From: Candidatus Giovannonibacteria bacterium RIFOXYD1_FULL_48_21
GTDB lineage: Bacteria; Patescibacteriota; Minisyncoccia; JACPKW01; UBA11713
Reading direction: 5' to 3'
NCBI GenBank assembly: GCA_001778985.1
Contig: MFIU01000001.1
Location: 1 to 50,110 of the forward strand
DNA length: 50,110 nt
Positions 1-50,110 of the stretch are shown here, piece after piece. How positions within the stretch are numbered: position 1 is the stretch's first letter; the number at the start of each line of letters is the position of its first letter. A program made the translations under genes and the position numbers. The notes under the pieces are model-generated. The model ran no database searches and had not been told where the DNA came from. It saw nothing but the letters and a program-made list of their open reading frames with translations.

Positions 1-402
1 CCTGACCACATCAAAGACGTCCCCGATTCCATACTGAATGAAATAATCCAATGCGCTCATTTTGGACATGCGATGTCCAAGTGCAATGAACAATGCACTG
101 AGGCCTACAAAATCATTCCTCAAGAACTCCAATTCCTAAGGAAGATGAATCTTCCCTTACCTCGTCTCTGCCCCAACTGCCGCCATTACCAGAGAATTAA
201 ACAAAGAAACCCCCTTAAACTATGGCACAGGAAATGTCAATGCAACGGCGCCAAATCTTCAAACAATGTTTACACTAACACCGCTGACCATATTCACCAC
301 AAAAAAGATGAGCACTGCCCTAATGAATTTGAGACGACTTACTCGCCAGAGAGGCCGGAGATAGTTTACTGCGAGGCTTGCTATCTAAGGGAGGTGGTGT
401 AA
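1..402 (+). CDS. Cys-rich (zinc-ribbon-like) conserved protein, C-terminal part; frame is open from base 1, so the gene starts upstream of the window
   Basis: Frame 1 reads PDHIKDVPDSILNEIIQCAHFGHAMSKCNEQC...LCPNCRHYQR...CPNEFETTYSPERPEIVYCEACY with no stop; repeated CxxC motifs. Confidence 0.75.
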   Translation, partial: PDHIKDVPDSILNEIIQCAHFGHAMSKCNEQCTEAYKIIPQELQFLRKMNLPLPRLCPNCRHYQRIKQRNPLKLWHRKCQCNGAKSSNNVYTNTADHIHHKKDEHCPNEFETTYSPERPEIVYCEACYLREVV

Positions 403-411
403 ACGACATGA

Positions 412-2301
412 ATGGATCCGCCTAAAAATTACAAAGAAATAATTATTTTCGCTCCCACCCCCTCTTTTCTGGAAAGCGGGGATTTGGGATTTGCGGAAAA
501 TCTTTCTAAATATAAAAATCTGCGGCTCCACAATAATTTCTGGCGGCGGAATACGATTATTCTGGAAACTGGCGAGAAAAAAAGTCCGTCAGAACTTTCA
601 TGCGAGCTTACGGATTTGGGATACGTAAAATACGTGGGCGAAATCCACAAAGGCGAATTTTTCCAGCAGGGCGGGCTTATCACGATTTTCCCCATCAATA
701 ATCAAACGCCAGTAACCATAGAATTTGAAGGAAATTATGTTACCTCGATTCAGGAGGCTAAAATCGTTCCGCATGAAACCCGCTTGTCGAAAATCTCCGG
801 ACATAAAATCGAGGCCGGAGACTACGTGGTGCACGAGGACCATGGGATAGGAGTTTTCCGTGGTATCGAGAAAAATTATTTGATGATTGAGTATGCCCCG
901 GCGAGAAAAAATGGCGAGCCGGACAAACTTTTTGTCCCGGAAAAACTTTCGAAAAAAATCTCTCCGTATCTTGGATTAAAAAATCCCCAGATAAACCGGC
1001 TGGGAACGCCCTTGTGGCAGGAAACCAAGCGAAAAGCAAAAGAAGATATTTTGAAATTCGCGCGGGAACTTTTAGCGCTTTATAAAACTCGAAGCGAAGT
1101 AAAACGCCCTCCCTACGAGCCTTCATCATTTGAAAAAGAAATCTGGGATAGCTTTGAGTACCAGCTTACCGAGAGTCAGGAAAGAGCCCTGGACGACATT
1201 TTCAAAGATTTCTCAAAAGACGAGCCCATGGAGCGTTTGCTGGTGGGAGACGTGGGCTTCGGCAAAACCGAAATCGCCCTTCGAGCGAGTCTCAGGGTGA
1301 TTCTAAACGGCAAGAGGACTGCTCTTTTATCCCCCACTACCGTGCTTTGCGACCAGCATTATGAAACTTTCAAAAAAAGACTCGAGGATAAAGGAGTAAA
1401 CGTAGAAAGATTAACGCGCTTTGATTCAAAATCCAGAATAAGTGGCGCTGACATAATTATTGGAACCCATCGAATTTTATCCAAAGATATTGAGTTTTCA
1501 AATTTGGGACTTTTGATAATCGATGAGGAGCAGAGATTTGGAGTTCGTCACAAAGAAACCTTGAAAAAAAGATATCCGGGAGTGGACGTTCTGTATCTGT
1601 CGGCGACACCGATTCCGCGAACCCTGGCCTTCTCGCTCTCGAAAATCAGGCCGATGAGTTTAATTTCTGACCCGCCGGAGGGCCGGACCCCGATTATGAC
1701 CTTTGTTCTGCCGCGAGGCGAGAAAATTATCCGAGAAGCTATCACAAAAGAGCTTCGGCGCAAAGGCCAGATTTATTTTCTCTCTCCAAGAATCCTAAAA
1801 ATTCCCTTCATCTTCGAAAAACTCGAGCGGGAGTTCCCAAAAATTAAAAAAGCCGCGCTCCACGGCCGAATGTCAGAGAAAAAACTTGTCCAAACCATGC
1901 ATGATTTTCGCGAAGGCAAAATCCAGGTGCTGATTTCCACTACAATCATAGAAAACGGCCTTGACATCTCCTCGGTCAATACTTTGATTGTCGAAGACGC
2001 GACCCGATTGGGACTTTCGCAAGCGCACCAGCTTCGCGGCCGAATCGGCCGCGGAAAAGTGCAAGCCTTTGCATACTTTTTATATCCTGCTAAAAAATTG
2101 AAACAGAAAGCTGAAGAAAGATTGGAGGCGCTTCTGTCCTTTCAAGAGCTGGGCGCGGGTCTTGAAATCGCCAAGCGCGACCTCGAACTCCGCGGCTCCG
2201 GCAACATCCTCGGCCGCGAGCAGTCCGGCGTCATGAATCGGATTGGGTGGAATCTGTATTTTCAGTATCTGTCGGAATCCTTGGAAGATCTAGAAACATA
2301 G
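412..2301 (+). CDS. mfd: Transcription-repair coupling factor-like helicase (short Mfd: CarD/RID-like domain plus helicase core)
   Basis: GDYVVHEDHGIGVFRGIE RID-like segment; LLVGDVGFGKTEIALRA Walker A; IIDEEQRFGV; STTIIENGLDI; QLRGRIGRG. Confidence 0.85.
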   Translation: MDPPKNYKEIIIFAPTPSFLESGDLGFAENLSKYKNLRLHNNFWRRNTIILETGEKKSPSELSCELTDLGYVKYVGEIHKGEFFQQGGLITIFPINNQTPVTIEFEGNYVTSIQEAKIVPHETRLSKISGHKIEAGDYVVHEDHGIGVFRGIEKNYLMIEYAPARKNGEPDKLFVPEKLSKKISPYLGLKNPQINRLGTPLWQETKRKAKEDILKFARELLALYKTRSEVKRPPYEPSSFEKEIWDSFEYQLTESQERALDDIFKDFSKDEPMERLLVGDVGFGKTEIALRASLRVILNGKRTALLSPTTVLCDQHYETFKKRLEDKGVNVERLTRFDSKSRISGADIIIGTHRILSKDIEFSNLGLLIIDEEQRFGVRHKETLKKRYPGVDVLYLSATPIPRTLAFSLSKIRPMSLISDPPEGRTPIMTFVLPRGEKIIREAITKELRRKGQIYFLSPRILKIPFIFEKLEREFPKIKKAALHGRMSEKKLVQTMHDFREGKIQVLISTTIIENGLDISSVNTLIVEDATRLGLSQAHQLRGRIGRGKVQAFAYFLYPAKKLKQKAEERLEALLSFQELGAGLEIAKRDLELRGSGNILGREQSGVMNRIGWNLYFQYLSESLEDLET

Positions 2302-2369
2302 AAAATTACAAAACTATTGAACCATTACGGATAGCTTGACAAGGTGAGGATATAGTAGATATTACTAAT

Positions 2370-2567
2370 ATGAAAGTATTAAGCATCGGATTAAAAATAC
2401 TAATAACTTTCCTAATTATTACGGTGACATCAGCGGTCTATCAGTTTGCGGTAGAAAAAATAGGTCATGGCGCAGAATCGGCTTTAATAAATTGGGCCGG
2501 AGGTGCGATTATAATATTAATATGGGTGCCGAAATCGTGGTGGACGAAATGGAGGAAAACGAACTAA
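2370..2567 (+). CDS. Small membrane protein
   Basis: Two hydrophobic segments; overlaps next ORF by stop/start. Confidence 0.5.
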   Translation: MKVLSIGLKILITFLIITVTSAVYQFAVEKIGHGAESALINWAGGAIIILIWVPKSWWTKWRKTN

Positions 2568-2743
2568 ATTACTGGAAAAAGATCGGCACTATTGTTTTTC
2601 TCGTCGTAGTGAGTCTTATAATAGCCCTGGCTGATGATTCTGCTCATCCCTTTCTTCTAATTTGGTGGGGTTGGATTTGGGGAATTATATTTTTAATCTG
2701 GCTGACTGCAAAAGTTATCCAATATTTTCGTAAAAACAACTAA
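2549..2743 (+). CDS. Small membrane protein (start chosen at MEENELNYWKK)
   Basis: Two hydrophobic helices; terminator follows. Confidence 0.5.
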   Translation: MEENELNYWKKIGTIVFLVVVSLIIALADDSAHPFLLIWWGWIWGIIFLIWLTAKVIQYFRKNN

Positions 2744-2815
2744 CTACTTTACACTACTCTGCCACCGTTTAAAATCACCCTCGCTGACGACAAAACCTTT
2801 CTTGTAAATCAAAGA

Positions 2816-2850
2816 CTCTCCGGGTGCGAAAACTCGGAGGGTTCTTTTTT
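2816..2850 (+). terminator. Rho-independent terminator
   Basis: CTCTCCGGGTGCGAAAACTCGGAGGGTTCTTTTTT. Confidence 0.7.
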
Positions 2851-2911
2851 ATTTTAGAAATGTGACAATGTTCGGACGATCGCCGCATAAAAAAGTTATC
2901 CCCGCGCCCTC

Positions 2912-2940
2912 TTGACTTTTAAAAACATCATTAATATAAT
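2912..2940 (+). promoter_or_regulatory. Sigma70-type promoter, TTGACT-17 bp-TATAAT
   Basis: TTGACT at 2912, TATAAT at 2935, exact 17-bp spacer; no plus-strand ORF follows. Confidence 0.7.
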
Positions 2941-2946
2941 TATGGT

Positions 2947-3010
2947 AAGACAAATAAGACCTCGCCGCTGAGATACCGTAAGGCGTCTCACGAAGGTGGC
3001 GGGGCTTTGT
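2947..3010 (+). ncRNA. Candidate short structured RNA
   Basis: CCTCGCC/GGCGGGG outer stem, TGAGA/TCTCA inner stem capped by a GTAA (GNRA) tetraloop, directly downstream of the promoter. Confidence 0.4.
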
Positions 3011-3013
3011 CGT

Positions 3014-3646
3014 TTATGGGAAAAGAGGCGCTTCCTCTATTATCTTTTGTGAGATTAAGTTGTAATAAGTATCGTCGCCCTTTTCATACTTTCTGAAAAT
3101 TGCCCAAGAAACAAAATCAACCACTTGAAGTGCTTTTTCTTTCACGGGACTTGCAATTTCAATATTTAATAACAACCGACGCTGATTATTTATCTGTCTT
3201 TGCAAATAATCCTTAAAATTTTCGTTTAAGAACTTGTTGGTTTCTCTGCGAGAAGCAATTAATGTAATAGGTCCGTCAGTGGAAATAGGTTTTTTCTTAA
3301 AAAGTCGGTCAAGTAAAATGTTTGTCACATAATTATAAAGTACTGCTTTTTCATCCTGCAGTTTTGTGTATACTTTCTGTTTATTTAAAATAATCGCTAG
3401 TATAAAACATTCTCTTTCACCAAGTAACCTAAGTATTCTAGTCCTTGTGATTGGGGTTTCCCGATAAGAGTGGAGATAACCCACTTTCTTAAATTTTTTA
3501 CGAAGACTTTTGTGTACTTTCTTGGCGATACTCTCAAGCTGACGTTTCGAATTGGTAAAAAGGACTGTCACTATAAAAAATTTTGACGATCCCCTTTTTA
3601 ACTTAAAACCTAAATCTCCAGATTCGTCTAAGAGAATAAAAGTCAT
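3014..3646 (-). CDS. DUF3800-like protein
   Basis: N-terminal MTFILLDESGDLGF typical of DUF3800. Confidence 0.7.
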   Translation of the reverse strand: MTFILLDESGDLGFKLKRGSSKFFIVTVLFTNSKRQLESIAKKVHKSLRKKFKKVGYLHSYRETPITRTRILRLLGERECFILAIILNKQKVYTKLQDEKAVLYNYVTNILLDRLFKKKPISTDGPITLIASRRETNKFLNENFKDYLQRQINNQRRLLLNIEIASPVKEKALQVVDFVSWAIFRKYEKGDDTYYNLISQKIIEEAPLFP

Positions 3647-3667
3647 CCTGTTTTTACGGGTTTAATG

Positions 3668-4810
3668 TTACTCTTTACTTTCAGTATTCGGGAGAGTCGC
3701 TGGAATCTCTTTCTTAACCGCCTCGTCGCCAAGATAGGAAAGTGTCATCCTGCGGTCTTTGGGTTCGAAAAGTGTTATCTGAAAAGGATAGGTTTTCCCA
3801 ACCTCCAATTTTTCTTTCATTTTGTCGATAGAACCGAATTCCGAGATATGGGAAAGCCCCGAGACTCCTTCGGCGATCGCGACCAGCGCCCCGTATTTAT
3901 TGAAGCGCAGTACCCTGCCCTCCACGATATCGCTTTTGTGATATTTATCGGCCGCGGCCATCCAGGGGTCGGGCTTCAGAGCTTTAACCGACAAAGAAAC
4001 CCGGCCGCCCTCAATCCCGATTATTTTGGCTTGGAGCCGCTCTCCGACTTTGAAAAGCTCGTGCGGATTTTGGACCAAAGACCAATCGAGCTCCGAAAGA
4101 TGGCAAAGCCCTTCCAGGCCTTCCTCCAGTTTTATGAAAATGCCGAAATCCACCACGCCCGTAATCTCGCCTTCGATAATTTGGCCCGCGGCGTACTTGG
4201 CGGTCAGTTCTTTCAGCTCCGCCGTTTCCGCCCCCTTTTCTGAAAAAATTATTTTATCTTCTCTGGGGTCGAACGCGATGATGGTCACGCTCAATTTCTG
4301 GCCCTCGAGTTTTTTCAGCTCCTGGAAAATTTTTTCTCTGTCCCCGCCTTCCACCCGCGGGTAGTGGGAGGTTTTCAGCTGCGAGGCCGGCAGAAAGCCT
4401 TTGATCTTTTTCCATTCTAAAACCAAACCTCCTTTATTGGCTTCCAGCACTTCCAGCTCCAAAACTTCTTTTTTCTTCATCAGCTCCTCGGCCTCAAACC
4501 AGACCAAATCCCGGCCGGCTTCCCGGAGCGAGAGCTCAACGTAGCCGTCTTCATTCTCCAGTTCCACGATTTTGGCCGGCAGCACCTCGCCCGGCTTCAA
4601 ATTCTTGACGATATCCCGCGCCAAAATATATTCCCGGCCGTAGACCACCCCGCAGCCGTAGGCTCCCAAATCAAAAAAAGCTTTGGCGCCCGAGCGTTCT
4701 AAAAATTTTGCCTGGACCAAATCATCCGCCTTCGGCAGAACGAGCGGCATTTTTTTCCAAAGCCCATCCATCAAATTGTTTTTCTTGAGCCCTAAATCCG
4801 TAACCAGCAT
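3668..4810 (-). CDS. rpsA: S1 RNA-binding domain protein (ribosomal protein S1 homolog)
   Basis: Repeated S1 motifs: GQIIEGEITGVVDFGIFIKLEEGLEGLCHLSEL; GRVLRFNKYGALVAIAEGVSGLSHISEF. Confidence 0.85.
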   Translation of the reverse strand: MLVTDLGLKKNNLMDGLWKKMPLVLPKADDLVQAKFLERSGAKAFFDLGAYGCGVVYGREYILARDIVKNLKPGEVLPAKIVELENEDGYVELSLREAGRDLVWFEAEELMKKKEVLELEVLEANKGGLVLEWKKIKGFLPASQLKTSHYPRVEGGDREKIFQELKKLEGQKLSVTIIAFDPREDKIIFSEKGAETAELKELTAKYAAGQIIEGEITGVVDFGIFIKLEEGLEGLCHLSELDWSLVQNPHELFKVGERLQAKIIGIEGGRVSLSVKALKPDPWMAAADKYHKSDIVEGRVLRFNKYGALVAIAEGVSGLSHISEFGSIDKMKEKLEVGKTYPFQITLFEPKDRRMTLSYLGDEAVKKEIPATLPNTESKE

Positions 4811-4865
4811 AAAAAGGAGTATAGACTCTCTTTAAATTTAAGTCAAAATAGGTTAAAATTTTTCT

Positions 4866-5516
4866 ATGGTAATAACTTACTACGGGGCTTCGTGCTTCAA
4901 AGTGGAATCAGGAAAGCTGGCCGTGGCCTTTGACCCGCCCTCCAAAGAATCGGAGCTGAAGCCGCCCCGTTTTTCAGCCGACGTCGTCCTGGTGAGCCAC
5001 AATCATCCCCGCCACAACGGCTTCCAAGAGCTTTCTGGCGAGCCTTTTTTAATTTCCGGGCCGGGCGAGTACGAAGTTAAAGGACTTTCCGTAAACGGCC
5101 TACCTTCTTTTCACGACAAAGAAAAAGGCGCCAAGCGCGGAACGAACACCATTTATCTCGTGGAGCTTGAAGAGGTCAAACTCTGCCATCTCGGAGATTT
5201 GGGCGCCCCGGAGCTCGACGCCGAAATCCTGGAGAAAATTGGGCAAGTGGACGTTCTCTTTGTTCCTTCCGGCGGCGAAGATGTCCTCGACCCGGCCGAG
5301 GCCGCTAAAGTCGTGAACCTCCTGGAGCCGAAAATCGTAATCCCCATGCACTACCAATTGCCCAAAACGCCTCAGAAGGGCGCTAAGATTGAAGAATTTT
5401 TGCACGAACTCGGCGAAAAAGAAATAAAACCGGAAGAAAAATTTACTTTCAAGAAAAAAGAGCTTCCGGAAGAAGGAACCAAAGTCGTGGTTTTAAAACC
5501 GGCCATAAGTTTATGA
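4866..5516 (+). CDS. MBL-fold metal-dependent hydrolase (UlaG-like)
   Basis: VITYYGASCFKVE...VLVSHNHPRHN...HLGDLG...VIPMHYQ. Confidence 0.8.
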   Translation: MVITYYGASCFKVESGKLAVAFDPPSKESELKPPRFSADVVLVSHNHPRHNGFQELSGEPFLISGPGEYEVKGLSVNGLPSFHDKEKGAKRGTNTIYLVELEEVKLCHLGDLGAPELDAEILEKIGQVDVLFVPSGGEDVLDPAEAAKVVNLLEPKIVIPMHYQLPKTPQKGAKIEEFLHELGEKEIKPEEKFTFKKKELPEEGTKVVVLKPAISL

Positions 5517-5517
5517 A

Positions 5518-5616
5518 CCCCGTTAGAAAATCTACAAGCCAAATAATTTCTGAAGTAGAACCTTATGCGCTAATGGTCGTATCCTCAATTACCAGCCTAA
5601 AGATTTTCTAACGGGG
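5518..5616. mobile_element. Short inverted-repeat element (copy 1 of CCCGTTAGAAAT family), flanked by TGAA direct repeats
   Basis: 16-bp perfect IR CCCCGTTAGAAAATCT/AGATTTTCTAACGGGG; TGAA at 5514-5517 and 5617-5620. Confidence 0.75.
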
Positions 5617-5870
5617 TGAATTTTTTCGATAAATTGGAGGAAATCAGGCAAAAACCGGTCGAAACCCGGCGGAGAATTTTAGTATTGACCCTTTTTCTAT
5701 CGATGGCGCTCGTAATCGGCCTCTGGTTAAGTCTTCTGAAGTTCGGAGGTACTGCCGCTAAATCCGCCTCAGCCGGCCCCCGGCCCTGGGAGGTCATCAA
5801 AGGAACTTTCCGGGCTTCCACCCAAGAGCTTAAAAAAACTTTACCGGCTGAAACTTATCTAAAAGAATAA
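5616..5870 (+). CDS. Single-TM hypothetical protein, GTG start
   Basis: One TM helix; GTG formed at element boundary. Confidence 0.6.
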   Translation: MNFFDKLEEIRQKPVETRRRILVLTLFLSMALVIGLWLSLLKFGGTAAKSASAGPRPWEVIKGTFRASTQELKKTLPAETYLKE

Positions 5871-5871
5871 T

Positions 5872-8304
5872 ATGCCCGAAGAAAATATCCAAAAACGGGA
5901 CATCGTGCCGGAGATGCGTGAGTCTTACCTTGACTACGCCATGTCCGTGATTGTCGCCCGGGCCCTGCCGGACGTTCGGGACGGCTTGAAGCCCGTGCAC
6001 CGCAGAATTCTCTATTCCATGCACGACCTGGGCCTGGGGCACTCGGCCAAATACCGCAAATCCGCGGCCGTAGTTGGAGATACTTTGGGAAAATATCATC
6101 CTCACGGCGACATTGCCCTCTACGACGCCTTGGCGCGTCTGGCTCAAGATTTTTCCATGCGTTATACCTTGATCGACGGCCAGGGAAATTTCGGCTCGAT
6201 TGACGGCGACGCGGCCGCGGCCCAGCGTTACACCGAGGTCAGAATGACCCAGCTCGCCGAGGAGCTTCTCGCCGACATTGAAAAAGATACGGTTGATTTT
6301 CGCGACAACTACGACGGAACCAGAAGAGAACCATCAGTCCTTCCGGCCAGCCTTCCGAATCTTCTGCTGAACGGAACACTGGGAATCGCGGTGGGCATGG
6401 CCACCAATATTCCGCCGCATAATCTCGGCGAGGTCATTGACGCCGCCGTGGAATTAATCCGCCGTCCCAAAACCTCCGTGGAAGAATTGACGCAGTTTAT
6501 CGCCGGGCCGGATTTTCCGACCGGCGGACTTGTCTTTTCCAAAAAAGATCTCCTCGCGGCCTACGCCACCGGCCGCGGCTCGGTCATAACCCGAGGCGAG
6601 GCAGAGATTGTCGAAAAATCAAAGGGCAATTTTCAAATTCTGATTTCCTCCATCCCCTACCAGGTAAATAAATCCGAACTTATCACTAAGATGGCGGATT
6701 TGGTGCGGGAAAAAAGACTAGAAGGCATTCGCGACCTCCGCGACGAATCCGACAAAGAAGGACTGACCATCGCCATCGACCTGAAGCACGACGCGGTTCC
6801 GGAGAAAATTTTAAACAGTCTCTACAAGTACACCGACCTGGAGCGCGCTTTTCACTTCAATATGATTGCGCTCGTAGACGGCATTCAGCCGCAGGTTTTG
6901 TCTTTGAAAGGCATTTTGGAGCAGTTCGTGGCCTGGAGGAAACTCGTCACCGAACGCCGGGCCAAGTTTGACCTGAAAAAAACCGAGGAGCGAGCCCATA
7001 TTTTAGAAGGGCTTAAAAAAGCGCTCGACCATATCGATGCCGTGATTAAGACCATTAAATCCTCCGAATCAAAGGAAGAGGCGCATAAAAATTTAGTCAA
7101 GAAATTCGAGCTTTCGGACCCGCAGGCCCAAGCGATTTTGGAAATGCGCCTGGCCACTTTGGCGGGCTTGGAGCGCCAAAAGATAGAAGACGAGTTAAAA
7201 GAAAAACAAAAACTGATTAGGGACTTAAAAGCTCTGCTGAAGGACCCGGACAAGATTGCCGAAACGGTCAAAGACGAGCTCTTGGCCCTGAAGAAAAAAT
7301 ACGGCGACGCGAGAAAAACCAAAATAATCGCCTCCCCTGTCAAATCTTTCTCCATGGAAGACTTGATTCCCGAGCGCGAGACCATCGTGGTCCTGACCCA
7401 GGACGGTTACGTGAAACGTGTCAACCCGGAAGAATACAAAAGTCAGAAGCGGGGCGGCAAAGGCATTATCGGGCATGAAACCAAAGAAGAAGACGCGGTC
7501 ACGAACTTTTTGGCCGCGAACACCCATGATGACCTCCTGTTTTTCACCTCCAGGGGAAAAGTTTTTCAGACCAAGATGTACGAAATTCCGGAAGGAAAAA
7601 GAGTTTCCAAAGGCAAGGCGATTCAAAATTTCCTGCCGATCTCCCAGGACGAAAAAATAACTTCGATTTTGGCGGTGCCGAAAGCGAAGAAGGGCCAGAT
7701 TCTGTCATTCGTTATGATTACCAAGAACGGTATAATAAAGAAGGTGGACTCTAAACATTTTCAAGATGTCCGGCGTTCCGGAATAATCGCGATTCGGCTC
7801 CAGAAAAATGACGTCCTCGCCTGGGTGCTTCTCGCCGAGAAAGGAGACCATCTGGTTCTCACCACCAAAAAAGGGCAGGCCATCCGCTTCAAAGAGTCCG
7901 ATGCCAGGCAGATGGGACGGGGAGCTCAGGGGGTTAAAGCCATCAGACTGAAAAAATCAGATGAGCTGGTGGGCGCGGACGTAATCTCCGCCAAAGATAA
8001 CGAGGCTCTCTTATTGGCCGTGACGGAAAACGGCTACGGCAAGAAGACCAAGCTTGGCCAATACCGCGTTCAGAGGCGCGGCGGCTCTGGCATCAAAACC
8101 GCCAAACTGACTTCCAAAACCGGAAATCTGGTTTCGGCCAAAGTCATCTCCCCGGAGCTGGAAGAATTAATCGCCATCTCTAAAAAAGGCCAGGTAATCA
8201 GAACCCCCTTGAAAGAAATTTCCGTTCTCGGCCGGGCGACGCAAGGAGTCAGAATCATGCGCCTTCAAGCCAAAGACCAGCTTGCTTCAATCACATGTTT
8301 ATAG
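5872..8304 (+). CDS. gyrA: DNA gyrase subunit A
   Basis: MRESYLDYAMSVIVARALPDVRDGLKPVHRRILYSM; AAAAQRYTEVRM; C-terminal beta-pinwheel repeats. Confidence 0.97.
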   Translation: MPEENIQKRDIVPEMRESYLDYAMSVIVARALPDVRDGLKPVHRRILYSMHDLGLGHSAKYRKSAAVVGDTLGKYHPHGDIALYDALARLAQDFSMRYTLIDGQGNFGSIDGDAAAAQRYTEVRMTQLAEELLADIEKDTVDFRDNYDGTRREPSVLPASLPNLLLNGTLGIAVGMATNIPPHNLGEVIDAAVELIRRPKTSVEELTQFIAGPDFPTGGLVFSKKDLLAAYATGRGSVITRGEAEIVEKSKGNFQILISSIPYQVNKSELITKMADLVREKRLEGIRDLRDESDKEGLTIAIDLKHDAVPEKILNSLYKYTDLERAFHFNMIALVDGIQPQVLSLKGILEQFVAWRKLVTERRAKFDLKKTEERAHILEGLKKALDHIDAVIKTIKSSESKEEAHKNLVKKFELSDPQAQAILEMRLATLAGLERQKIEDELKEKQKLIRDLKALLKDPDKIAETVKDELLALKKKYGDARKTKIIASPVKSFSMEDLIPERETIVVLTQDGYVKRVNPEEYKSQKRGGKGIIGHETKEEDAVTNFLAANTHDDLLFFTSRGKVFQTKMYEIPEGKRVSKGKAIQNFLPISQDEKITSILAVPKAKKGQILSFVMITKNGIIKKVDSKHFQDVRRSGIIAIRLQKNDVLAWVLLAEKGDHLVLTTKKGQAIRFKESDARQMGRGAQGVKAIRLKKSDELVGADVISAKDNEALLLAVTENGYGKKTKLGQYRVQRRGGSGIKTAKLTSKTGNLVSAKVISPELEELIAISKKGQVIRTPLKEISVLGRATQGVRIMRLQAKDQLASITCL

Positions 8305-8822
8305 CGCCGGAAGCTGTTGTTAAAAATTTGGATATTCTGCCGGGAATGAAGGTGGCGGATTTCGGAGCTGGAGCCGGCTTTTACACTTTGGTCTTGGCCG
8401 AAAGAGTCGGCGCTTCCGGCAAGGTCTGGGCGCTCGACATCAGAAAAGAGATGCTCGAAGTGATTCGTTCCAAAGCCCGCCAAGCGCGTCTGACCAATAT
8501 CGAAACTCTCTGGTCCGACCTGGAGCAACCCGAAGGCTCGCACCTCAAAGAAAATTCAACGGACTTGGTGCTGATTTCAAACCTTTTATTTCAAGTCCAG
8601 GACAAAAAAGTTCTGGCCGAGGAAACTTCTAGAATTCTGAAACCCGGCGGCCGGGTGGTGCTGGTGGAGTGGGACGAAGAAGAAAAACCCTTGGGCCCCC
8701 CGCTCCGTCAGCGCGTGAACCGCAAAGCCGCCGAAGATATTTTTTTGAAAACGGGATTTCATTTCGAAAAAGAGTTCGACGCCGGAGAGAATCATTATGG
8801 ATTAATTCTGAAAAAACCTTAA
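8295..8822 (+). CDS. Class I SAM-dependent methyltransferase
   Basis: VADFGAGAGFYTLVLAERVG; ALDIRKEML; ILKPGGRVVLVEW. Confidence 0.85.
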   Translation: MFIAPEAVVKNLDILPGMKVADFGAGAGFYTLVLAERVGASGKVWALDIRKEMLEVIRSKARQARLTNIETLWSDLEQPEGSHLKENSTDLVLISNLLFQVQDKKVLAEETSRILKPGGRVVLVEWDEEEKPLGPPLRQRVNRKAAEDIFLKTGFHFEKEFDAGENHYGLILKKP

Positions 8823-8825
8823 ACC

Positions 8826-10124
8826 ATGAAATTCAACAAAGTCCAAATCGCACTCATCGTCATCGCTCTCGCCGCCACTCTGGTCGCGGTCTTAATTTTT
8901 GCGGGGCTTATCCCGGGTCTCGGTCCCTCGGGCCAAAAGGAAACCAGACAAGTTTTAATGTGGGGAACTTTTCCATCCAGAATTTTACAGGAAGCCTTCC
9001 AAGAGCTGGAGCGCCCGCCGAAAAACATCGAAGTCAGCTACGAAGAGAAAGACCCGGCCACTTTTGAAGCCGAACTTATAAACGCGCTCGCCCGCCAAGC
9101 CGGGCCAGACCTCGTGATTTTCCCGGCGGAATTCATTCTAAAACATAAGGACAAACTCGCTTCCATTTCCTCGGACCTCATTTCCGAAAGGCTCTTTCGG
9201 GACACGTTTGCCGACGGAACGGAAACTCTGATTCGGCCTGAAGGCATTATCGGCCTGCCGTTTTTAATCGACCCATTGGTGCTCTATTACAACCGCGATC
9301 TCTTCAGAAACGAAGCCGTAAGCTCGCCGCCCAAAACCTGGGACGAGTTCCTTGTAACCTCACAAAAACTGACCAAGCTGGACAGCGTGGGCGTGCTCGC
9401 CCGCTCCGGCGCGGCGCTCGGACTCGAATCCAACGTCAGAAATTTCAAAGAAATTTTGTCGCTCTTAATTCTGCAGACCGGCTCGCCTCTAATCGATTCA
9501 ACCACCCTCAAAGTGGTCTTTCGGCCCCAAAGCCAGCCCTCGGGCCCGGACCCGGTGGAGAGCGCTTTGCGTTTTTATACCGAATTTTCCAATCCCCAAA
9601 AAGCCTCTTATTCCTGGTCGCGCTCCTGGCCGAATTCCCGCGAAGCTTTTTCCCAGGAAATTCTCGCCATGTATTTCGGCTTCGGCTCTGAATCCGCGCT
9701 CCTGCGGCAGTTAAACCCGCATCTTAATTTCGACCTGGCCGGGGTGCCGCAGATTAAAGGCGGGAAACTGAACCTGACCTACGGCCGCCTCTTCTCGCTC
9801 GGCATCGTCAAGCAAAGCCGGGCCTCCGAGGCCTCTTTTGAAGTAATTCAGTTTCTACTCGAACGAGAACGGCTCTTGAACACCAGCCAGCGCCTGGGCC
9901 TGGCCCCTTCGCGCCGGGATCTTCTGTCCCAGCGGCCCGAAAATCCAATCCTGGAAACAATCTTTCGCGAGGCGGTAAAATTCAAAACTTGGCTCGACAT
10001 TGATTACGAAAAAACTTCAGAAATTTTCGCGGCAATGATAAAATCAGTTAATAACAAAGCTAAGACCGAAAACCAAGCTTCGCGCGATGCCAAAGAACAA
10101 TTTGAATCTTTATATAGCGAGTAG
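8826..10124 (+). CDS. Extracellular solute-binding protein (ABC sugar-type)
   Basis: N-terminal TM anchor; GLPFLIDPLVLYYNRDLF; PKTWDEF. Confidence 0.75.
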   Translation: MKFNKVQIALIVIALAATLVAVLIFAGLIPGLGPSGQKETRQVLMWGTFPSRILQEAFQELERPPKNIEVSYEEKDPATFEAELINALARQAGPDLVIFPAEFILKHKDKLASISSDLISERLFRDTFADGTETLIRPEGIIGLPFLIDPLVLYYNRDLFRNEAVSSPPKTWDEFLVTSQKLTKLDSVGVLARSGAALGLESNVRNFKEILSLLILQTGSPLIDSTTLKVVFRPQSQPSGPDPVESALRFYTEFSNPQKASYSWSRSWPNSREAFSQEILAMYFGFGSESALLRQLNPHLNFDLAGVPQIKGGKLNLTYGRLFSLGIVKQSRASEASFEVIQFLLERERLLNTSQRLGLAPSRRDLLSQRPENPILETIFREAVKFKTWLDIDYEKTSEIFAAMIKSVNNKAKTENQASRDAKEQFESLYSE

Positions 10125-10959
10125 TCTTCTACTTTTTTTACTTTTTTCTGTTTTCTTCCCTCTCGCCGCCTCGGCGCACGTTGGAATTCCAAACCAGCTC
10201 GTTCCCTGTGGCCTTGGGGACAGGCCTGACTGCGAAGTCTGCCATCTCTACGCCCTCGCGCATAACCTCATGGACTTTATGCTCTGGGCGCTCGCCGCTC
10301 CGCTTCTGGTGGTTGCTTTGATTGCCGGCGGCGTGGTTTGGCTGACTTCCGCGGGCTCGGAAGAAAAGGTGGCCCTCGGCCGCAGGATTTTGTTCTCGGC
10401 GATAATCGGATTTCTGATTGCTTTCGCGGCCTGGGTGATTGTGAATACTATCCTGAATACTCTGGTTTTTCAAAACCCTTTCTATGGCGGGCCGTGGTCT
10501 GATTACAGCTTCTGTAGGTTTGCTCCTTTCGGAGAAGTCGGAGTTATTCCTCCTCCGCCTCCGACGACAGAATGTCAAGAACTTGAAAGGATGGCGCGAG
10601 AAACACCGGTCAGACCGAGCACTGAATTGAATACTTTAATTAATTGCGCTTTTTCTAAAATACCGGCAAGTCTACTAAGCAGGGGAAATATTGCAACAGT
10701 GGATTCGGTTGCTCTCTGTAATACCACTAAAGGAGATGGCCGCTGCAACACCCGCCCTATAAATGAGGGCGGTGTTTGTCATCACTCCCCAAACTCCTGC
10801 CATTATTACGGCGAAGCAGTTGATTTTAACGCCCCGAGTGATTCTTTAGAAAGTCAACTTAATGCCGAGCTAAGGCGAATAGCAGGTGAATGTAATTTTG
10901 GCTTGGTTTACTTCGAGAATAACCATACCCATGTCAGCACTCGTAGCTGTGGCAGATAG
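10087..10959 (+). CDS. VirB2/TrbC-like membrane domain fused to a peptidase M15-like C-terminal domain
   Basis: Signal peptide and two TM helices; C-terminal SCHYYGEAVDFNAPS...NHTHVST. Confidence 0.6.
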   Translation: MPKNNLNLYIASSLLLFLLFSVFFPLAASAHVGIPNQLVPCGLGDRPDCEVCHLYALAHNLMDFMLWALAAPLLVVALIAGGVVWLTSAGSEEKVALGRRILFSAIIGFLIAFAAWVIVNTILNTLVFQNPFYGGPWSDYSFCRFAPFGEVGVIPPPPPTTECQELERMARETPVRPSTELNTLINCAFSKIPASLLSRGNIATVDSVALCNTTKGDGRCNTRPINEGGVCHHSPNSCHYYGEAVDFNAPSDSLESQLNAELRRIAGECNFGLVYFENNHTHVSTRSCGR

Positions 10960-11035
10960 TGTGGATAAATTACTGGAAACATTGTATTATAATAAAAACA
11001 AGGTCGTGAAGACATTTTATCTATAATTTCGAAGT

Positions 11036-11377
11036 ATGATAAAAATTAAAAAAGCCCTGCCGTATGCCTTGGTTGCGGCCGCGCCGTTTTTTGCCCTGGC
11101 ACAGACAGGACAAGCCGGCATTATCGTGGGACGAATCAGAAATCTTGTCAATCAAATAGTCCCCATTCTCCTGATTATAGGCACAGTCGTCTTTCTGTGG
11201 GGAGTGATTCTCTACCTCACGGCCGGAGCAGATGAGGAAAAGCGGGCCAACGCCAGAAGCTTGATGATTTACGGCCTGGTCGGACTTTTTGTGATGGTGG
11301 CGGTTTGGGGCATCGTGAAAGTATTGGTGAACTTCTTTGGAGTTGGAGGCGCAGGCGTTCCTACTGGTGTAATCTAG
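11036..11377 (+). CDS. VirB2/TrbC-like pilin-type small membrane protein
   Basis: Signal-like N-terminus; IVPILLIIGTVVFLWGVILYLTAGADEEKRANARSLMIYGLVGLFVMVAVWGIV. Confidence 0.75.
   Translation: MIKIKKALPYALVAAAPFFALAQTGQAGIIVGRIRNLVNQIVPILLIIGTVVFLWGVILYLTAGADEEKRANARSLMIYGLVGLFVMVAVWGIVKVLVNFFGVGGAGVPTGVI
11165..11319 (+). repeat. Tandem-gene conserved block; second copy at 11551-11705
   Basis: 155-bp blocks, one difference seen by eye (GGAGCAGATG/GGAGCGGATG). Confidence 0.9.
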
Positions 11378-11406
11378 TCATCTTACTAGTTAATCTTAAA
11401 CAAGAT

Positions 11407-11778
11407 ATGAAAACCCTCAAAAAAATACTTCCTTACGCTGTTGCGCTGACTATACCTATTCTTGTATTGGCTCAAGTCGTCACTCCTCTGCCTTCAGGAA
11501 CTCAAAGTATTGTTACCAACATAAAAAACCTGGTCAACAATGTCATCCCGATTCTCCTGATTATAGGCACAGTCGTCTTTCTGTGGGGAGTGATTCTCTA
11601 CCTCACGGCCGGAGCGGATGAGGAAAAGCGGGCCAACGCCAGAAGCTTGATGATTTACGGCCTGGTCGGACTTTTTGTGATGGTGGCGGTTTGGGGCATC
11701 GTGAACGTATTGGTTGGATTCTTCGGTATTACGGGTACGGGTATTCCTGAACGGCCTGGCGACATTCGGGAAATTTAG
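11407..11778 (+). CDS. VirB2/TrbC-like pilin-type small membrane protein
   Basis: Paralog of preceding gene; start chosen at MKTLKKILPY. Confidence 0.75.
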   Translation: MKTLKKILPYAVALTIPILVLAQVVTPLPSGTQSIVTNIKNLVNNVIPILLIIGTVVFLWGVILYLTAGADEEKRANARSLMIYGLVGLFVMVAVWGIVNVLVGFFGITGTGIPERPGDIREI

Positions 11779-11784
11779 AGCGGC

Positions 11785-12045
11785 ATGGTGGTCTATGCCA
11801 AGACCATTGAAGAGGTAATCGGGGTTGTCTCGAGCCAGATTCTAAGACCGATTGTTCTGCTTTTATTCGCGCTTGCCGCTGTCCTTTTCTTCTGGGGGGT
11901 TGTGGAGTTTATGTTAAACCGCGACAACGAAGAAGAAAGGGGCAAGGGCAAGCGCCATATGGTTTGGGGGCTGGTCGGACTTTTGATAATGTTCGCGGTA
12001 AACGGAATTCTCTGGCTTTTAGCAAATTTCGTAAGCTCAATATAA
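11785..12045 (+). CDS. VirB2/TrbC-like pilin-type small membrane protein
   Basis: Two TM helices; same RGKGKRHMVWGLVGL fold pattern. Confidence 0.65.
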   Translation: MVVYAKTIEEVIGVVSSQILRPIVLLLFALAAVLFFWGVVEFMLNRDNEEERGKGKRHMVWGLVGLLIMFAVNGILWLLANFVSSI

Positions 12046-12049
12046 ATTC

Positions 12050-12340
12050 ATGAGTTTGGAATTAATCATCGGCAGAATCACCACTCTTTTAAATTCGGTC
12101 CTGCCGATTTTGTTTTTGCTCGCCACCGTTGTTTTTCTCTGGGGCGTGATTTTATACATCACGGCCGGCGGCGATGAAGAAAAAAGAAAAGAGGGCCGAA
12201 ATTACATTATCTATGGTTTAATTGGTCTTTTCGTGATGGTAGCGGTTTGGGGAATCGTGAACGTTATGATTGGATTTTTCTTCCCGGGCGGTGCGCCCAT
12301 CACTCCTCCCCCCATACCTATAATTCCAGGCACCCCTTGA
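12050..12340 (+). CDS. VirB2/TrbC-like pilin-type small membrane protein
   Basis: VLPILFLLATVVFLWGVILYITAGGDEEKRKEGRNYIIYGLIGLFVMVAVWGIV. Confidence 0.75.
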   Translation: MSLELIIGRITTLLNSVLPILFLLATVVFLWGVILYITAGGDEEKRKEGRNYIIYGLIGLFVMVAVWGIVNVMIGFFFPGGAPITPPPIPIIPGTP

Positions 12341-12429
12341 AAAATTTTCTGAAATTCTCTCTCGGTTTTATCGCCATTTTAGTTCTGGCTTTGGCGATTT
12401 TTTACGCTCTGCAGTATCTTCAAGCTTGA
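12337..12429 (+). CDS. 30-aa single-TM microprotein, TTG start overlapping preceding stop (TTGA)
   Basis: LKNFLKFSLGFIAILVLALAIFYALQYLQA. Confidence 0.45.
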   Translation: MKNFLKFSLGFIAILVLALAIFYALQYLQA

Positions 12430-12465
12430 AGTGTTTACACTGAGCGAGCGTAGCGAGCCGAAGTG
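12430..12465. repeat. CTGAGC...CGAAGTGT repeat abutting tRNA 3' end
   Basis: AGTGTTTACACTGAGCGAGCGTAGCGAGCCGAAGTG; related copies at 12860-12883 and 38069-38129. Confidence 0.65.
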
Positions 12466-12507
12466 TGCGGGTAGGCGGAATTGAACCGCCGTCTCGTCCT
12501 TGGCAAG

Positions 12508-12726
12508 TCCCGCAAATTCTTGCGAGCAAAGCGAGTAATTGAATTTGCGAGGATCCCGTGATAATGAACGGAACAATTGATTATGTGTTTGAATTAAACA
12601 GTGCGAGCGGCGGGAGTTGAACCCGCGCCATCTGCTTGGCAAGCAGACGTACTGCCACTATACTACGCTCGCAAGAAAAACGGGATCCTCGAAAAATATA
12701 TTCGCTCCGCTCATTATTTTTCGGGA
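12508..12726. mobile_element. 219-bp inverted-repeat-bounded insert (TCCCG...CGGGA) carrying a complete tRNA-Gly
   Basis: Inverted copies of the CGGGATCCTCG-stem-CGCT(C/T)(C/T)GCTC-stem-CGGGA hairpin at 12508-12558 and 12681-12726. Confidence 0.65.
12602..12672 (-). tRNA. tRNA-Gly(GCC), complete, nested within the interrupted tRNA-Gly
   Basis: GCGAGCG/CGCTCGC acceptor; TCTGC-TTGCCAA-GCAGA; T-arm GCGGG-TTCAACT-CCCGC. Confidence 0.92.
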
Positions 12727-12771
12727 GACCATTCTGCCACTAAACCATACCCGCCTTTTTTAATTTTTTGG

Positions 12772-12855
12772 TGCCGAGGGGGAGATTTGAACTCCCATGT
12801 CCTTTCGGACGCTAGCTCCTAAAGCTAGTGTGTCTGCCAGTTCCACCACCTCGGC
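12772..12855 (-). tRNA. tRNA-Leu(TAG), CCA encoded
   Basis: CTAGC-TTTAGGA-GCTAG, long variable arm, GCCGAGG/CCTCGGC, ACCA. Confidence 0.93.
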
Positions 12856-12883
12856 GAATGTTTACGCTGAGCCAGTCGAAGTG

Positions 12884-12965
12884 TGGGCGAGGTGGGAGTT
12901 GAACCCACACGCCTTGCGGCACACGATCTTAAGTCGTGCGTGTCTGCCAGTTCCACCACTCGCCC
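12884..12965 (-). tRNA. tRNA-Leu(TAA)
   Basis: CACGA-CTTAAGA-TCGTG, long variable arm, GGGCGAG/CTCGCCC. Confidence 0.93.
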
Positions 12966-12977
12966 TCTCGCTTGGGG

Positions 12978-13049
12978 AGGCCTGGGAGGGAATTGAACCC
13001 TCGTATAAGGGATTTGCAGTCCCTTGCCTTACCACTTGGCTACCAGGCC
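12978..13049 (-). tRNA. tRNA-Cys(GCA)
   Basis: AGGGA-CTGCAAA-TCCCT; GGCCTGG/CCAGGCC. Confidence 0.93.
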
Positions 13050-13068
13050 GTTTCGGCAAAGCTACCAT

Positions 13069-13401
13069 TTATTTCGTTTTCTTCAAGAGGTCTTCGATTT
13101 TCAACCACTTCTTCTCGGATTCATCGAGCCGGAATTCCATCTCCGGCAAAAATTTGGTTTTGACTTTATCGGCCAAATGCAGTTTCAGCTCCGGCTTCAA
13201 ATTCTCTAAAGATTTTAGCACATTTTTCTCCTCTTGGTCAGGCCAAACCGAATAATATATCAGAAGGCGATCCAGCTTTTTGGAAAGCTCTGCCTTGGTT
13301 ACCACCGCGATGCCTTTTTCCGGCCTCAACTCTCTTTGCAGATAGGACGCGATTGTTTTTTGGTAGAGGGCGGCCAGTCTTTCCTGACGCCGGGAGTTCA
13401 T
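13069..13401 (-). CDS. rbfA: Ribosome-binding factor A
   Basis: Small KH-like protein immediately downstream of infB; N-terminal [25 protein letters not shown]. Confidence 0.75.
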   Translation of the reverse strand: MNSRRQERLAALYQKTIASYLQRELRPEKGIAVVTKAELSKKLDRLLIYYSVWPDQEEKNVLKSLENLKPELKLHLADKVKTKFLPEMEFRLDESEKKWLKIEDLLKKTK

Positions 13402-14858
13402 GCCTCTTCGAAAATCTCGAACTTGTCTCCGGGCGCCACTTCCAGAGAAATCTCCACCAGCGCCCCGAACTCCTGCCCTTCTAAAATTTCCCTTACTTTA
13501 ATCCTGCCGCTCTGGAGCTCCAGAATTTTTCCCTCGCCCAGCGGGAAATCCCGGCGCAGGAGCCTGAAGCGTTTTTGCTGAAAAATTCCGCCGGTTTCAA
13601 CCTTTCCGCCCACTATCTTTTTGGAGCCGTCGTCCCTAAAAATTTTAACAATCTTGGCAGTGCCCAAAATTTTTCTGCTCGGCTCGCGCGCGCTGATTTT
13701 AGCTATTTCATTTTTAAGCCAGTCCCCGAGTTCGTAAATCAGCTCGAAACACTGGACCCGAACCCCGAAACGCTCGGCAGCGAGTCTCGCCCCTTTCCCA
13801 ACTTTAACCCTGAACCCGAGCACCACGGAAAGAGGATTGGCTGAAGCCAGCTGGATGTCGTCCTCGGTGATGTTTCCGACCTGGGAGCGCAAAATCGCCA
13901 GGGTTAGACCAGTCGCGGCGAGCTTTGACAGCTCTTCTTCCAAAGCCTCCAAAGAACCCGCGGCATCCGCTTTAAGAACGAGCGGCATGGTTTTTTCTCC
14001 TTCTGCGGTCTGCGGCCGCGGGCTCTGAATTGCACTAGCGACTCCCCTAGATAAAGCTTCTTCTAATTTTTCTTTAACCTCAAAGACCTGAAACGTCGCG
14101 CCGATTCTAACCGCTTGGTTGAAACCTAAAACCCGAACCGGACTCGAGGCCAAAACTTTCTCTATCGAATGTCCGTTAAAATCTTCCATAATTTTTGTTT
14201 TGACCGAAGCTTCGCCGGCCAAAATCCAATCCCCGCGCTCGAGCGTTCCTTCCAGAAGAAGCAAAGTGGCGGCCTGGCCGCGCTTGGAATCCAGATGAGA
14301 TTCTATCACCACTCCCGAAGCCGGTTTCGTAAAATCGCACTCCAAGTTCCCCAACTCGGCCAAAAGCAAAATCAGCTCCAAGAGTTCCGGGACGCCCTCT
14401 CCGGTCTTGGCGGAAACTTTGGCGAGCGGCACCTTTCCGCCCCATTCCTCCAAAATCACCTCCTTGTCGCCAAGTCCTTTTTTGACCCGCTCCAAGTCCA
14501 GCCCCGCTTTGTCGATTTTATTTAAAACTACGATGAAAGGGAGCGCGGCTTCCTGAATCACGGCGAGCGCTTCCTCGGTCTGGGGTTTAACGCCGTCGTC
14601 AGCCGCCACCACCAAGAGAGCGATGTCAGCCACCCGGGCGCCCCGCGAGCGCATCTTGGAGAAGGCTTCGTGGCCCGGGGTATCAATAAAAGTTATGGCT
14701 TTCGGCTGTTTTATCTCGTAAGCGCCGATGTGCTGGGTAATGCCGCCAGCCTCTTTTTCAGCCACGCTGGTTTCGCGGATTTTGTCCAAAAGCGTAGTTT
14801 TGCCGTGGTCAATATGGCCCAAAACCACAACAATAGGAGCTCTTTTGTCTTTTGCCAT
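13398..14858 (-). CDS. infB: Translation initiation factor IF-2 (short N-terminus)
   Basis: [46 protein letters not shown]. Confidence 0.96.
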
Positions 14859-14864
14859 GAAAAT

Positions 14865-15314
14865 TTATTTCTTTAATGCCTCTTCAATGGCCAGAAGCTC
14901 TTCTTTGGCAAGCTGGTACTTAGAGGAGGCGTTCTCCAAAGGCTTGGCGTAAATCCTGGAATTCTCTCGGCCGTAAAGGGAGGAGACGACGATTCCGTTT
15001 TTTTTCTCGTCCATCAGCGCTATGGAAAAACTCTGGTCCCCGCCAGCGTCCTGAAAAGGATTAAACCTGACAACGCCCACGTACTGCACCGAGCGCCTCA
15101 AGCGCCGCTCCACCGTTTCCAGATATTTCTCGATTTCTTCCCGGGAATTATGCAACTCCTGCAGCTCTTTGGCCACGGCCCGGAGAATGTCTTCCAAATC
15201 TCCGGCTTTCTTTCCGCCAAAGACCCGCCGGAGCCGAATTTCCAGATAGATAAGCCAGCCGCTGACGGCGAGGGCCAGCGCCCCGATAATATAAATTAAA
15301 ATTTGCTGATTCAT
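14865..15314 (-). CDS. DUF4446-like protein
   Basis: N-terminal [55 protein letters not shown]. Confidence 0.8.
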
Positions 15315-15339
15315 AAAGTAAAAATTTAATCAGACGCAG

Positions 15340-15426
15340 CGGAGGCGGGAGGATTCGAACCTCCGATGCCGTTTCCGGCATACCGCTTTTCGAGAGCGGC
15401 GCTTTCAACCACTCAGCCACGCCTCC
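15340..15426 (-). tRNA. tRNA-Ser(CGA)
   Basis: CCGCT-CTCGAAA-AGCGG, long variable arm, GGAGGCG/CGCCTCC. Confidence 0.93.
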
Positions 15427-15512
15427 CTCATAAAGACAAAAGTATCTCCAATTTAGCAAAATTTTGTCAAATAGAAAAGGGCGGTTTGCGGCCGCGCCTT
15501 TTCTTGAACTCC

Positions 15513-15617
15513 TCAAATGCCCTCTTTCGGGATTGTCTTCTTTAGTTCCTTACCATACCTGACAAACAAGTACACCCCGAAGAAGGCACAAGCGAGGAGG
15601 AAAAAAATATATCCCAT
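15513..15617 (-). CDS. Single-TM microprotein MGYIFFLLACAFFGVYLFVRYGKELKKTIPKEGI
   Basis: Shine-Dalgarno GGGGAGGTGCT before ATG; below ORF-track cutoff. Confidence 0.55.
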   Translation of the reverse strand: MGYIFFLLACAFFGVYLFVRYGKELKKTIPKEGI

Positions 15618-15678
15618 AGCACCTCCCCAAGAACTATTGTTATTACTATACACCGAAATAGAGAAAAAAGCAACCTAG

Positions 15679-15749
15679 TGGACCCACCGAGGATTGAACT
15701 CGGACCTCATCCATGCCATGGATGCGTAATACCATTTTACTATGGGCCC
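15679..15749 (-). tRNA. tRNA-Ala(GGC)
   Basis: CATCC-ATGGCAT-GGATG; GGGCCCA/TGGGTCC. Confidence 0.9.
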
Positions 15750-15750
15750 G

Positions 15751-15822
15751 CGCCCCCAGACCGAATCGAACGGTCATCTATTCCTTAGGACGGAATTATT
15801 CTGTCCGTTGAACTATGGGGGC
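15751..15822 (-). tRNA. tRNA-Arg(CCT)
   Basis: ATTCC-GTCCTAA-GGAAT; GCCCCCA/TGGGGGC. Confidence 0.9.
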
Positions 15823-15841
15823 GTATGGTAGAATTATACAT

Positions 15842-16909
15842 ATGACTGAACATGAAAAAAAGATTACCGAGGCGGTCGAAAAAGTTCTGCCTGCGGTGGT
15901 TTCCATTACCATCACCAAAGAGGTGAAAGACATCACCAAAGACCTGCCGCTCGATTTTTTCCGCCTGCCTCATTATCAGGAATTTTTGGAGCATGAGATT
16001 GAACACGCGCCCAAAGACGACAAAGGCCGAATCAAGGTCGGCGGCGGCTCCGGCTTTTTCGTATCCAGGGATGGCTTAATCCTCACGAACCGACACGTGG
16101 TGATAGACAAGCACGCCGCTTACAGCATTCTCGCGCCCGGAGATAAAAATTACGAGGCCGCGGTTCTGGCGCGGGACCCCATCAACGACGTGGCTATTTT
16201 GAAAATAAAAGGGAAAGTAAGCGAAGTTCCCTTCATCAATACCGGCGCCACCAAGAACCTAAAGCTCGGCCAGAGCGTGATCGCGGTCGGAAACGCCTTG
16301 GGCGAGTTTCAAAATACCGTTTCCACCGGCGTCATCTCCGGACTTTCGCGTTTCATCTCGGCGGCGGCCGACGTCATGGGGCATCAGGAAAGGCTCCGCG
16401 GCTTGATTCAGACCGATGCCGCCATCAACCCGGGGAATTCCGGCGGGCCCTTGGTCAACCTAGATGGCGAGGCGGTCGGAATAAACGTGGCTGTGGTTTT
16501 CGGCGCACAGAACATCGGTTTCGCGATTCCGATTGAGCGCGCCAAAAAGGATTTGGAAGAAATTCAAAAATTCGGCAGAATCCGCCGTCCCTTCTTGGGA
16601 GTGCGTTATCTTCTGCTCAATAAATTTCTAAAAGAGCGCTTCGGATTGCCGATTGACCACGGGGCGCTCGTCATAAATGAAGGAATCCCGGGAGATTTAG
16701 CGGTGGTTCCCCAATCTCCAGCGGATAAAGCCGGATTGAAGGAGTTTGACGTCATTACCCACTGCGACGGCAAGGAAATTTCGGACAAAGAAACTCTGGA
16801 AGAACTTCTCTCCCAGCGCGAGATCGGCGACGCCGTGGAACTTAAAGTCTTCCGACAGGGGAAAGAACTGCCGATTAAACTAAAGCTGGAGGAACACCAA
16901 AAAGTCTAG
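15842..16909 (+). CDS. HtrA/DegP-type serine protease with PDZ domain
   Basis: GSGFFVSRDGLILTNRHVV; NDVAILKI; AINPGNSGGPLVNLDGEAVGIN; C-terminal PDZ. Confidence 0.92.
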   Translation: MTEHEKKITEAVEKVLPAVVSITITKEVKDITKDLPLDFFRLPHYQEFLEHEIEHAPKDDKGRIKVGGGSGFFVSRDGLILTNRHVVIDKHAAYSILAPGDKNYEAAVLARDPINDVAILKIKGKVSEVPFINTGATKNLKLGQSVIAVGNALGEFQNTVSTGVISGLSRFISAAADVMGHQERLRGLIQTDAAINPGNSGGPLVNLDGEAVGINVAVVFGAQNIGFAIPIERAKKDLEEIQKFGRIRRPFLGVRYLLLNKFLKERFGLPIDHGALVINEGIPGDLAVVPQSPADKAGLKEFDVITHCDGKEISDKETLEELLSQREIGDAVELKVFRQGKELPIKLKLEEHQKV

Positions 16910-16913
16910 GCCT

Positions 16914-17150
16914 TTATTTTATCTCCAAAAGCTCCTTTAGCTTCACTTCGTCAAAACCAATCACTATCTGGCCGTCGATATCAATGACCGGAACGCCCAG
17001 CTGTTCGGTTTTATGAACCATCTCCTCCCTGGCTTGGGCGTCCTGGGCGACGTTATACTCGGTATATTTTATATTATTCTTTTCAAAAAGCGCCTTGGCC
17101 ATCCGGCAGTAAACGCAGGTCGGAGTAGTGTAAATTTTAACTTCTTTCAT
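16914..17150 (-). CDS. Glutaredoxin-like protein
   Basis: MKEVKIYTTPTCVYCRMAKALFEKNNIKYTEYNV...GVPVIDIDGQIVIGFD. Confidence 0.88.
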   Translation of the reverse strand: MKEVKIYTTPTCVYCRMAKALFEKNNIKYTEYNVAQDAQAREEMVHKTEQLGVPVIDIDGQIVIGFDEVKLKELLEIK

Positions 17151-17163
17151 AGAATTTAGAATA

Positions 17164-17865
17164 TCAGTAGCCGCTAAATTCTTCAAAACGGAGCTCGTCG
17201 CGGGAAATTTTTAATTCTTCCAGAATTTTTGTCATGGCTTGGACCATTTCCGGCGGCCCCACCACGTAAAAAATGGTATCCCCGAAATCCCCCACGTTTT
17301 TTTTGACGTCGTCGGCGTCCACATAGCCCGCCTCGTCCGTCATTTTGGCGAAAAGCTTAAAATTTGGATTCTCGCCCGCCCACTTTTTCAAATCGTCCAG
17401 AAAGGCGGTTGATTTAGGATTTCGGTTAGAGTAAATCAAGACGATTTTATGCGGGAGTTTTTCTTCCGCGGCGTATTTAATAATGCTCCGAACTGGGGTG
17501 ATGCCGATGCCGCCCGTGATGAAGGCCGCTTTCTTCTCCGGATTTTCGTGAAGGACAAAATTCCCGCGAGGCCCTTTTACTTTGACTTTGGTCCCAAGGT
17601 GAATTTCGGCCAAACTGCGCTTGAAAGCCGAAGGCCTCATTCTGGTCGCCACCATCAAGATTCCTTTGTCATTCGGACTCGAGGCGATTGAGAAATGGCG
17701 CTCGTTCCCCTTCTCATCGGTATAGGGCGGGTTTTCCAGTTCTATTTCAATATACTGTCCGGCCCGAAAAGTAAAATCCGGCGCCGCCGAAGTATCGAAA
17801 ACAAAAGCTGTCGTTCCTTCGGCGACTTCAAAACGCTCTTTCAATGGAAAATTATATTCGGGCAT
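17164..17865 (-). CDS. FAD/NAD(P)-binding ferredoxin-reductase-like oxidoreductase
   Basis: RAGQYIEIEL; RHFSIASSP; AAFITGGIGITPVRSI; FYVVGPPEMV. Confidence 0.85.
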   Translation of the reverse strand: MPEYNFPLKERFEVAEGTTAFVFDTSAAPDFTFRAGQYIEIELENPPYTDEKGNERHFSIASSPNDKGILMVATRMRPSAFKRSLAEIHLGTKVKVKGPRGNFVLHENPEKKAAFITGGIGITPVRSIIKYAAEEKLPHKIVLIYSNRNPKSTAFLDDLKKWAGENPNFKLFAKMTDEAGYVDADDVKKNVGDFGDTIFYVVGPPEMVQAMTKILEELKISRDELRFEEFSGY

Positions 17866-17903
17866 AGAAGTCTTTTAATTATAAAAAATATTCTAAAAAT
17901 ATA

Positions 17904-17947
17904 AAAGCGGCCTGTTTGATGTTTTTCAAAGTTGCTAGGCCGCTTTT
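17904..17947. terminator. Bidirectional terminator
   Basis: AAAAGCGGCC...GGCCGCTTTTTT. Confidence 0.7.
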
Positions 17948-18135
17948 TTAACGAGATGAAGAGGAGCTGAATAGAGCATTTTGCCGTTCCCAGTTCCCGG
18001 AACCAGTAAGTCCTTCCATGTCTGGCGATCGAGACAATACCAGTACCAATATTTGAGTCCGCCCTCATCTCCGTTACTCGTTTGAAGTGTGAGGAAACAC
18101 CCTAGTACCGCCGCATCGGGGCAACAAATGGGCAT
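17935..18135 (-). CDS. 66-aa hypothetical protein
   Basis: Very strong SD AAAGGAGGTGA before ATG; stop lies in terminator stem. Confidence 0.6.
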   Translation of the reverse strand: MPICCPDAAVLGCFLTLQTSNGDEGGLKYWYWYCLDRQTWKDLLVPGTGNGKMLYSAPLHLVKKAA

Positions 18136-18445
18136 GCCCTTTCACCTCCTTTCTCTGAAGAGCCCTCAATTTCATAATAAACCTTCCCACAGAAAAGCGG
18201 AGTGGAAAACAAATGTTTTTATTCAAAACCAAAATAGCGCACTTGCTGTCTCATTTTTTGAAATTTTAAAGCTAAATGAGACAAATGAGACACTCCTTAA
18301 GGGTATAGGCCCGTGTCTTATTTTGAGATACAGCTCTCCTCTGTATTCTTAAGATAGAGTGTGGGCAGGAACGTTTCCGGGTTGGGACAGGAAGCTTACC
18401 ACCACGGTAAGGACATGGAAAATCTATTATGTCTTAGTAACATTT

Positions 18446-19150
18446 TTACCGAATGCCGGTATCAATGTCGATATTTACTTCAATGCTCTTGTTCGCTTCG
18501 ACGGTTATTGTTTTAGGAAGAGCATAATTGCATCCAAGAAAATCACAATCAGTAATTGTAAGCTTGTAGGAGCCAGTGGGGACAAGGCTTTGGAATCCGC
18601 CATCGGAACTTATTTTAATATAAATTGGTTTCCCCAATTGACCGCCTTTTTCTGGCTCAAGGATAATTTGTCGCGAAGAATAAGGATTTGGCACCGACTC
18701 GGGACATGGTTCAACGGGGCAGAGAGGACCAATGGCCACTTTGCCCGTAACCGTGCCTCTGGCCGCCTCACTTTCCCTTATCATTCTTTCGTAATCTTCT
18801 TGAACATGGCGCAATATTGCCTTTGCTTTTTTGGAACAGCCGGTAAATCCCGTTTCTGGTTCAAAAGGAAGTTCAATTTTGGCGTTATCCTGCAACTTCT
18901 CGTCCCAGTAATAAATCGTGTAGATTCTTTTTTTGGGGTCGAGGGAGCTGTTATCGCTTATCGGAAACTCTGTTCTTGCGCAATTTTCATATAATTGGTC
19001 TCGTGCTTGCATATCTCGTCTCATTTGCCGTTCTGCAGGACTAAATAAATCGATAATGTCTCCACGAAAAAACCAAAACAGAGAAAAACCAATAATCAAA
19101 ACAGCAACAATCCCAAAGACAATTATATTTACAAATCCTTTTGGGTTCAT
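18446..19150 (-). CDS. N-terminally anchored protein with carboxypeptidase-regulatory-like C-terminus
   Basis: Start chosen at MNPKGFVNIIVFGIVAVLIIGFSLFWFF; C-terminal SYKLTITDCDFLGCNYALPKTITVEANKSIEVNIDI. Confidence 0.65.
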   Translation of the reverse strand: MNPKGFVNIIVFGIVAVLIIGFSLFWFFRGDIIDLFSPAERQMRRDMQARDQLYENCARTEFPISDNSSLDPKKRIYTIYYWDEKLQDNAKIELPFEPETGFTGCSKKAKAILRHVQEDYERMIRESEAARGTVTGKVAIGPLCPVEPCPESVPNPYSSRQIILEPEKGGQLGKPIYIKISSDGGFQSLVPTGSYKLTITDCDFLGCNYALPKTITVEANKSIEVNIDIDTGIR

Positions 19151-19154
19151 ATGA

Positions 19155-19337
19155 TTAAAATTTTCTTTTCTCAAAATTAAAATGCAGTTCGGCGTGAGCC
19201 GTGATCTCGATATTGCAACTTTTATGCTCCCTGCACCACGCCTCGCACTTCTCCGCCCATTCTTTATCCTTGTAGTGAAAGCCACACTCTTCGCATTAGT
19301 ATAGCTCTTTATTTTCTTTTTTGATCACTTTGACCAT
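19155..19337 (-). pseudogene. Small Cys-rich protein with internal stop
   Basis: MVKVIKKENKELY*CEECGFHYKDKEWAEKCEAWCREHKSCNIEITAHAELHFNFEKRKF; same frame both sides of TAA. Confidence 0.6.
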
Positions 19338-19340
19338 AAA

Positions 19341-19468
19341 TTACTTAAAGGATTTAGCCAAAGCTGAGTTAAAAAGCTCTTTAAGTTTTGATTTTTGGGC
19401 GAGGAGTTGGGTTTTATAGTCCTGAACCGCGGAAAGTTTGGCAACGATTTGTTTTTGGGTTCTCAACC
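19341..19468 (-). pseudogene. Remnant C-terminus of type I restriction specificity subunit (HsdS)
   Basis: LRTQKQIVAKLSAVQDYKTQLLAQKSKLKELFNSALAKSFK*, the HsdS C-terminal coiled-coil style. Confidence 0.6.
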
Positions 19469-19801
19469 CAATCTTTCCTTCGTAAGATTTATCAATTCCT
19501 GTTCTGATTTGTAAATGCCGTGTCGAGAAAATACTAGAATCTTGTAATTTTCCTCGTCTATCATTTGAAAAACAACCCGGTATCCCTTTGACTTGCCTAT
19601 ATTTTCTCGTAATGGCACAACTCTTCCTTTATAAATCTTGTGTTCGCTAAATCCGGGAAAGCGATCAATGCCGGGCGTTTCTTGTACGCCTTTCAAACTA
19701 AAAAAGCGCTCCCACGCTTCTAATGATTCAAGCGGCGCCGATGAGCGCCGCAAGTTTCTTAAATCTTTTTCAACGTCTTCATGTCTGACAACATTCATCA
19801 C
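19463..19801 (-). CDS. RelE/HigB-like toxin candidate
   Basis: FPGFSEHKIYKGRVVPLRENIGKSKGYRVVFQMIDEENYKILVFSRHGIY; adjacent to Panacea-domain gene. Confidence 0.65.
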   Translation of the reverse strand: MMNVVRHEDVEKDLRNLRRSSAPLESLEAWERFFSLKGVQETPGIDRFPGFSEHKIYKGRVVPLRENIGKSKGYRVVFQMIDEENYKILVFSRHGIYKSEQELINLTKERLG

Positions 19802-19803
19802 AT

Positions 19804-20310
19804 TTATATCTTTGCCATCTCGCCGTATTTATTGCGATAATAAGCAAGGTTGTAATCAATCGCCTCGTTCGGTTTAGTCGCAATCCAAGGCGCCTCGCCG
19901 TGGCTGGCGTTCTTCATTTCCGTACCGGTAAATTTTTCCCACTTGTCGGCTACGTCTTCCAACGCCAGTAGTTCCTCTTTTGAAAAGACATTCACGTCGA
20001 AATCTTTCAATGCCTCGATGTGTAATTGATCAGTTAACCCATCGGCGATTTTACGCTTGGTAATTTTGATTTCTTTGCCGTTCATTTCTTTTAGAATTTT
20101 TTCTCCCATTCGCGGCACCGGCCCATACTCAAAACGCAGATATTCGTCTCCGGTCACCGAGCGGCCGTACTTCTCAAAAAAATCAAAGTCAAGAAAATAT
20201 AAAAGCTTCATTAACTTCAGCTTGCCGAGCGTGCCGTTCTGAATCTTTTTTCCAAAGAAAAGCACGGCGTTTTTATACTTCTTTTCGTTGATTTTAGGGG
20301 TTTTGACCAT
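19804..20310 (-). CDS. Panacea (DUF4065/SocA-like) antitoxin
   Basis: LGKLKLMKLLYFLDFDFFEKYGRSVTGDEYLRFEYGPVPRM. Confidence 0.8.
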   Translation of the reverse strand: MVKTPKINEKKYKNAVLFFGKKIQNGTLGKLKLMKLLYFLDFDFFEKYGRSVTGDEYLRFEYGPVPRMGEKILKEMNGKEIKITKRKIADGLTDQLHIEALKDFDVNVFSKEELLALEDVADKWEKFTGTEMKNASHGEAPWIATKPNEAIDYNLAYYRNKYGEMAKI

Positions 20311-20387
20311 GGTACTTATACTATATCAGCCAAAGCGCGCAGTGTCCACAACGCCAAGGGGCTGTATCTACTATCTATTTCGAAAAT

Positions 20388-21032
20388 TTAAATACTGCCC
20401 CAAGAGCAAAATTCGCAGGTGCTATGGGCCTTTGGCTGGGGAGATCGAATTGTTTTAACCGCGGCTTGAAAAATCTTTTCCGCCCTGGCCGGTTCTACTT
20501 CCACTTTCCGAGGTTCCACGTTGAACAGAAACTTGCCTCCGCCTAGCACTTCTTTCGGGGAATAGAAAACAAGATAAGCAAAGCTCCGGTGTGGATAGCC
20601 GTTTTTCTCCAGCAAAAGAGTATAGATGTTTAACTGATTCTGGTAGTAGGAGTGGGAGTCGCTTTTAGCGTTCCAGCCCCTGGTTTTATAATCCACGGGG
20701 ATAAAATATTCGCCGTCCACTAGGCAGTCGTCCAGGGCGCCCATAAGCTCTGCGTCCAGGTCCTTATCATACCAACGGATTCCTCTCCTATTATTGCGCC
20801 ATTCGCCCAAAAGCGCCTCGTCATCCAGAAGTCTGCCTATCACCTTGCCCTCAATCTCCGGCGGCAGTGATTTCCTCGCCCGAAAGACATCAAAGTATTT
20901 TTTCAAAACACTGTCCATTCCTCCAGGCAAGGAGGGAAAAACCGTCTTTGGCCGATGTATCCCCTTAACCTGTCCCGACCAAAAACACTTCGGGCATTCC
21001 AGGAATAGATTGAGGGTGTTTGGCGAGAGAAT
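20388..21032 (-). CDS. PD-(D/E)XK nuclease with Cas4/AddB-like cysteine arrangement
   Basis: SPNTLNLFLECPKCFW; VDGEYFIPVDYKTRGW; YYQNQLNIYTLLLE; CEFCSW. Confidence 0.75.
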   Translation of the reverse strand: MLSPNTLNLFLECPKCFWSGQVKGIHRPKTVFPSLPGGMDSVLKKYFDVFRARKSLPPEIEGKVIGRLLDDEALLGEWRNNRRGIRWYDKDLDAELMGALDDCLVDGEYFIPVDYKTRGWNAKSDSHSYYQNQLNIYTLLLEKNGYPHRSFAYLVFYSPKEVLGGGKFLFNVEPRKVEVEPARAEKIFQAAVKTIRSPQPKAHSTCEFCSWGSI

Positions 21033-21110
21033 TATTTTATCCATGTATTTCTTTTTGCCGTGCCCCATACTCAGCTTCGCTGTAGTACTGGGGCCGCTCT
21101 TTTTCTTCGT

Positions 21111-21320
21111 CTATAAATTTTTTAATACTTTTTCAACAATCTTAATTTCCTCTTTAGACTGAGTCTGTCGAAGTCCGGGGTGCCTGCCCGTCCGTAGTTT
21201 TAACGAAGGCGGGAAGGCGTAGAGTTTACCTGTGGTGAGTGAAGTCGAACTATAGGCGAGCTGATCAATTTGTTTTTCGTAGTCGCGGACTTTTGCTTGT
21301 TTGATAAAACGTTTTATTTA
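21111..21320 (-). pseudogene. Remnant C-terminus of a second Eco57I/type IIG-like methylase, interrupted by composite palindromic repeats
   Basis: IKRFIKQAKVRDYEKQIDQLAY...SKEEIKIVEKVLKNL* with an in-frame repeat-derived insert. Confidence 0.5.
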
Positions 21321-24300
21321 TCACTTCAAGCTTTCGCTTAAAATAATTTCAGCATAAAGTTTTCTGACCGGCCGCTGACTTACTTTTGGCCTCCCTTTCA
21401 ATAATTTCTCAACCTGCTCTACCATTTCTTTCGGAAGAAGGCCGTGTTTCTGCCGGATAACTCCTCGTAAATCCCGCGACGTTTTTACATCCAGCTGAAC
21501 TTCCCTTACCAATCCCTGCGCCTCGCTCATCCACCTTTTAGTTTTTTCAACCAAGCCGCGCTTCGCTTTTTCTATTCGATCTATCGCTTGCCGTTTTACC
21601 AATTCCAAATACATGTATCTTTCGCGTTCAATACGATTGGCTCTATCTTGGAAGTTTTGTTTAATTGACTCTATTGAGGCATAGTGTTTGTCATCAAATT
21701 GTTGGTCAGCGGTATTTTTATCGCACTCCAATAAACCCAAAACCTCCCAATCGTTCTCGCTTATGGTTTTTCCCTTTTCGTCGCCAAGATAAAGTTTATA
21801 AATATCATTTGCCCTGCAATATACCGCGACACCCGTCTTATCAGCCGATTTCCCGCAATGAACCATTGTTGGCAACCTTAACGCGGCGGCGTATTCCTCG
21901 GGATAAAGGGATTTCAGTTTCAGCCAATTCGACCGTTGTTTTGCCGAGAACGATTCTGTTTCTTGCTCCTCTAATGCGCGCCTGTCCTCCGAATACATCT
22001 GGTAAAACTTTTTATCCACCAATAACTCATCTTGAGAAATGACTTTTTCATCGCCCCCAAACCGCGTTTGAATTTCTTGTATCCTTCTTTTAATTCTTGC
22101 TTCAATGCCTATGCGCGCTTCCGCCTGCAATTGCGGGAAAAAGTTATACACCCAAATAAACTCATTTTGACTTCCAATTCTGTCAATGCGGCCGACTCGC
22201 TGGATAATTCGCACGGGGTTCCAGTGAAGCTCATAATTAATGACAACTTGCCCATCCTGTAAGTTGATACCCTCTCCAAGCATTTCCGTGCTTACCAAAA
22301 TATCTATTTCATTTTCGTTCGTTACTTCTATGCCGCGTTTTTTCAAATACTTCCTGTTGGAGTCGGTCTTAGACGAAAAAAGAGCCGCGCGTCTCAACAC
22401 ATCGCCGGTGTCACCGGAAACGTATTCTACCCGAGAAAAATGCTTTTTTAATTCTTCGCCTATATACTGGGCCGTTGATGCGTACTGTGTAAATATCAAA
22501 ACTTTCTTCCCGTCGCACTTTTCCTTGCCCCGTTCATCCCAATTCCGCTGACTATATTCGCCTTTAATTTTTTTGATAAGCGTTTGCAGTTTGTCATCAT
22601 CTTCAACGGAAATATTTTTAATCATCTCATGCATTTCTTTCAAAATAACCGCGTCTTTCTCAATGCCTTCTTTAAGTGCGGAAACTCTAAAACGCTCCGC
22701 TTCATAAGCTGTTTCTGGAATTTCAATTTCTTCAATATCTAAATCTTCTTTTAATTGCTGATACGCCTTGTCAGCCGCCTCTCCGGCTAATACCTTGCCC
22801 TCTTCAAGACCCCTCAAAAAAAGTTCGTGCGAGCGAACCATAACTCTCAACGACTCCCGCAATGCTTCCACGCTGCTCTCCAAAAGTTTAAAAAGAATCA
22901 TCCGCATAATGCCCCGCAAGTTGCGCCCGGCGATTTTCAAGCGCTGTTTCTCATCCTCGGTAAATTCTTCTTCTTTTATAAAATTACCGATGTCGTAGCG
23001 AGCAAACACTAAATTATCAATTTTTGCTTCAAGAGAGTTAAAAACCCCGCCCGGATATACATCGTCAATGTTGTAATCAATACGATAAGGCCCGAGGCGC
23101 TTGGGAAAGTGAGGCAAATTCTCCATGCCATACTCATCAATAATGTTTTTTCTGGTGCGGCGGATAAGAATCTGCTGGAAAAGGGTTTCCGACATATCAG
23201 GAACATCTTCTTTTCCCTCGCTGTTTAATTTCTGCCTCTCCTCATCCGCCTTTTTGAAAAACTCTTTCAGCTCCGGAGGATCAATCCGAATAACATCCGT
23301 CATTTCTTGCGGGTGGAAAAGTTTTATCTGATGATACATATCCAGCAATTTCAAATTCTGCGGCGTGGCGCCGACCAGAACTACCTTTTTACCTTCGCAA
23401 ATAATCTGTAAATCCTTGTATGATGCGGTTTCGGGATTGCGAAAGTGGTGCGCCTCGTCTATCAAAACAATCGGCCTTTGCATCAATTTGTCATCATTTA
23501 AGATATCTGAAAGTTTGCCGCGCGAAATAACCTTTGCGTTTACGTTGTAATCGTCCAAGACCTGTTCCCATTGCTCAATAATTTTTGGCGAGCAGATAAC
23601 AACTGATTTCTCGCCTTCTTCCTGTAAATGCGCCAGAAGCGCCGCGCCCATATAGGTTTTGCCCACGCCCGGCACATCGGCCAAAAACACCCCTTTGTAT
23701 TTTCCTAATTTACGGTACGCGTCTATTACCGCGTCTTTTTGGAACGGGAAAAGCGCCGGAACATCCTCGTTGAATTCAATCTTTTCTTTTTCGTGGTCTT
23801 CCTCCAAAGAAAAAATGTCGTGTAAAATCCGCAAGTAAATCCGAAACGGCGTTACTTCGTCATTCAAAGCCCACGACTCACGCACCGCGGTTTCGGCCAA
23901 AACCGTAAAATCGCAGTCCTCGGACAATTTCCATTTTTCTTCAAACCATTTATTCAATTTTTTCACTTGCGCCGCGTCGGTCAGCCGCACATTTACTTCG
24001 GTATTCAAAGAAAAACCGGAAATGGAAATGTTGCTTGAGCCGGTGAAAGCGGCAGGGACGTCCTTCTTATCAACTAAATACACTTTGGCGTGAAGCAGTT
24101 CTTTGGTATAAATGCGAAGTTTAATTTTCCTTTCCGCAAGCTTCTCGGCAAGCCAGATTAAAAACTCTTTATTTTCTTTATTTGGCTGGAGCCGCCCGGC
24201 GCGGGATAAAAGCGCCCTAGCTTCATTTTCAAGAATTTCCTTTTTCTCTTCCGGCGTCTGGAATTCCTGCGCTTCAAGTTTGTCCTGCACCGCTTCATCA

Positions 24301-24521
24301 AATTTTTCCGCCGTGAGCATCATTTCCGCGGTCTGCCAATTGGTTGTTGGGCTAATCAATAATTCCAAACTTTCCAACGCGTCAATCGCATCTTTTAGTT
24401 CCTTGAGCCCGGAAATGAAAAACCAACCAACGGCGAATCGGGCGCTTTTGGCGCCTTTCAATTCTTTTTTCAGTTCGTCCGAAAACTTCTGCTCCGGGGT
24501 TGTAATGATATTTTGAGGCAT
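21321..24521 (-). CDS. SNF2-type helicase with N-terminal phospholipase D-like domain
   Basis: HAKVYLVDKKDVPAAFTGSSNIS (PLD HKD); FLADVPGVGKTYMGAAL; LIDEAHHFRNP; STEMLGEGINLQDGQVVINYELHWNPVRIIQRVGRIDRIGS. Confidence 0.92.
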   Translation of the reverse strand: MPQNIITTPEQKFSDELKKELKGAKSARFAVGWFFISGLKELKDAIDALESLELLISPTTNWQTAEMMLTAEKFDEAVQDKLEAQEFQTPEEKKEILENEARALLSRAGRLQPNKENKEFLIWLAEKLAERKIKLRIYTKELLHAKVYLVDKKDVPAAFTGSSNISISGFSLNTEVNVRLTDAAQVKKLNKWFEEKWKLSEDCDFTVLAETAVRESWALNDEVTPFRIYLRILHDIFSLEEDHEKEKIEFNEDVPALFPFQKDAVIDAYRKLGKYKGVFLADVPGVGKTYMGAALLAHLQEEGEKSVVICSPKIIEQWEQVLDDYNVNAKVISRGKLSDILNDDKLMQRPIVLIDEAHHFRNPETASYKDLQIICEGKKVVLVGATPQNLKLLDMYHQIKLFHPQEMTDVIRIDPPELKEFFKKADEERQKLNSEGKEDVPDMSETLFQQILIRRTRKNIIDEYGMENLPHFPKRLGPYRIDYNIDDVYPGGVFNSLEAKIDNLVFARYDIGNFIKEEEFTEDEKQRLKIAGRNLRGIMRMILFKLLESSVEALRESLRVMVRSHELFLRGLEEGKVLAGEAADKAYQQLKEDLDIEEIEIPETAYEAERFRVSALKEGIEKDAVILKEMHEMIKNISVEDDDKLQTLIKKIKGEYSQRNWDERGKEKCDGKKVLIFTQYASTAQYIGEELKKHFSRVEYVSGDTGDVLRRAALFSSKTDSNRKYLKKRGIEVTNENEIDILVSTEMLGEGINLQDGQVVINYELHWNPVRIIQRVGRIDRIGSQNEFIWVYNFFPQLQAEARIGIEARIKRRIQEIQTRFGGDEKVISQDELLVDKKFYQMYSEDRRALEEQETESFSAKQRSNWLKLKSLYPEEYAAALRLPTMVHCGKSADKTGVAVYCRANDIYKLYLGDEKGKTISENDWEVLGLLECDKNTADQQFDDKHYASIESIKQNFQDRANRIERERYMYLELVKRQAIDRIEKAKRGLVEKTKRWMSEAQGLVREVQLDVKTSRDLRGVIRQKHGLLPKEMVEQVEKLLKGRPKVSQRPVRKLYAEIILSESLK

Positions 24522-24524
24522 AAA

Positions 24525-25286
24525 TTAAATTGGCGCCAACTGACGACTAAATTCACGCTCCAACATAGCCGCAAAGTCCCGGATAATGGCTTGCTGGCCT
24601 ATTGGTAAAAGCGCCCCAAGTTCGTTTTGAAAATTAATTTTTTTTGCTTCCGTGATAATGCCCGCTTGTTCTTTCGCAAGTCGCTCTTTTTGACCGAGCA
24701 TAAGCATATTTTTTCTCATTATAAAATACAAATCATAAAAATCGCGCGGCTTTTTCCGTTCCAGCAAAGCGCTGAATATTTTTTCTTCAACCAGATCCTC
24801 TTGTGGTAGATGCAAAATTGTATAAGCCGGGACGAAATCGTTAACAATGCTGTCTGTCTCGCCCAAAACCGTTCTCCCGTTTCTTGTAGAAACATTTATT
24901 TCAACACTGACCGGTTGATAATCACCGCCGCGAAAAGTTGCCGCTCCGAAATAACCGCCCGCCGTTTCATCTGACTTGTCGTCAATCTCAATATGGATAT
25001 CCGCCTTACTAGTTTCAGACAAAACTTCAACAAAAATATCTTCAATAAATTTTTTTGCTAATCTCTGTTCAACTCCAAAAAGAGAGAAATCTAAATCCTC
25101 GGAAAAACGGGGGCTGCCATACACAACGCGCAGAGCCGTGCCGCCCTTGAACAACAATTTTTCGGCGCCTGGCAATTGATAAAACGCGCTTAAAAAAATA
25201 TGCTGAAAATATTCCCGCACGATATTGGGAAATTCACTGGTCTGGTAGCGGTGCGCAAGCGCATTGATTGTCTCTTTGGAAATCAT
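24525..25286 (-). CDS. AbiEii-type nucleotidyltransferase toxin
   Basis: LLFKGGTALRVVYGSPRFSEDLDFSLFG; EKIFSALLERKKPRDFYDLYF. Confidence 0.88.
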   Translation of the reverse strand: MISKETINALAHRYQTSEFPNIVREYFQHIFLSAFYQLPGAEKLLFKGGTALRVVYGSPRFSEDLDFSLFGVEQRLAKKFIEDIFVEVLSETSKADIHIEIDDKSDETAGGYFGAATFRGGDYQPVSVEINVSTRNGRTVLGETDSIVNDFVPAYTILHLPQEDLVEEKIFSALLERKKPRDFYDLYFIMRKNMLMLGQKERLAKEQAGIITEAKKINFQNELGALLPIGQQAIIRDFAAMLEREFSRQLAPI

Positions 25287-25888
25287 TTGAGCGTTGTTTT
25301 AATAATACTAATAAGTTTTGGGTTGCCGAAAAGTTCTGCATACTGAATGACCTTTGCGCGGTTGAATTTTTCTTTGCGAAAGCGGGAGATTGGTTTTTGT
25401 TTTGAAAGAAGCCGCAAGTAGTTTGCGTCCACAAAGGCTTTCTCGGCGTCAGCGATATAAAAACTTACGCCTTGCGACTTTTGAACACCATAACCGGTAT
25501 AAGCCGCCTTTTTGATCTTCCGGTATGAAAAAACTTTGCCCAATGTTTTAATTTCAAATCGGCGCGTGGCTTTTGTGGTAACCGAAGTAATCTCATATAC
25601 AATTTCTGGAATGATGCCGTGATACGCCAAGGCAAATTCGAGTGAGATATAAGAAGGACTATAAAGCTTGTTGGCAATATAGATATCGGGCGGCAAAGCG
25701 TCCGGTAAAGCGTAAAGCCCGCGCTTCAGTCTAATTATAAATACTTGCTTAGCGTAACGGTGAAGTAATTTCGTAGCGGTAGCTTTAGAAAGCCCAAATA
25801 GCGCCCGAACTTCGGTCGCGGTAAAAAGAAGCAGCTTTTTCTCCTTTATTTTAGTGGCAAATTTTGTCTGATTCACTAATTTGACCAT
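25283..25888 (-). CDS. AbiEi-like antitoxin (winged HTH)
   Basis: N-terminal wHTH; LYSPSYISLEFALAYHGIIPE; 4-bp overlap with AbiEii. Confidence 0.8.
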   Translation of the reverse strand: MVKLVNQTKFATKIKEKKLLLFTATEVRALFGLSKATATKLLHRYAKQVFIIRLKRGLYALPDALPPDIYIANKLYSPSYISLEFALAYHGIIPEIVYEITSVTTKATRRFEIKTLGKVFSYRKIKKAAYTGYGVQKSQGVSFYIADAEKAFVDANYLRLLSKQKPISRFRKEKFNRAKVIQYAELFGNPKLISIIKTTLK

Positions 25889-25919
25889 ATTGTCAATTTA
25901 CCAAAACGCTCGTAAAAAG

Positions 25920-28900
25920 TCAAGCAATATCGCAAAACCTTGCCAATTTCGGATACCGGCGGGCGTACCAGGTTTCCACCTCGCGGATGTCGTCTTTGTT
26001 CAGGCCGTACATTTCATACACCAATTTATCAATCTCTTTCTGCTCGCCCGACATATAATCGTAGCGCGGATTTTGTTTTTGTTTGGAGATGATTTGCGCG
26101 ACTAATTCTTGAATTCTTGAATTTTTAGAAATACAAAAAGAGATTTCTTTAATTGGATCCTCGGAAACATTTACCGAGTGGTTAATTCCAATTTTAAAAA
26201 GATATTTAACCAACTTTGAACAAATCTCTCCAAGTGTTTGCTCTGTATCAAATCCAGTGAAAATACCCGAACCTGCGACATTATATGGGCCGGGATTATT
26301 TATTCTAAAAGTTGGAGCATACATTCCTGTATGCGACAAGGTTATACCCTCCAAAAAATAAGTTTCTGGATTTCTAATTACTGCGCCGCTTTCTCTGTCA
26401 TGTAATTTGTTAACTGCTTCATAACCCCAATCAATAAAGTATTCTAAGGGCTGCCAATAATTTGGCAGAAATCCGCTTTCCGCATCACTTTCTCCGCCCT
26501 TATCATGCGGCGCGATGTATCTGCCGCTAAACCATAAATCCGGGTCAAACGGCTTTTCTGTTTTTGATTTGTGTAGGCCTTTTTCAATTACCTTCAGGCG
26601 CAATTTTTCGTCTCCGGAAATTTTTTTCAAGTCATCTTCGGTAAGCAAAAATTCCGTATAATCGCCGATACTGCGGTAACTGCCCCGCGCTTCGGGATTT
26701 TGAAAAAGATACGCTTGATTATCACCAGTTTGCAATCCAACTTTTACATCAGCGATATCGCCAAACCGCGCTACTTCAACAATTTTGCCGTTAAACTCAA
26801 TCTGTCTAACCTTCACTTTTTTCTTTTCAATTTCCCCAACCTCTTTTTCCGCTGTTTTTGCGCTTGTGTCATTCATTAAGGCGAACAATTTCGGACTGCC
26901 GACAAAAAATGGAATGTTGGAATTTGTTTCAATTAAACCCTGCTTGTAGCGGTAAACCGCTTTTTTGGGGGTTGAAACTTCTTGCTTGCCCGCCGAAGCT
27001 TTAGCGAAGGCAGGCGGTTCATCCAAAGAATAAAGATATTCGTCCAACTCGTTAGTGTTTTTCTCGGCGCGGGTAAAATCGCAGGCGACAAGCTCATTTT
27101 CTTCGCGCTTTTTTGCATTTTCAAAAATTATTCTTTCGCCTTGTTTGCCGCTCGCCCGGCCGCGCTCGGATTTCTCCGCGATCAAAATGCTTGTATTGAC
27201 CGTCGCCCCGAAAAGCCACGGCGGCATCATAATAAGATGGAAAACTTTTGCATTGTCCAGCATAAAACGGCGCAAGGGTTTGTGGGTTTTAATGGTCTGC
27301 CAAGTGTCGGAGGTGATAAAACTCAAAATCCCGCCAACTTTAAGCAAATCTTGAAATACCATTGCCATAAAAACCCCGTAGGAATCCTTTGAGCCGAGGC
27401 CGTAGCGTTCCTTTCCCTTTTCCATTGATTCGTTTTTTACGCCGTAAGGTGGGTTGCCAAGCACAATGTCAAAACCGCCGCGGTCGTGGTCGGCAAAATA
27501 TTCCACTAAATCAATAAGCCACACGAACGAGAGTTTATCGTGATGGGCATCATATTTCTTGACCACAAGCTGTCCTTTAATCTGTTTAATAAGCGACGCC
27601 CTTCCAACGGCTTCCATATTTTGCATGCTTTTCTTAACATTAATACTGGGTCCGAAACCTAATTCTGCCTGCGATACTTCTTGCGGTGCCTCGCGTTCTA
27701 AAATATCTATCGTCAATTCTAGGCGTTCCTTAGCTATATTTTGTCGCAATTTTTCTTTTTTACTTTCATTATCTGCGTAAAAATAATCTCCTTTGAGTAA
27801 ACGAATTCTTTCACGCTTTTGTTCTATCGCTGCGTCCGCACGGTATCCTCGCAAATCACGGAATGCCATAACTTGCTCGCCGACCAGATGGTCAATAATA
27901 CTATCGCCCCGAAACACTTTGTAAGTAAGATTTGGCAGGGTTGGAATTGGTTTGCCAACTTCTCTTTCATAATCAACCGCGAGCGAGAGCCAAAGCCGGA
28001 GTTCGCATAAATGCACCGCTTGACGCAAAATATCTACTCCGATCAGGTTTTTTTTGATGATTTCCTCTTTGAGCGTGTAGTTAAAATTTGTCCGAGTTGC
28101 TCCCGCTTCCCCGACTTTTAAGGACAGGAGTCGGCGTATGCCGACTAGAATCTGAAGCGACCCCAAGAGAAACGCGCCGGAACCAACGGCTGGGTCGCAA
28201 ATGGAAATCTCTTTTACTACATCTAAAAGCGCGCGACATTCTGTCTTTGATAGAGACAGTTTTTCGGCTTGCTTCTCGTCTGGAAAATCATCAACCGCAA
28301 GGTCAATAAGTTCTCTCGCATTGGCTATGTCAATACCGGCCTGCGCCGCAAGCCGCCGCGCAATTGCCTCGCGGCACATATAAAACACGGCGACGCGCGG
28401 GGTATAGTAGCTCCCGGTGGCGCGACGAAGTTCTTTTTCAAGTTCCGCCTCGCCTTTTTCCATCACTTTCTCCATACGCAAAACCAGCTCTTCAAAAATC
28501 CGTCCCAGCATTTCCGGATCAACAGCCACCTCGACAGAACTTGGCGAAGATTCTTCTATGGTGAAATTGAAACGATTGAAAAGATTCTCAAAAAGGCCCT
28601 GAAAAAAAGAATTTGGAATAGAAACCAGAAAAAGATACTTCGGCTCGGCTCCGAAAAGACCGCCGTTCAAAAACGGAATCTCGCCGAGTTCTTCGTATTT
28701 TTTACCGCGGGCAGGATTTGAAAGAAGGTCAAATAACGGATTTACGGCCTCCAGCCAATATGAGTTTTTGTCCTCAAAATACGGCTGAAATTTGTCATAC
28801 AGATAGTCCTTGTTGTTATCAAGCCAGCCCTTCTGTTCAATGAATTTAAGAAAGATGAGGCGGTTAAGAATGATTTGCGCGACGTCCAAAATTTTCTTTT

Positions 28901-29492
28901 TATCATAACTGTATTCTTTGTGACGCGCTTTTTTAATAATCTCCGCGAGTTCCAAAAACTTTTCGGCAAAAGTGCGGAAAAAATCCATTGTAACCGCTTC
29001 AACATCAAAAGCGGACTTCATTTTGTCAATCAGTGTTTGTGTTGTGTCAGAGGAGCCGACCCTTAAAAGCGCGAGGCGGTCCTGGGTTGTCCGGAGACGC
29101 TTTCGGTTAATTGGCGTTATGGAAAAACGCCGTAGTTCCAATCGGCTGCCGCTTGAACGCGCATTCACGAAATGCCAAAACTCTCCGTCTTCCGCGCAGA
29201 ACACAAATAATTTCGCGTCTCTCTCGTGTTTGGGAACTGCGTTGATGAAGTCTCTTTCTATCGCGCGCAGGGAAGCGTCTTTTTTCCAAATAGCATCGTT
29301 TGAATCAAGCTTGATTCTCGCTAAAATGACTTCAAATCCATCATGGCCTGCGACAATCTTTTTCTCTAATAACTTTTCTTCTGTTTCCGCCGGTAATGTT
29401 AATTCCAAACCGCCAGTTGCCGCCCGATAGCCAAGCTCTTCAATAACAATTTGCTTTAAATCTCTTTCTGTTTTTAATTCAGATAAATTCAT
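25920..29492 (-). CDS. Eco57I-like type IIG restriction-modification protein
   Basis: GSYYTPRVAVFYMCREA; CDPAVGSGAFLLGSLQIL; FDIVLGNPPYGV; C-terminal specificity region. Confidence 0.9.
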   Translation of the reverse strand: MNLSELKTERDLKQIVIEELGYRAATGGLELTLPAETEEKLLEKKIVAGHDGFEVILARIKLDSNDAIWKKDASLRAIERDFINAVPKHERDAKLFVFCAEDGEFWHFVNARSSGSRLELRRFSITPINRKRLRTTQDRLALLRVGSSDTTQTLIDKMKSAFDVEAVTMDFFRTFAEKFLELAEIIKKARHKEYSYDKKKILDVAQIILNRLIFLKFIEQKGWLDNNKDYLYDKFQPYFEDKNSYWLEAVNPLFDLLSNPARGKKYEELGEIPFLNGGLFGAEPKYLFLVSIPNSFFQGLFENLFNRFNFTIEESSPSSVEVAVDPEMLGRIFEELVLRMEKVMEKGEAELEKELRRATGSYYTPRVAVFYMCREAIARRLAAQAGIDIANARELIDLAVDDFPDEKQAEKLSLSKTECRALLDVVKEISICDPAVGSGAFLLGSLQILVGIRRLLSLKVGEAGATRTNFNYTLKEEIIKKNLIGVDILRQAVHLCELRLWLSLAVDYEREVGKPIPTLPNLTYKVFRGDSIIDHLVGEQVMAFRDLRGYRADAAIEQKRERIRLLKGDYFYADNESKKEKLRQNIAKERLELTIDILEREAPQEVSQAELGFGPSINVKKSMQNMEAVGRASLIKQIKGQLVVKKYDAHHDKLSFVWLIDLVEYFADHDRGGFDIVLGNPPYGVKNESMEKGKERYGLGSKDSYGVFMAMVFQDLLKVGGILSFITSDTWQTIKTHKPLRRFMLDNAKVFHLIMMPPWLFGATVNTSILIAEKSERGRASGKQGERIIFENAKKREENELVACDFTRAEKNTNELDEYLYSLDEPPAFAKASAGKQEVSTPKKAVYRYKQGLIETNSNIPFFVGSPKLFALMNDTSAKTAEKEVGEIEKKKVKVRQIEFNGKIVEVARFGDIADVKVGLQTGDNQAYLFQNPEARGSYRSIGDYTEFLLTEDDLKKISGDEKLRLKVIEKGLHKSKTEKPFDPDLWFSGRYIAPHDKGGESDAESGFLPNYWQPLEYFIDWGYEAVNKLHDRESGAVIRNPETYFLEGITLSHTGMYAPTFRINNPGPYNVAGSGIFTGFDTEQTLGEICSKLVKYLFKIGINHSVNVSEDPIKEISFCISKNSRIQELVAQIISKQKQNPRYDYMSGEQKEIDKLVYEMYGLNKDDIREVETWYARRYPKLARFCDIA
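26986..27016. repeat. Palindromic hairpin repeat in frame in the R-M gene (PAFAKASAGKQ)
   Basis: TTGCCCGCCGAAGCTTTAGCGAAGGCAGGCG. Confidence 0.75.
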
Positions 29493-29523
29493 AATGCTTG
29501 TGCCTCTTTAGCGTTTGCCATAA

Positions 29524-29643
29524 TTATTTTAGTAAATCAGAAATACGCACATCAAAGATCCGCGTGTCTTTAATAAGCACTCTAAACCTATCCAGCAGGG
29601 TCTGGTTCTTTTCGTTTGTAATAAAAGTTAAGTCTGAGCTCAT
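29524..29643 (-). pseudogene. Truncated N-terminus of a PLD-type helicase
   Basis: 39 aa: MSSDLTFITNEKNQTLLDRFRVLIKDTRIFDVRISDLLK*; ATGA overlap with HTH gene. Confidence 0.5.
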
Positions 29644-29834
29644 TTTTTATGTATTATTTTTAATATATCGTCTTTTTTATAGCGTCTATCTTTTCTGGTA
29701 CCAAATCGAATCGCCCTAAGTATTCCTTTATTATCCCAGTTTCTTAAGGTGTTCGGATGGCAATTAAGAAGGCGGCAAGCCTGCTTCAAAGTGAGGATGT
29801 CCGGTAACTTGTCTTGCTTGAAAGCTCGCGTCAT
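29640..29834 (-). CDS. Small MerR/excisionase-type HTH DNA-binding protein
   Basis: LTLKQACRLLNCHPNTLRNWDNKGILRAIRFGTRKDRRYKKDDIL. Confidence 0.8.
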   Translation of the reverse strand: MTRAFKQDKLPDILTLKQACRLLNCHPNTLRNWDNKGILRAIRFGTRKDRRYKKDDILKIIHKK

Positions 29835-29913
29835 AAATTACCATAAGTTTACATCTACAGAAACGCCAAGTAAAGCAAAAACAGAAGCTCTCGCCTCTGT
29901 TTGTGCACGATGG

Positions 29914-29986
29914 GGTGCCTATCGGGATTTGAACCCGAACCGAGAGTTCCACAAACTCTAGTGCTGACCATTACACTATAGGCACC
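29914..29986 (-). tRNA. tRNA-His(GTG), CCA encoded, G-1 present
   Basis: AGAGT-TTGTGGA-ACTCT; GTGCCTA/TAGGCAC; C73-CCA. Confidence 0.93.
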
Positions 29987-30035
29987 ATATAAAAAATAAG
30001 AGTCAAAGCTCGAAAATCAAAACTTTGATTTGGCT

Positions 30036-30287
30036 TTATTCTTCTACCTTCGAGACCGAGGCCCCTTCTTTGGTTTTCTGCGAAATCTTGATGGCGACTT
30101 CCTGCCCCGCTTGAGCGGACATCACCGGCGCGTGCTCCACCTGCATGGACTCCACGATGTCGGTAAATTCGCTCTCGCCCTTCTTGATTTTAATCGCGTC
30201 CCCGGTCGCGAGCGAACCCGAAAGCCGCACCACCGCCACCCCGAGCTTGTCGTAATAATGGATGACTTTGCCGATTTCTTTCTCCAT
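30036..30287 (-). CDS. Translation factor-like beta-barrel small protein
   Basis: EIGKVIHYYDKLGVAVVRLSGSLATGDAIKIK...MQVEHAPVMSAQAGQEVAIKI. Confidence 0.7.
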   Translation of the reverse strand: MEKEIGKVIHYYDKLGVAVVRLSGSLATGDAIKIKKGESEFTDIVESMQVEHAPVMSAQAGQEVAIKISQKTKEGASVSKVEE

Positions 30288-30324
30288 ACTTTTATCCTAC
30301 ATCAGCCTAAAAAGAGGTCAAATG

Positions 30325-30409
30325 TGCGCGGGAGAGGACTTGCACCTCCACGTCCTTGCGGACACCAGCCCCTCAAGCTGGCCTGTCTTCTAAGTTTCAG
30401 CACCCGCGC
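30325..30409 (-). tRNA. tRNA-Leu(GAG) with atypical D- and T-loops
   Basis: CCAGC-TTGAGGG-GCTGG; GCGCGGG/CCCGCGC; T-loop TGCAAGT. Confidence 0.85.
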
Positions 30410-30413
30410 GTGT

Positions 30414-30818
30414 TTATTGCGGAGCCGCGACAGTCGTCTGACGCGTCTTTCGTCTGATTTCGCGGGCCGCCTTCTCCCTGATGTAGTATAGTTTCGCCCT
30501 CCGGACGTGGCCGCGTTTCAAAATTTCAATTTTTTCAATCGCTGGAGAGTACAGAGGGAAAATCCGCTCCACGCCGATTCCTTCGGAAATTTTTCGAACG
30601 GTAAAAGTCGCGCCCGGCTCCGTGCCGTGTTTTCGCGCGAGTACCAGTCCCTCAAAAGCCTGCGAGCGCAGCTTGTCCGCCTCGGCTCCGCCTTTGCGAG
30701 ACGGGTCGCCTTCTTTAATTTTCTGCCAAACCCGAACCGCGTCCCCTGCCCGAAAATCCAGCTTCTTCCTCGCCTCAATATCCACCGGAGAAAATTTGGT
30801 GTCCAAAACCGAAGTCAT
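30414..30818 (-). CDS. rplS: 50S ribosomal protein L19
   Basis: [16 protein letters not shown]...[66 protein letters not shown]. Confidence 0.95.
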
Positions 30819-31474
30819 AACCTTTCTTTTGTAACATTTTCCAAAACATTTTTCAAGTCGCGAGGAAGTTCGGCTTCTAAACGAATCCGAGTCCCAGAGG
30901 GCAGTGTTAATTCCAGCGAAAAAGCGTGCAAAAACTGCCGCGCGAGGCCGGCGGGACAAAGAAACGTTTTTCTCCCGGAATAAAGCTTGTCACAAGCCAC
31001 GGGATGACCGATGGCGGCGAAATGCGAACGAATCTGGTGGGTGCGCCCGGTTTTAGGAAAGGCCTCAACGAGCGTAAACCCGTCCAGACGTTTCAGAACC
31101 ACGTATTCCGTGGCGGCTTCTCTTATTGTCCCCCTTCGCTCTCCGATGGCCACTCGCTTCAATGGCGTTTTTTTAGAGCGGCCGATGGCAAGTTCTATTT
31201 TCCCCTCTCGCTCTTTTATATTCCCTACCACCAAAGCCAAATATGATTTTTTAATCTCGCGGTTTTTGAAAAGTCCGCGCAGATACTCCTGCGCTTTTTC
31301 GTTTTTCGCAAACAAAATAATTCCGGAAGTGTCTTTGTCGAGCCTATGCACCACAAAAAGTTCCGGTCTATCTTCCAACGCCCAGTCAAAATTAACTCCC
31401 GCGGGCTTCGCGAGCGCAAGAATATCCGCGTCTTCGTAGATTATTTTTAAATCATTCAAGATACGCGTTATCAA
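30815..31474 (-). CDS. RluA-family pseudouridine synthase
   Basis: [45 protein letters not shown]. Confidence 0.93.
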
Positions 31475-31721
31475 CCCAGCACCAAATCCAAGTTAAAGGC
31501 GTGCCGGCGGGGAGAGGAACAATAATTGGATGGCCTGTTTTCTCGTAATGCTCGCGGTTATGGGCTTGGTGCGACTCGCAGCAAAAAACTCCTCCGCAGG
31601 AAGTGCAAAGTCGGAGATTCTCCCGCTCGCCGCAGACTCCGCAGGCTTTTTTCTCGGTCTGGGTTATTTTTATCTCCGAAAGATGCGGGCAATTTTCTTT
31701 TTTTATTTTTTGCGATGACAT
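31452..31721 (-). CDS. UBP-type zinc finger protein
   Basis: CGVCGERENLRLCTSCGGVFCCESHQAHNREHYEKTGHPIIVPL. Confidence 0.85.
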   Translation of the reverse strand: MSSQKIKKENCPHLSEIKITQTEKKACGVCGERENLRLCTSCGGVFCCESHQAHNREHYEKTGHPIIVPLPAGTPLTWIWCWVDNAYLE

Positions 31722-31734
31722 TGAATTTAAGATG

Positions 31735-31806
31735 TGCGCGGTAGAAGGATCGAACTTCTGGCCTCGTCGATGTCAACGACGCGCTCTACCACTGAGCTAA
31801 CCGCGC
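31735..31806 (-). tRNA. tRNA-Val(GAC)
   Basis: CGTCG-TTGACAT-CGACG; GCGCGGT/ACCGCGC. Confidence 0.93.
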
Positions 31807-31826
31807 AGAAAATTAAAAAAGTTTAC

Positions 31827-32036
31827 TCACGAGAGAACAATAGGGGTCTTCCCACGCTGGATCCCAAGCAAAGAATGGAATGGTATGTTATCAATTTTGG
31901 TGGCCATTATGAAATCATTCTCCGAAAGGCCGCTGATGGCGTGGGCGGTCAAGTCAATCCGTACCTTATTATAGGATATCAGAATGTCGGGGTGGTGGCC
32001 TTCTTCCTCGGCAAGCACAGCGATATTGAATAAAAA
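31827..32036 (-). pseudogene. N-terminally truncated pterin-4a-carbinolamine dehydratase
   Basis: FNIAVLAEEEGHHPDILISYNKVRIDLTAHAISGLSENDFIMATKID; in-frame TAG just upstream. Confidence 0.6.
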
Positions 32037-32065
32037 GAAAATATCCTATATTATAATGTAATTCT

Positions 32066-32140
32066 GGCCCTATCGTCTAGCCTGGTCTAGGACACAAGCT
32101 TTTCAAGCTTGGTACCCGGGTTCAAATCCCGGTGGGGCCG
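32066..32140 (+). tRNA. tRNA-Glu(TTC)
   Basis: CAAGC-TTTTCAA-GCTTG; T-arm CCGGG-TTCAAAT-CCCGG; acceptor GGCCCTA/TGGGGCC (one mismatch/wobble). Confidence 0.9.
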
Positions 32141-32143
32141 CAG

Positions 32144-33141
32144 ATGAAAATCCTAGCCATTGAAACTTCCTGCGATGAAACCGCGATTGCCGTGCTCGAA
32201 GCCCGCGAAACTAAAAGCGGAGTCGATTTCAAAATTCTCTCAAATCAAATCGCTTCGCAGATAAAAATCCACGCGCCTTATGGCGGAGTGGTGCCAAATT
32301 TAGCCAAGCGGGAACATAGAAAAAAACTGCCTATTTTATTGAAGCGCATCCGATTCAAACCTGACGCAATTGCGGTTACTTGCGGCCCGGGGCTCGAACC
32401 CGCCTTATGGGAAGGAATCGAGTTCGCTAAAGCGCTTTCAAAAAAATGGCGGGTGCCGCTCGTTCCGGTAAATCATCTGGAAGGACACATATATTCCGCA
32501 TCTATGCGGAATGACAAATTTCTAATTTCTAATATCCAAATCTTTCCGCTTCTGACTCTCATTGTCTCCGGAGGGCACACGGAACTCGTGCTTTCCAAAA
32601 AGCATCTGGATTATAAAATCTTGGGCGAGACCTTGGATGATGCAGCCGGGGAAGCTTTTGATAAAGTCGCGAGGATGCTTGGGCTTGGATATCCGGAGGT
32701 CCGGAAATTTCGAAACTCGCGAAAAAAGGAAACCCTGACGCCATAAATTTCCCGCGGCCAATGCTCCATTCCAAAGATTTAAATTTTTCTTTTTCGGGAC
32801 TCAAAACCGCTGTTTTATACTTTCTGCGTGATAATCAAAAAATTTCAAAAGCCGACGTAGGTGCCTCTTTCGAGCAAGCCGTGGTGGACGTTTTGGTAAA
32901 AAAAACTCTGGAGGCAGTTAAAATTTACAAACCGAAAACCGTGGCTTTGGGCGGCGGTGTCGCGGCCAATTCCCGACTTCGTCAAGAATTTTCTAAAAGA
33001 TTAAACGTTCTGCTGCCTGAAAAAAAATTCACCGGCGACAACGCCGCCATGATTGCGGTCGCCGGGTATTATCGCTGGAAAGCCAGAAAATTCGTCAAAA
33101 ATCATGAAAATCTACGCGCCGTCGGCAATTTAAAGCTATAA
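32144..33141 (+). pseudogene. tsaD: tRNA N6-adenosine threonylcarbamoyltransferase TsaD, apparent -1 frameshift near 32692-32705
   Basis: [19 protein letters not shown]...[19 protein letters not shown] then frame change to [39 protein letters not shown]; either sequencing error or real. Confidence 0.88.
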
Positions 33142-33147
33142 TTAGAT

Positions 33148-35286
33148 ATGCCTTCTGATTTCGACAAACCATACGATCCGAAAGCGGTGGAGCCGGAGAT
33201 TTATGAGAAATGGGAGAAATCCGGTTTTTTTAACCCGGACAAACTTCCAAAGAAATGGACTAAAACCTTCACTATTATTATGCCGCCGCCGAACGCGAAC
33301 GGCGCTTTGCATATCGGACACGCGGTTTTCGTAACTTTAGAGGATATCATGACGCGCTTCGAACGGATGCGCGGCAAAAAAACCTTGTGGCTCCCTGGCG
33401 CGGACCATGCCGGTTTCGAAACTCAAGTGGTTTTTGACAAAAAACTTGAAAAAGAAGGCAGGAGCCGCTTCAAAATCCCGCGCGAAGAGCTCTACAAGGA
33501 AATGCTTTCTTTCACGCTTGAAAACAAAAAAATAATGGAAACACAGTTGCGAAAGCTGGGGGCGTCCTGCGACTGGTCTCGCGAAAAATTCACGCTTGAC
33601 CCTGAAATCATCACAACCGTCTATGACACTTTCAAAAAACTTTACGGCGACGGCTTGGTGTATCGCGAAAATAAAATCGTAAATTGGTGCACCAAACATC
33701 AAACCACCCTCTCGGACTTGGAGGTGAAATACGTGGAGCGAAAAGACCCGCTTTACTACATTCGATACGGGCCGGTAACGCTCGCCACGGTGCGGCTGGA
33801 AACGAAATTCGGCGATACGGCCGTGGCCGTTAATCCCAAAGACAAACGCTATAAAAATTTGGTCGGAAAAGAGATTGAAATTAAAACCCTTTTGGGACCG
33901 GCCAAAATAAAGGTGATCGCGGACGGAGCGGTGGACCAGAAATTCGGCACGGGCGCGGTCAAAGTGACGCCAGCGCATGACCCGAACGACTTTGAAATTT
34001 GGAAACGGCACAAAGACGAAATTCCCGGGCCCCGCGTAGTGATTGATCAATACGGCCGGATGGACCTGCGAGAGTTCTGGGACCGGCCCAATTCCAAAAA
34101 ATATCACGGGCTTAAAGTCATGGAAGCGAGAAAAATAATGGAAGAAGACATGCAAAAAGAAGGGCTGATGGTAAAAATTGACCCGGATTACGCCCACGCG
34201 GTCGCCACCTGCTACAAATGCGGGACAATTCTGGAGCCGAGAATTTTGCCGCAGTGGTTTGTCCGCATGACCGCGAAACCATCGCTTCGCGATTTGGCGG
34301 TTAGGGCTGTTAAAAAAGGGGAGGTCAAATTCATTCCAGCGAGAACGGAAAAAATTTTCATGCACTGGATGAAAAACCTCCGCGACTGGAACATCTCGCG
34401 CCAAATCGTCTGGGGCATTCGCATCCCCGCTTGGTATTGTGGATGCGCTGAAATAATAGTTTCCCCAGACCCCCCAGCCAAATGCCCCAAGTGCGGCTCA
34501 AAAAATCTTGTCCAAGACCCGGATGTTTTTGACACTTGGTTCTCTTCCGGCCAGTGGCCGTTCGCCACGCTCGGCTACCCCAACGGCAAAGATTTCAAAA
34601 CTTTCTATCCCACGGATGTGATGGAAACCGGGCACGACATCCTCTTTTTTTGGGTGGCAAGGATGATTATGCTCGGGCTTTATCGTACCGGCAAAATTCC
34701 TTTCCGAACGGTTTATCTCCACGGCCTCGTTCGCGACAAGGACCGCCAGAAAATGTCCAAATCCAAAGACAACGTTATCGACCCTTTGGGCGTGGCCGAG
34801 CTTTACGGGACGGACGCCCTGCGCCTCGCGCTCGTCATCGGGAACACGGCGGGAAACGACATTATCATCTCCGAAGAAAAAATCCGCGGGTACAGAAACT
34901 TCGCGAATAAAATCTGGAACGCCACTCGCTTTGTTTTACAAGAAATCAAGAAATCTCCGCCAAAGGCGGAAAAAAGTGATAAAATAAAACTAGGAAAGCT
35001 AAAACGCCTCGTGAAAGAAACCACTCGCGACCTTGAAAGCCATCGTTTTCACCACGCGGCCGAGCATTTGTATCATTTTTTCTGGCATTACTACGCGGAC
35101 AAGGTCATTGAGGAGATGAAGAAAAAACCGAATCCGCTCCTGCTTTTGGAATTTCATCGAACTCTGATAAAGCTCCTGCATCCTTTCCTGCCGCACATCA
35201 CCGAAAAAATCTGGGAGGAACTTCCTGGACCCGCTGGCGGAAAAAATAAAAAACTTCTGATGATAGAATCATGGCCCAAGCCTTAA
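33148..35286 (+). CDS. valS: Valyl-tRNA synthetase
   Basis: MPPPNANGALHIGHAVFVTLEDIMTRFERMRGKKTLWLPGADHAG; KMSKSKDNVIDP. Confidence 0.95.
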   Translation: MPSDFDKPYDPKAVEPEIYEKWEKSGFFNPDKLPKKWTKTFTIIMPPPNANGALHIGHAVFVTLEDIMTRFERMRGKKTLWLPGADHAGFETQVVFDKKLEKEGRSRFKIPREELYKEMLSFTLENKKIMETQLRKLGASCDWSREKFTLDPEIITTVYDTFKKLYGDGLVYRENKIVNWCTKHQTTLSDLEVKYVERKDPLYYIRYGPVTLATVRLETKFGDTAVAVNPKDKRYKNLVGKEIEIKTLLGPAKIKVIADGAVDQKFGTGAVKVTPAHDPNDFEIWKRHKDEIPGPRVVIDQYGRMDLREFWDRPNSKKYHGLKVMEARKIMEEDMQKEGLMVKIDPDYAHAVATCYKCGTILEPRILPQWFVRMTAKPSLRDLAVRAVKKGEVKFIPARTEKIFMHWMKNLRDWNISRQIVWGIRIPAWYCGCAEIIVSPDPPAKCPKCGSKNLVQDPDVFDTWFSSGQWPFATLGYPNGKDFKTFYPTDVMETGHDILFFWVARMIMLGLYRTGKIPFRTVYLHGLVRDKDRQKMSKSKDNVIDPLGVAELYGTDALRLALVIGNTAGNDIIISEEKIRGYRNFANKIWNATRFVLQEIKKSPPKAEKSDKIKLGKLKRLVKETTRDLESHRFHHAAEHLYHFFWHYYADKVIEEMKKKPNPLLLLEFHRTLIKLLHPFLPHITEKIWEELPGPAGGKNKKLLMIESWPKP

Positions 35287-35990
35287 CCTTTCAGGACATA
35301 ATGCTCGTTTTTTTGACCGGTTTCCTGCCGCCCTTGTTGTGGCTTTGGTTCTGGCTGAAAGAAGACCCGCATCCGGAGCCTCGGCGCGTGCTTTTAACGA
35401 GCTTCGTTCTCGGCATGACCGCAGTTCCGGTGGTGCTCTTGGGAGAATATCTTTGGTATCGCGCCGCGATTCTCCTGGGGGTGGCCGAGCTCGGAGCCAT
35501 AACCAGCCTCGCTCTTTTGTTCCCTTGGGCTTTTCTGGAAGAGGGGGCAAAGTTTTTAGTGGCCTGGCAGGCGGATTTGAAGCGCTCGGTCTACGACGAG
35601 CCAGTGGACGCCATAATTTATCTGATAACCGTGGCTTTGGGCTTCGCGGCCATGGAAAACGTTCTTTTTCTTCTGAAATCCGCGGGCGGAAGCTTATTTC
35701 TGCTCTTGACCACGGCCGACCTCCGCTTCATCGGGGCCACGGTTCTGCACACGGTCAGCGCCGGGGTGATGGGAGTTTCCATAGCCTTTTCTTTTTTCCA
35801 CAAAGAACACCAAATGCGAAACGTCTGGGGCGGAATCATGCTGGCCACCATCTTGCACACCGCTTTCAACGCCTTTATAATAAGGGCAGAGAGTTCAGGG
35901 GCCTTATTTAAAACCTTCTTCGCCCTCTGGACCCTCGCCTTAATACTTATCTTCTTTTTTGAAAGAATAAAAAAGCTAAGAAGCCAATAA
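35271..35990 (+). CDS. PrsW-family intramembrane metalloprotease-like protein
   Basis: KEDPHPEPRRVLLTSFVLG; FLEEGAKFLV; GFAAMENVLFL; HTAFNAFI. Confidence 0.85.
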   Translation: MAQALTFQDIMLVFLTGFLPPLLWLWFWLKEDPHPEPRRVLLTSFVLGMTAVPVVLLGEYLWYRAAILLGVAELGAITSLALLFPWAFLEEGAKFLVAWQADLKRSVYDEPVDAIIYLITVALGFAAMENVLFLLKSAGGSLFLLLTTADLRFIGATVLHTVSAGVMGVSIAFSFFHKEHQMRNVWGGIMLATILHTAFNAFIIRAESSGALFKTFFALWTLALILIFFFERIKKLRSQ

Positions 35991-36004
35991 ACTAAATCTA
36001 TATT

Positions 36005-36463
36005 ATGCCAAAAGACACTCGTTCTTTTTTTGAAAAATTAACCGGCTCGGTGAAACTTAATCGAGAGCCGGAAGAAAATAACGAAACGACTCTGGCGAAA
36101 GCTTCCAAAAACACCTGGCTCGAAGCTGGCGAAGAAGGAGAGCTCACGGTGGATGTCTTTCAAACTCCGGACGAGATTATAATTCAGTCCACGGTCGCCG
36201 GAGTAAAGCCGGACGAACTTGACCTCTCTATCACTCAAGACATGGTGACTTTAAAGGGCCGGCGGCAGAAAAGCCATGAGATTTCCGAAAAAGACTATTT
36301 CTACAAAGAATTATACTGGGGTGCGTTTTCGCGAAGCATTCTCCTGCCGCAGGAAGTGGACGCGGACGCGGCTCAAGCAACTATGAAAAACGGACTTCTC
36401 ACTATCCGTCTTCCCAAGCTCGACAAAACCAAGACCCAGCGGCTCAAAGTGAAACTGGAATAG
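36005..36463 (+). CDS. Hsp20/alpha-crystallin small heat shock protein
   Basis: LTVDVFQTPDEIIIQSTVAGVKPDELDLSITQDMVTLKGRR...GAFSRSILLP. Confidence 0.92.
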   Translation: MPKDTRSFFEKLTGSVKLNREPEENNETTLAKASKNTWLEAGEEGELTVDVFQTPDEIIIQSTVAGVKPDELDLSITQDMVTLKGRRQKSHEISEKDYFYKELYWGAFSRSILLPQEVDADAAQATMKNGLLTIRLPKLDKTKTQRLKVKLE

Positions 36464-36508
36464 AGGCGAATAAAAAAACAAAACCTCGGCCAACGGTCGG
36501 GGCTTTGC

Positions 36509-36658
36509 TTATTTTCTCAAAAATCTTCGCTTCACGTGTTCAAACATATCCCCACCATTCAGCAACAACAATATAACAATGATTGCAAACCCGATGAGAA
36601 GTTTGGCTGAAAGATCGAGATTGTCGAGCGAAGATAAATCGAGCTGCGGAAAATTCAT
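36509..36658 (-). CDS. 49-aa single-TM microprotein
   Basis: MNFPQLDLSSLDNLDLSAKLLIGFAIIVILLLLNGGDMFEHVKRRFLRK; SD GGGAGG upstream; below ORF-track cutoff. Confidence 0.55.
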   Translation of the reverse strand: MNFPQLDLSSLDNLDLSAKLLIGFAIIVILLLLNGGDMFEHVKRRFLRK

Positions 36659-36884
36659 CTCTTCGCCTCCCTTCGTACAACAAATCTACGTAGAGCCTAG
36701 CAATGTAAAATTAAAGTTGCAAGATGTGGATAAATTTGTGCAGTATTCTTGAATTAGTCCGAACGCATTTCGGGAAAGAAATCCCCCCGCGAAAATTCGG
36801 AAAGGCGGCGGCTTGTACTGAGCGAAGTCGAAGTGAGCCGCACCGCTGACAATTTTCCCGCCACATATTTAAAATTTTAGAAAG

Positions 36885-36931
36885 CGGGATCCTCGATTTT
36901 GCAAATTCGCTTCGCTCATGCAAAATCGGGA
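36885..36931. repeat. CGGGATCCTCG-family hairpin repeat (solo copy)
   Basis: CGGGATCCTCG-ATTTTGCA-AATTCGCTTCGCTCA-TGCAAAAT-CGGGA. Confidence 0.7.
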
Positions 36932-36947
36932 CAAGTTTTTCTTTGGC

Positions 36948-37739
36948 TTATTGTATTATCTTTGACCTTTTTCTTCCAGTAAATATTCCAATTAATACTC
37001 CGACGAATGGAGGAAAAACAAATATCACAAAGAATATAATCCAGTATGGGATTACCACCCCCAACGAGTAAGCTAAGCGCACTCTAAGTTCATCAGCAAC
37101 GGCCCCGATGGTTCTAATATCAAAAATCTTTTTGTACTCATCTTGTAATCTTGGCGCAGGGGGTATTTCGCCGCGCTTTAAGAATTCCGCCTGTCGGTAA
37201 TCAGATAACACCGCTGACTCTGCGCATATAGCATCAACGAACTCTGATTGGGTAAATATTTTTACAGACGTCTCTGGATCCTTGCAATATCCTTTAACAT
37301 CGTTTTCACATTGTGCCTCCGAGCCATACGAAAGATTTAATCCGATCGTGTAACTTTCGCACGCAGAGCTAGTTCTCGATCCTAATAAATAAGGATCCGT
37401 CTTTAGTTCTGTGATGCTCTTAGTAGCACATTTGTCTTTGAGGATTTTAACTCTGTTGTAATAAAACTCTTCCTGAGATTTTTGGTATTTACTAAAATCC
37501 GTGAATCTATTCAGACTATTTCTGCTCATGGTTTCAATAGCGCAATCATAAGGGGACCCGCTATTATCTTTGCACTTTTTACACTCAAGAAATGTTTTAT
37601 ATAATGGAACATTTTGATCATACTGAGCCAAGGCGTAATCGTGTTGTCGTGGCGCATAGGAAAATAAGAAATAGGCGGCGTAAATGCCGATAGAAAATAG
37701 TATGCCGAAGAAGAAACTAATTGTTATATTCTTCTTCAT
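36948..37739 (-). CDS. Membrane protein with N- and C-terminal TM helices and Cys-rich loop
   Basis: ISFFFGILFSIGIYAAYFLF; GVVIPYWIIFFVIFVFPPFVGVLIGIFTG. Confidence 0.6.
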   Translation of the reverse strand: MKKNITISFFFGILFSIGIYAAYFLFSYAPRQHDYALAQYDQNVPLYKTFLECKKCKDNSGSPYDCAIETMSRNSLNRFTDFSKYQKSQEEFYYNRVKILKDKCATKSITELKTDPYLLGSRTSSACESYTIGLNLSYGSEAQCENDVKGYCKDPETSVKIFTQSEFVDAICAESAVLSDYRQAEFLKRGEIPPAPRLQDEYKKIFDIRTIGAVADELRVRLAYSLGVVIPYWIIFFVIFVFPPFVGVLIGIFTGRKRSKIIQ

Positions 37740-37769
37740 ATGAAAAAATTTTCTTTTTCTAAAATATGG

Positions 37770-38024
37770 TTAAACCCATTCGCCTTTTATCAGTTTTTCT
37801 TTTTTGACTCGACTCCAGTGTTTAATTTGCGCTTCGCGTTTTCTGGCTTCGGATTTATTATACAGTGGCAGGGATTTATAAACAAGCGAGAATGGTCCTT
37901 GCTGTCTAGCCATCTGCGAACCCTTGCCTAAATTGTGTTTAATTATTCTTTGATCGGGGTCTGGTGTGATTCCAGTATAGTAATAACCACTTCCAGCTTT
38001 AGCGATATAAACATACCAATTCAT
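37770..38024 (-). CDS. GIY-YIG nuclease-domain protein
   Basis: MNWYVYIAKAGSGYYYTGITPDPDQRIIKHN...KSEARKREAQIKHWSR. Confidence 0.88.
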   Translation of the reverse strand: MNWYVYIAKAGSGYYYTGITPDPDQRIIKHNLGKGSQMARQQGPFSLVYKSLPLYNKSEARKREAQIKHWSRVKKEKLIKGEWV

Positions 38025-38068
38025 TTCTATATTGTAGCTCTTCGACAAACTCAGAGTACTTCGACTTG

Positions 38069-38129
38069 AAGTGTTTACACTGAGCGAGCCTTCGACTGGC
38101 TCAGGCCAAGACGAAGGTGAGTCGAAGTG
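38069..38129. repeat. Composite CTGAGC...GTCGAAG repeat ending at the tRNA-Phe 3' end
   Basis: AGTGTTTACACTGAGCGAGCCTTCGACTGGCTCAGGCCAAGACGAAGGTGAGTCGAAGTG. Confidence 0.65.
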
Positions 38130-38201
38130 TGCCGCGGGTCAGAATCGAACTGACGACTCCTCGCTCTTCAGGCGAGAGCTCTGCCACTGAGCTACCGCGG
38201 C
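38130..38201 (-). tRNA. tRNA-Phe(GAA)
   Basis: CTCGC-CTGAAGA-GCGAG; GCCGCGG/CCGCGGC. Confidence 0.93.
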
Positions 38202-38269
38202 GCTAGAAAAAGTATAAGAAAAATTCTGTGGGCGCGCAAGGACTTGAACCTTGGACCTTCTCGGCTTGG

Positions 38270-38375
38270 CCCGTTAGAAATTTTTTGTGCGCGGTGAGAG
38301 ATTTGAACTCCCGACCCTCGCTGTGTAAAAGCGATGCTCTACCACTGAGCTAACCGCGCATATATTTCTAACGGG
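38270..38375. mobile_element. CCCGTTAGAAAT-family inverted-repeat element (copy 2) carrying tRNA-Val(TAC)
   Basis: CCCGTTAGAAAT at 38270-38281 and ATTTCTAACGGG at 38364-38375; IR extends 1 bp on each side (G/C). Confidence 0.75.
38288..38359 (-). tRNA. tRNA-Val(TAC), complete, nested inside the element
   Basis: TCGCT-TTTACAC-AGCGA; GCGCGGT/ACCGCGC. Confidence 0.92.
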
Positions 38376-38427
38376 CTGAATAAACGAGACGCTCTGCCGA
38401 CTGAGCTACGCGCCCATTTTTATTTTT

Positions 38428-38501
38428 GTCCCCTCGGGGGGAATTGAACCTCCATCTGCTCCTTAGAAGGGAGCCATTCTGTCCATTGAACTACGAGGGG
38501 C
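38428..38501 (-). tRNA. tRNA-Arg(TCT)
   Basis: GCTCC-CTTCTAA-GGAGC; acceptor GCCCCTC/GAGGGGA with terminal mismatch and one T-stem mismatch. Confidence 0.8.
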
Positions 38502-38523
38502 AGGCGAAACTATTCTAGCCGAT

Positions 38524-38799
38524 TTAGGAAGGGTCTTCAACCGGAACGTTCTCTTTGTAATTTTCAAAGTTGAGCCGCTTTTCCTTGAGCCGCTCCAAAA
38601 CTTTATCCAAGAGCTGGGTCTGGAGCGTCGTACCCTCTTGGGCGCCGAAAGAAGCTTCCGGCTTTCTAAGAAAAAATTTCCAGAAAATCCAGGCGTCAAA
38701 GAGCAGGACGATAAACAGAAATAAAATCAAAAACCACAAAAGACCGTTCCAATGGAATTTAATGCGGGGAATTTTGAATTTTAGGAAATTAAAATTCAT
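38524..38799 (-). CDS. Single-TM hypothetical protein in pilus operon
   Basis: GLLWFLILFLFIVLLFDAWIFWKFF; adjacent to pilO/N/M. Confidence 0.6.
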   Translation of the reverse strand: MNFNFLKFKIPRIKFHWNGLLWFLILFLFIVLLFDAWIFWKFFLRKPEASFGAQEGTTLQTQLLDKVLERLKEKRLNFENYKENVPVEDPS

Positions 38800-39316
38800 A
38801 GCTCAAGAGTTTTAAGGTATAAAGCCCGCTCCAGGACGGAGCTTTTCCCTCGGCCGCTGTCTTCTGCAGAGTAATCTGCTCCCAGGCGGTCTCGTAAGGA
38901 AGATTTTCAGCCAAGAGGAGATATTGGAAGAGGGAGTTAAAATCGCCCGCGGCGGAAAGGCGGAAGGAAGGCCCGAGTTCTTTGGGGCCGGGGGCTAGGG
39001 CGGCGGACTGGACCTCCAGCTCAACTCCGCTCGTTCGCCCCGCTTCCTCCAAATCTTCGATGAAGCGCACAATTTCTTTTTCATTGAGAAACAAATCTTC
39101 GATGACCGCCCTCTCGCTCCGGCGCTCGTCCAATATTTTCTCAAAAGCCTTAAGATTTTTTAATTTCACATCCGCGCTCAAAATCCGGCCTTGAATCTCG
39201 CCCAGCTCTTTGGTCAAAAGCCCGAGCCGCCAGACCATAAATCCTCCCAGGGCCGCCAAGGCGCCAAAAAGCAATAGAGCCAACGCTAAAAGAATTTTAG
39301 AATTTATTCTGGTCAT
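38789..39316 (-). CDS. PilO-like pilus assembly protein
   Basis: N-terminal TM then coiled coil; follows pilM-pilN. Confidence 0.65.
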   Translation of the reverse strand: MTRINSKILLALALLLFGALAALGGFMVWRLGLLTKELGEIQGRILSADVKLKNLKAFEKILDERRSERAVIEDLFLNEKEIVRFIEDLEEAGRTSGVELEVQSAALAPGPKELGPSFRLSAAGDFNSLFQYLLLAENLPYETAWEQITLQKTAAEGKAPSWSGLYTLKLLSYEF

Positions 39317-39843
39317 GGCGCGGCGAGCTCCAGCTCTAAAGAAAATTTCAAGTCGACGCTTTTCAGCAGATTTGAAACCGGAGAGCTGATTTTCCGGAAG
39401 AGGGAGGCGGCTTCAAGAGCCTGGATGAAAGTCTGAAGGTCTTCCCGCTTTTGGGCCTGGCCTCCCAAAAATATTTTCCCGCGGCTGAAAGAAAGGGAAT
39501 CAATCCTGATTCCGGCCGGAGCAAGTCCCAGGGCGCGGCGCAAAAGCTCGGAGACCGGCAGGCCCCGCTTCGCCCCTTGGTCCAAGAGAAGAAGCTTGGA
39601 ATTTAGCTTGCCTATCTCCTGTTCCACCTCGGCGAGGCGTTGGAGCGGCTCGGCCTGGCTCGCCGAATCAAGCTCGCGCAAGAAACTTCTTTTCTCGAGC
39701 GCCAGAGACAGATAAATCGGGCCCATCAAAATAAGTCCCAAAAACACAATGACCGAAGCGCCGAAAAGCGCTACCACCAGAAAACGCCGCCTTTTTTCCA
39801 GTTCCAACTCTTTCTTATCCTCGTAAGGCAGGAGGTTAATCAT
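39313..39843 (-). CDS. PilN-like pilus assembly protein
   Basis: MINLLPYEDKKELELEKRRRFL. Confidence 0.8.
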   Translation of the reverse strand: MINLLPYEDKKELELEKRRRFLVVALFGASVIVFLGLILMGPIYLSLALEKRSFLRELDSASQAEPLQRLAEVEQEIGKLNSKLLLLDQGAKRGLPVSELLRRALGLAPAGIRIDSLSFSRGKIFLGGQAQKREDLQTFIQALEAASLFRKISSPVSNLLKSVDLKFSLELELAAP

Positions 39844-40934
39844 GTCGGTAAATTAACCGACCGCAGCGCCAGCCCCAGCGCCGTGGCGTAAGAAAGCGAC
39901 TCGTTGTAAGTAATCTCCGGAACATAATCTTCAAACGAAGCGATGTTCACCCAGGGGTTGGCTAAAACAACCGGCAATTTCAAATCATAAGCAAGATACT
40001 CGCCGAGCCCGATGAGATTAGACTCGCCGCCGCAAAGATAAAGTTTCGCCACCTCGGGCTTAGAGCTGTGGGCGTGGACGGCGTGGCCCTGCCAAAATAA
40101 AAGATGTCTTGAAATCTCGTCGCGGATGGCGGAAACAACCGGCAAAAGCGCGTTGAACACTTCCTGATTCTCTTTGGTCCGGACCAGACCCCGTTCTTTT
40201 TTCATCCGTTCGGCCGCGAAAAGTTCGATTTTAAAAGTCTGGACGAGGGCTTTATCCAGGTCCGCTCCGGCCAAACTCACAGTGGAAGTAAAACGGATGA
40301 TTCCTTGAGAAACAATGGCGAAGCTGGTCCGGGTTCGTCCGAAATCCACCACCATCACCACTCCTTCTTCGTCGGGCGGAAGAACCGAGCGCACCAGAGC
40401 CTGGGTTTCCATCTCAAACACCGCCGGCTTTAAACCCGCGGCCTTAACCGCGTCCCTATAACCCTCAACCAAATTTCTGGGGAAAGCCACGATGATTACG
40501 TCCAGATGGTCCTGCTTTTCCTCGGCCGGCAGAAGCTCATAGTCGAAAACAGCTTCGCTCGGCGAGAGCGGCACATGCTCTTCCAACTGCAGTTCCAAAG
40601 CCTCTCGGATATTCGCCTGCGACATTAACGGCAGAGTGACGAGGCCCAGGAAAGCTTTCTCCTCCGGCAAAGCCAGAATTATCTCGCGGCCGCTAAATTC
40701 CGAAAGACCGGATTTGAGAAAATCTATCAAAGCGTCTCTGTTTTTTATCTCGCCGGATTGAATCAAGCCCTCCGGCAGGACTTTCTGGCCGAATTTTCCC
40801 AAAACCGGGCGTCCTTTCCGGAAAGACAGCTCGACGAATTTCAAAGAACGGTCGGAAATATCCAAACCCAGAACCAAAGGCTCCAGATATTTGGACGGAG
40901 GGAAAATTTTTGAAAGATTTGGTAAGCGCATCAT
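39840..40934 (-). CDS. pilM: Type IV pilus assembly ATPase PilM
   Basis: LVLGLDISDRSLKFVEL; VMVVDFGRTRTSFAIV; LYLCGGESNLIGLGEYLA. Confidence 0.9.
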   Translation of the reverse strand: MMRLPNLSKIFPPSKYLEPLVLGLDISDRSLKFVELSFRKGRPVLGKFGQKVLPEGLIQSGEIKNRDALIDFLKSGLSEFSGREIILALPEEKAFLGLVTLPLMSQANIREALELQLEEHVPLSPSEAVFDYELLPAEEKQDHLDVIIVAFPRNLVEGYRDAVKAAGLKPAVFEMETQALVRSVLPPDEEGVVMVVDFGRTRTSFAIVSQGIIRFTSTVSLAGADLDKALVQTFKIELFAAERMKKERGLVRTKENQEVFNALLPVVSAIRDEISRHLLFWQGHAVHAHSSKPEVAKLYLCGGESNLIGLGEYLAYDLKLPVVLANPWVNIASFEDYVPEITYNESLSYATALGLALRSVNLPT

Positions 40935-40958
40935 CCTTCTTCTAGAGTAGTGGAATTT

Positions 40959-42377
40959 TTAAGGCACTTCTAGCCAGGTTAAAATATCAAAACTTCCGGA
41001 GGGACCGGCGAAATTGACCGAGGCGAGGCCGGTCTCATAGGTTACGGTGGCGCTGTTTTTGATGTGAAGTTGATAAGCGCTCGCTTCTTTCAGAGCGGTG
41101 GAATCTTCAGTCCTCAACAATCCGTGGGGCGCGTAGTAAATTGAAGCATCCGCGCTGTTTTTGGGCTGGATGGCAATTTCACTGCCTCCAGTCTGGGCAG
41201 AGTTGTTCTGGGAGATGAGCGCGATATAGCTTCCGGGGCTTCCCGACCCCAGCACCTTGGCGGAATTCTGCACCAAAATCTTGCTGGAGGTGAGGCGATT
41301 GGAAGGGTTGTCGGCAATAACCACTTCGGAGAAACTGCCGTAGCTCGGATCCAGCAGCAGCTGGGCCGTGTTTTCTATGCTGAAATTGCCGCGAACCCAG
41401 AGTGTTCCCTTGAGGATTACCACCGCGTCGTTCTTAATGAGAAAATCGCAGTTTATTTTTTGGGAATCAAGAACGGTGGTCCCGTCATCCAAAATATAAG
41501 GACAGGGGCTGGTATGCACTCCGTCAGCCTCGGCCGCGGCTTCCCATTGGGCGATTTGGCTGTCCGATATCGGGAAGTTTAATTTCGGGAGGTCAGCCGG
41601 CGGCTGGGTACCTGGAAAAATTTCGCCGCCCACCGTACTGCCGCTAAGCGAGGTCAAATAGTAGGCGTCGCCTCCGATCGTACTGACGCTGATTGTATCG
41701 GCGTAGGCATTTTTAGAAACAGAGGTATCCGAAATAGACGTGGTGGAGCTCGCGTTTCCTCCGATGCTTACGTCTTCAATCTTGTGGGCTCGGGCCTCGC
41801 CGCCGATTGAAAAAGTATTATCACCTTCGATTTCAGAAATTGAGGCCGCGAAAGCATCCAGGGTTATCTTGGCCGTATTCTTACCCTCAATATCGCCGTT
41901 AGAGTAGAGGTTACCGATAATCATCGAAGAGTTTTCCAAAAGAACGCCTCCGTCTCCGACCTGAACGGCATAGCCGAAGCTGGCTCCGGTCCCCTGTTTC
42001 ACTGAAGTTTTCACAATGCGATGGATGTCCTTGATATCAGCCGCGCTTTGAATATCTTTGCCGCCAACGATACTGTTCACGGTAATGGTGGTATTGGCGC
42101 CGTAGAGCGAGAGGGTATACGACGCCGGAAGATTTTTGCCGCGCTTCAGACGAAAAACCGCGTCTTCAATCCCGGACTCGGAAAGAAAATAAGAACGCTT
42201 GGATTTGAAATCCAGCTCGGAAATTCTGGCGCTCGAAAAGGCCAAGGCGGCGGCCAGGGTGATTAAAGTCAGCATCGCGAACAAAATCAGAAGCACGGCC
42301 ACCATAAAAGCCTGCCCCGCCGTTGGCGGGGTAAACCCGCTCCTTTTAATATTTGGCGCGAAGTACGGCAGAGGCAT
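40959..42377 (-). CDS. PilX-like pilus-associated protein with polymer-like C-terminal repeats
   Basis: GQAFMVAVLLILFAMLTLITLAAALAFSSARISELDFKSKRSYFLSESGIEDAVFRLKRG. Confidence 0.7.
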   Translation of the reverse strand: MPLPYFAPNIKRSGFTPPTAGQAFMVAVLLILFAMLTLITLAAALAFSSARISELDFKSKRSYFLSESGIEDAVFRLKRGKNLPASYTLSLYGANTTITVNSIVGGKDIQSAADIKDIHRIVKTSVKQGTGASFGYAVQVGDGGVLLENSSMIIGNLYSNGDIEGKNTAKITLDAFAASISEIEGDNTFSIGGEARAHKIEDVSIGGNASSTTSISDTSVSKNAYADTISVSTIGGDAYYLTSLSGSTVGGEIFPGTQPPADLPKLNFPISDSQIAQWEAAAEADGVHTSPCPYILDDGTTVLDSQKINCDFLIKNDAVVILKGTLWVRGNFSIENTAQLLLDPSYGSFSEVVIADNPSNRLTSSKILVQNSAKVLGSGSPGSYIALISQNNSAQTGGSEIAIQPKNSADASIYYAPHGLLRTEDSTALKEASAYQLHIKNSATVTYETGLASVNFAGPSGSFDILTWLEVP

Positions 42378-42831
42378 AAAAAGTTTTATCTTGAAAAGTA
42401 ATTTCGACGGTAACGAGGTCGGAGTTCGCGCCAGGCAGGTGCCAGAAAATCAGGCTCGAAATGGGAGCCTCCGGTCCGGTCAGAAATTCAGCCGGTCCGG
42501 AGTCATCCTGCTTCTGGAGCCTAGAGGAAGCGAGAAAGAAAGTGCGGCTGACTTGGACTTGGCTTCCAGGAGATTGGACCGTGCGCAGAACAAGAGTTCC
42601 GGGATTTGAACCGAAAACGCTCGCCGCGACCAGCACCTCCGAACCTTGCCTAATTTCCCTGACCAGAGTTTCAAGCGCCAACTCCGCCGCTTGGGCCGTG
42701 AGGCGGTCGCTACGCAGCTCTTTGGCGCCCGAAGCCAGGGTTAAAACTACCTGAATCACGCCCGCGCTTAACAAGGCGAGAAGCCCGATATAAATTAAAA
42801 TTTCAAGCAAAGTGAATCCTTGTTTTCGCAT
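42346..42831 (-). CDS. Type IV prepilin-like protein
   Basis: MRKQGFTLLEILIYIGLLALLSAGVIQVVLTL. Confidence 0.88.
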   Translation of the reverse strand: MRKQGFTLLEILIYIGLLALLSAGVIQVVLTLASGAKELRSDRLTAQAAELALETLVREIRQGSEVLVAASVFGSNPGTLVLRTVQSPGSQVQVSRTFFLASSRLQKQDDSGPAEFLTGPEAPISSLIFWHLPGANSDLVTVEITFQDKTFYASAVLRAKY

Positions 42832-43359
42832 CTAATTGTCGAAAAGGTCCGTCAAATAACCCTCCAGAGTTAAAAGCTCTTCCCGACCTTTGAAATTCCA
42901 GGAAACTTTCATTGTTATTTTTTTGGTGTCAGGGTCGTCGTTCGCGGGGTTGTAGATGGTTTCAATGTTGGCCGTCCCGTCCCGTGAAACATTTTCAATC
43001 CGAAAACTCCGGGTGAAAAGACCGGAGATGGGCGCGGGAGCCAAACCAACCACGCTCCATTGGAAGAGGGCGGGGTCAAAACTCAAATAGTAATCAGTGT
43101 TCGGAGAAAGAAGAGCGATATTCTGATTCCAGCCGGAGTCGCGCAGATGCCGTAAAACTTCCAGCCCCTCTTCCAGCAAAAAAGCGACTTGAAGCTTCTG
43201 ATTCGAAAATTCCACCGTGCTTTGGGCCAGCAGAAACACCGCCACCAGCGCCAAAAGCGAGCCGGCCACGAGGGACACGGCCAAAACAATCTCCAAAAGT
43301 CCGAAACCCTGCCTGGCCGGCAGGCAGGCCCTTTTTTTATTCGGCAAGTCCTGAAGCAT
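42832..43359 (-). CDS. Type IV prepilin-like protein with repeat-derived leader
   Basis: ACLPARQGFGLLEIVLAVSLVAGSLLALVAV. Confidence 0.85.
   Translation of the reverse strand: MLQDLPNKKRACLPARQGFGLLEIVLAVSLVAGSLLALVAVFLLAQSTVEFSNQKLQVAFLLEEGLEVLRHLRDSGWNQNIALLSPNTDYYLSFDPALFQWSVVGLAPAPISGLFTRSFRIENVSRDGTANIETIYNPANDDPDTKKITMKVSWNFKGREELLTLEGYLTDLFDN
43308..43328. repeat. 21-bp palindrome at prepilin leader
   Basis: CCTGCCTGGCCGGCAGGCAGG. Confidence 0.8.
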
Positions 43360-43780
43360 AGATGGTTATGGTGGTGCTAGCGAGAGCGTCCGAGGTCAAT
43401 TCAATGCGGATGGTGCCGATGCTGGCGGCGCGGCCAGTTAATCTTTCAAAAATTACCTCCGAAGCCCCTCCAAGTGAAATCAAACCTATTTTTGCGCCGG
43501 CTGGCAAAAGAATTTCAAGATTAGAGGGGTCAGAGGCGGAATAACTTGAACCTTTGAAGCGAACCAAGCGCGTTTCTTCAAAATGAACCCCCCAGGAAGA
43601 TTTTCCTTCCGCCCCCAGGGTCTGGATGCGGGCCAGGCTAAGCTCAGAGAGGACTTTGGCGCGGGCTTCTTTCAATAAAGAGTTTTGGCGAAAGCTGGAG
43701 AAGGCCGCCACGGCCAGGGCGGTAATCACCAAAATGATGCCGAGGGCGAATAAAATTTCGAGGAGCGTAAAACCTCTCAT
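43337..43780 (-). CDS. GspH/type IV prepilin-like protein
   Basis: MRGFTLLEILFALGIILVITALAVAAFSSFRQ. Confidence 0.88.
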   Translation of the reverse strand: MRGFTLLEILFALGIILVITALAVAAFSSFRQNSLLKEARAKVLSELSLARIQTLGAEGKSSWGVHFEETRLVRFKGSSYSASDPSNLEILLPAGAKIGLISLGGASEVIFERLTGRAASIGTIRIELTSDALASTTITIYASGLAE

Positions 43781-43781
43781 A

Positions 43782-44990
43782 TCAAAGCGTTCCCACTACG
43801 CTGTAAAGAGGTTGAATCATGGAAAAAGCGAAAAGCCCCACCACCACTCCGATGATAATCATCAAAGCCGGCTCGATAATCGTGGAGAGGTCTTTGGTCG
43901 CCTGGGCGACTTCGTTTTCGTAAAAAACCGCGAGTCTGAAAAGCATCTCGGAAAGCTTGCCGGTCTCCTCGCCCACCGCCATCATCTCGCCGACCAAAGA
44001 GGGATAAAGCTCCGAGTTCTGGATGAAAATTTTGGAAATCGGCTCGCCTTTCTCAATGCTTTTTTGGGCCGAGAGCACCACCTCCCGATAATAATGATTC
44101 TGCAAAACGCCGTTGGTTACCGCGAGGGCTTCCAAAATTTCCACACCGGCCCCAACCAGCGAGCCCAACGTCCGGCAGGTGCGGGCGGAATTTGTTTTTT
44201 TGACGAGTCCGGCGATGACCGGAATCTTCAAAAGGGCAAAATCAATGAATCTATGCCCCCGCTCGCTTCTCGAAGCAAAGTATAAGGCGGCAAAAAAAAT
44301 AAGAAGAAGAATAGCGCCCAGAATTAAATTATCCAAGAAAAAGTTGCTGACGTTTATGATGAGACGGGTCGAAGCAGGAAGTTTAATGTTTAATTCCTTA
44401 AAAGTCTGAACCAAAGTCGGCACCACGTAGACCAGCATTAAGATTCCGATGCCGAACATCGCGACGAGAATCACGGCCGGATAAATCAAGGCTCCCCGGA
44501 TTTTTCTTTTGAGGTCGTATTCGCGCTTCAGCTGATGGGCTATCAATTTCAATGATTCATCGAGCTTGCCGGTTTTTTCACCCGCGGCCACCATGGCCTG
44601 AAACAAAGGAGGAAAAATGTTCGGAAAACTTTTCAAGGCCTCGGAAAAATTCGAGCCTTTTTTGATGGCGGCCGCCAGAGCAAGAAGAGTTTCTTGGAAC
44701 TTGTGATTGTGGGATTCCCGGGCTAAAACTTCAAAACTCCTCGCCAAGGCGAGCCCGGCGGCAATCATCACCGAGAGATTTCTCGCGAAAATCATCTTCT
44801 CGGCGGTTGAGACGCGCCTTAAAAAAGAAGGCAGGCGAAGCGTTAAACCGGCCTGGGCCTCTTCGGCGCTTATCAAGACATACCCTTCCTCGCGAAGGGA
44901 TTTCGCGAGTTCAAATTTATCTTTGGCCTCCCTCGAGCCTTTCAACTCCTCTCCGGCCAAACTCTTGGCCGCGTAGCTGTAAACCGCCAT
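43782..44990 (-). CDS. pilC: Type II secretion/type IV pilus inner membrane protein (PilC/GspF)
   Basis: FARNLSVMIAAGLALARSFEVLA; FPPLFQAMVAAGEKTGKLDESL; duplicated GspF domain. Confidence 0.93.
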   Translation of the reverse strand: MAVYSYAAKSLAGEELKGSREAKDKFELAKSLREEGYVLISAEEAQAGLTLRLPSFLRRVSTAEKMIFARNLSVMIAAGLALARSFEVLARESHNHKFQETLLALAAAIKKGSNFSEALKSFPNIFPPLFQAMVAAGEKTGKLDESLKLIAHQLKREYDLKRKIRGALIYPAVILVAMFGIGILMLVYVVPTLVQTFKELNIKLPASTRLIINVSNFFLDNLILGAILLLIFFAALYFASRSERGHRFIDFALLKIPVIAGLVKKTNSARTCRTLGSLVGAGVEILEALAVTNGVLQNHYYREVVLSAQKSIEKGEPISKIFIQNSELYPSLVGEMMAVGEETGKLSEMLFRLAVFYENEVAQATKDLSTIIEPALMIIIGVVVGLFAFSMIQPLYSVVGTL

Positions 44991-45024
44991 AATTTAAGTT
45001 TAGCAAAATTCCGCCAAACTCCTT

Positions 45025-45060
45025 TTGGAAAACAAAAAACCCCTAAAAGGGTTTTTATTA
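45025..45060. terminator. Rho-independent terminator
   Basis: AAAAAACCCCTAAAAGGGTTTTTATT. Confidence 0.7.
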
Positions 45061-45103
45061 TTGCAACTTGATTTTATGTTTATAACGCACTATCATAACC
45101 CAT

Positions 45104-45358
45104 ATGAACTCCTACACCTACCGAATAATCATTGAGCCGGATGAGAACAACACTTTTCACGCCTATGTTCCGGCGCTTCCTGGTTGCCATACATGGGGAG
45201 AAAGTTTTGAGGAAGCGCGCGAGAATATCCGCGACGCAATTGATACTTATATAAGAAGTCTTACCAAAGACGGCGAAAGAATTCCTTTGGATCGCGGAGT
45301 TGAAATAGTGGAAACCATATCCGCTTCACGACCAAGAAAATCTTTTTCCCGTGTCTAA
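45104..45358 (+). CDS. HicB-family antitoxin-like protein
   Basis: YRIIIEPDENNTFHAYVPALPGCHTWGESFEEARENIRDAIDTYIRSL. Confidence 0.88.
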   Translation: MNSYTYRIIIEPDENNTFHAYVPALPGCHTWGESFEEARENIRDAIDTYIRSLTKDGERIPLDRGVEIVETISASRPRKSFSRV

Positions 45359-45511
45359 ACTCCCTCTGTGTCTCGCCATCCAGGCAAAAACAGCCGCGAG
45401 ATGATTATCTATTTCTGCAAACCCCTTTGTAACCGATTGGGCAATTTTCTCAATATCCTTCTTAGTAGCCAGAACTTCTTTCAGTTTTTTAATGTCGTTG
45501 TCCGTAAGCAT
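45326..45511 (-). CDS. Small hypothetical protein, overlaps hicB 3' end
   Basis: MLTDNDIKKLKEVLATKKDIEKIAQSVTKGFAEIDN coiled-coil-like. Confidence 0.45.
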   Translation of the reverse strand: MLTDNDIKKLKEVLATKKDIEKIAQSVTKGFAEIDNHLAAVFAWMARHRGSLDTGKRFSWS

Positions 45512-45526
45512 ATTCCAATAATAAGA

Positions 45527-47284
45527 TTATTCTCTCGTTACCCTTAAGACTTCTTCTATCGTGGTAATCCCCTGCACGGCTTTCGCGATGCCGTCTTCGA
45601 GCATAGTCATCATACCTTCTTCTTTGGCGCGCTTTTCAATGTCGTCCGAAGTGGCGTTCGCCATAATCAGCTGTTTGACTGATTCGGTCATCGCTAAAAC
45701 TTCATGAATCCCGATTCGCTCCTGATAGCCGTCCGGGCATTCGGAAGTTGGTTCGGGTTTGTAAAAATTAATCGAAGACCAGTCTTCGTCGGCTTTGATA
45801 AGCTTGTATTCTTTTAAAAATTTTAAAATCCGCTCCAAATCCACTTCTCGCGAAAGCTCCTTCAGCTCATTCTTGGAAAGTTTGAATGGTTTTCGTGATT
45901 TACAAAGCCGCCGGACCAGCCTTTGCCCCACAATCGCTGTCACGGTGGAAGCGATTAGAAAAGGCTCAACTTTCATATCCAAAAGTCTGGGCAAAGCTCC
46001 GGCCGCGGAGTTGGTATGAAGCGTGGAGAGAACCAGATGCCCGGTCAAGGCGGCGTTTATCGCTAAAGACGCGGTTTCGTTATCCCGAATCTCGCCGACC
46101 ATTATGATGTCCGGGTCCTGCCTGACGAGCGAACGGAGTCCGGTCGCGAAACTGAAACCAATTTCCGGTTTCACCTGGGTCTGGTTGACCCTGGGCATGC
46201 GGTATTCAATCGGGTCTTCAATCGTGGAAATGTTGACCTCCGGAACGTTCAAAATATCAAGGACGGTGTAGAGGGTCGTGGTTTTGCCGGAGCCGGTCGG
46301 GCCGGTGGCCAGCACCATGCCCACCGGTTTTTTAATCGCCCGGTGCAATCTTTCCAGACTCTCTCCGAAAAACCCCAAAGTTTCCAGGGTGAAACTTTTG
46401 GAATTTTCCACGAGAAGCCGGAGCGCGGCCTTCTCCCCCTCGCCCACCGGCAGGATGGAAACCCGGAACGAAATTTTCTCCTCCGGGGTTTCGATTTTAA
46501 ATCTGCCGTCCTGGGGCAATCTGTGCTCATCCAGTTTCAAATTGGAAAGCACTTTTATTCTGGCGATTATTCCCGGAGCGACCTGCTTGGGAAGGAGCAT
46601 GGCCTCGCGCAGAATGCCATCCACGCGATATCTCACCACCACCTCTTTTTCCTGGGGCTCGATGTGGATGTCCGAAGCTCGCTCCACGATGGCGTGGCGC
46701 AAAAGGGTGTCTACGATTCTTACGATCGGGAGGTCTTCGGCGACTTTCTTCAAATCTTCGGTCCCTACTTCCCCCTTGCCTTCCTCCACCGGAGTCGTCA
46801 CCAAAACATCCCGGGCTTCTTTTTTTATGATATCTCCAAACTCCGCTTCCAAAGAGCGCCGGTACTGCGAGAGCACATGCTTAATGGAGGATTTGGTGGT
46901 GAGGCGCGGCAGAATTTTCAGATTGGAAGTCTTTTTTATAAAATCAATTGTTTCCAGGTTCTCCGGATCCAGCATGGCCACCTCCAAATTATTTCCTGAT
47001 TTTTTGTAGGCCACGATATTGTGCGTGCGGGCAATCGGCTCGGGAATCATCCGCAAGGCTTCGTCTGAAATTTTTTCGTGCTCCAAATCCACGAAAGGAA
47101 TGCCCAAAATATAAGCCGCGAGCCGGGCGAAATCGTCCTCGGTAATTTTTCCCTCCTTTATCAGGACCTCGGCGAGGTCCTCGCCGCTTTTCTCCGCTTT
47201 TTTCTCGGCAGCTTCAAGAGACTTAGCGTCCAGAAGTTCCGCGTCCAGCAAAAAAGCCTTAAGCCTTTGTGGTTCAATTTTCAC
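45527..47284 (-). CDS. pilB: Type IV pilus/type II secretion ATPase (PilB/GspE), GTG start
   Basis: GMVLATGPTGSGKTTTLYTVLDILN; TIEDPIEYRMPRVNQTQV; VRQDPDIIMVGEIRDNETASLAINAALTGHLVLSTLHTN. Confidence 0.94.
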   Translation of the reverse strand: MKIEPQRLKAFLLDAELLDAKSLEAAEKKAEKSGEDLAEVLIKEGKITEDDFARLAAYILGIPFVDLEHEKISDEALRMIPEPIARTHNIVAYKKSGNNLEVAMLDPENLETIDFIKKTSNLKILPRLTTKSSIKHVLSQYRRSLEAEFGDIIKKEARDVLVTTPVEEGKGEVGTEDLKKVAEDLPIVRIVDTLLRHAIVERASDIHIEPQEKEVVVRYRVDGILREAMLLPKQVAPGIIARIKVLSNLKLDEHRLPQDGRFKIETPEEKISFRVSILPVGEGEKAALRLLVENSKSFTLETLGFFGESLERLHRAIKKPVGMVLATGPTGSGKTTTLYTVLDILNVPEVNISTIEDPIEYRMPRVNQTQVKPEIGFSFATGLRSLVRQDPDIIMVGEIRDNETASLAINAALTGHLVLSTLHTNSAAGALPRLLDMKVEPFLIASTVTAIVGQRLVRRLCKSRKPFKLSKNELKELSREVDLERILKFLKEYKLIKADEDWSSINFYKPEPTSECPDGYQERIGIHEVLAMTESVKQLIMANATSDDIEKRAKEEGMMTMLEDGIAKAVQGITTIEEVLRVTRE

Positions 47285-47410
47285 CCCGTTAGAAATAGTC
47301 CCGTTAGAAATCCAAAATGAGACCGTTTACTGCTGGTAATAAAAACTTTATTTGATGTTGATAGCATTCCAAAAAATTTAATTTCTAACGGGACGCGATT
47401 TCTAACGGGG
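47284..47410. mobile_element. Nested CCCGTTAGAAAT-family inverted-repeat element (copy 3): inner element 47300-47392 within outer 47284-47410
   Basis: Two nested IR pairs; TTCA direct repeats at 47280-47283 and 47411-47414. Confidence 0.75.
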
Positions 47411-47411
47411 T

Positions 47412-47786
47412 TCATTCCCCTTCAAGGATCCCCTTAACTTTTTTCACTATCTCCGGCAGAGAATAGTTGGCTTTTACGAGATAAGCCTTCACCCCGAAAG
47501 AGGAAGCTCGTTCAATATCCTGGGGGGTTTCCAGATTGGTAAGGATGATGACCGGGATGGTTTTAAGCTCGGGATTTTCCCGCATATCTTCCATAATCTT
47601 AAACCCGTGTTTTTTCGGCAAAACCAAATCCAAGATAATCAAATCCGGATGCTTTTCCTGAATTTGCCGAAACCCGGTTTCGCCGTCGTTCGAAACCGTG
47701 ACTTCCAATCCGGCCTGCCGCAGCGCCTCAGCCAGCTGGTTCGCCAAAGCGGTATCGTCTTCGACTACTAATATTTTTTTAGGCAT
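47412..47786 (-). CDS. CheY-like response regulator
   Basis: KKILVVEDDTALANQLAEALRQAG; PDLIILDLVLPKKHGF; PVIILTN. Confidence 0.9.
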   Translation of the reverse strand: MPKKILVVEDDTALANQLAEALRQAGLEVTVSNDGETGFRQIQEKHPDLIILDLVLPKKHGFKIMEDMRENPELKTIPVIILTNLETPQDIERASSFGVKAYLVKANYSLPEIVKKVKGILEGE

Positions 47787-47789
47787 ATT

Positions 47790-48740
47790 TTAAGTTTTAG
47801 CTTTAGGCAAAGTAAAAAAGAAAGTGGAGCCGTGGCCCTCCAGGGTTCGAAATCCGACCGTGCCGCCCGAAGCCTCGATGATGTACTTTGAAAGATACAG
47901 CCCCACGCCCAAACCCTCGGTCTGGTAGCGGAGAATGTTGGAGGCCCGGAAAAATTTTGAAAAAATCTGCCGCGCCTCCTGGGCCGAAATGCCCGCGCCC
48001 TGGTCCGTGATCGACCATTTCACTCCCCAGCCCACATCCTCCAGTGTCACCGTCAGCTCGCCCGAAGCGGTCGAGTAACGAATCGCGTTGTCAATGAAAC
48101 GGGAGATGACGGACTTAATGCGGGTCTGGTCCGCCTTGACCCAAAACTGGGATTTGGGGGTAAGGGTGATGAATTTAAGCTGGCGGCTCGAGGCGGAAGA
48201 TTCGGAATCTTTCACCAGCTCATCGCTCAGCTCATTCAGGGAGAAAACCGCCGGGGCCAATTGAAATTTATGGTCCTCAATCCGATTCACGTCCAGAAGG
48301 TCATTAACCAGGCTGATCATCCGCTCGTTGGCGTGATGGATGACCCGGAAAGCTCCCTCAAGCTCTTCGGCCGCAAGACCGGCTTTTTTTTCCGTCACGG
48401 CGTCAAGCTGCCATTTTATCGAAGCGAGGGGGTTTCGAAGCTCGTGGGACATGATGGCTACGAACTCGGATTTAAGCTGGGAGGCTTCGGCTACTTTTTC
48501 AAAGGCCTTGATAACGGCGTGGCCGACGACGAAAAGAAAAACCGTGACCGCGAAAATGATAGAAACAACGGTTTCCGGTTCAGCGTAGAGGCGCGCCACG
48601 AGATGCGTGAGCAGAATGGAGAGCGCGATGATGGCTCCCATCACGATGAAAAGAAAATGGGGGCACTGCCATAAAGAAACTCTAAGCTCCCGGCAGCGCT
48701 GGGAAACATTCAGCGCGGCGAAAAAACCTTTCGGGTTCAT
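47790..48740 (-). CDS. Membrane sensor histidine kinase
   Basis: EFVAIMSHELRNPLASIKWQLD; WSITDQGAGISAQEARQIF; GLGVGLYLSKYIIEASGG. Confidence 0.92.
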   Translation of the reverse strand: MNPKGFFAALNVSQRCRELRVSLWQCPHFLFIVMGAIIALSILLTHLVARLYAEPETVVSIIFAVTVFLFVVGHAVIKAFEKVAEASQLKSEFVAIMSHELRNPLASIKWQLDAVTEKKAGLAAEELEGAFRVIHHANERMISLVNDLLDVNRIEDHKFQLAPAVFSLNELSDELVKDSESSASSRQLKFITLTPKSQFWVKADQTRIKSVISRFIDNAIRYSTASGELTVTLEDVGWGVKWSITDQGAGISAQEARQIFSKFFRASNILRYQTEGLGVGLYLSKYIIEASGGTVGFRTLEGHGSTFFFTLPKAKT

Positions 48741-48784
48741 TACTTATATTATTGTGGATTTATGAAAAATCTGCTAGGCTTAAA

Positions 48785-48810
48785 GAAGTCCGTTCATAAG
48801 ACGGACTTTA
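48785..48810 (+). promoter_or_regulatory. 5' leader hairpin upstream of nusA
   Basis: GAAGTCCGTTCATAAGACGGACTTTATT; 8-bp stem AAGTCCGT/ACGGACTT. Confidence 0.4.
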
Positions 48811-48818
48811 TTACTAAA

Positions 48819-50012
48819 ATGGCGTTAGATTTAAAGAATTTTCAATCGGCCCTGGAGGAAGTCCTGGTGGAACGGGGCATTCCCAAGGAAAAAATCCTGG
48901 AAACCATTGAATTGGCCTTGGCCGCGGCCTACAAAAAAGACTACGGCAAGCGCGGCCAGATTATCCGGGCGAAGTTCGACCCCAAAAAAGGCCGGGCTGA
49001 ATTTTCACAGGTCAAAATCGTGGTGGACGAAGAAATGCTGAAACCCGCCGAAAGTCTTGAAGAAGACATTCAGGCGGGCAAGGAAGAGGAGACGGAGGAG
49101 ACCGGAGGAGAAATAAAAAAAGTCCGCTTCAATCCGGAACGACACGTCATGTTAGACGAGGCCCAGAAAATTGAACCGAATATCAAACCTGGGGAAGAAT
49201 TAATCTTCACTCTCGAGACCAAGGAAGAATACGGCCGCATCGCCGCCCAGACCGCGAAACAGGTGATTATCCAGCGGATCCGCGAGGCCGAACGCGAATC
49301 GATTTACAATGAATTCGCGTCAAGGGAGGGGGAGATTGTTTCCGGAATCGTCCAGAGAATTGAGGGCAAGAATGCTTTCTTGGATTTGGGCCGAGCCACA
49401 GCAATTCTACCCAAAGAAGAGCAGGTTCGGGGCGAGCATTACCGCTTAGGCGAACGGATTAAGGCCTATCTTGTTTTGGCGGAAAAAAATACCAAAGGCC
49501 CGGGCCTCTATCTTTCGCGTTCGCACCCTCGTTTTGTGGCTAAACTTTTTGAGATGGAAGTTCCTGAGATTCAGAGCGGCATAGTCGAGATAAAAGCCGT
49601 AGCGCGCGAAGCCGGCCTTAGAACCAAACTCGCGGTCCGTTCCAAAGAAGGAGGAGTCGACCCGGTGGGTTCGCTCGTCGGGCAAAAAGGAATTCGAGTC
49701 GGCACGGTTATTACGGAGCTGGGCGGAGAAAAAATAGACATCATCGAATGGCGGGATAATCCCGAGGAATTCATCGCCAAAAGCCTCTCGCCGGCCAAAG
49801 TGCTGGAGGTTGAGGTTAGCCCCGATAAAAAAGAAGCCACGGTGCGGGTGGCCGAAGACCAGCTCTCGCTCGCCATCGGCAAGGCGGGGCAAAACGTAAG
49901 GCTCGCGGCCAAACTTACCGGCTATAAAATAGACATCCGTTCCCGAACCGGAGAAACCGTGGCTTCGGCTTCGGAAGAAGACGAAATTTCTGGTAAAATA
50001 GAAGAATTATGA
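48819..50012 (+). CDS. nusA: Transcription termination/antitermination factor NusA
   Basis: MALDLKNFQSALEEVLVERGIPKEKILETIELALAAAYKKDYG; DPVGSLVGQKGIRVGTVITELGGEKIDIIEW; KH domains. Confidence 0.95.
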   Translation: MALDLKNFQSALEEVLVERGIPKEKILETIELALAAAYKKDYGKRGQIIRAKFDPKKGRAEFSQVKIVVDEEMLKPAESLEEDIQAGKEEETEETGGEIKKVRFNPERHVMLDEAQKIEPNIKPGEELIFTLETKEEYGRIAAQTAKQVIIQRIREAERESIYNEFASREGEIVSGIVQRIEGKNAFLDLGRATAILPKEEQVRGEHYRLGERIKAYLVLAEKNTKGPGLYLSRSHPRFVAKLFEMEVPEIQSGIVEIKAVAREAGLRTKLAVRSKEGGVDPVGSLVGQKGIRVGTVITELGGEKIDIIEWRDNPEEFIAKSLSPAKVLEVEVSPDKKEATVRVAEDQLSLAIGKAGQNVRLAAKLTGYKIDIRSRTGETVASASEEDEISGKIEEL

Positions 50013-50110
50013 CCATATATATTGCGACTGCGGTCGGCGCCTCGTTTTTATTCCTTCTCTGGACGATAAGATATGTCTTCCGCCAGAGTGACGGAGGCGG
50101 AATCATGCGG
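50009..50110 (+). CDS. Membrane protein, partial at window end
   Basis: MTIYIATAVGASFLFLLWTIRYVFRQSDGGGIMR...; ATGA overlap with nusA stop. Confidence 0.5.
   Translation, partial: MTIYIATAVGASFLFLLWTIRYVFRQSDGGGIMR

Follow-up and report, generated by a model that had tools for sequence, protein, structure and literature searches.

The stop/start junction at positions 5514–5620 of the window (the whole stretch of DNA that was analysed, 50,110 nucleotides) raises the question of how a palindromic element came to lie exactly where two genes overlap while leaving both of them readable. The 99-bp element at this junction has arms that form a 16-bp perfect inverted repeat, and its hairpin was stronger than those of 200 of 200 dinucleotide shuffles (z -6.5 as DNA). 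The features of this site and of the other copies in the window are summarized in Table 1. A preliminary description, made from the sequence alone, had proposed that the element was inserted into an ATGA overlap with duplication of a TGAA target. It left out the small frame opened by the persisting old ATG, the occurrence of the family in several phyla, and the tRNAs within other copies. Neither of the two outcomes that it named as refuting was obtained, as detailed below. We confirmed TGAA on both flanks. The upstream gene ends in TTA TGA as described, and the GTG of the next gene (5616–5618) uses the last G of the element and the TG of the duplicated TGAA. Both reading frames are undamaged, with the upstream TGA stop kept and the downstream GTG recreated in frame. 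The small frame that starts at the old ATG stops at a TAA located immediately 5' of this GTG. The gene directly after the 84-aa downstream gene is gyrA (PF00521).

Table 1. Features of the 5514–5620 site and of the other element copies in the window.
Feature	Position	Strand	Remarks
Upstream gene, metallo-beta-lactamase (MBL) fold protein, PF13483	4866–5516	+	Stop TGA 5514–5516 overlaps the original ATG 5513–5515
Original ATG of the downstream gene	5513–5515	+	Now opens a frame of 32 codons across the element, MNPVRKSTSQIISEVEPYALMVVSSITSLKIF, ending in TAA
Target duplication TGAA, left copy	5514–5517		Sequence and family statistics
Palindromic element, 99 bp	5518–5616		
Left inverted-repeat arm, CCCCGTTAGAAAATCT	5518–5533	+	Outer 13 bp are the family-wide core
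Right inverted-repeat arm	5601–5616	-	
Downstream gene, 84 aa, no Pfam match	5616–5870	+	GTG start formed by the last G of the element and TG of the duplicated site
Target duplication TGAA, right copy	5617–5620		
Third window copy, 108 bp	38269–38376		Whole tRNA-Val (TAC) inside; breaks another tRNA gene at the anticodon loop
tRNA-Val (TAC) inside the 108-bp element	38287–38359	-	No other gene found in the genome has this anticodon
Second window copy, 127 bp	47284–47410		TTCA on both sides (47280–47283, 47411–47414); 95-bp element nested inside
Nested inner palindrome, TCCCGTTAG...CTAACGGGA, 95 bp	47299–47393		Inside the 127-bp element

We consider it probable that the element at 5518–5616 is a copy of a widespread, non-autonomous, MITE-like palindromic mobile element that rebuilds start codons and is nearly transparent to translation. 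Both the element and its insertion are real, with good support. Its accommodation to translation is likely, judging from the sequences compared below, and it may also have a role in translational coupling.

The family was surveyed in 138 distinct copies from Parcubacteria, Omnitrophota, Syntrophaceae, and phage contigs; approximately 10 of them were retrieved by a pattern that fixes both flanks, and the picture was unchanged without these copies. The family-wide terminal inverted repeat is CCCCGTTAGAAAT. Its length is 13 bp because pairing of the arms, which is 95–100% at positions 1–13, falls to 29% at position 14. Arm positions 2–12 are nearly invariant. Position 1 (C-G 95, T-A 33, and G-C 3) and position 13 (T-A 98, A-T 21, G-C 8, and C-G 3) are variable, yet complementary, which may reflect a hairpin or fold-back stage, or cruciform repair. 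The elements measure 28–133 bp in total, most commonly 53, 29, 109, or 103 bp, and are too short to encode a transposase, as is the case for MITEs. Their interiors are variable and almost unrelated between most copies. The 29-bp form, which occurs in several genomes, is a perfect palindrome with a 3-base loop. Exact matches to the core arm CCCGTTAGAAA in the genome of the window (G000; 714,428 bases in 5 contigs) number 32 in forward and 27 in reverse orientation, which corresponds to approximately 30 elements; the backward-read control gave 0. Three copies are in the window. The one at 47284–47410 lies, on the minus strand, in the ATGA overlap of a response-regulator gene (47412–47786) and a T2SSE/PilB-type ATPase gene (45527–47284), and the GTG start of the latter takes the last base of the element.

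The duplication proposed for the single site proved to be a property of the family. The flanks match over exactly 4 bp in 90 of the 138 copies, over 3 bp in four, and over 5 bp in two, whereas 4-bp matches averaged 17.7 and never exceeded 30 when the flanks were permuted (n=2000). Therefore, the TGAA repeat is not a chance match. The duplications are TGAA (41 copies), TAAA (35), TCAA (5), and a few others. However, approximately one third of the copies lack a matching duplication, which counts against our explanation. At many loci (e.g., L103, L122, L219, and window 38265–38268), the flanks form a recurring mismatched pair in which (G)GCTTG faces TGAA or TAAA across the element.

We surveyed the position of the copies relative to start codons and stop/start overlaps. 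In G000, all TGAA-type copies lie on an ATGAA start (15 of 15: 14 recognised by the parser, one of which, at topA, came from an ATGAA-biased search, and the nested copy at 47284–47410). The window itself contains 72 intergenic TGAA sites versus 9 NTGAA starts (8 to 1). Insertion into an ATGA overlap, as described for the MBL junction, was found to recur: nine of the 15 copies occupy an exact overlap, and among the other genes of the window 5 of 41 have one (Fisher P = 7e-4). Two of these nine are in the window (5518–5616 and 47284–47410), and the upstream frames at the nine, 91 to more than 490 codons in length, end in the TGA of ATGAA. At ATGAA copies, the duplicated TGAA and the last base of the element (G or A) recreate GTG or ATG in the right frame, and the upstream stop is kept. 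The old ATG is retained and reads M-N-P-V-R-K/N into the element. In 11 of 14 G000 copies, no stop interrupts the read-through frame before the far arm, with 3.5 expected from dinucleotide-shuffled interiors (P = 5e-6); the count becomes 12 of 15 with the nested copy. In 11 of 15 copies, the length of the element places the stop of the small frame at a TGA that overlaps the new start, (A/G)TGA (P = 0.002 versus one third); these start-codon P values overstate independence and strength because copies within a subfamily are related. In many Omnitrophota copies, length plus 4 is a multiple of 3, and the result is an N-terminal extension of the gene, e.g., MNPVRNFDSSDHKQGISNGVK. We also considered a conserved peptide encoded by the element. 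Counts at the three codon positions of the 109-bp subfamily (91, 50, and 85) gave no clear support for selection on such a peptide.

The translation signals of this genome also bear on the question. A Shine-Dalgarno-like motif, even a weak one, precedes 5 of 36 window genes, and the 3' end of the 16S rRNA in G000 is GTGGAGTTTCTCC versus the usual GGATCACCTCC, an altered anti-Shine-Dalgarno sequence (L049, G000:C2 about 95,600). Since these motifs are rare and the 16S end is altered, a hairpin directly before a start codon should be less harmful than in most bacteria. An element with a CTCG duplication is located ~55 bp beyond this 16S rRNA 3' end.

Empty sites were examined in relatives. The predicted ATGA overlap is present at the MBL junction of the element-free relative G004 (L102: ...AGC TTA TGA GT, ATG AGT ATT TTT). 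The element is also absent at this junction in G001, G002, G003, and G005, in which the genes are a few bases apart and do not overlap, and G006 carries a different element there. Elsewhere, plain ATGAA starts were found at the empty sites of rplB, topA, ssb, an MBL exonuclease, a nucleotidyltransferase, and a glycosyltransferase. A tree built from seven concatenated proteins places G000, G005, and G006 in a single clade (support 0.997). Arms are numerous in G005 and G006, and a search for the start-type arm pattern in G001–G004 found none. Both G000 and G006 carry elements at uvrB, rplB, topA, and the MBL junction, and the ssb element of G006 is degenerate. The interiors at the common sites are unrelated or nearly so (z 1.0–3.8), and the G000 copies at rplB and topA are members of a G000 subfamily. 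These interiors do not support old insertions common to the two genomes; independent hits are indistinguishable here from an ancestral insertion followed by conversion.

The inverted repeat is short and the duplication is fixed at 4 bp, which suggests a DDE-type cut-and-paste enzyme that acts in trans. Such a transposase would cut TNAA (T, then G, A, or C, then AA) with a 4-nt stagger and join the ends of the element. When the target is ATGAA, the duplicated TGAA and the last base of the element would rebuild the start codon and keep the upstream TGA. From the old ATG, a small frame would cross the element, usually without an internal stop and with its end mostly at the TGA overlapping the new start. 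The element would thereby become a tiny coupled cistron between two genes, or an N-terminal extension (MNPVRN...ISNGV) when length plus 4 is a multiple of 3. Since such an element would be nearly transparent to translation, its insertion would be cheap in a gene-dense genome with little Shine-Dalgarno use, and copies would survive. A transposase with the ends of the element was not found at the Y1 and DDE_Tnp_1 loci or among long-distance arm pairs in G026. DDE_Tnp_1 was rejected as the mover: none of the Parcubacteria tested has it, and where it does occur, in Omnitrophota and Syntrophaceae, its loci are without such ends. In G026, two arm pairs spaced 1.8 and 3.0 kb apart were candidates for full-length elements but turned out to be separate short copies with ordinary genes between them.

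Accommodation to translation may not be needed to explain these observations. The same mobile element may insert at TNAA everywhere, and copies at starts may merely escape removal or decay slowest, the start codon lying in the arm. We regard this reading as possible, but short of probable. TAAA-type copies lie between genes, interiors vary freely, the codon-position pattern is weak, and many Omnitrophota TAAA/TGAA copies are away from starts, all of which it accommodates. However, it does not predict that all 15 TGAA copies in G000 are on starts despite the excess of intergenic TGAA in the window, or that open frames and the TGA-overlap phase are in excess. Going beyond our preferred reading of a start-rebuilding element, we tentatively speculate that the element is adapted to go unnoticed by translation, turning one ATGA junction into two, keeping the frame within genes, and bringing a replacement tRNA, and that it possibly moves through a hairpin intermediate that keeps the arms complementary; we hold this doubtful at present.

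Two other explanations are far less probable. Movement of a REP-like palindrome as single-stranded DNA by a Y1 (RAYT/IS200-type) transposase is very unlikely and largely refuted. The perfect hairpins, the 3-nt loop of the minimal 29-bp forms, the complementarity retained when positions 1 and 13 change, and the Y1 genes of G000 are consistent with this mode of transposition, but the presence of Y1 does not track that of the elements: Y1 genes are present in G001–G004, where the start-type pattern was not found, and absent from G026, which is 100% complete and has about 50 arms. Furthermore, there is no GTAG/CGTC tag, and no arm within one mismatch was found beside any Y1 gene examined. Exact 4-bp target duplications are not expected from Y1 enzymes, and they are present here. 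Also very unlikely is an immobile regulatory RNA hairpin (terminator, attenuator, or processing site) under selection upstream of genes. The elements have strong RNA folds (z about -4 to -7) with complementary changes in the stem and are placed at gene starts, as such a hairpin would be; however, this does not explain the 4-bp duplications, the empty sites in relatives, or the copies in open reading frames, tRNA genes, and phages. Rfam matched only tRNAs in the window, with no group I/II intron or other known RNA family, and conserved RNA structure beyond the main stem, sought in the largest subfamily, received weak support only.

A comparison with described systems suggests a new MITE/RPE-like family, with Rickettsia palindromic elements (RPE) and bacterial MITEs appearing to be its closest described elements. 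RPE insert in frame in genes (PMC10969869, PMC3733652). They resemble the present elements, as far as descriptions allow a comparison, in being short palindromic repeats of several families whose in-frame insertion adds peptides, here in Omnitrophota copies and a 29-bp phage-contig copy. However, the motif appears to differ, the hosts are others (Parcubacteria, Omnitrophota, Syntrophaceae, and phage contigs), and the present family has a clear 4-bp TNAA duplication, a concentration at start codons and ATGA overlaps, and some tRNA-carrying copies. Similar to bacterial MITEs, the elements are small, lack a transposase gene, have terminal inverted repeats and target duplications, and form subfamilies amplified within a genome. 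In contrast to MITEs, no parent insertion sequence was found in the searches described above, the interiors of most copies have almost no similarity to one another, there are perfect minimal forms of 29 bp, and bases 1 and 13 of the arms vary without losing complementarity. REP/BIME sequences (RAYT, Y1) are also palindromic, dispersed, and hairpin-forming; however, the flanks here are TNAA duplications rather than GTAG/CGTC tags, and Y1 does not track the copies. The 4-bp duplication also differs from the duplication-free insertion of IS200/IS605-type elements. A search of the literature for the motif, peptide, and phenomenon gave no match, with subscription journals mostly outside its coverage.

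The copies that carry tRNAs are the most surprising part of the family. A complete tRNA is present in six copies (three genomes, two families), each of which splits another tRNA gene at its anticodon loop: Val-TAC (window), Thr-TGT, and Thr-CGT in G000; Thr-TGT and Val-GAC in G026, the GAC anticodon being read by eye in a tRNA that was itself scored; and Thr-TGT in G005. The loci are window 38230–38420, L062 (G000:C3:20400–21600), L066 (G000:C4:105500–107300), L136, L141, and L152. The interrupted host tRNA apparently has the same identity as the inner tRNA, as suggested by host loop remnants read by eye (TTTTG...TAAA for TGT in three genomes, ...CG...TAA for CGT, TTTA... for TAC, and TTG... 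for GAC). In G000, no second gene was found for any of the anticodons of the inner tRNAs; an Asn (GTT) gene was not recognised among the tRNA genes listed for this genome, the completeness of which is given as 100%. The inner Thr-TGT is nearly identical in G000 and G026, which belong to different families, whereas the host halves differ. These copies have no matching duplication, with NNNG on one side and TNAA on the other. On the simplest reading, insertion into a tRNA locus would survive only if the element supplies the tRNA that it breaks. Integrative elements and group I introns also use tRNA genes, including the anticodon loop, as safe sites; however, the present elements carry a complete tRNA of apparently the same identity and would neither restore nor splice the host tRNA.

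The strict start-codon pattern, in one collection scan, matched Portnoybacteria, Buchananbacteria, several Omnitrophota genomes, and one Syntrophaceae genome. One Omnitrophota genome has about 50 copies, mostly of 53 bp, and several 53-bp Omnitrophota copies are in frame within open reading frames (e.g., ...INPVRNTKAITGENKISNGVNV...). A Mu-like phage contig with a MuA/MuB-like gene pair (L219, IMGVR_UViG_3300038429_000794) carries two copies, one of which (29 bp) is in frame within an open reading frame (GACPVRNWISNGVNWL), and another viral contig has an element at the start of a 430-aa frame. Scans of the viral collection that used a single arm yielded chance matches for the most part, and none revealed an autonomous element.

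Tiny gene-dense genomes offer almost no safe site for mobile DNA, and hitting and rebuilding a start codon would be the way in which this family gets round this. Such insertions would explain N-terminal extensions of the MNPVRN...ISNGV type and wrongly annotated starts in uncultured bacteria, and would add new coupled mini-ORFs between the genes of operons. The family would link unrelated phyla, phage contigs included, by shared transfer. Moreover, the tRNA-bearing copies suggest an element that repairs its own damage by carrying the gene it breaks.

We noted two further arrangements in G000. Three identical 102-bp copies are located directly 5' of three successive ribosomal protein genes (rpsH, rplF, and rpsE by sequence) at G000:C1:151484–153072 (L071), with right flanks of TAAATG or TAAATATG and left flanks of TAAG, TTCA, and TTCA. 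An identical 25-bp repeat, CTTGAAGTGTTTACACTGAGCGAGC, adjoins two tRNA clusters at window positions 12425–12449 and 38065–38089.

Follow-up and report, generated by a model that had tools for sequence, protein, structure and literature searches.

The three hairpins at 12508-12558, 12681-12726 and 36885-36931 of the window (the whole 50,110-nucleotide stretch of DNA analysed) raise the question of what kind of object changes both arms of its stem in step. The sequence-only reading had described copies whose arms differ yet stay complementary, had taken this as a sign that the hairpin itself is recognised or functional, and had regarded the third copy as a solo hairpin. All three sets of coordinates proved exact, and complementarity was confirmed in each copy:

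12508-12558, minus strand: terminal hairpin, arms CAAATTC/GAATTTG (sequence, fold)
12681-12726, plus strand: terminal hairpin, arms AAAAATA/TATTTTT, inverted relative to its partner (sequence, fold)
36885-36931, plus strand: the hairpin of the sequence-only reading, which is the right end of an empty element, arms ATTTTGCA/TGCAAAAT

The hairpin as the terminus of an insertion element

Exact CGGGATCCTCG sites in the source genome (714,428 bases, 5 contigs) were limited to these three copies, with none for the reversed-pattern control, and no exact copy had non-complementary arms (3/3 complementary). A variant element with centre CGAGGATCCTCG is present on contig C2 of the same genome. Across the class, the strict pattern CGGGATCCTCG-N(6-36)-CGGGA gave 41 matches in 29 of 383 genomes (reversed control, 1), and the 12 distinct arm pairs among these class-wide matches were 92% paired, compared with 48% after shuffling.

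A covariance model was built from 24 aligned copies whose loops had been trimmed to equal length. Pairing was found in 97.1% of the 240 cells (68.4% shuffled), both bases had changed in 63 cells (24.7 shuffled), and the covariation score was 0.628 (0.140 shuffled); each of these three values was reached in 0 of 500 shuffles. Arm covariation is strong and widespread, and the hairpin shape is therefore kept, which upholds the functional claim in part. The idea of an isolated hairpin motif as the object of recognition was not supported: the hairpins are termini of a precise insertion. Nor did the CGCTYYGCTC loop hold up as a family trait: it is common only locally, and loops elsewhere are completely different. 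Many copies run straight from CGGGA outward into half a tRNA gene, and CGGGATCCTCG-hairpin-CGGGA forms a terminus of an inserted element whose limits are TCCCG...CGGGA. The full form reads TCCCG-hairpin-CGAGGATCC(T/C)CG-hairpin-CGGGA, and cargo can occupy the loop of either hairpin.

A 219-bp element splits tRNA-Gly(GCC) and carries a tRNA of the same anticodon

The two inverted copies at the Gly locus do enclose a tRNA, as had been noted, but the split tRNA-Gly gene that surrounds them had been missed. The locus is organised as follows:

12508-12726, no strand assigned: complete tRNA-carrying element, 219 bp, TCCCG...CGGGA (rejoined flanks, uninterrupted orthologues)
12601-12672, minus strand: complete cargo tRNA-Gly(GCC) (ARAGORN; Rfam 72.7 bits; whole-genome tRNA inventory)
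12727-12754, minus strand: 5' part of the host tRNA-Gly(GCC), GCGGGTATGGTTTAGTGGCAGAATGGTC (sequence; orthologue identity of the rejoined host)
12467-12507, minus strand: 3' part of the host tRNA-Gly(GCC), CTTGCCAAGGACGAGACGGCGGTTCAATTCCGCCTACCCGC (sequence; orthologues in relatives)

Joining the flanks restores tRNA-Gly(GCC) across the junction with no base duplicated, and 12508-12726 is therefore one 219-bp insertion. It contains the tRNA and the two hairpins only, with no repeat at the junctions and no integrase. A search with the rejoined host tRNA returned an uninterrupted tRNA-Gly(GCC) from each of the six other genomes of the order (83-90% identity where aligned), and in one of them (G003) the intact gene belongs to the same Cys-Leu-Leu-Gly series that is seen in the window.

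The cargo is the sole complete tRNA-Gly(GCC) in a genome of 45 tRNA genes, one per anticodon except for Met, and in gene content and synteny it replaces the broken gene. Over their full length the host halves share 86-91% identity with the intact orthologues and the cargo only 70-74%: the replacement is foreign. Relative to its relatives the host half has lost one anticodon-stem base (GGTC for GCGTC), in keeping with a gene that is dead; processing of the split host tRNA is conceivable. The intact fold of the cargo and its position as the only copy left argue that it is functional.

Host and cargo anticodons agree across loci

To survey the other loci, the outer flanks of all 116 element ends were joined at every upstream TCCCG or TCCCA. 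A tRNA was restored across the junction at 17 of the 116 ends, compared with 20 of 2095 random joins; inverted pairs do preferentially bound tRNAs, a point that the sequence-only reading had proposed to check. Identical host and cargo anticodons were found at ten loci, each in a different genome and mostly in uncultured bacteria:

Gly-GCC: window
Gly-TCC: L014, L056, L151
Gly-CCC: L163
Ser-TGA: L009, L104
Ser-GCT: L064
Leu-TAG: L083
Thr-TGT: L175 (cargo tRNA in the other hairpin)

Because about 45 anticodons are possible, the probability of chance agreement at ten loci is negligible. The rejoined host tRNA of L056 also omits a nested short element. At L063 (Ala-TGC) host and cargo agree after a nested repeat is left out by hand, for which reason this locus stands outside the ten. 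The wobble base differs at L138 (host Ala-GGC, cargo Ala-TGC). At five further loci (L102, L123, L147, L079 and L156) the isotype agrees by eye without a clean call: ARAGORN returned no tRNA on the rejoined halves of L147 and L102, the 3' host half was looked for and not found at L079 and L123, and the rejoined host of L156 was called Trp(cca) and by eye is a Gly gene.

Element length was 155-242 bp where both ends are certain, and both orientations relative to the host gene were seen. The anticodon loop holds most of the junctions, many of them at TTC|CAAG or similar; D-loop junctions were found at L083 and for the nested element of L056. The tRNA junctions rejoin cleanly, and no target-site duplication was found. 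The frequency with which tRNA-Gly is struck may reflect the CTTC|CAAG carried by tRNA-Gly(UCC) anticodon loops. Synteny, empty sites and the anticodon match at ten loci together show that the element breaks and replaces tRNA genes.

At L056 (genome G078) a single tRNA-Gly gene has been hit twice: its D loop has received a short element (TTATG|GCATAA), its anticodon loop a tRNA-carrying one.

An empty form shows recent mobility in a WOR-3 genome

The third copy of the window is not a whole unit as first read. Its real start lies at 36856, with an extra hairpin TCCCGC...GCGGGA upstream, and it is an empty two-hairpin form of the same element:

36856-36931, plus strand: cargo-less 76-nt element (sequence; fold z -3.6; layout as in the 58-bp copies of WOR-3)
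36856-36861/36884-36889, plus strand: stem of hairpin 1, TCCCGC/GCGGGA; a TCC spacer follows, then hairpin 2 ending in CGGGA, with CAAG as the right flank

A homologue of the gene beside this copy was sought in the order and none was found.

Seven identical 58-bp copies occupy seven different sites of the WOR-3 genome JAGMEL01, with flanks YTC|CAAG, CTG|TAAT or close variants, which is evidence of recent mobility with a short target preference. The hallmarks of a MITE, namely near-identical copies at unrelated sites with conserved ends, are present in this genome. A scan of 84,980 species genomes, made with AT-rich arms, placed loci in the Parcubacteria group and in WOR-3/Stahlbacteria/TA06; a few loci, part of them perhaps due to chance, fell in Bacteroidota, Ignavibacteria and other groups. 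The pattern scan of the IMG/VR viral collection gave 0 matches, and a phage origin was rejected. No description of such elements was found in the open-access literature.

Elements in protein genes

The same element is found in protein genes. In tpiA of genomes G001 and G003 it breaks the first 26 nt of the gene, about 12 nt before the start of a complete tpiA, and the arrangement recurs at a CQNC zinc-ribbon gene in G001, G003 and G004. At fusA and tuf (names given from the encoded ends, read by eye) the complete gene comes first, and the element behind it splits a further copy of the gene's 3' end that is spelled differently. An Ignavibacteria kinase gene (L137) has its 90-nt start twice, recoded, one on each side of the element, as measured. 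A duplicated-flank test placed only 5 of 43 empty elements above the 99% control; gene-end rescue therefore holds at particular loci and not as a rule.

In another Ignavibacteria locus (L149), an element in the start of a Ser/Thr kinase-like gene is followed by a recoded copy of that start, judged by eye.

Candidates for the enzyme that moves the element

A tRNA-Glu(CTC) gene of the source genome is split by a larger element (L055, G000:C2, about 59,380-59,945). Its first hairpin loop encodes an 85-aa GIY-YIG protein (PF01541, E 1.8e-18), and the gene overlaps a complete tRNA-Glu(CTC), the sole one in the tRNA inventory. GIY-YIG genes lie inside inserted DNA at two loci, this one and L205. In G004 a GIY-YIG gene sits within the first hairpin of the CQNC-gene element; the CQNC sites of G001 and G003 hold an element free of it. 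At L188, L061 and two L154 loci the element interrupts a partial tRNA copy, with a GIY-YIG gene and the full tRNA downstream.

The 5' remnant of the L055 locus contains a further variant double hairpin, with centre GAGGACTCTCG. The two L154 loci (Crocinitomicaceae, Bacteroidota, JABURP010000102) concern Gly-GCC and Leu-TAA; in both, the partial tRNA with its element comes first, then GIY-YIG, then the complete tRNA.

Within the order, 19 of the 29 small GIY-YIG genes examined end between -41 and +64 nt from the start of a same-strand tRNA, and a repeat of the tRNA 5' part is often found upstream of the GIY-YIG genes. Of the 26 top-scoring GIY-YIG genes from the class outside this order, only 3 adjoin a tRNA; the association is therefore not generalisable and is a trait of part of the GIY-YIG family. 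Most element copies, both window copies included, lack a nuclease gene, and no GIY-YIG gene was seen near the WOR-3 copies except for a partial match at L166. Ordinary transposition would account for seven identical copies at unrelated sites more readily than allelic homing. On gene arrangement, the best candidate for the mover is a GIY-YIG nuclease, whether in cis or in trans.

In the source genome, GIY-YIG genes also stand directly before tRNA-Trp, Tyr, Ser and Ala (L051, L038, L053 and L042, G000); at several of these loci part of the tRNA 5' end is repeated upstream, and other GC-rich double hairpins break into that repeat.

The principal competitor has a RAYT/IS200-type Y1 (HUH) transposase moving an ordinary MITE- or REP-like palindrome, whose tRNA would have been captured by chance and kept by selection. 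The hairpin ends, the exact insertion without duplication, the short target preference and the identical high-copy forms of WOR-3 would all fit, and Y1_Tnp genes occur in 7/7 genomes of the order, four of them in the source genome. Yet none of the 24 Y1_Tnp genes in these seven genomes is flanked by GGATCC-centred hairpins, and those of the source genome have other palindromes. As a rule, IS200/IS605-type Y1 enzymes move elements whose ends are non-symmetric and lie on the same strand, with a fixed tetranucleotide bordering one of them; the symmetric ends seen here do not resemble these. A Y1 origin is accordingly considered unlikely, and a RAYT/REP link, with the element at 0/24 Y1 genes, was set aside as unsupported.

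The Y1 (RAYT-like) genes at L259-L262 (G000) are flanked by palindromes of their own, AATGTTTGCCAG and GAAGTCCGACTTCGATAG, which form a separate hairpin family.

Comparison with known systems

Like REP/BIME-RAYT sequences and MITEs, the element is small and hairpin-ended, inserts exactly and reaches high copy number in some genomes. It differs from them in carrying a replacement for the target that it breaks, in the lack of a Y1 link, in the sequence of its ends and in its symmetric layout; classical MITEs differ further, in that the element makes no target-site duplication. Rickettsia palindromic elements are small palindromes inside conserved genes that are tolerated in frame in the product; here, by contrast, the target is broken and replaced.

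Short unexplained non-intron insertions, often <200 bp, are known at the tops or bases of stem-loops in CPR rRNA genes, and some of them carry GIY-YIG (PMC11270868). They share with the element the CPR hosts, the short non-intron character, the stem-loop sites and an occasional GIY-YIG gene; they differ in sitting in rRNA and are not known to have these ends or to carry replacements. Such insertions lend some plausibility to a reading in which the split tRNA is still functional, the element being removed from the RNA like an intron or intervening sequence and the inner tRNA being an extra gene. The anticodon- and D-loop sites resemble tRNA intron positions, and the TCCCG and CGGGA ends can pair and so bring the halves together. 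This reading is nevertheless highly improbable: the element occurs in both orientations relative to the host gene, Rfam gives no group I or II intron match, the host halves are decaying (the base loss in the window; the 3' half not found at L079 and L123), and cargo of the same isotype throughout would be pointless. A group I or II intron was rejected, as no Rfam intron family reached E<=1 at 12300-13100 or 36700-37100 in either orientation.

The nearest known principle is tRNA-dependent lysogeny of mycobacteriophages, in which a temperate phage breaks a tRNA gene and carries one of the same isotype, using a tyrosine integrase and a common core of ~10 bp (PMC10865867). As in such integrative elements, insertion here disrupts the host tRNA gene (flanks that rejoin, intact orthologues), and the cargo appears to be a replacement isoacceptor (ten same-anticodon loci, the sole Gly-GCC). 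The differences are the size of 155-242 bp, the hairpin ends, the lack of an integrase and of a common core, and the existence of empty forms and of protein-gene versions. That the element is the scar of a larger tRNA-targeting integrative element with a tyrosine integrase, reduced to its ends and its tRNA, shares this logic of breaking a tRNA and supplying its isotype (PMC10865867) but is likewise very improbable: the element keeps to 155-242 bp across loci and genomes that are unrelated. Further arguments against it are the symmetric hairpin ends, the lack of an att-like core repeat at the two junctions, the empty 58-76-bp forms that multiply by themselves and the 0 matches in IMG/VR.

Free-standing GIY-YIG homing endonucleases of the phage T4 Seg family, such as SegB, reportedly spread by cut and repair, which can drag neighbouring genes along (PMC13096335). 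A GIY-YIG gene with spread by cut and repair is what is proposed for the element; the element differs in being bounded by a GGATCC-centred double hairpin and in lying inside the target gene together with a duplicate of the gene or gene end.

A proposed explanation and its implications

The hairpins are thus very probably the ends of a very small mobile element that breaks and replaces tRNA genes, with a GIY-YIG enzyme as its presumed engine. The element inserts exactly, without target duplication, at short sites like TTC|CAAG that occur in anticodon and D loops. Where an essential single-copy tRNA gene is hit, only copies that supply the same isoacceptor would leave a viable cell. A GIY-YIG endonuclease, supplied by a complete copy or in trans, would cut the conserved gene, and repair of the cut would install the element together with the replacement; copies that lack the nuclease gene, among them both in the window, would be passive. 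The identity of the mover and the expression of the cargo tRNA are the parts of this scheme that we infer from sequence.

A more ambitious version is offered tentatively, as a possibility that we would not favour over its negation: GIY-YIG elements may act as a break-and-rescue drive, cutting essential genes, inserting the double-hairpin plug and supplying a recoded, cut-proof replacement on which the host becomes dependent. Its targets would be tRNAs, fusA, tuf, tpiA and a kinase, the replacement being a whole tRNA or the end of the broken gene. If this is true, the host would depend on a selfish element for essential genes.

To our knowledge, the element would be by far the smallest mobile DNA to disrupt an essential gene while supplying a substitute for it. 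It would show how single-copy tRNA genes can undergo xenologous replacement in bacteria with tiny genomes, may account for the pieces of tRNA genes scattered through CPR assemblies, and suggests what some of the numerous small GIY-YIG proteins in these genomes may do. The logic of breaking and substituting has already been described for temperate phages (PMC10865867) and is also that of engineered gene drives.

Two further features of the window were recorded. A GIY-YIG ORF on the minus strand at 37770-38048 (PF01541, 48 bits) lies just downstream of tRNA-Phe and adjoins the gene neighbouring the solo element, which is not the usual position before a tRNA. A 228-nt segment occurs three times at 11135-12304; the copies have diverged (to 88% and 63% identity with the first) and form a run of small paralogous ORFs.
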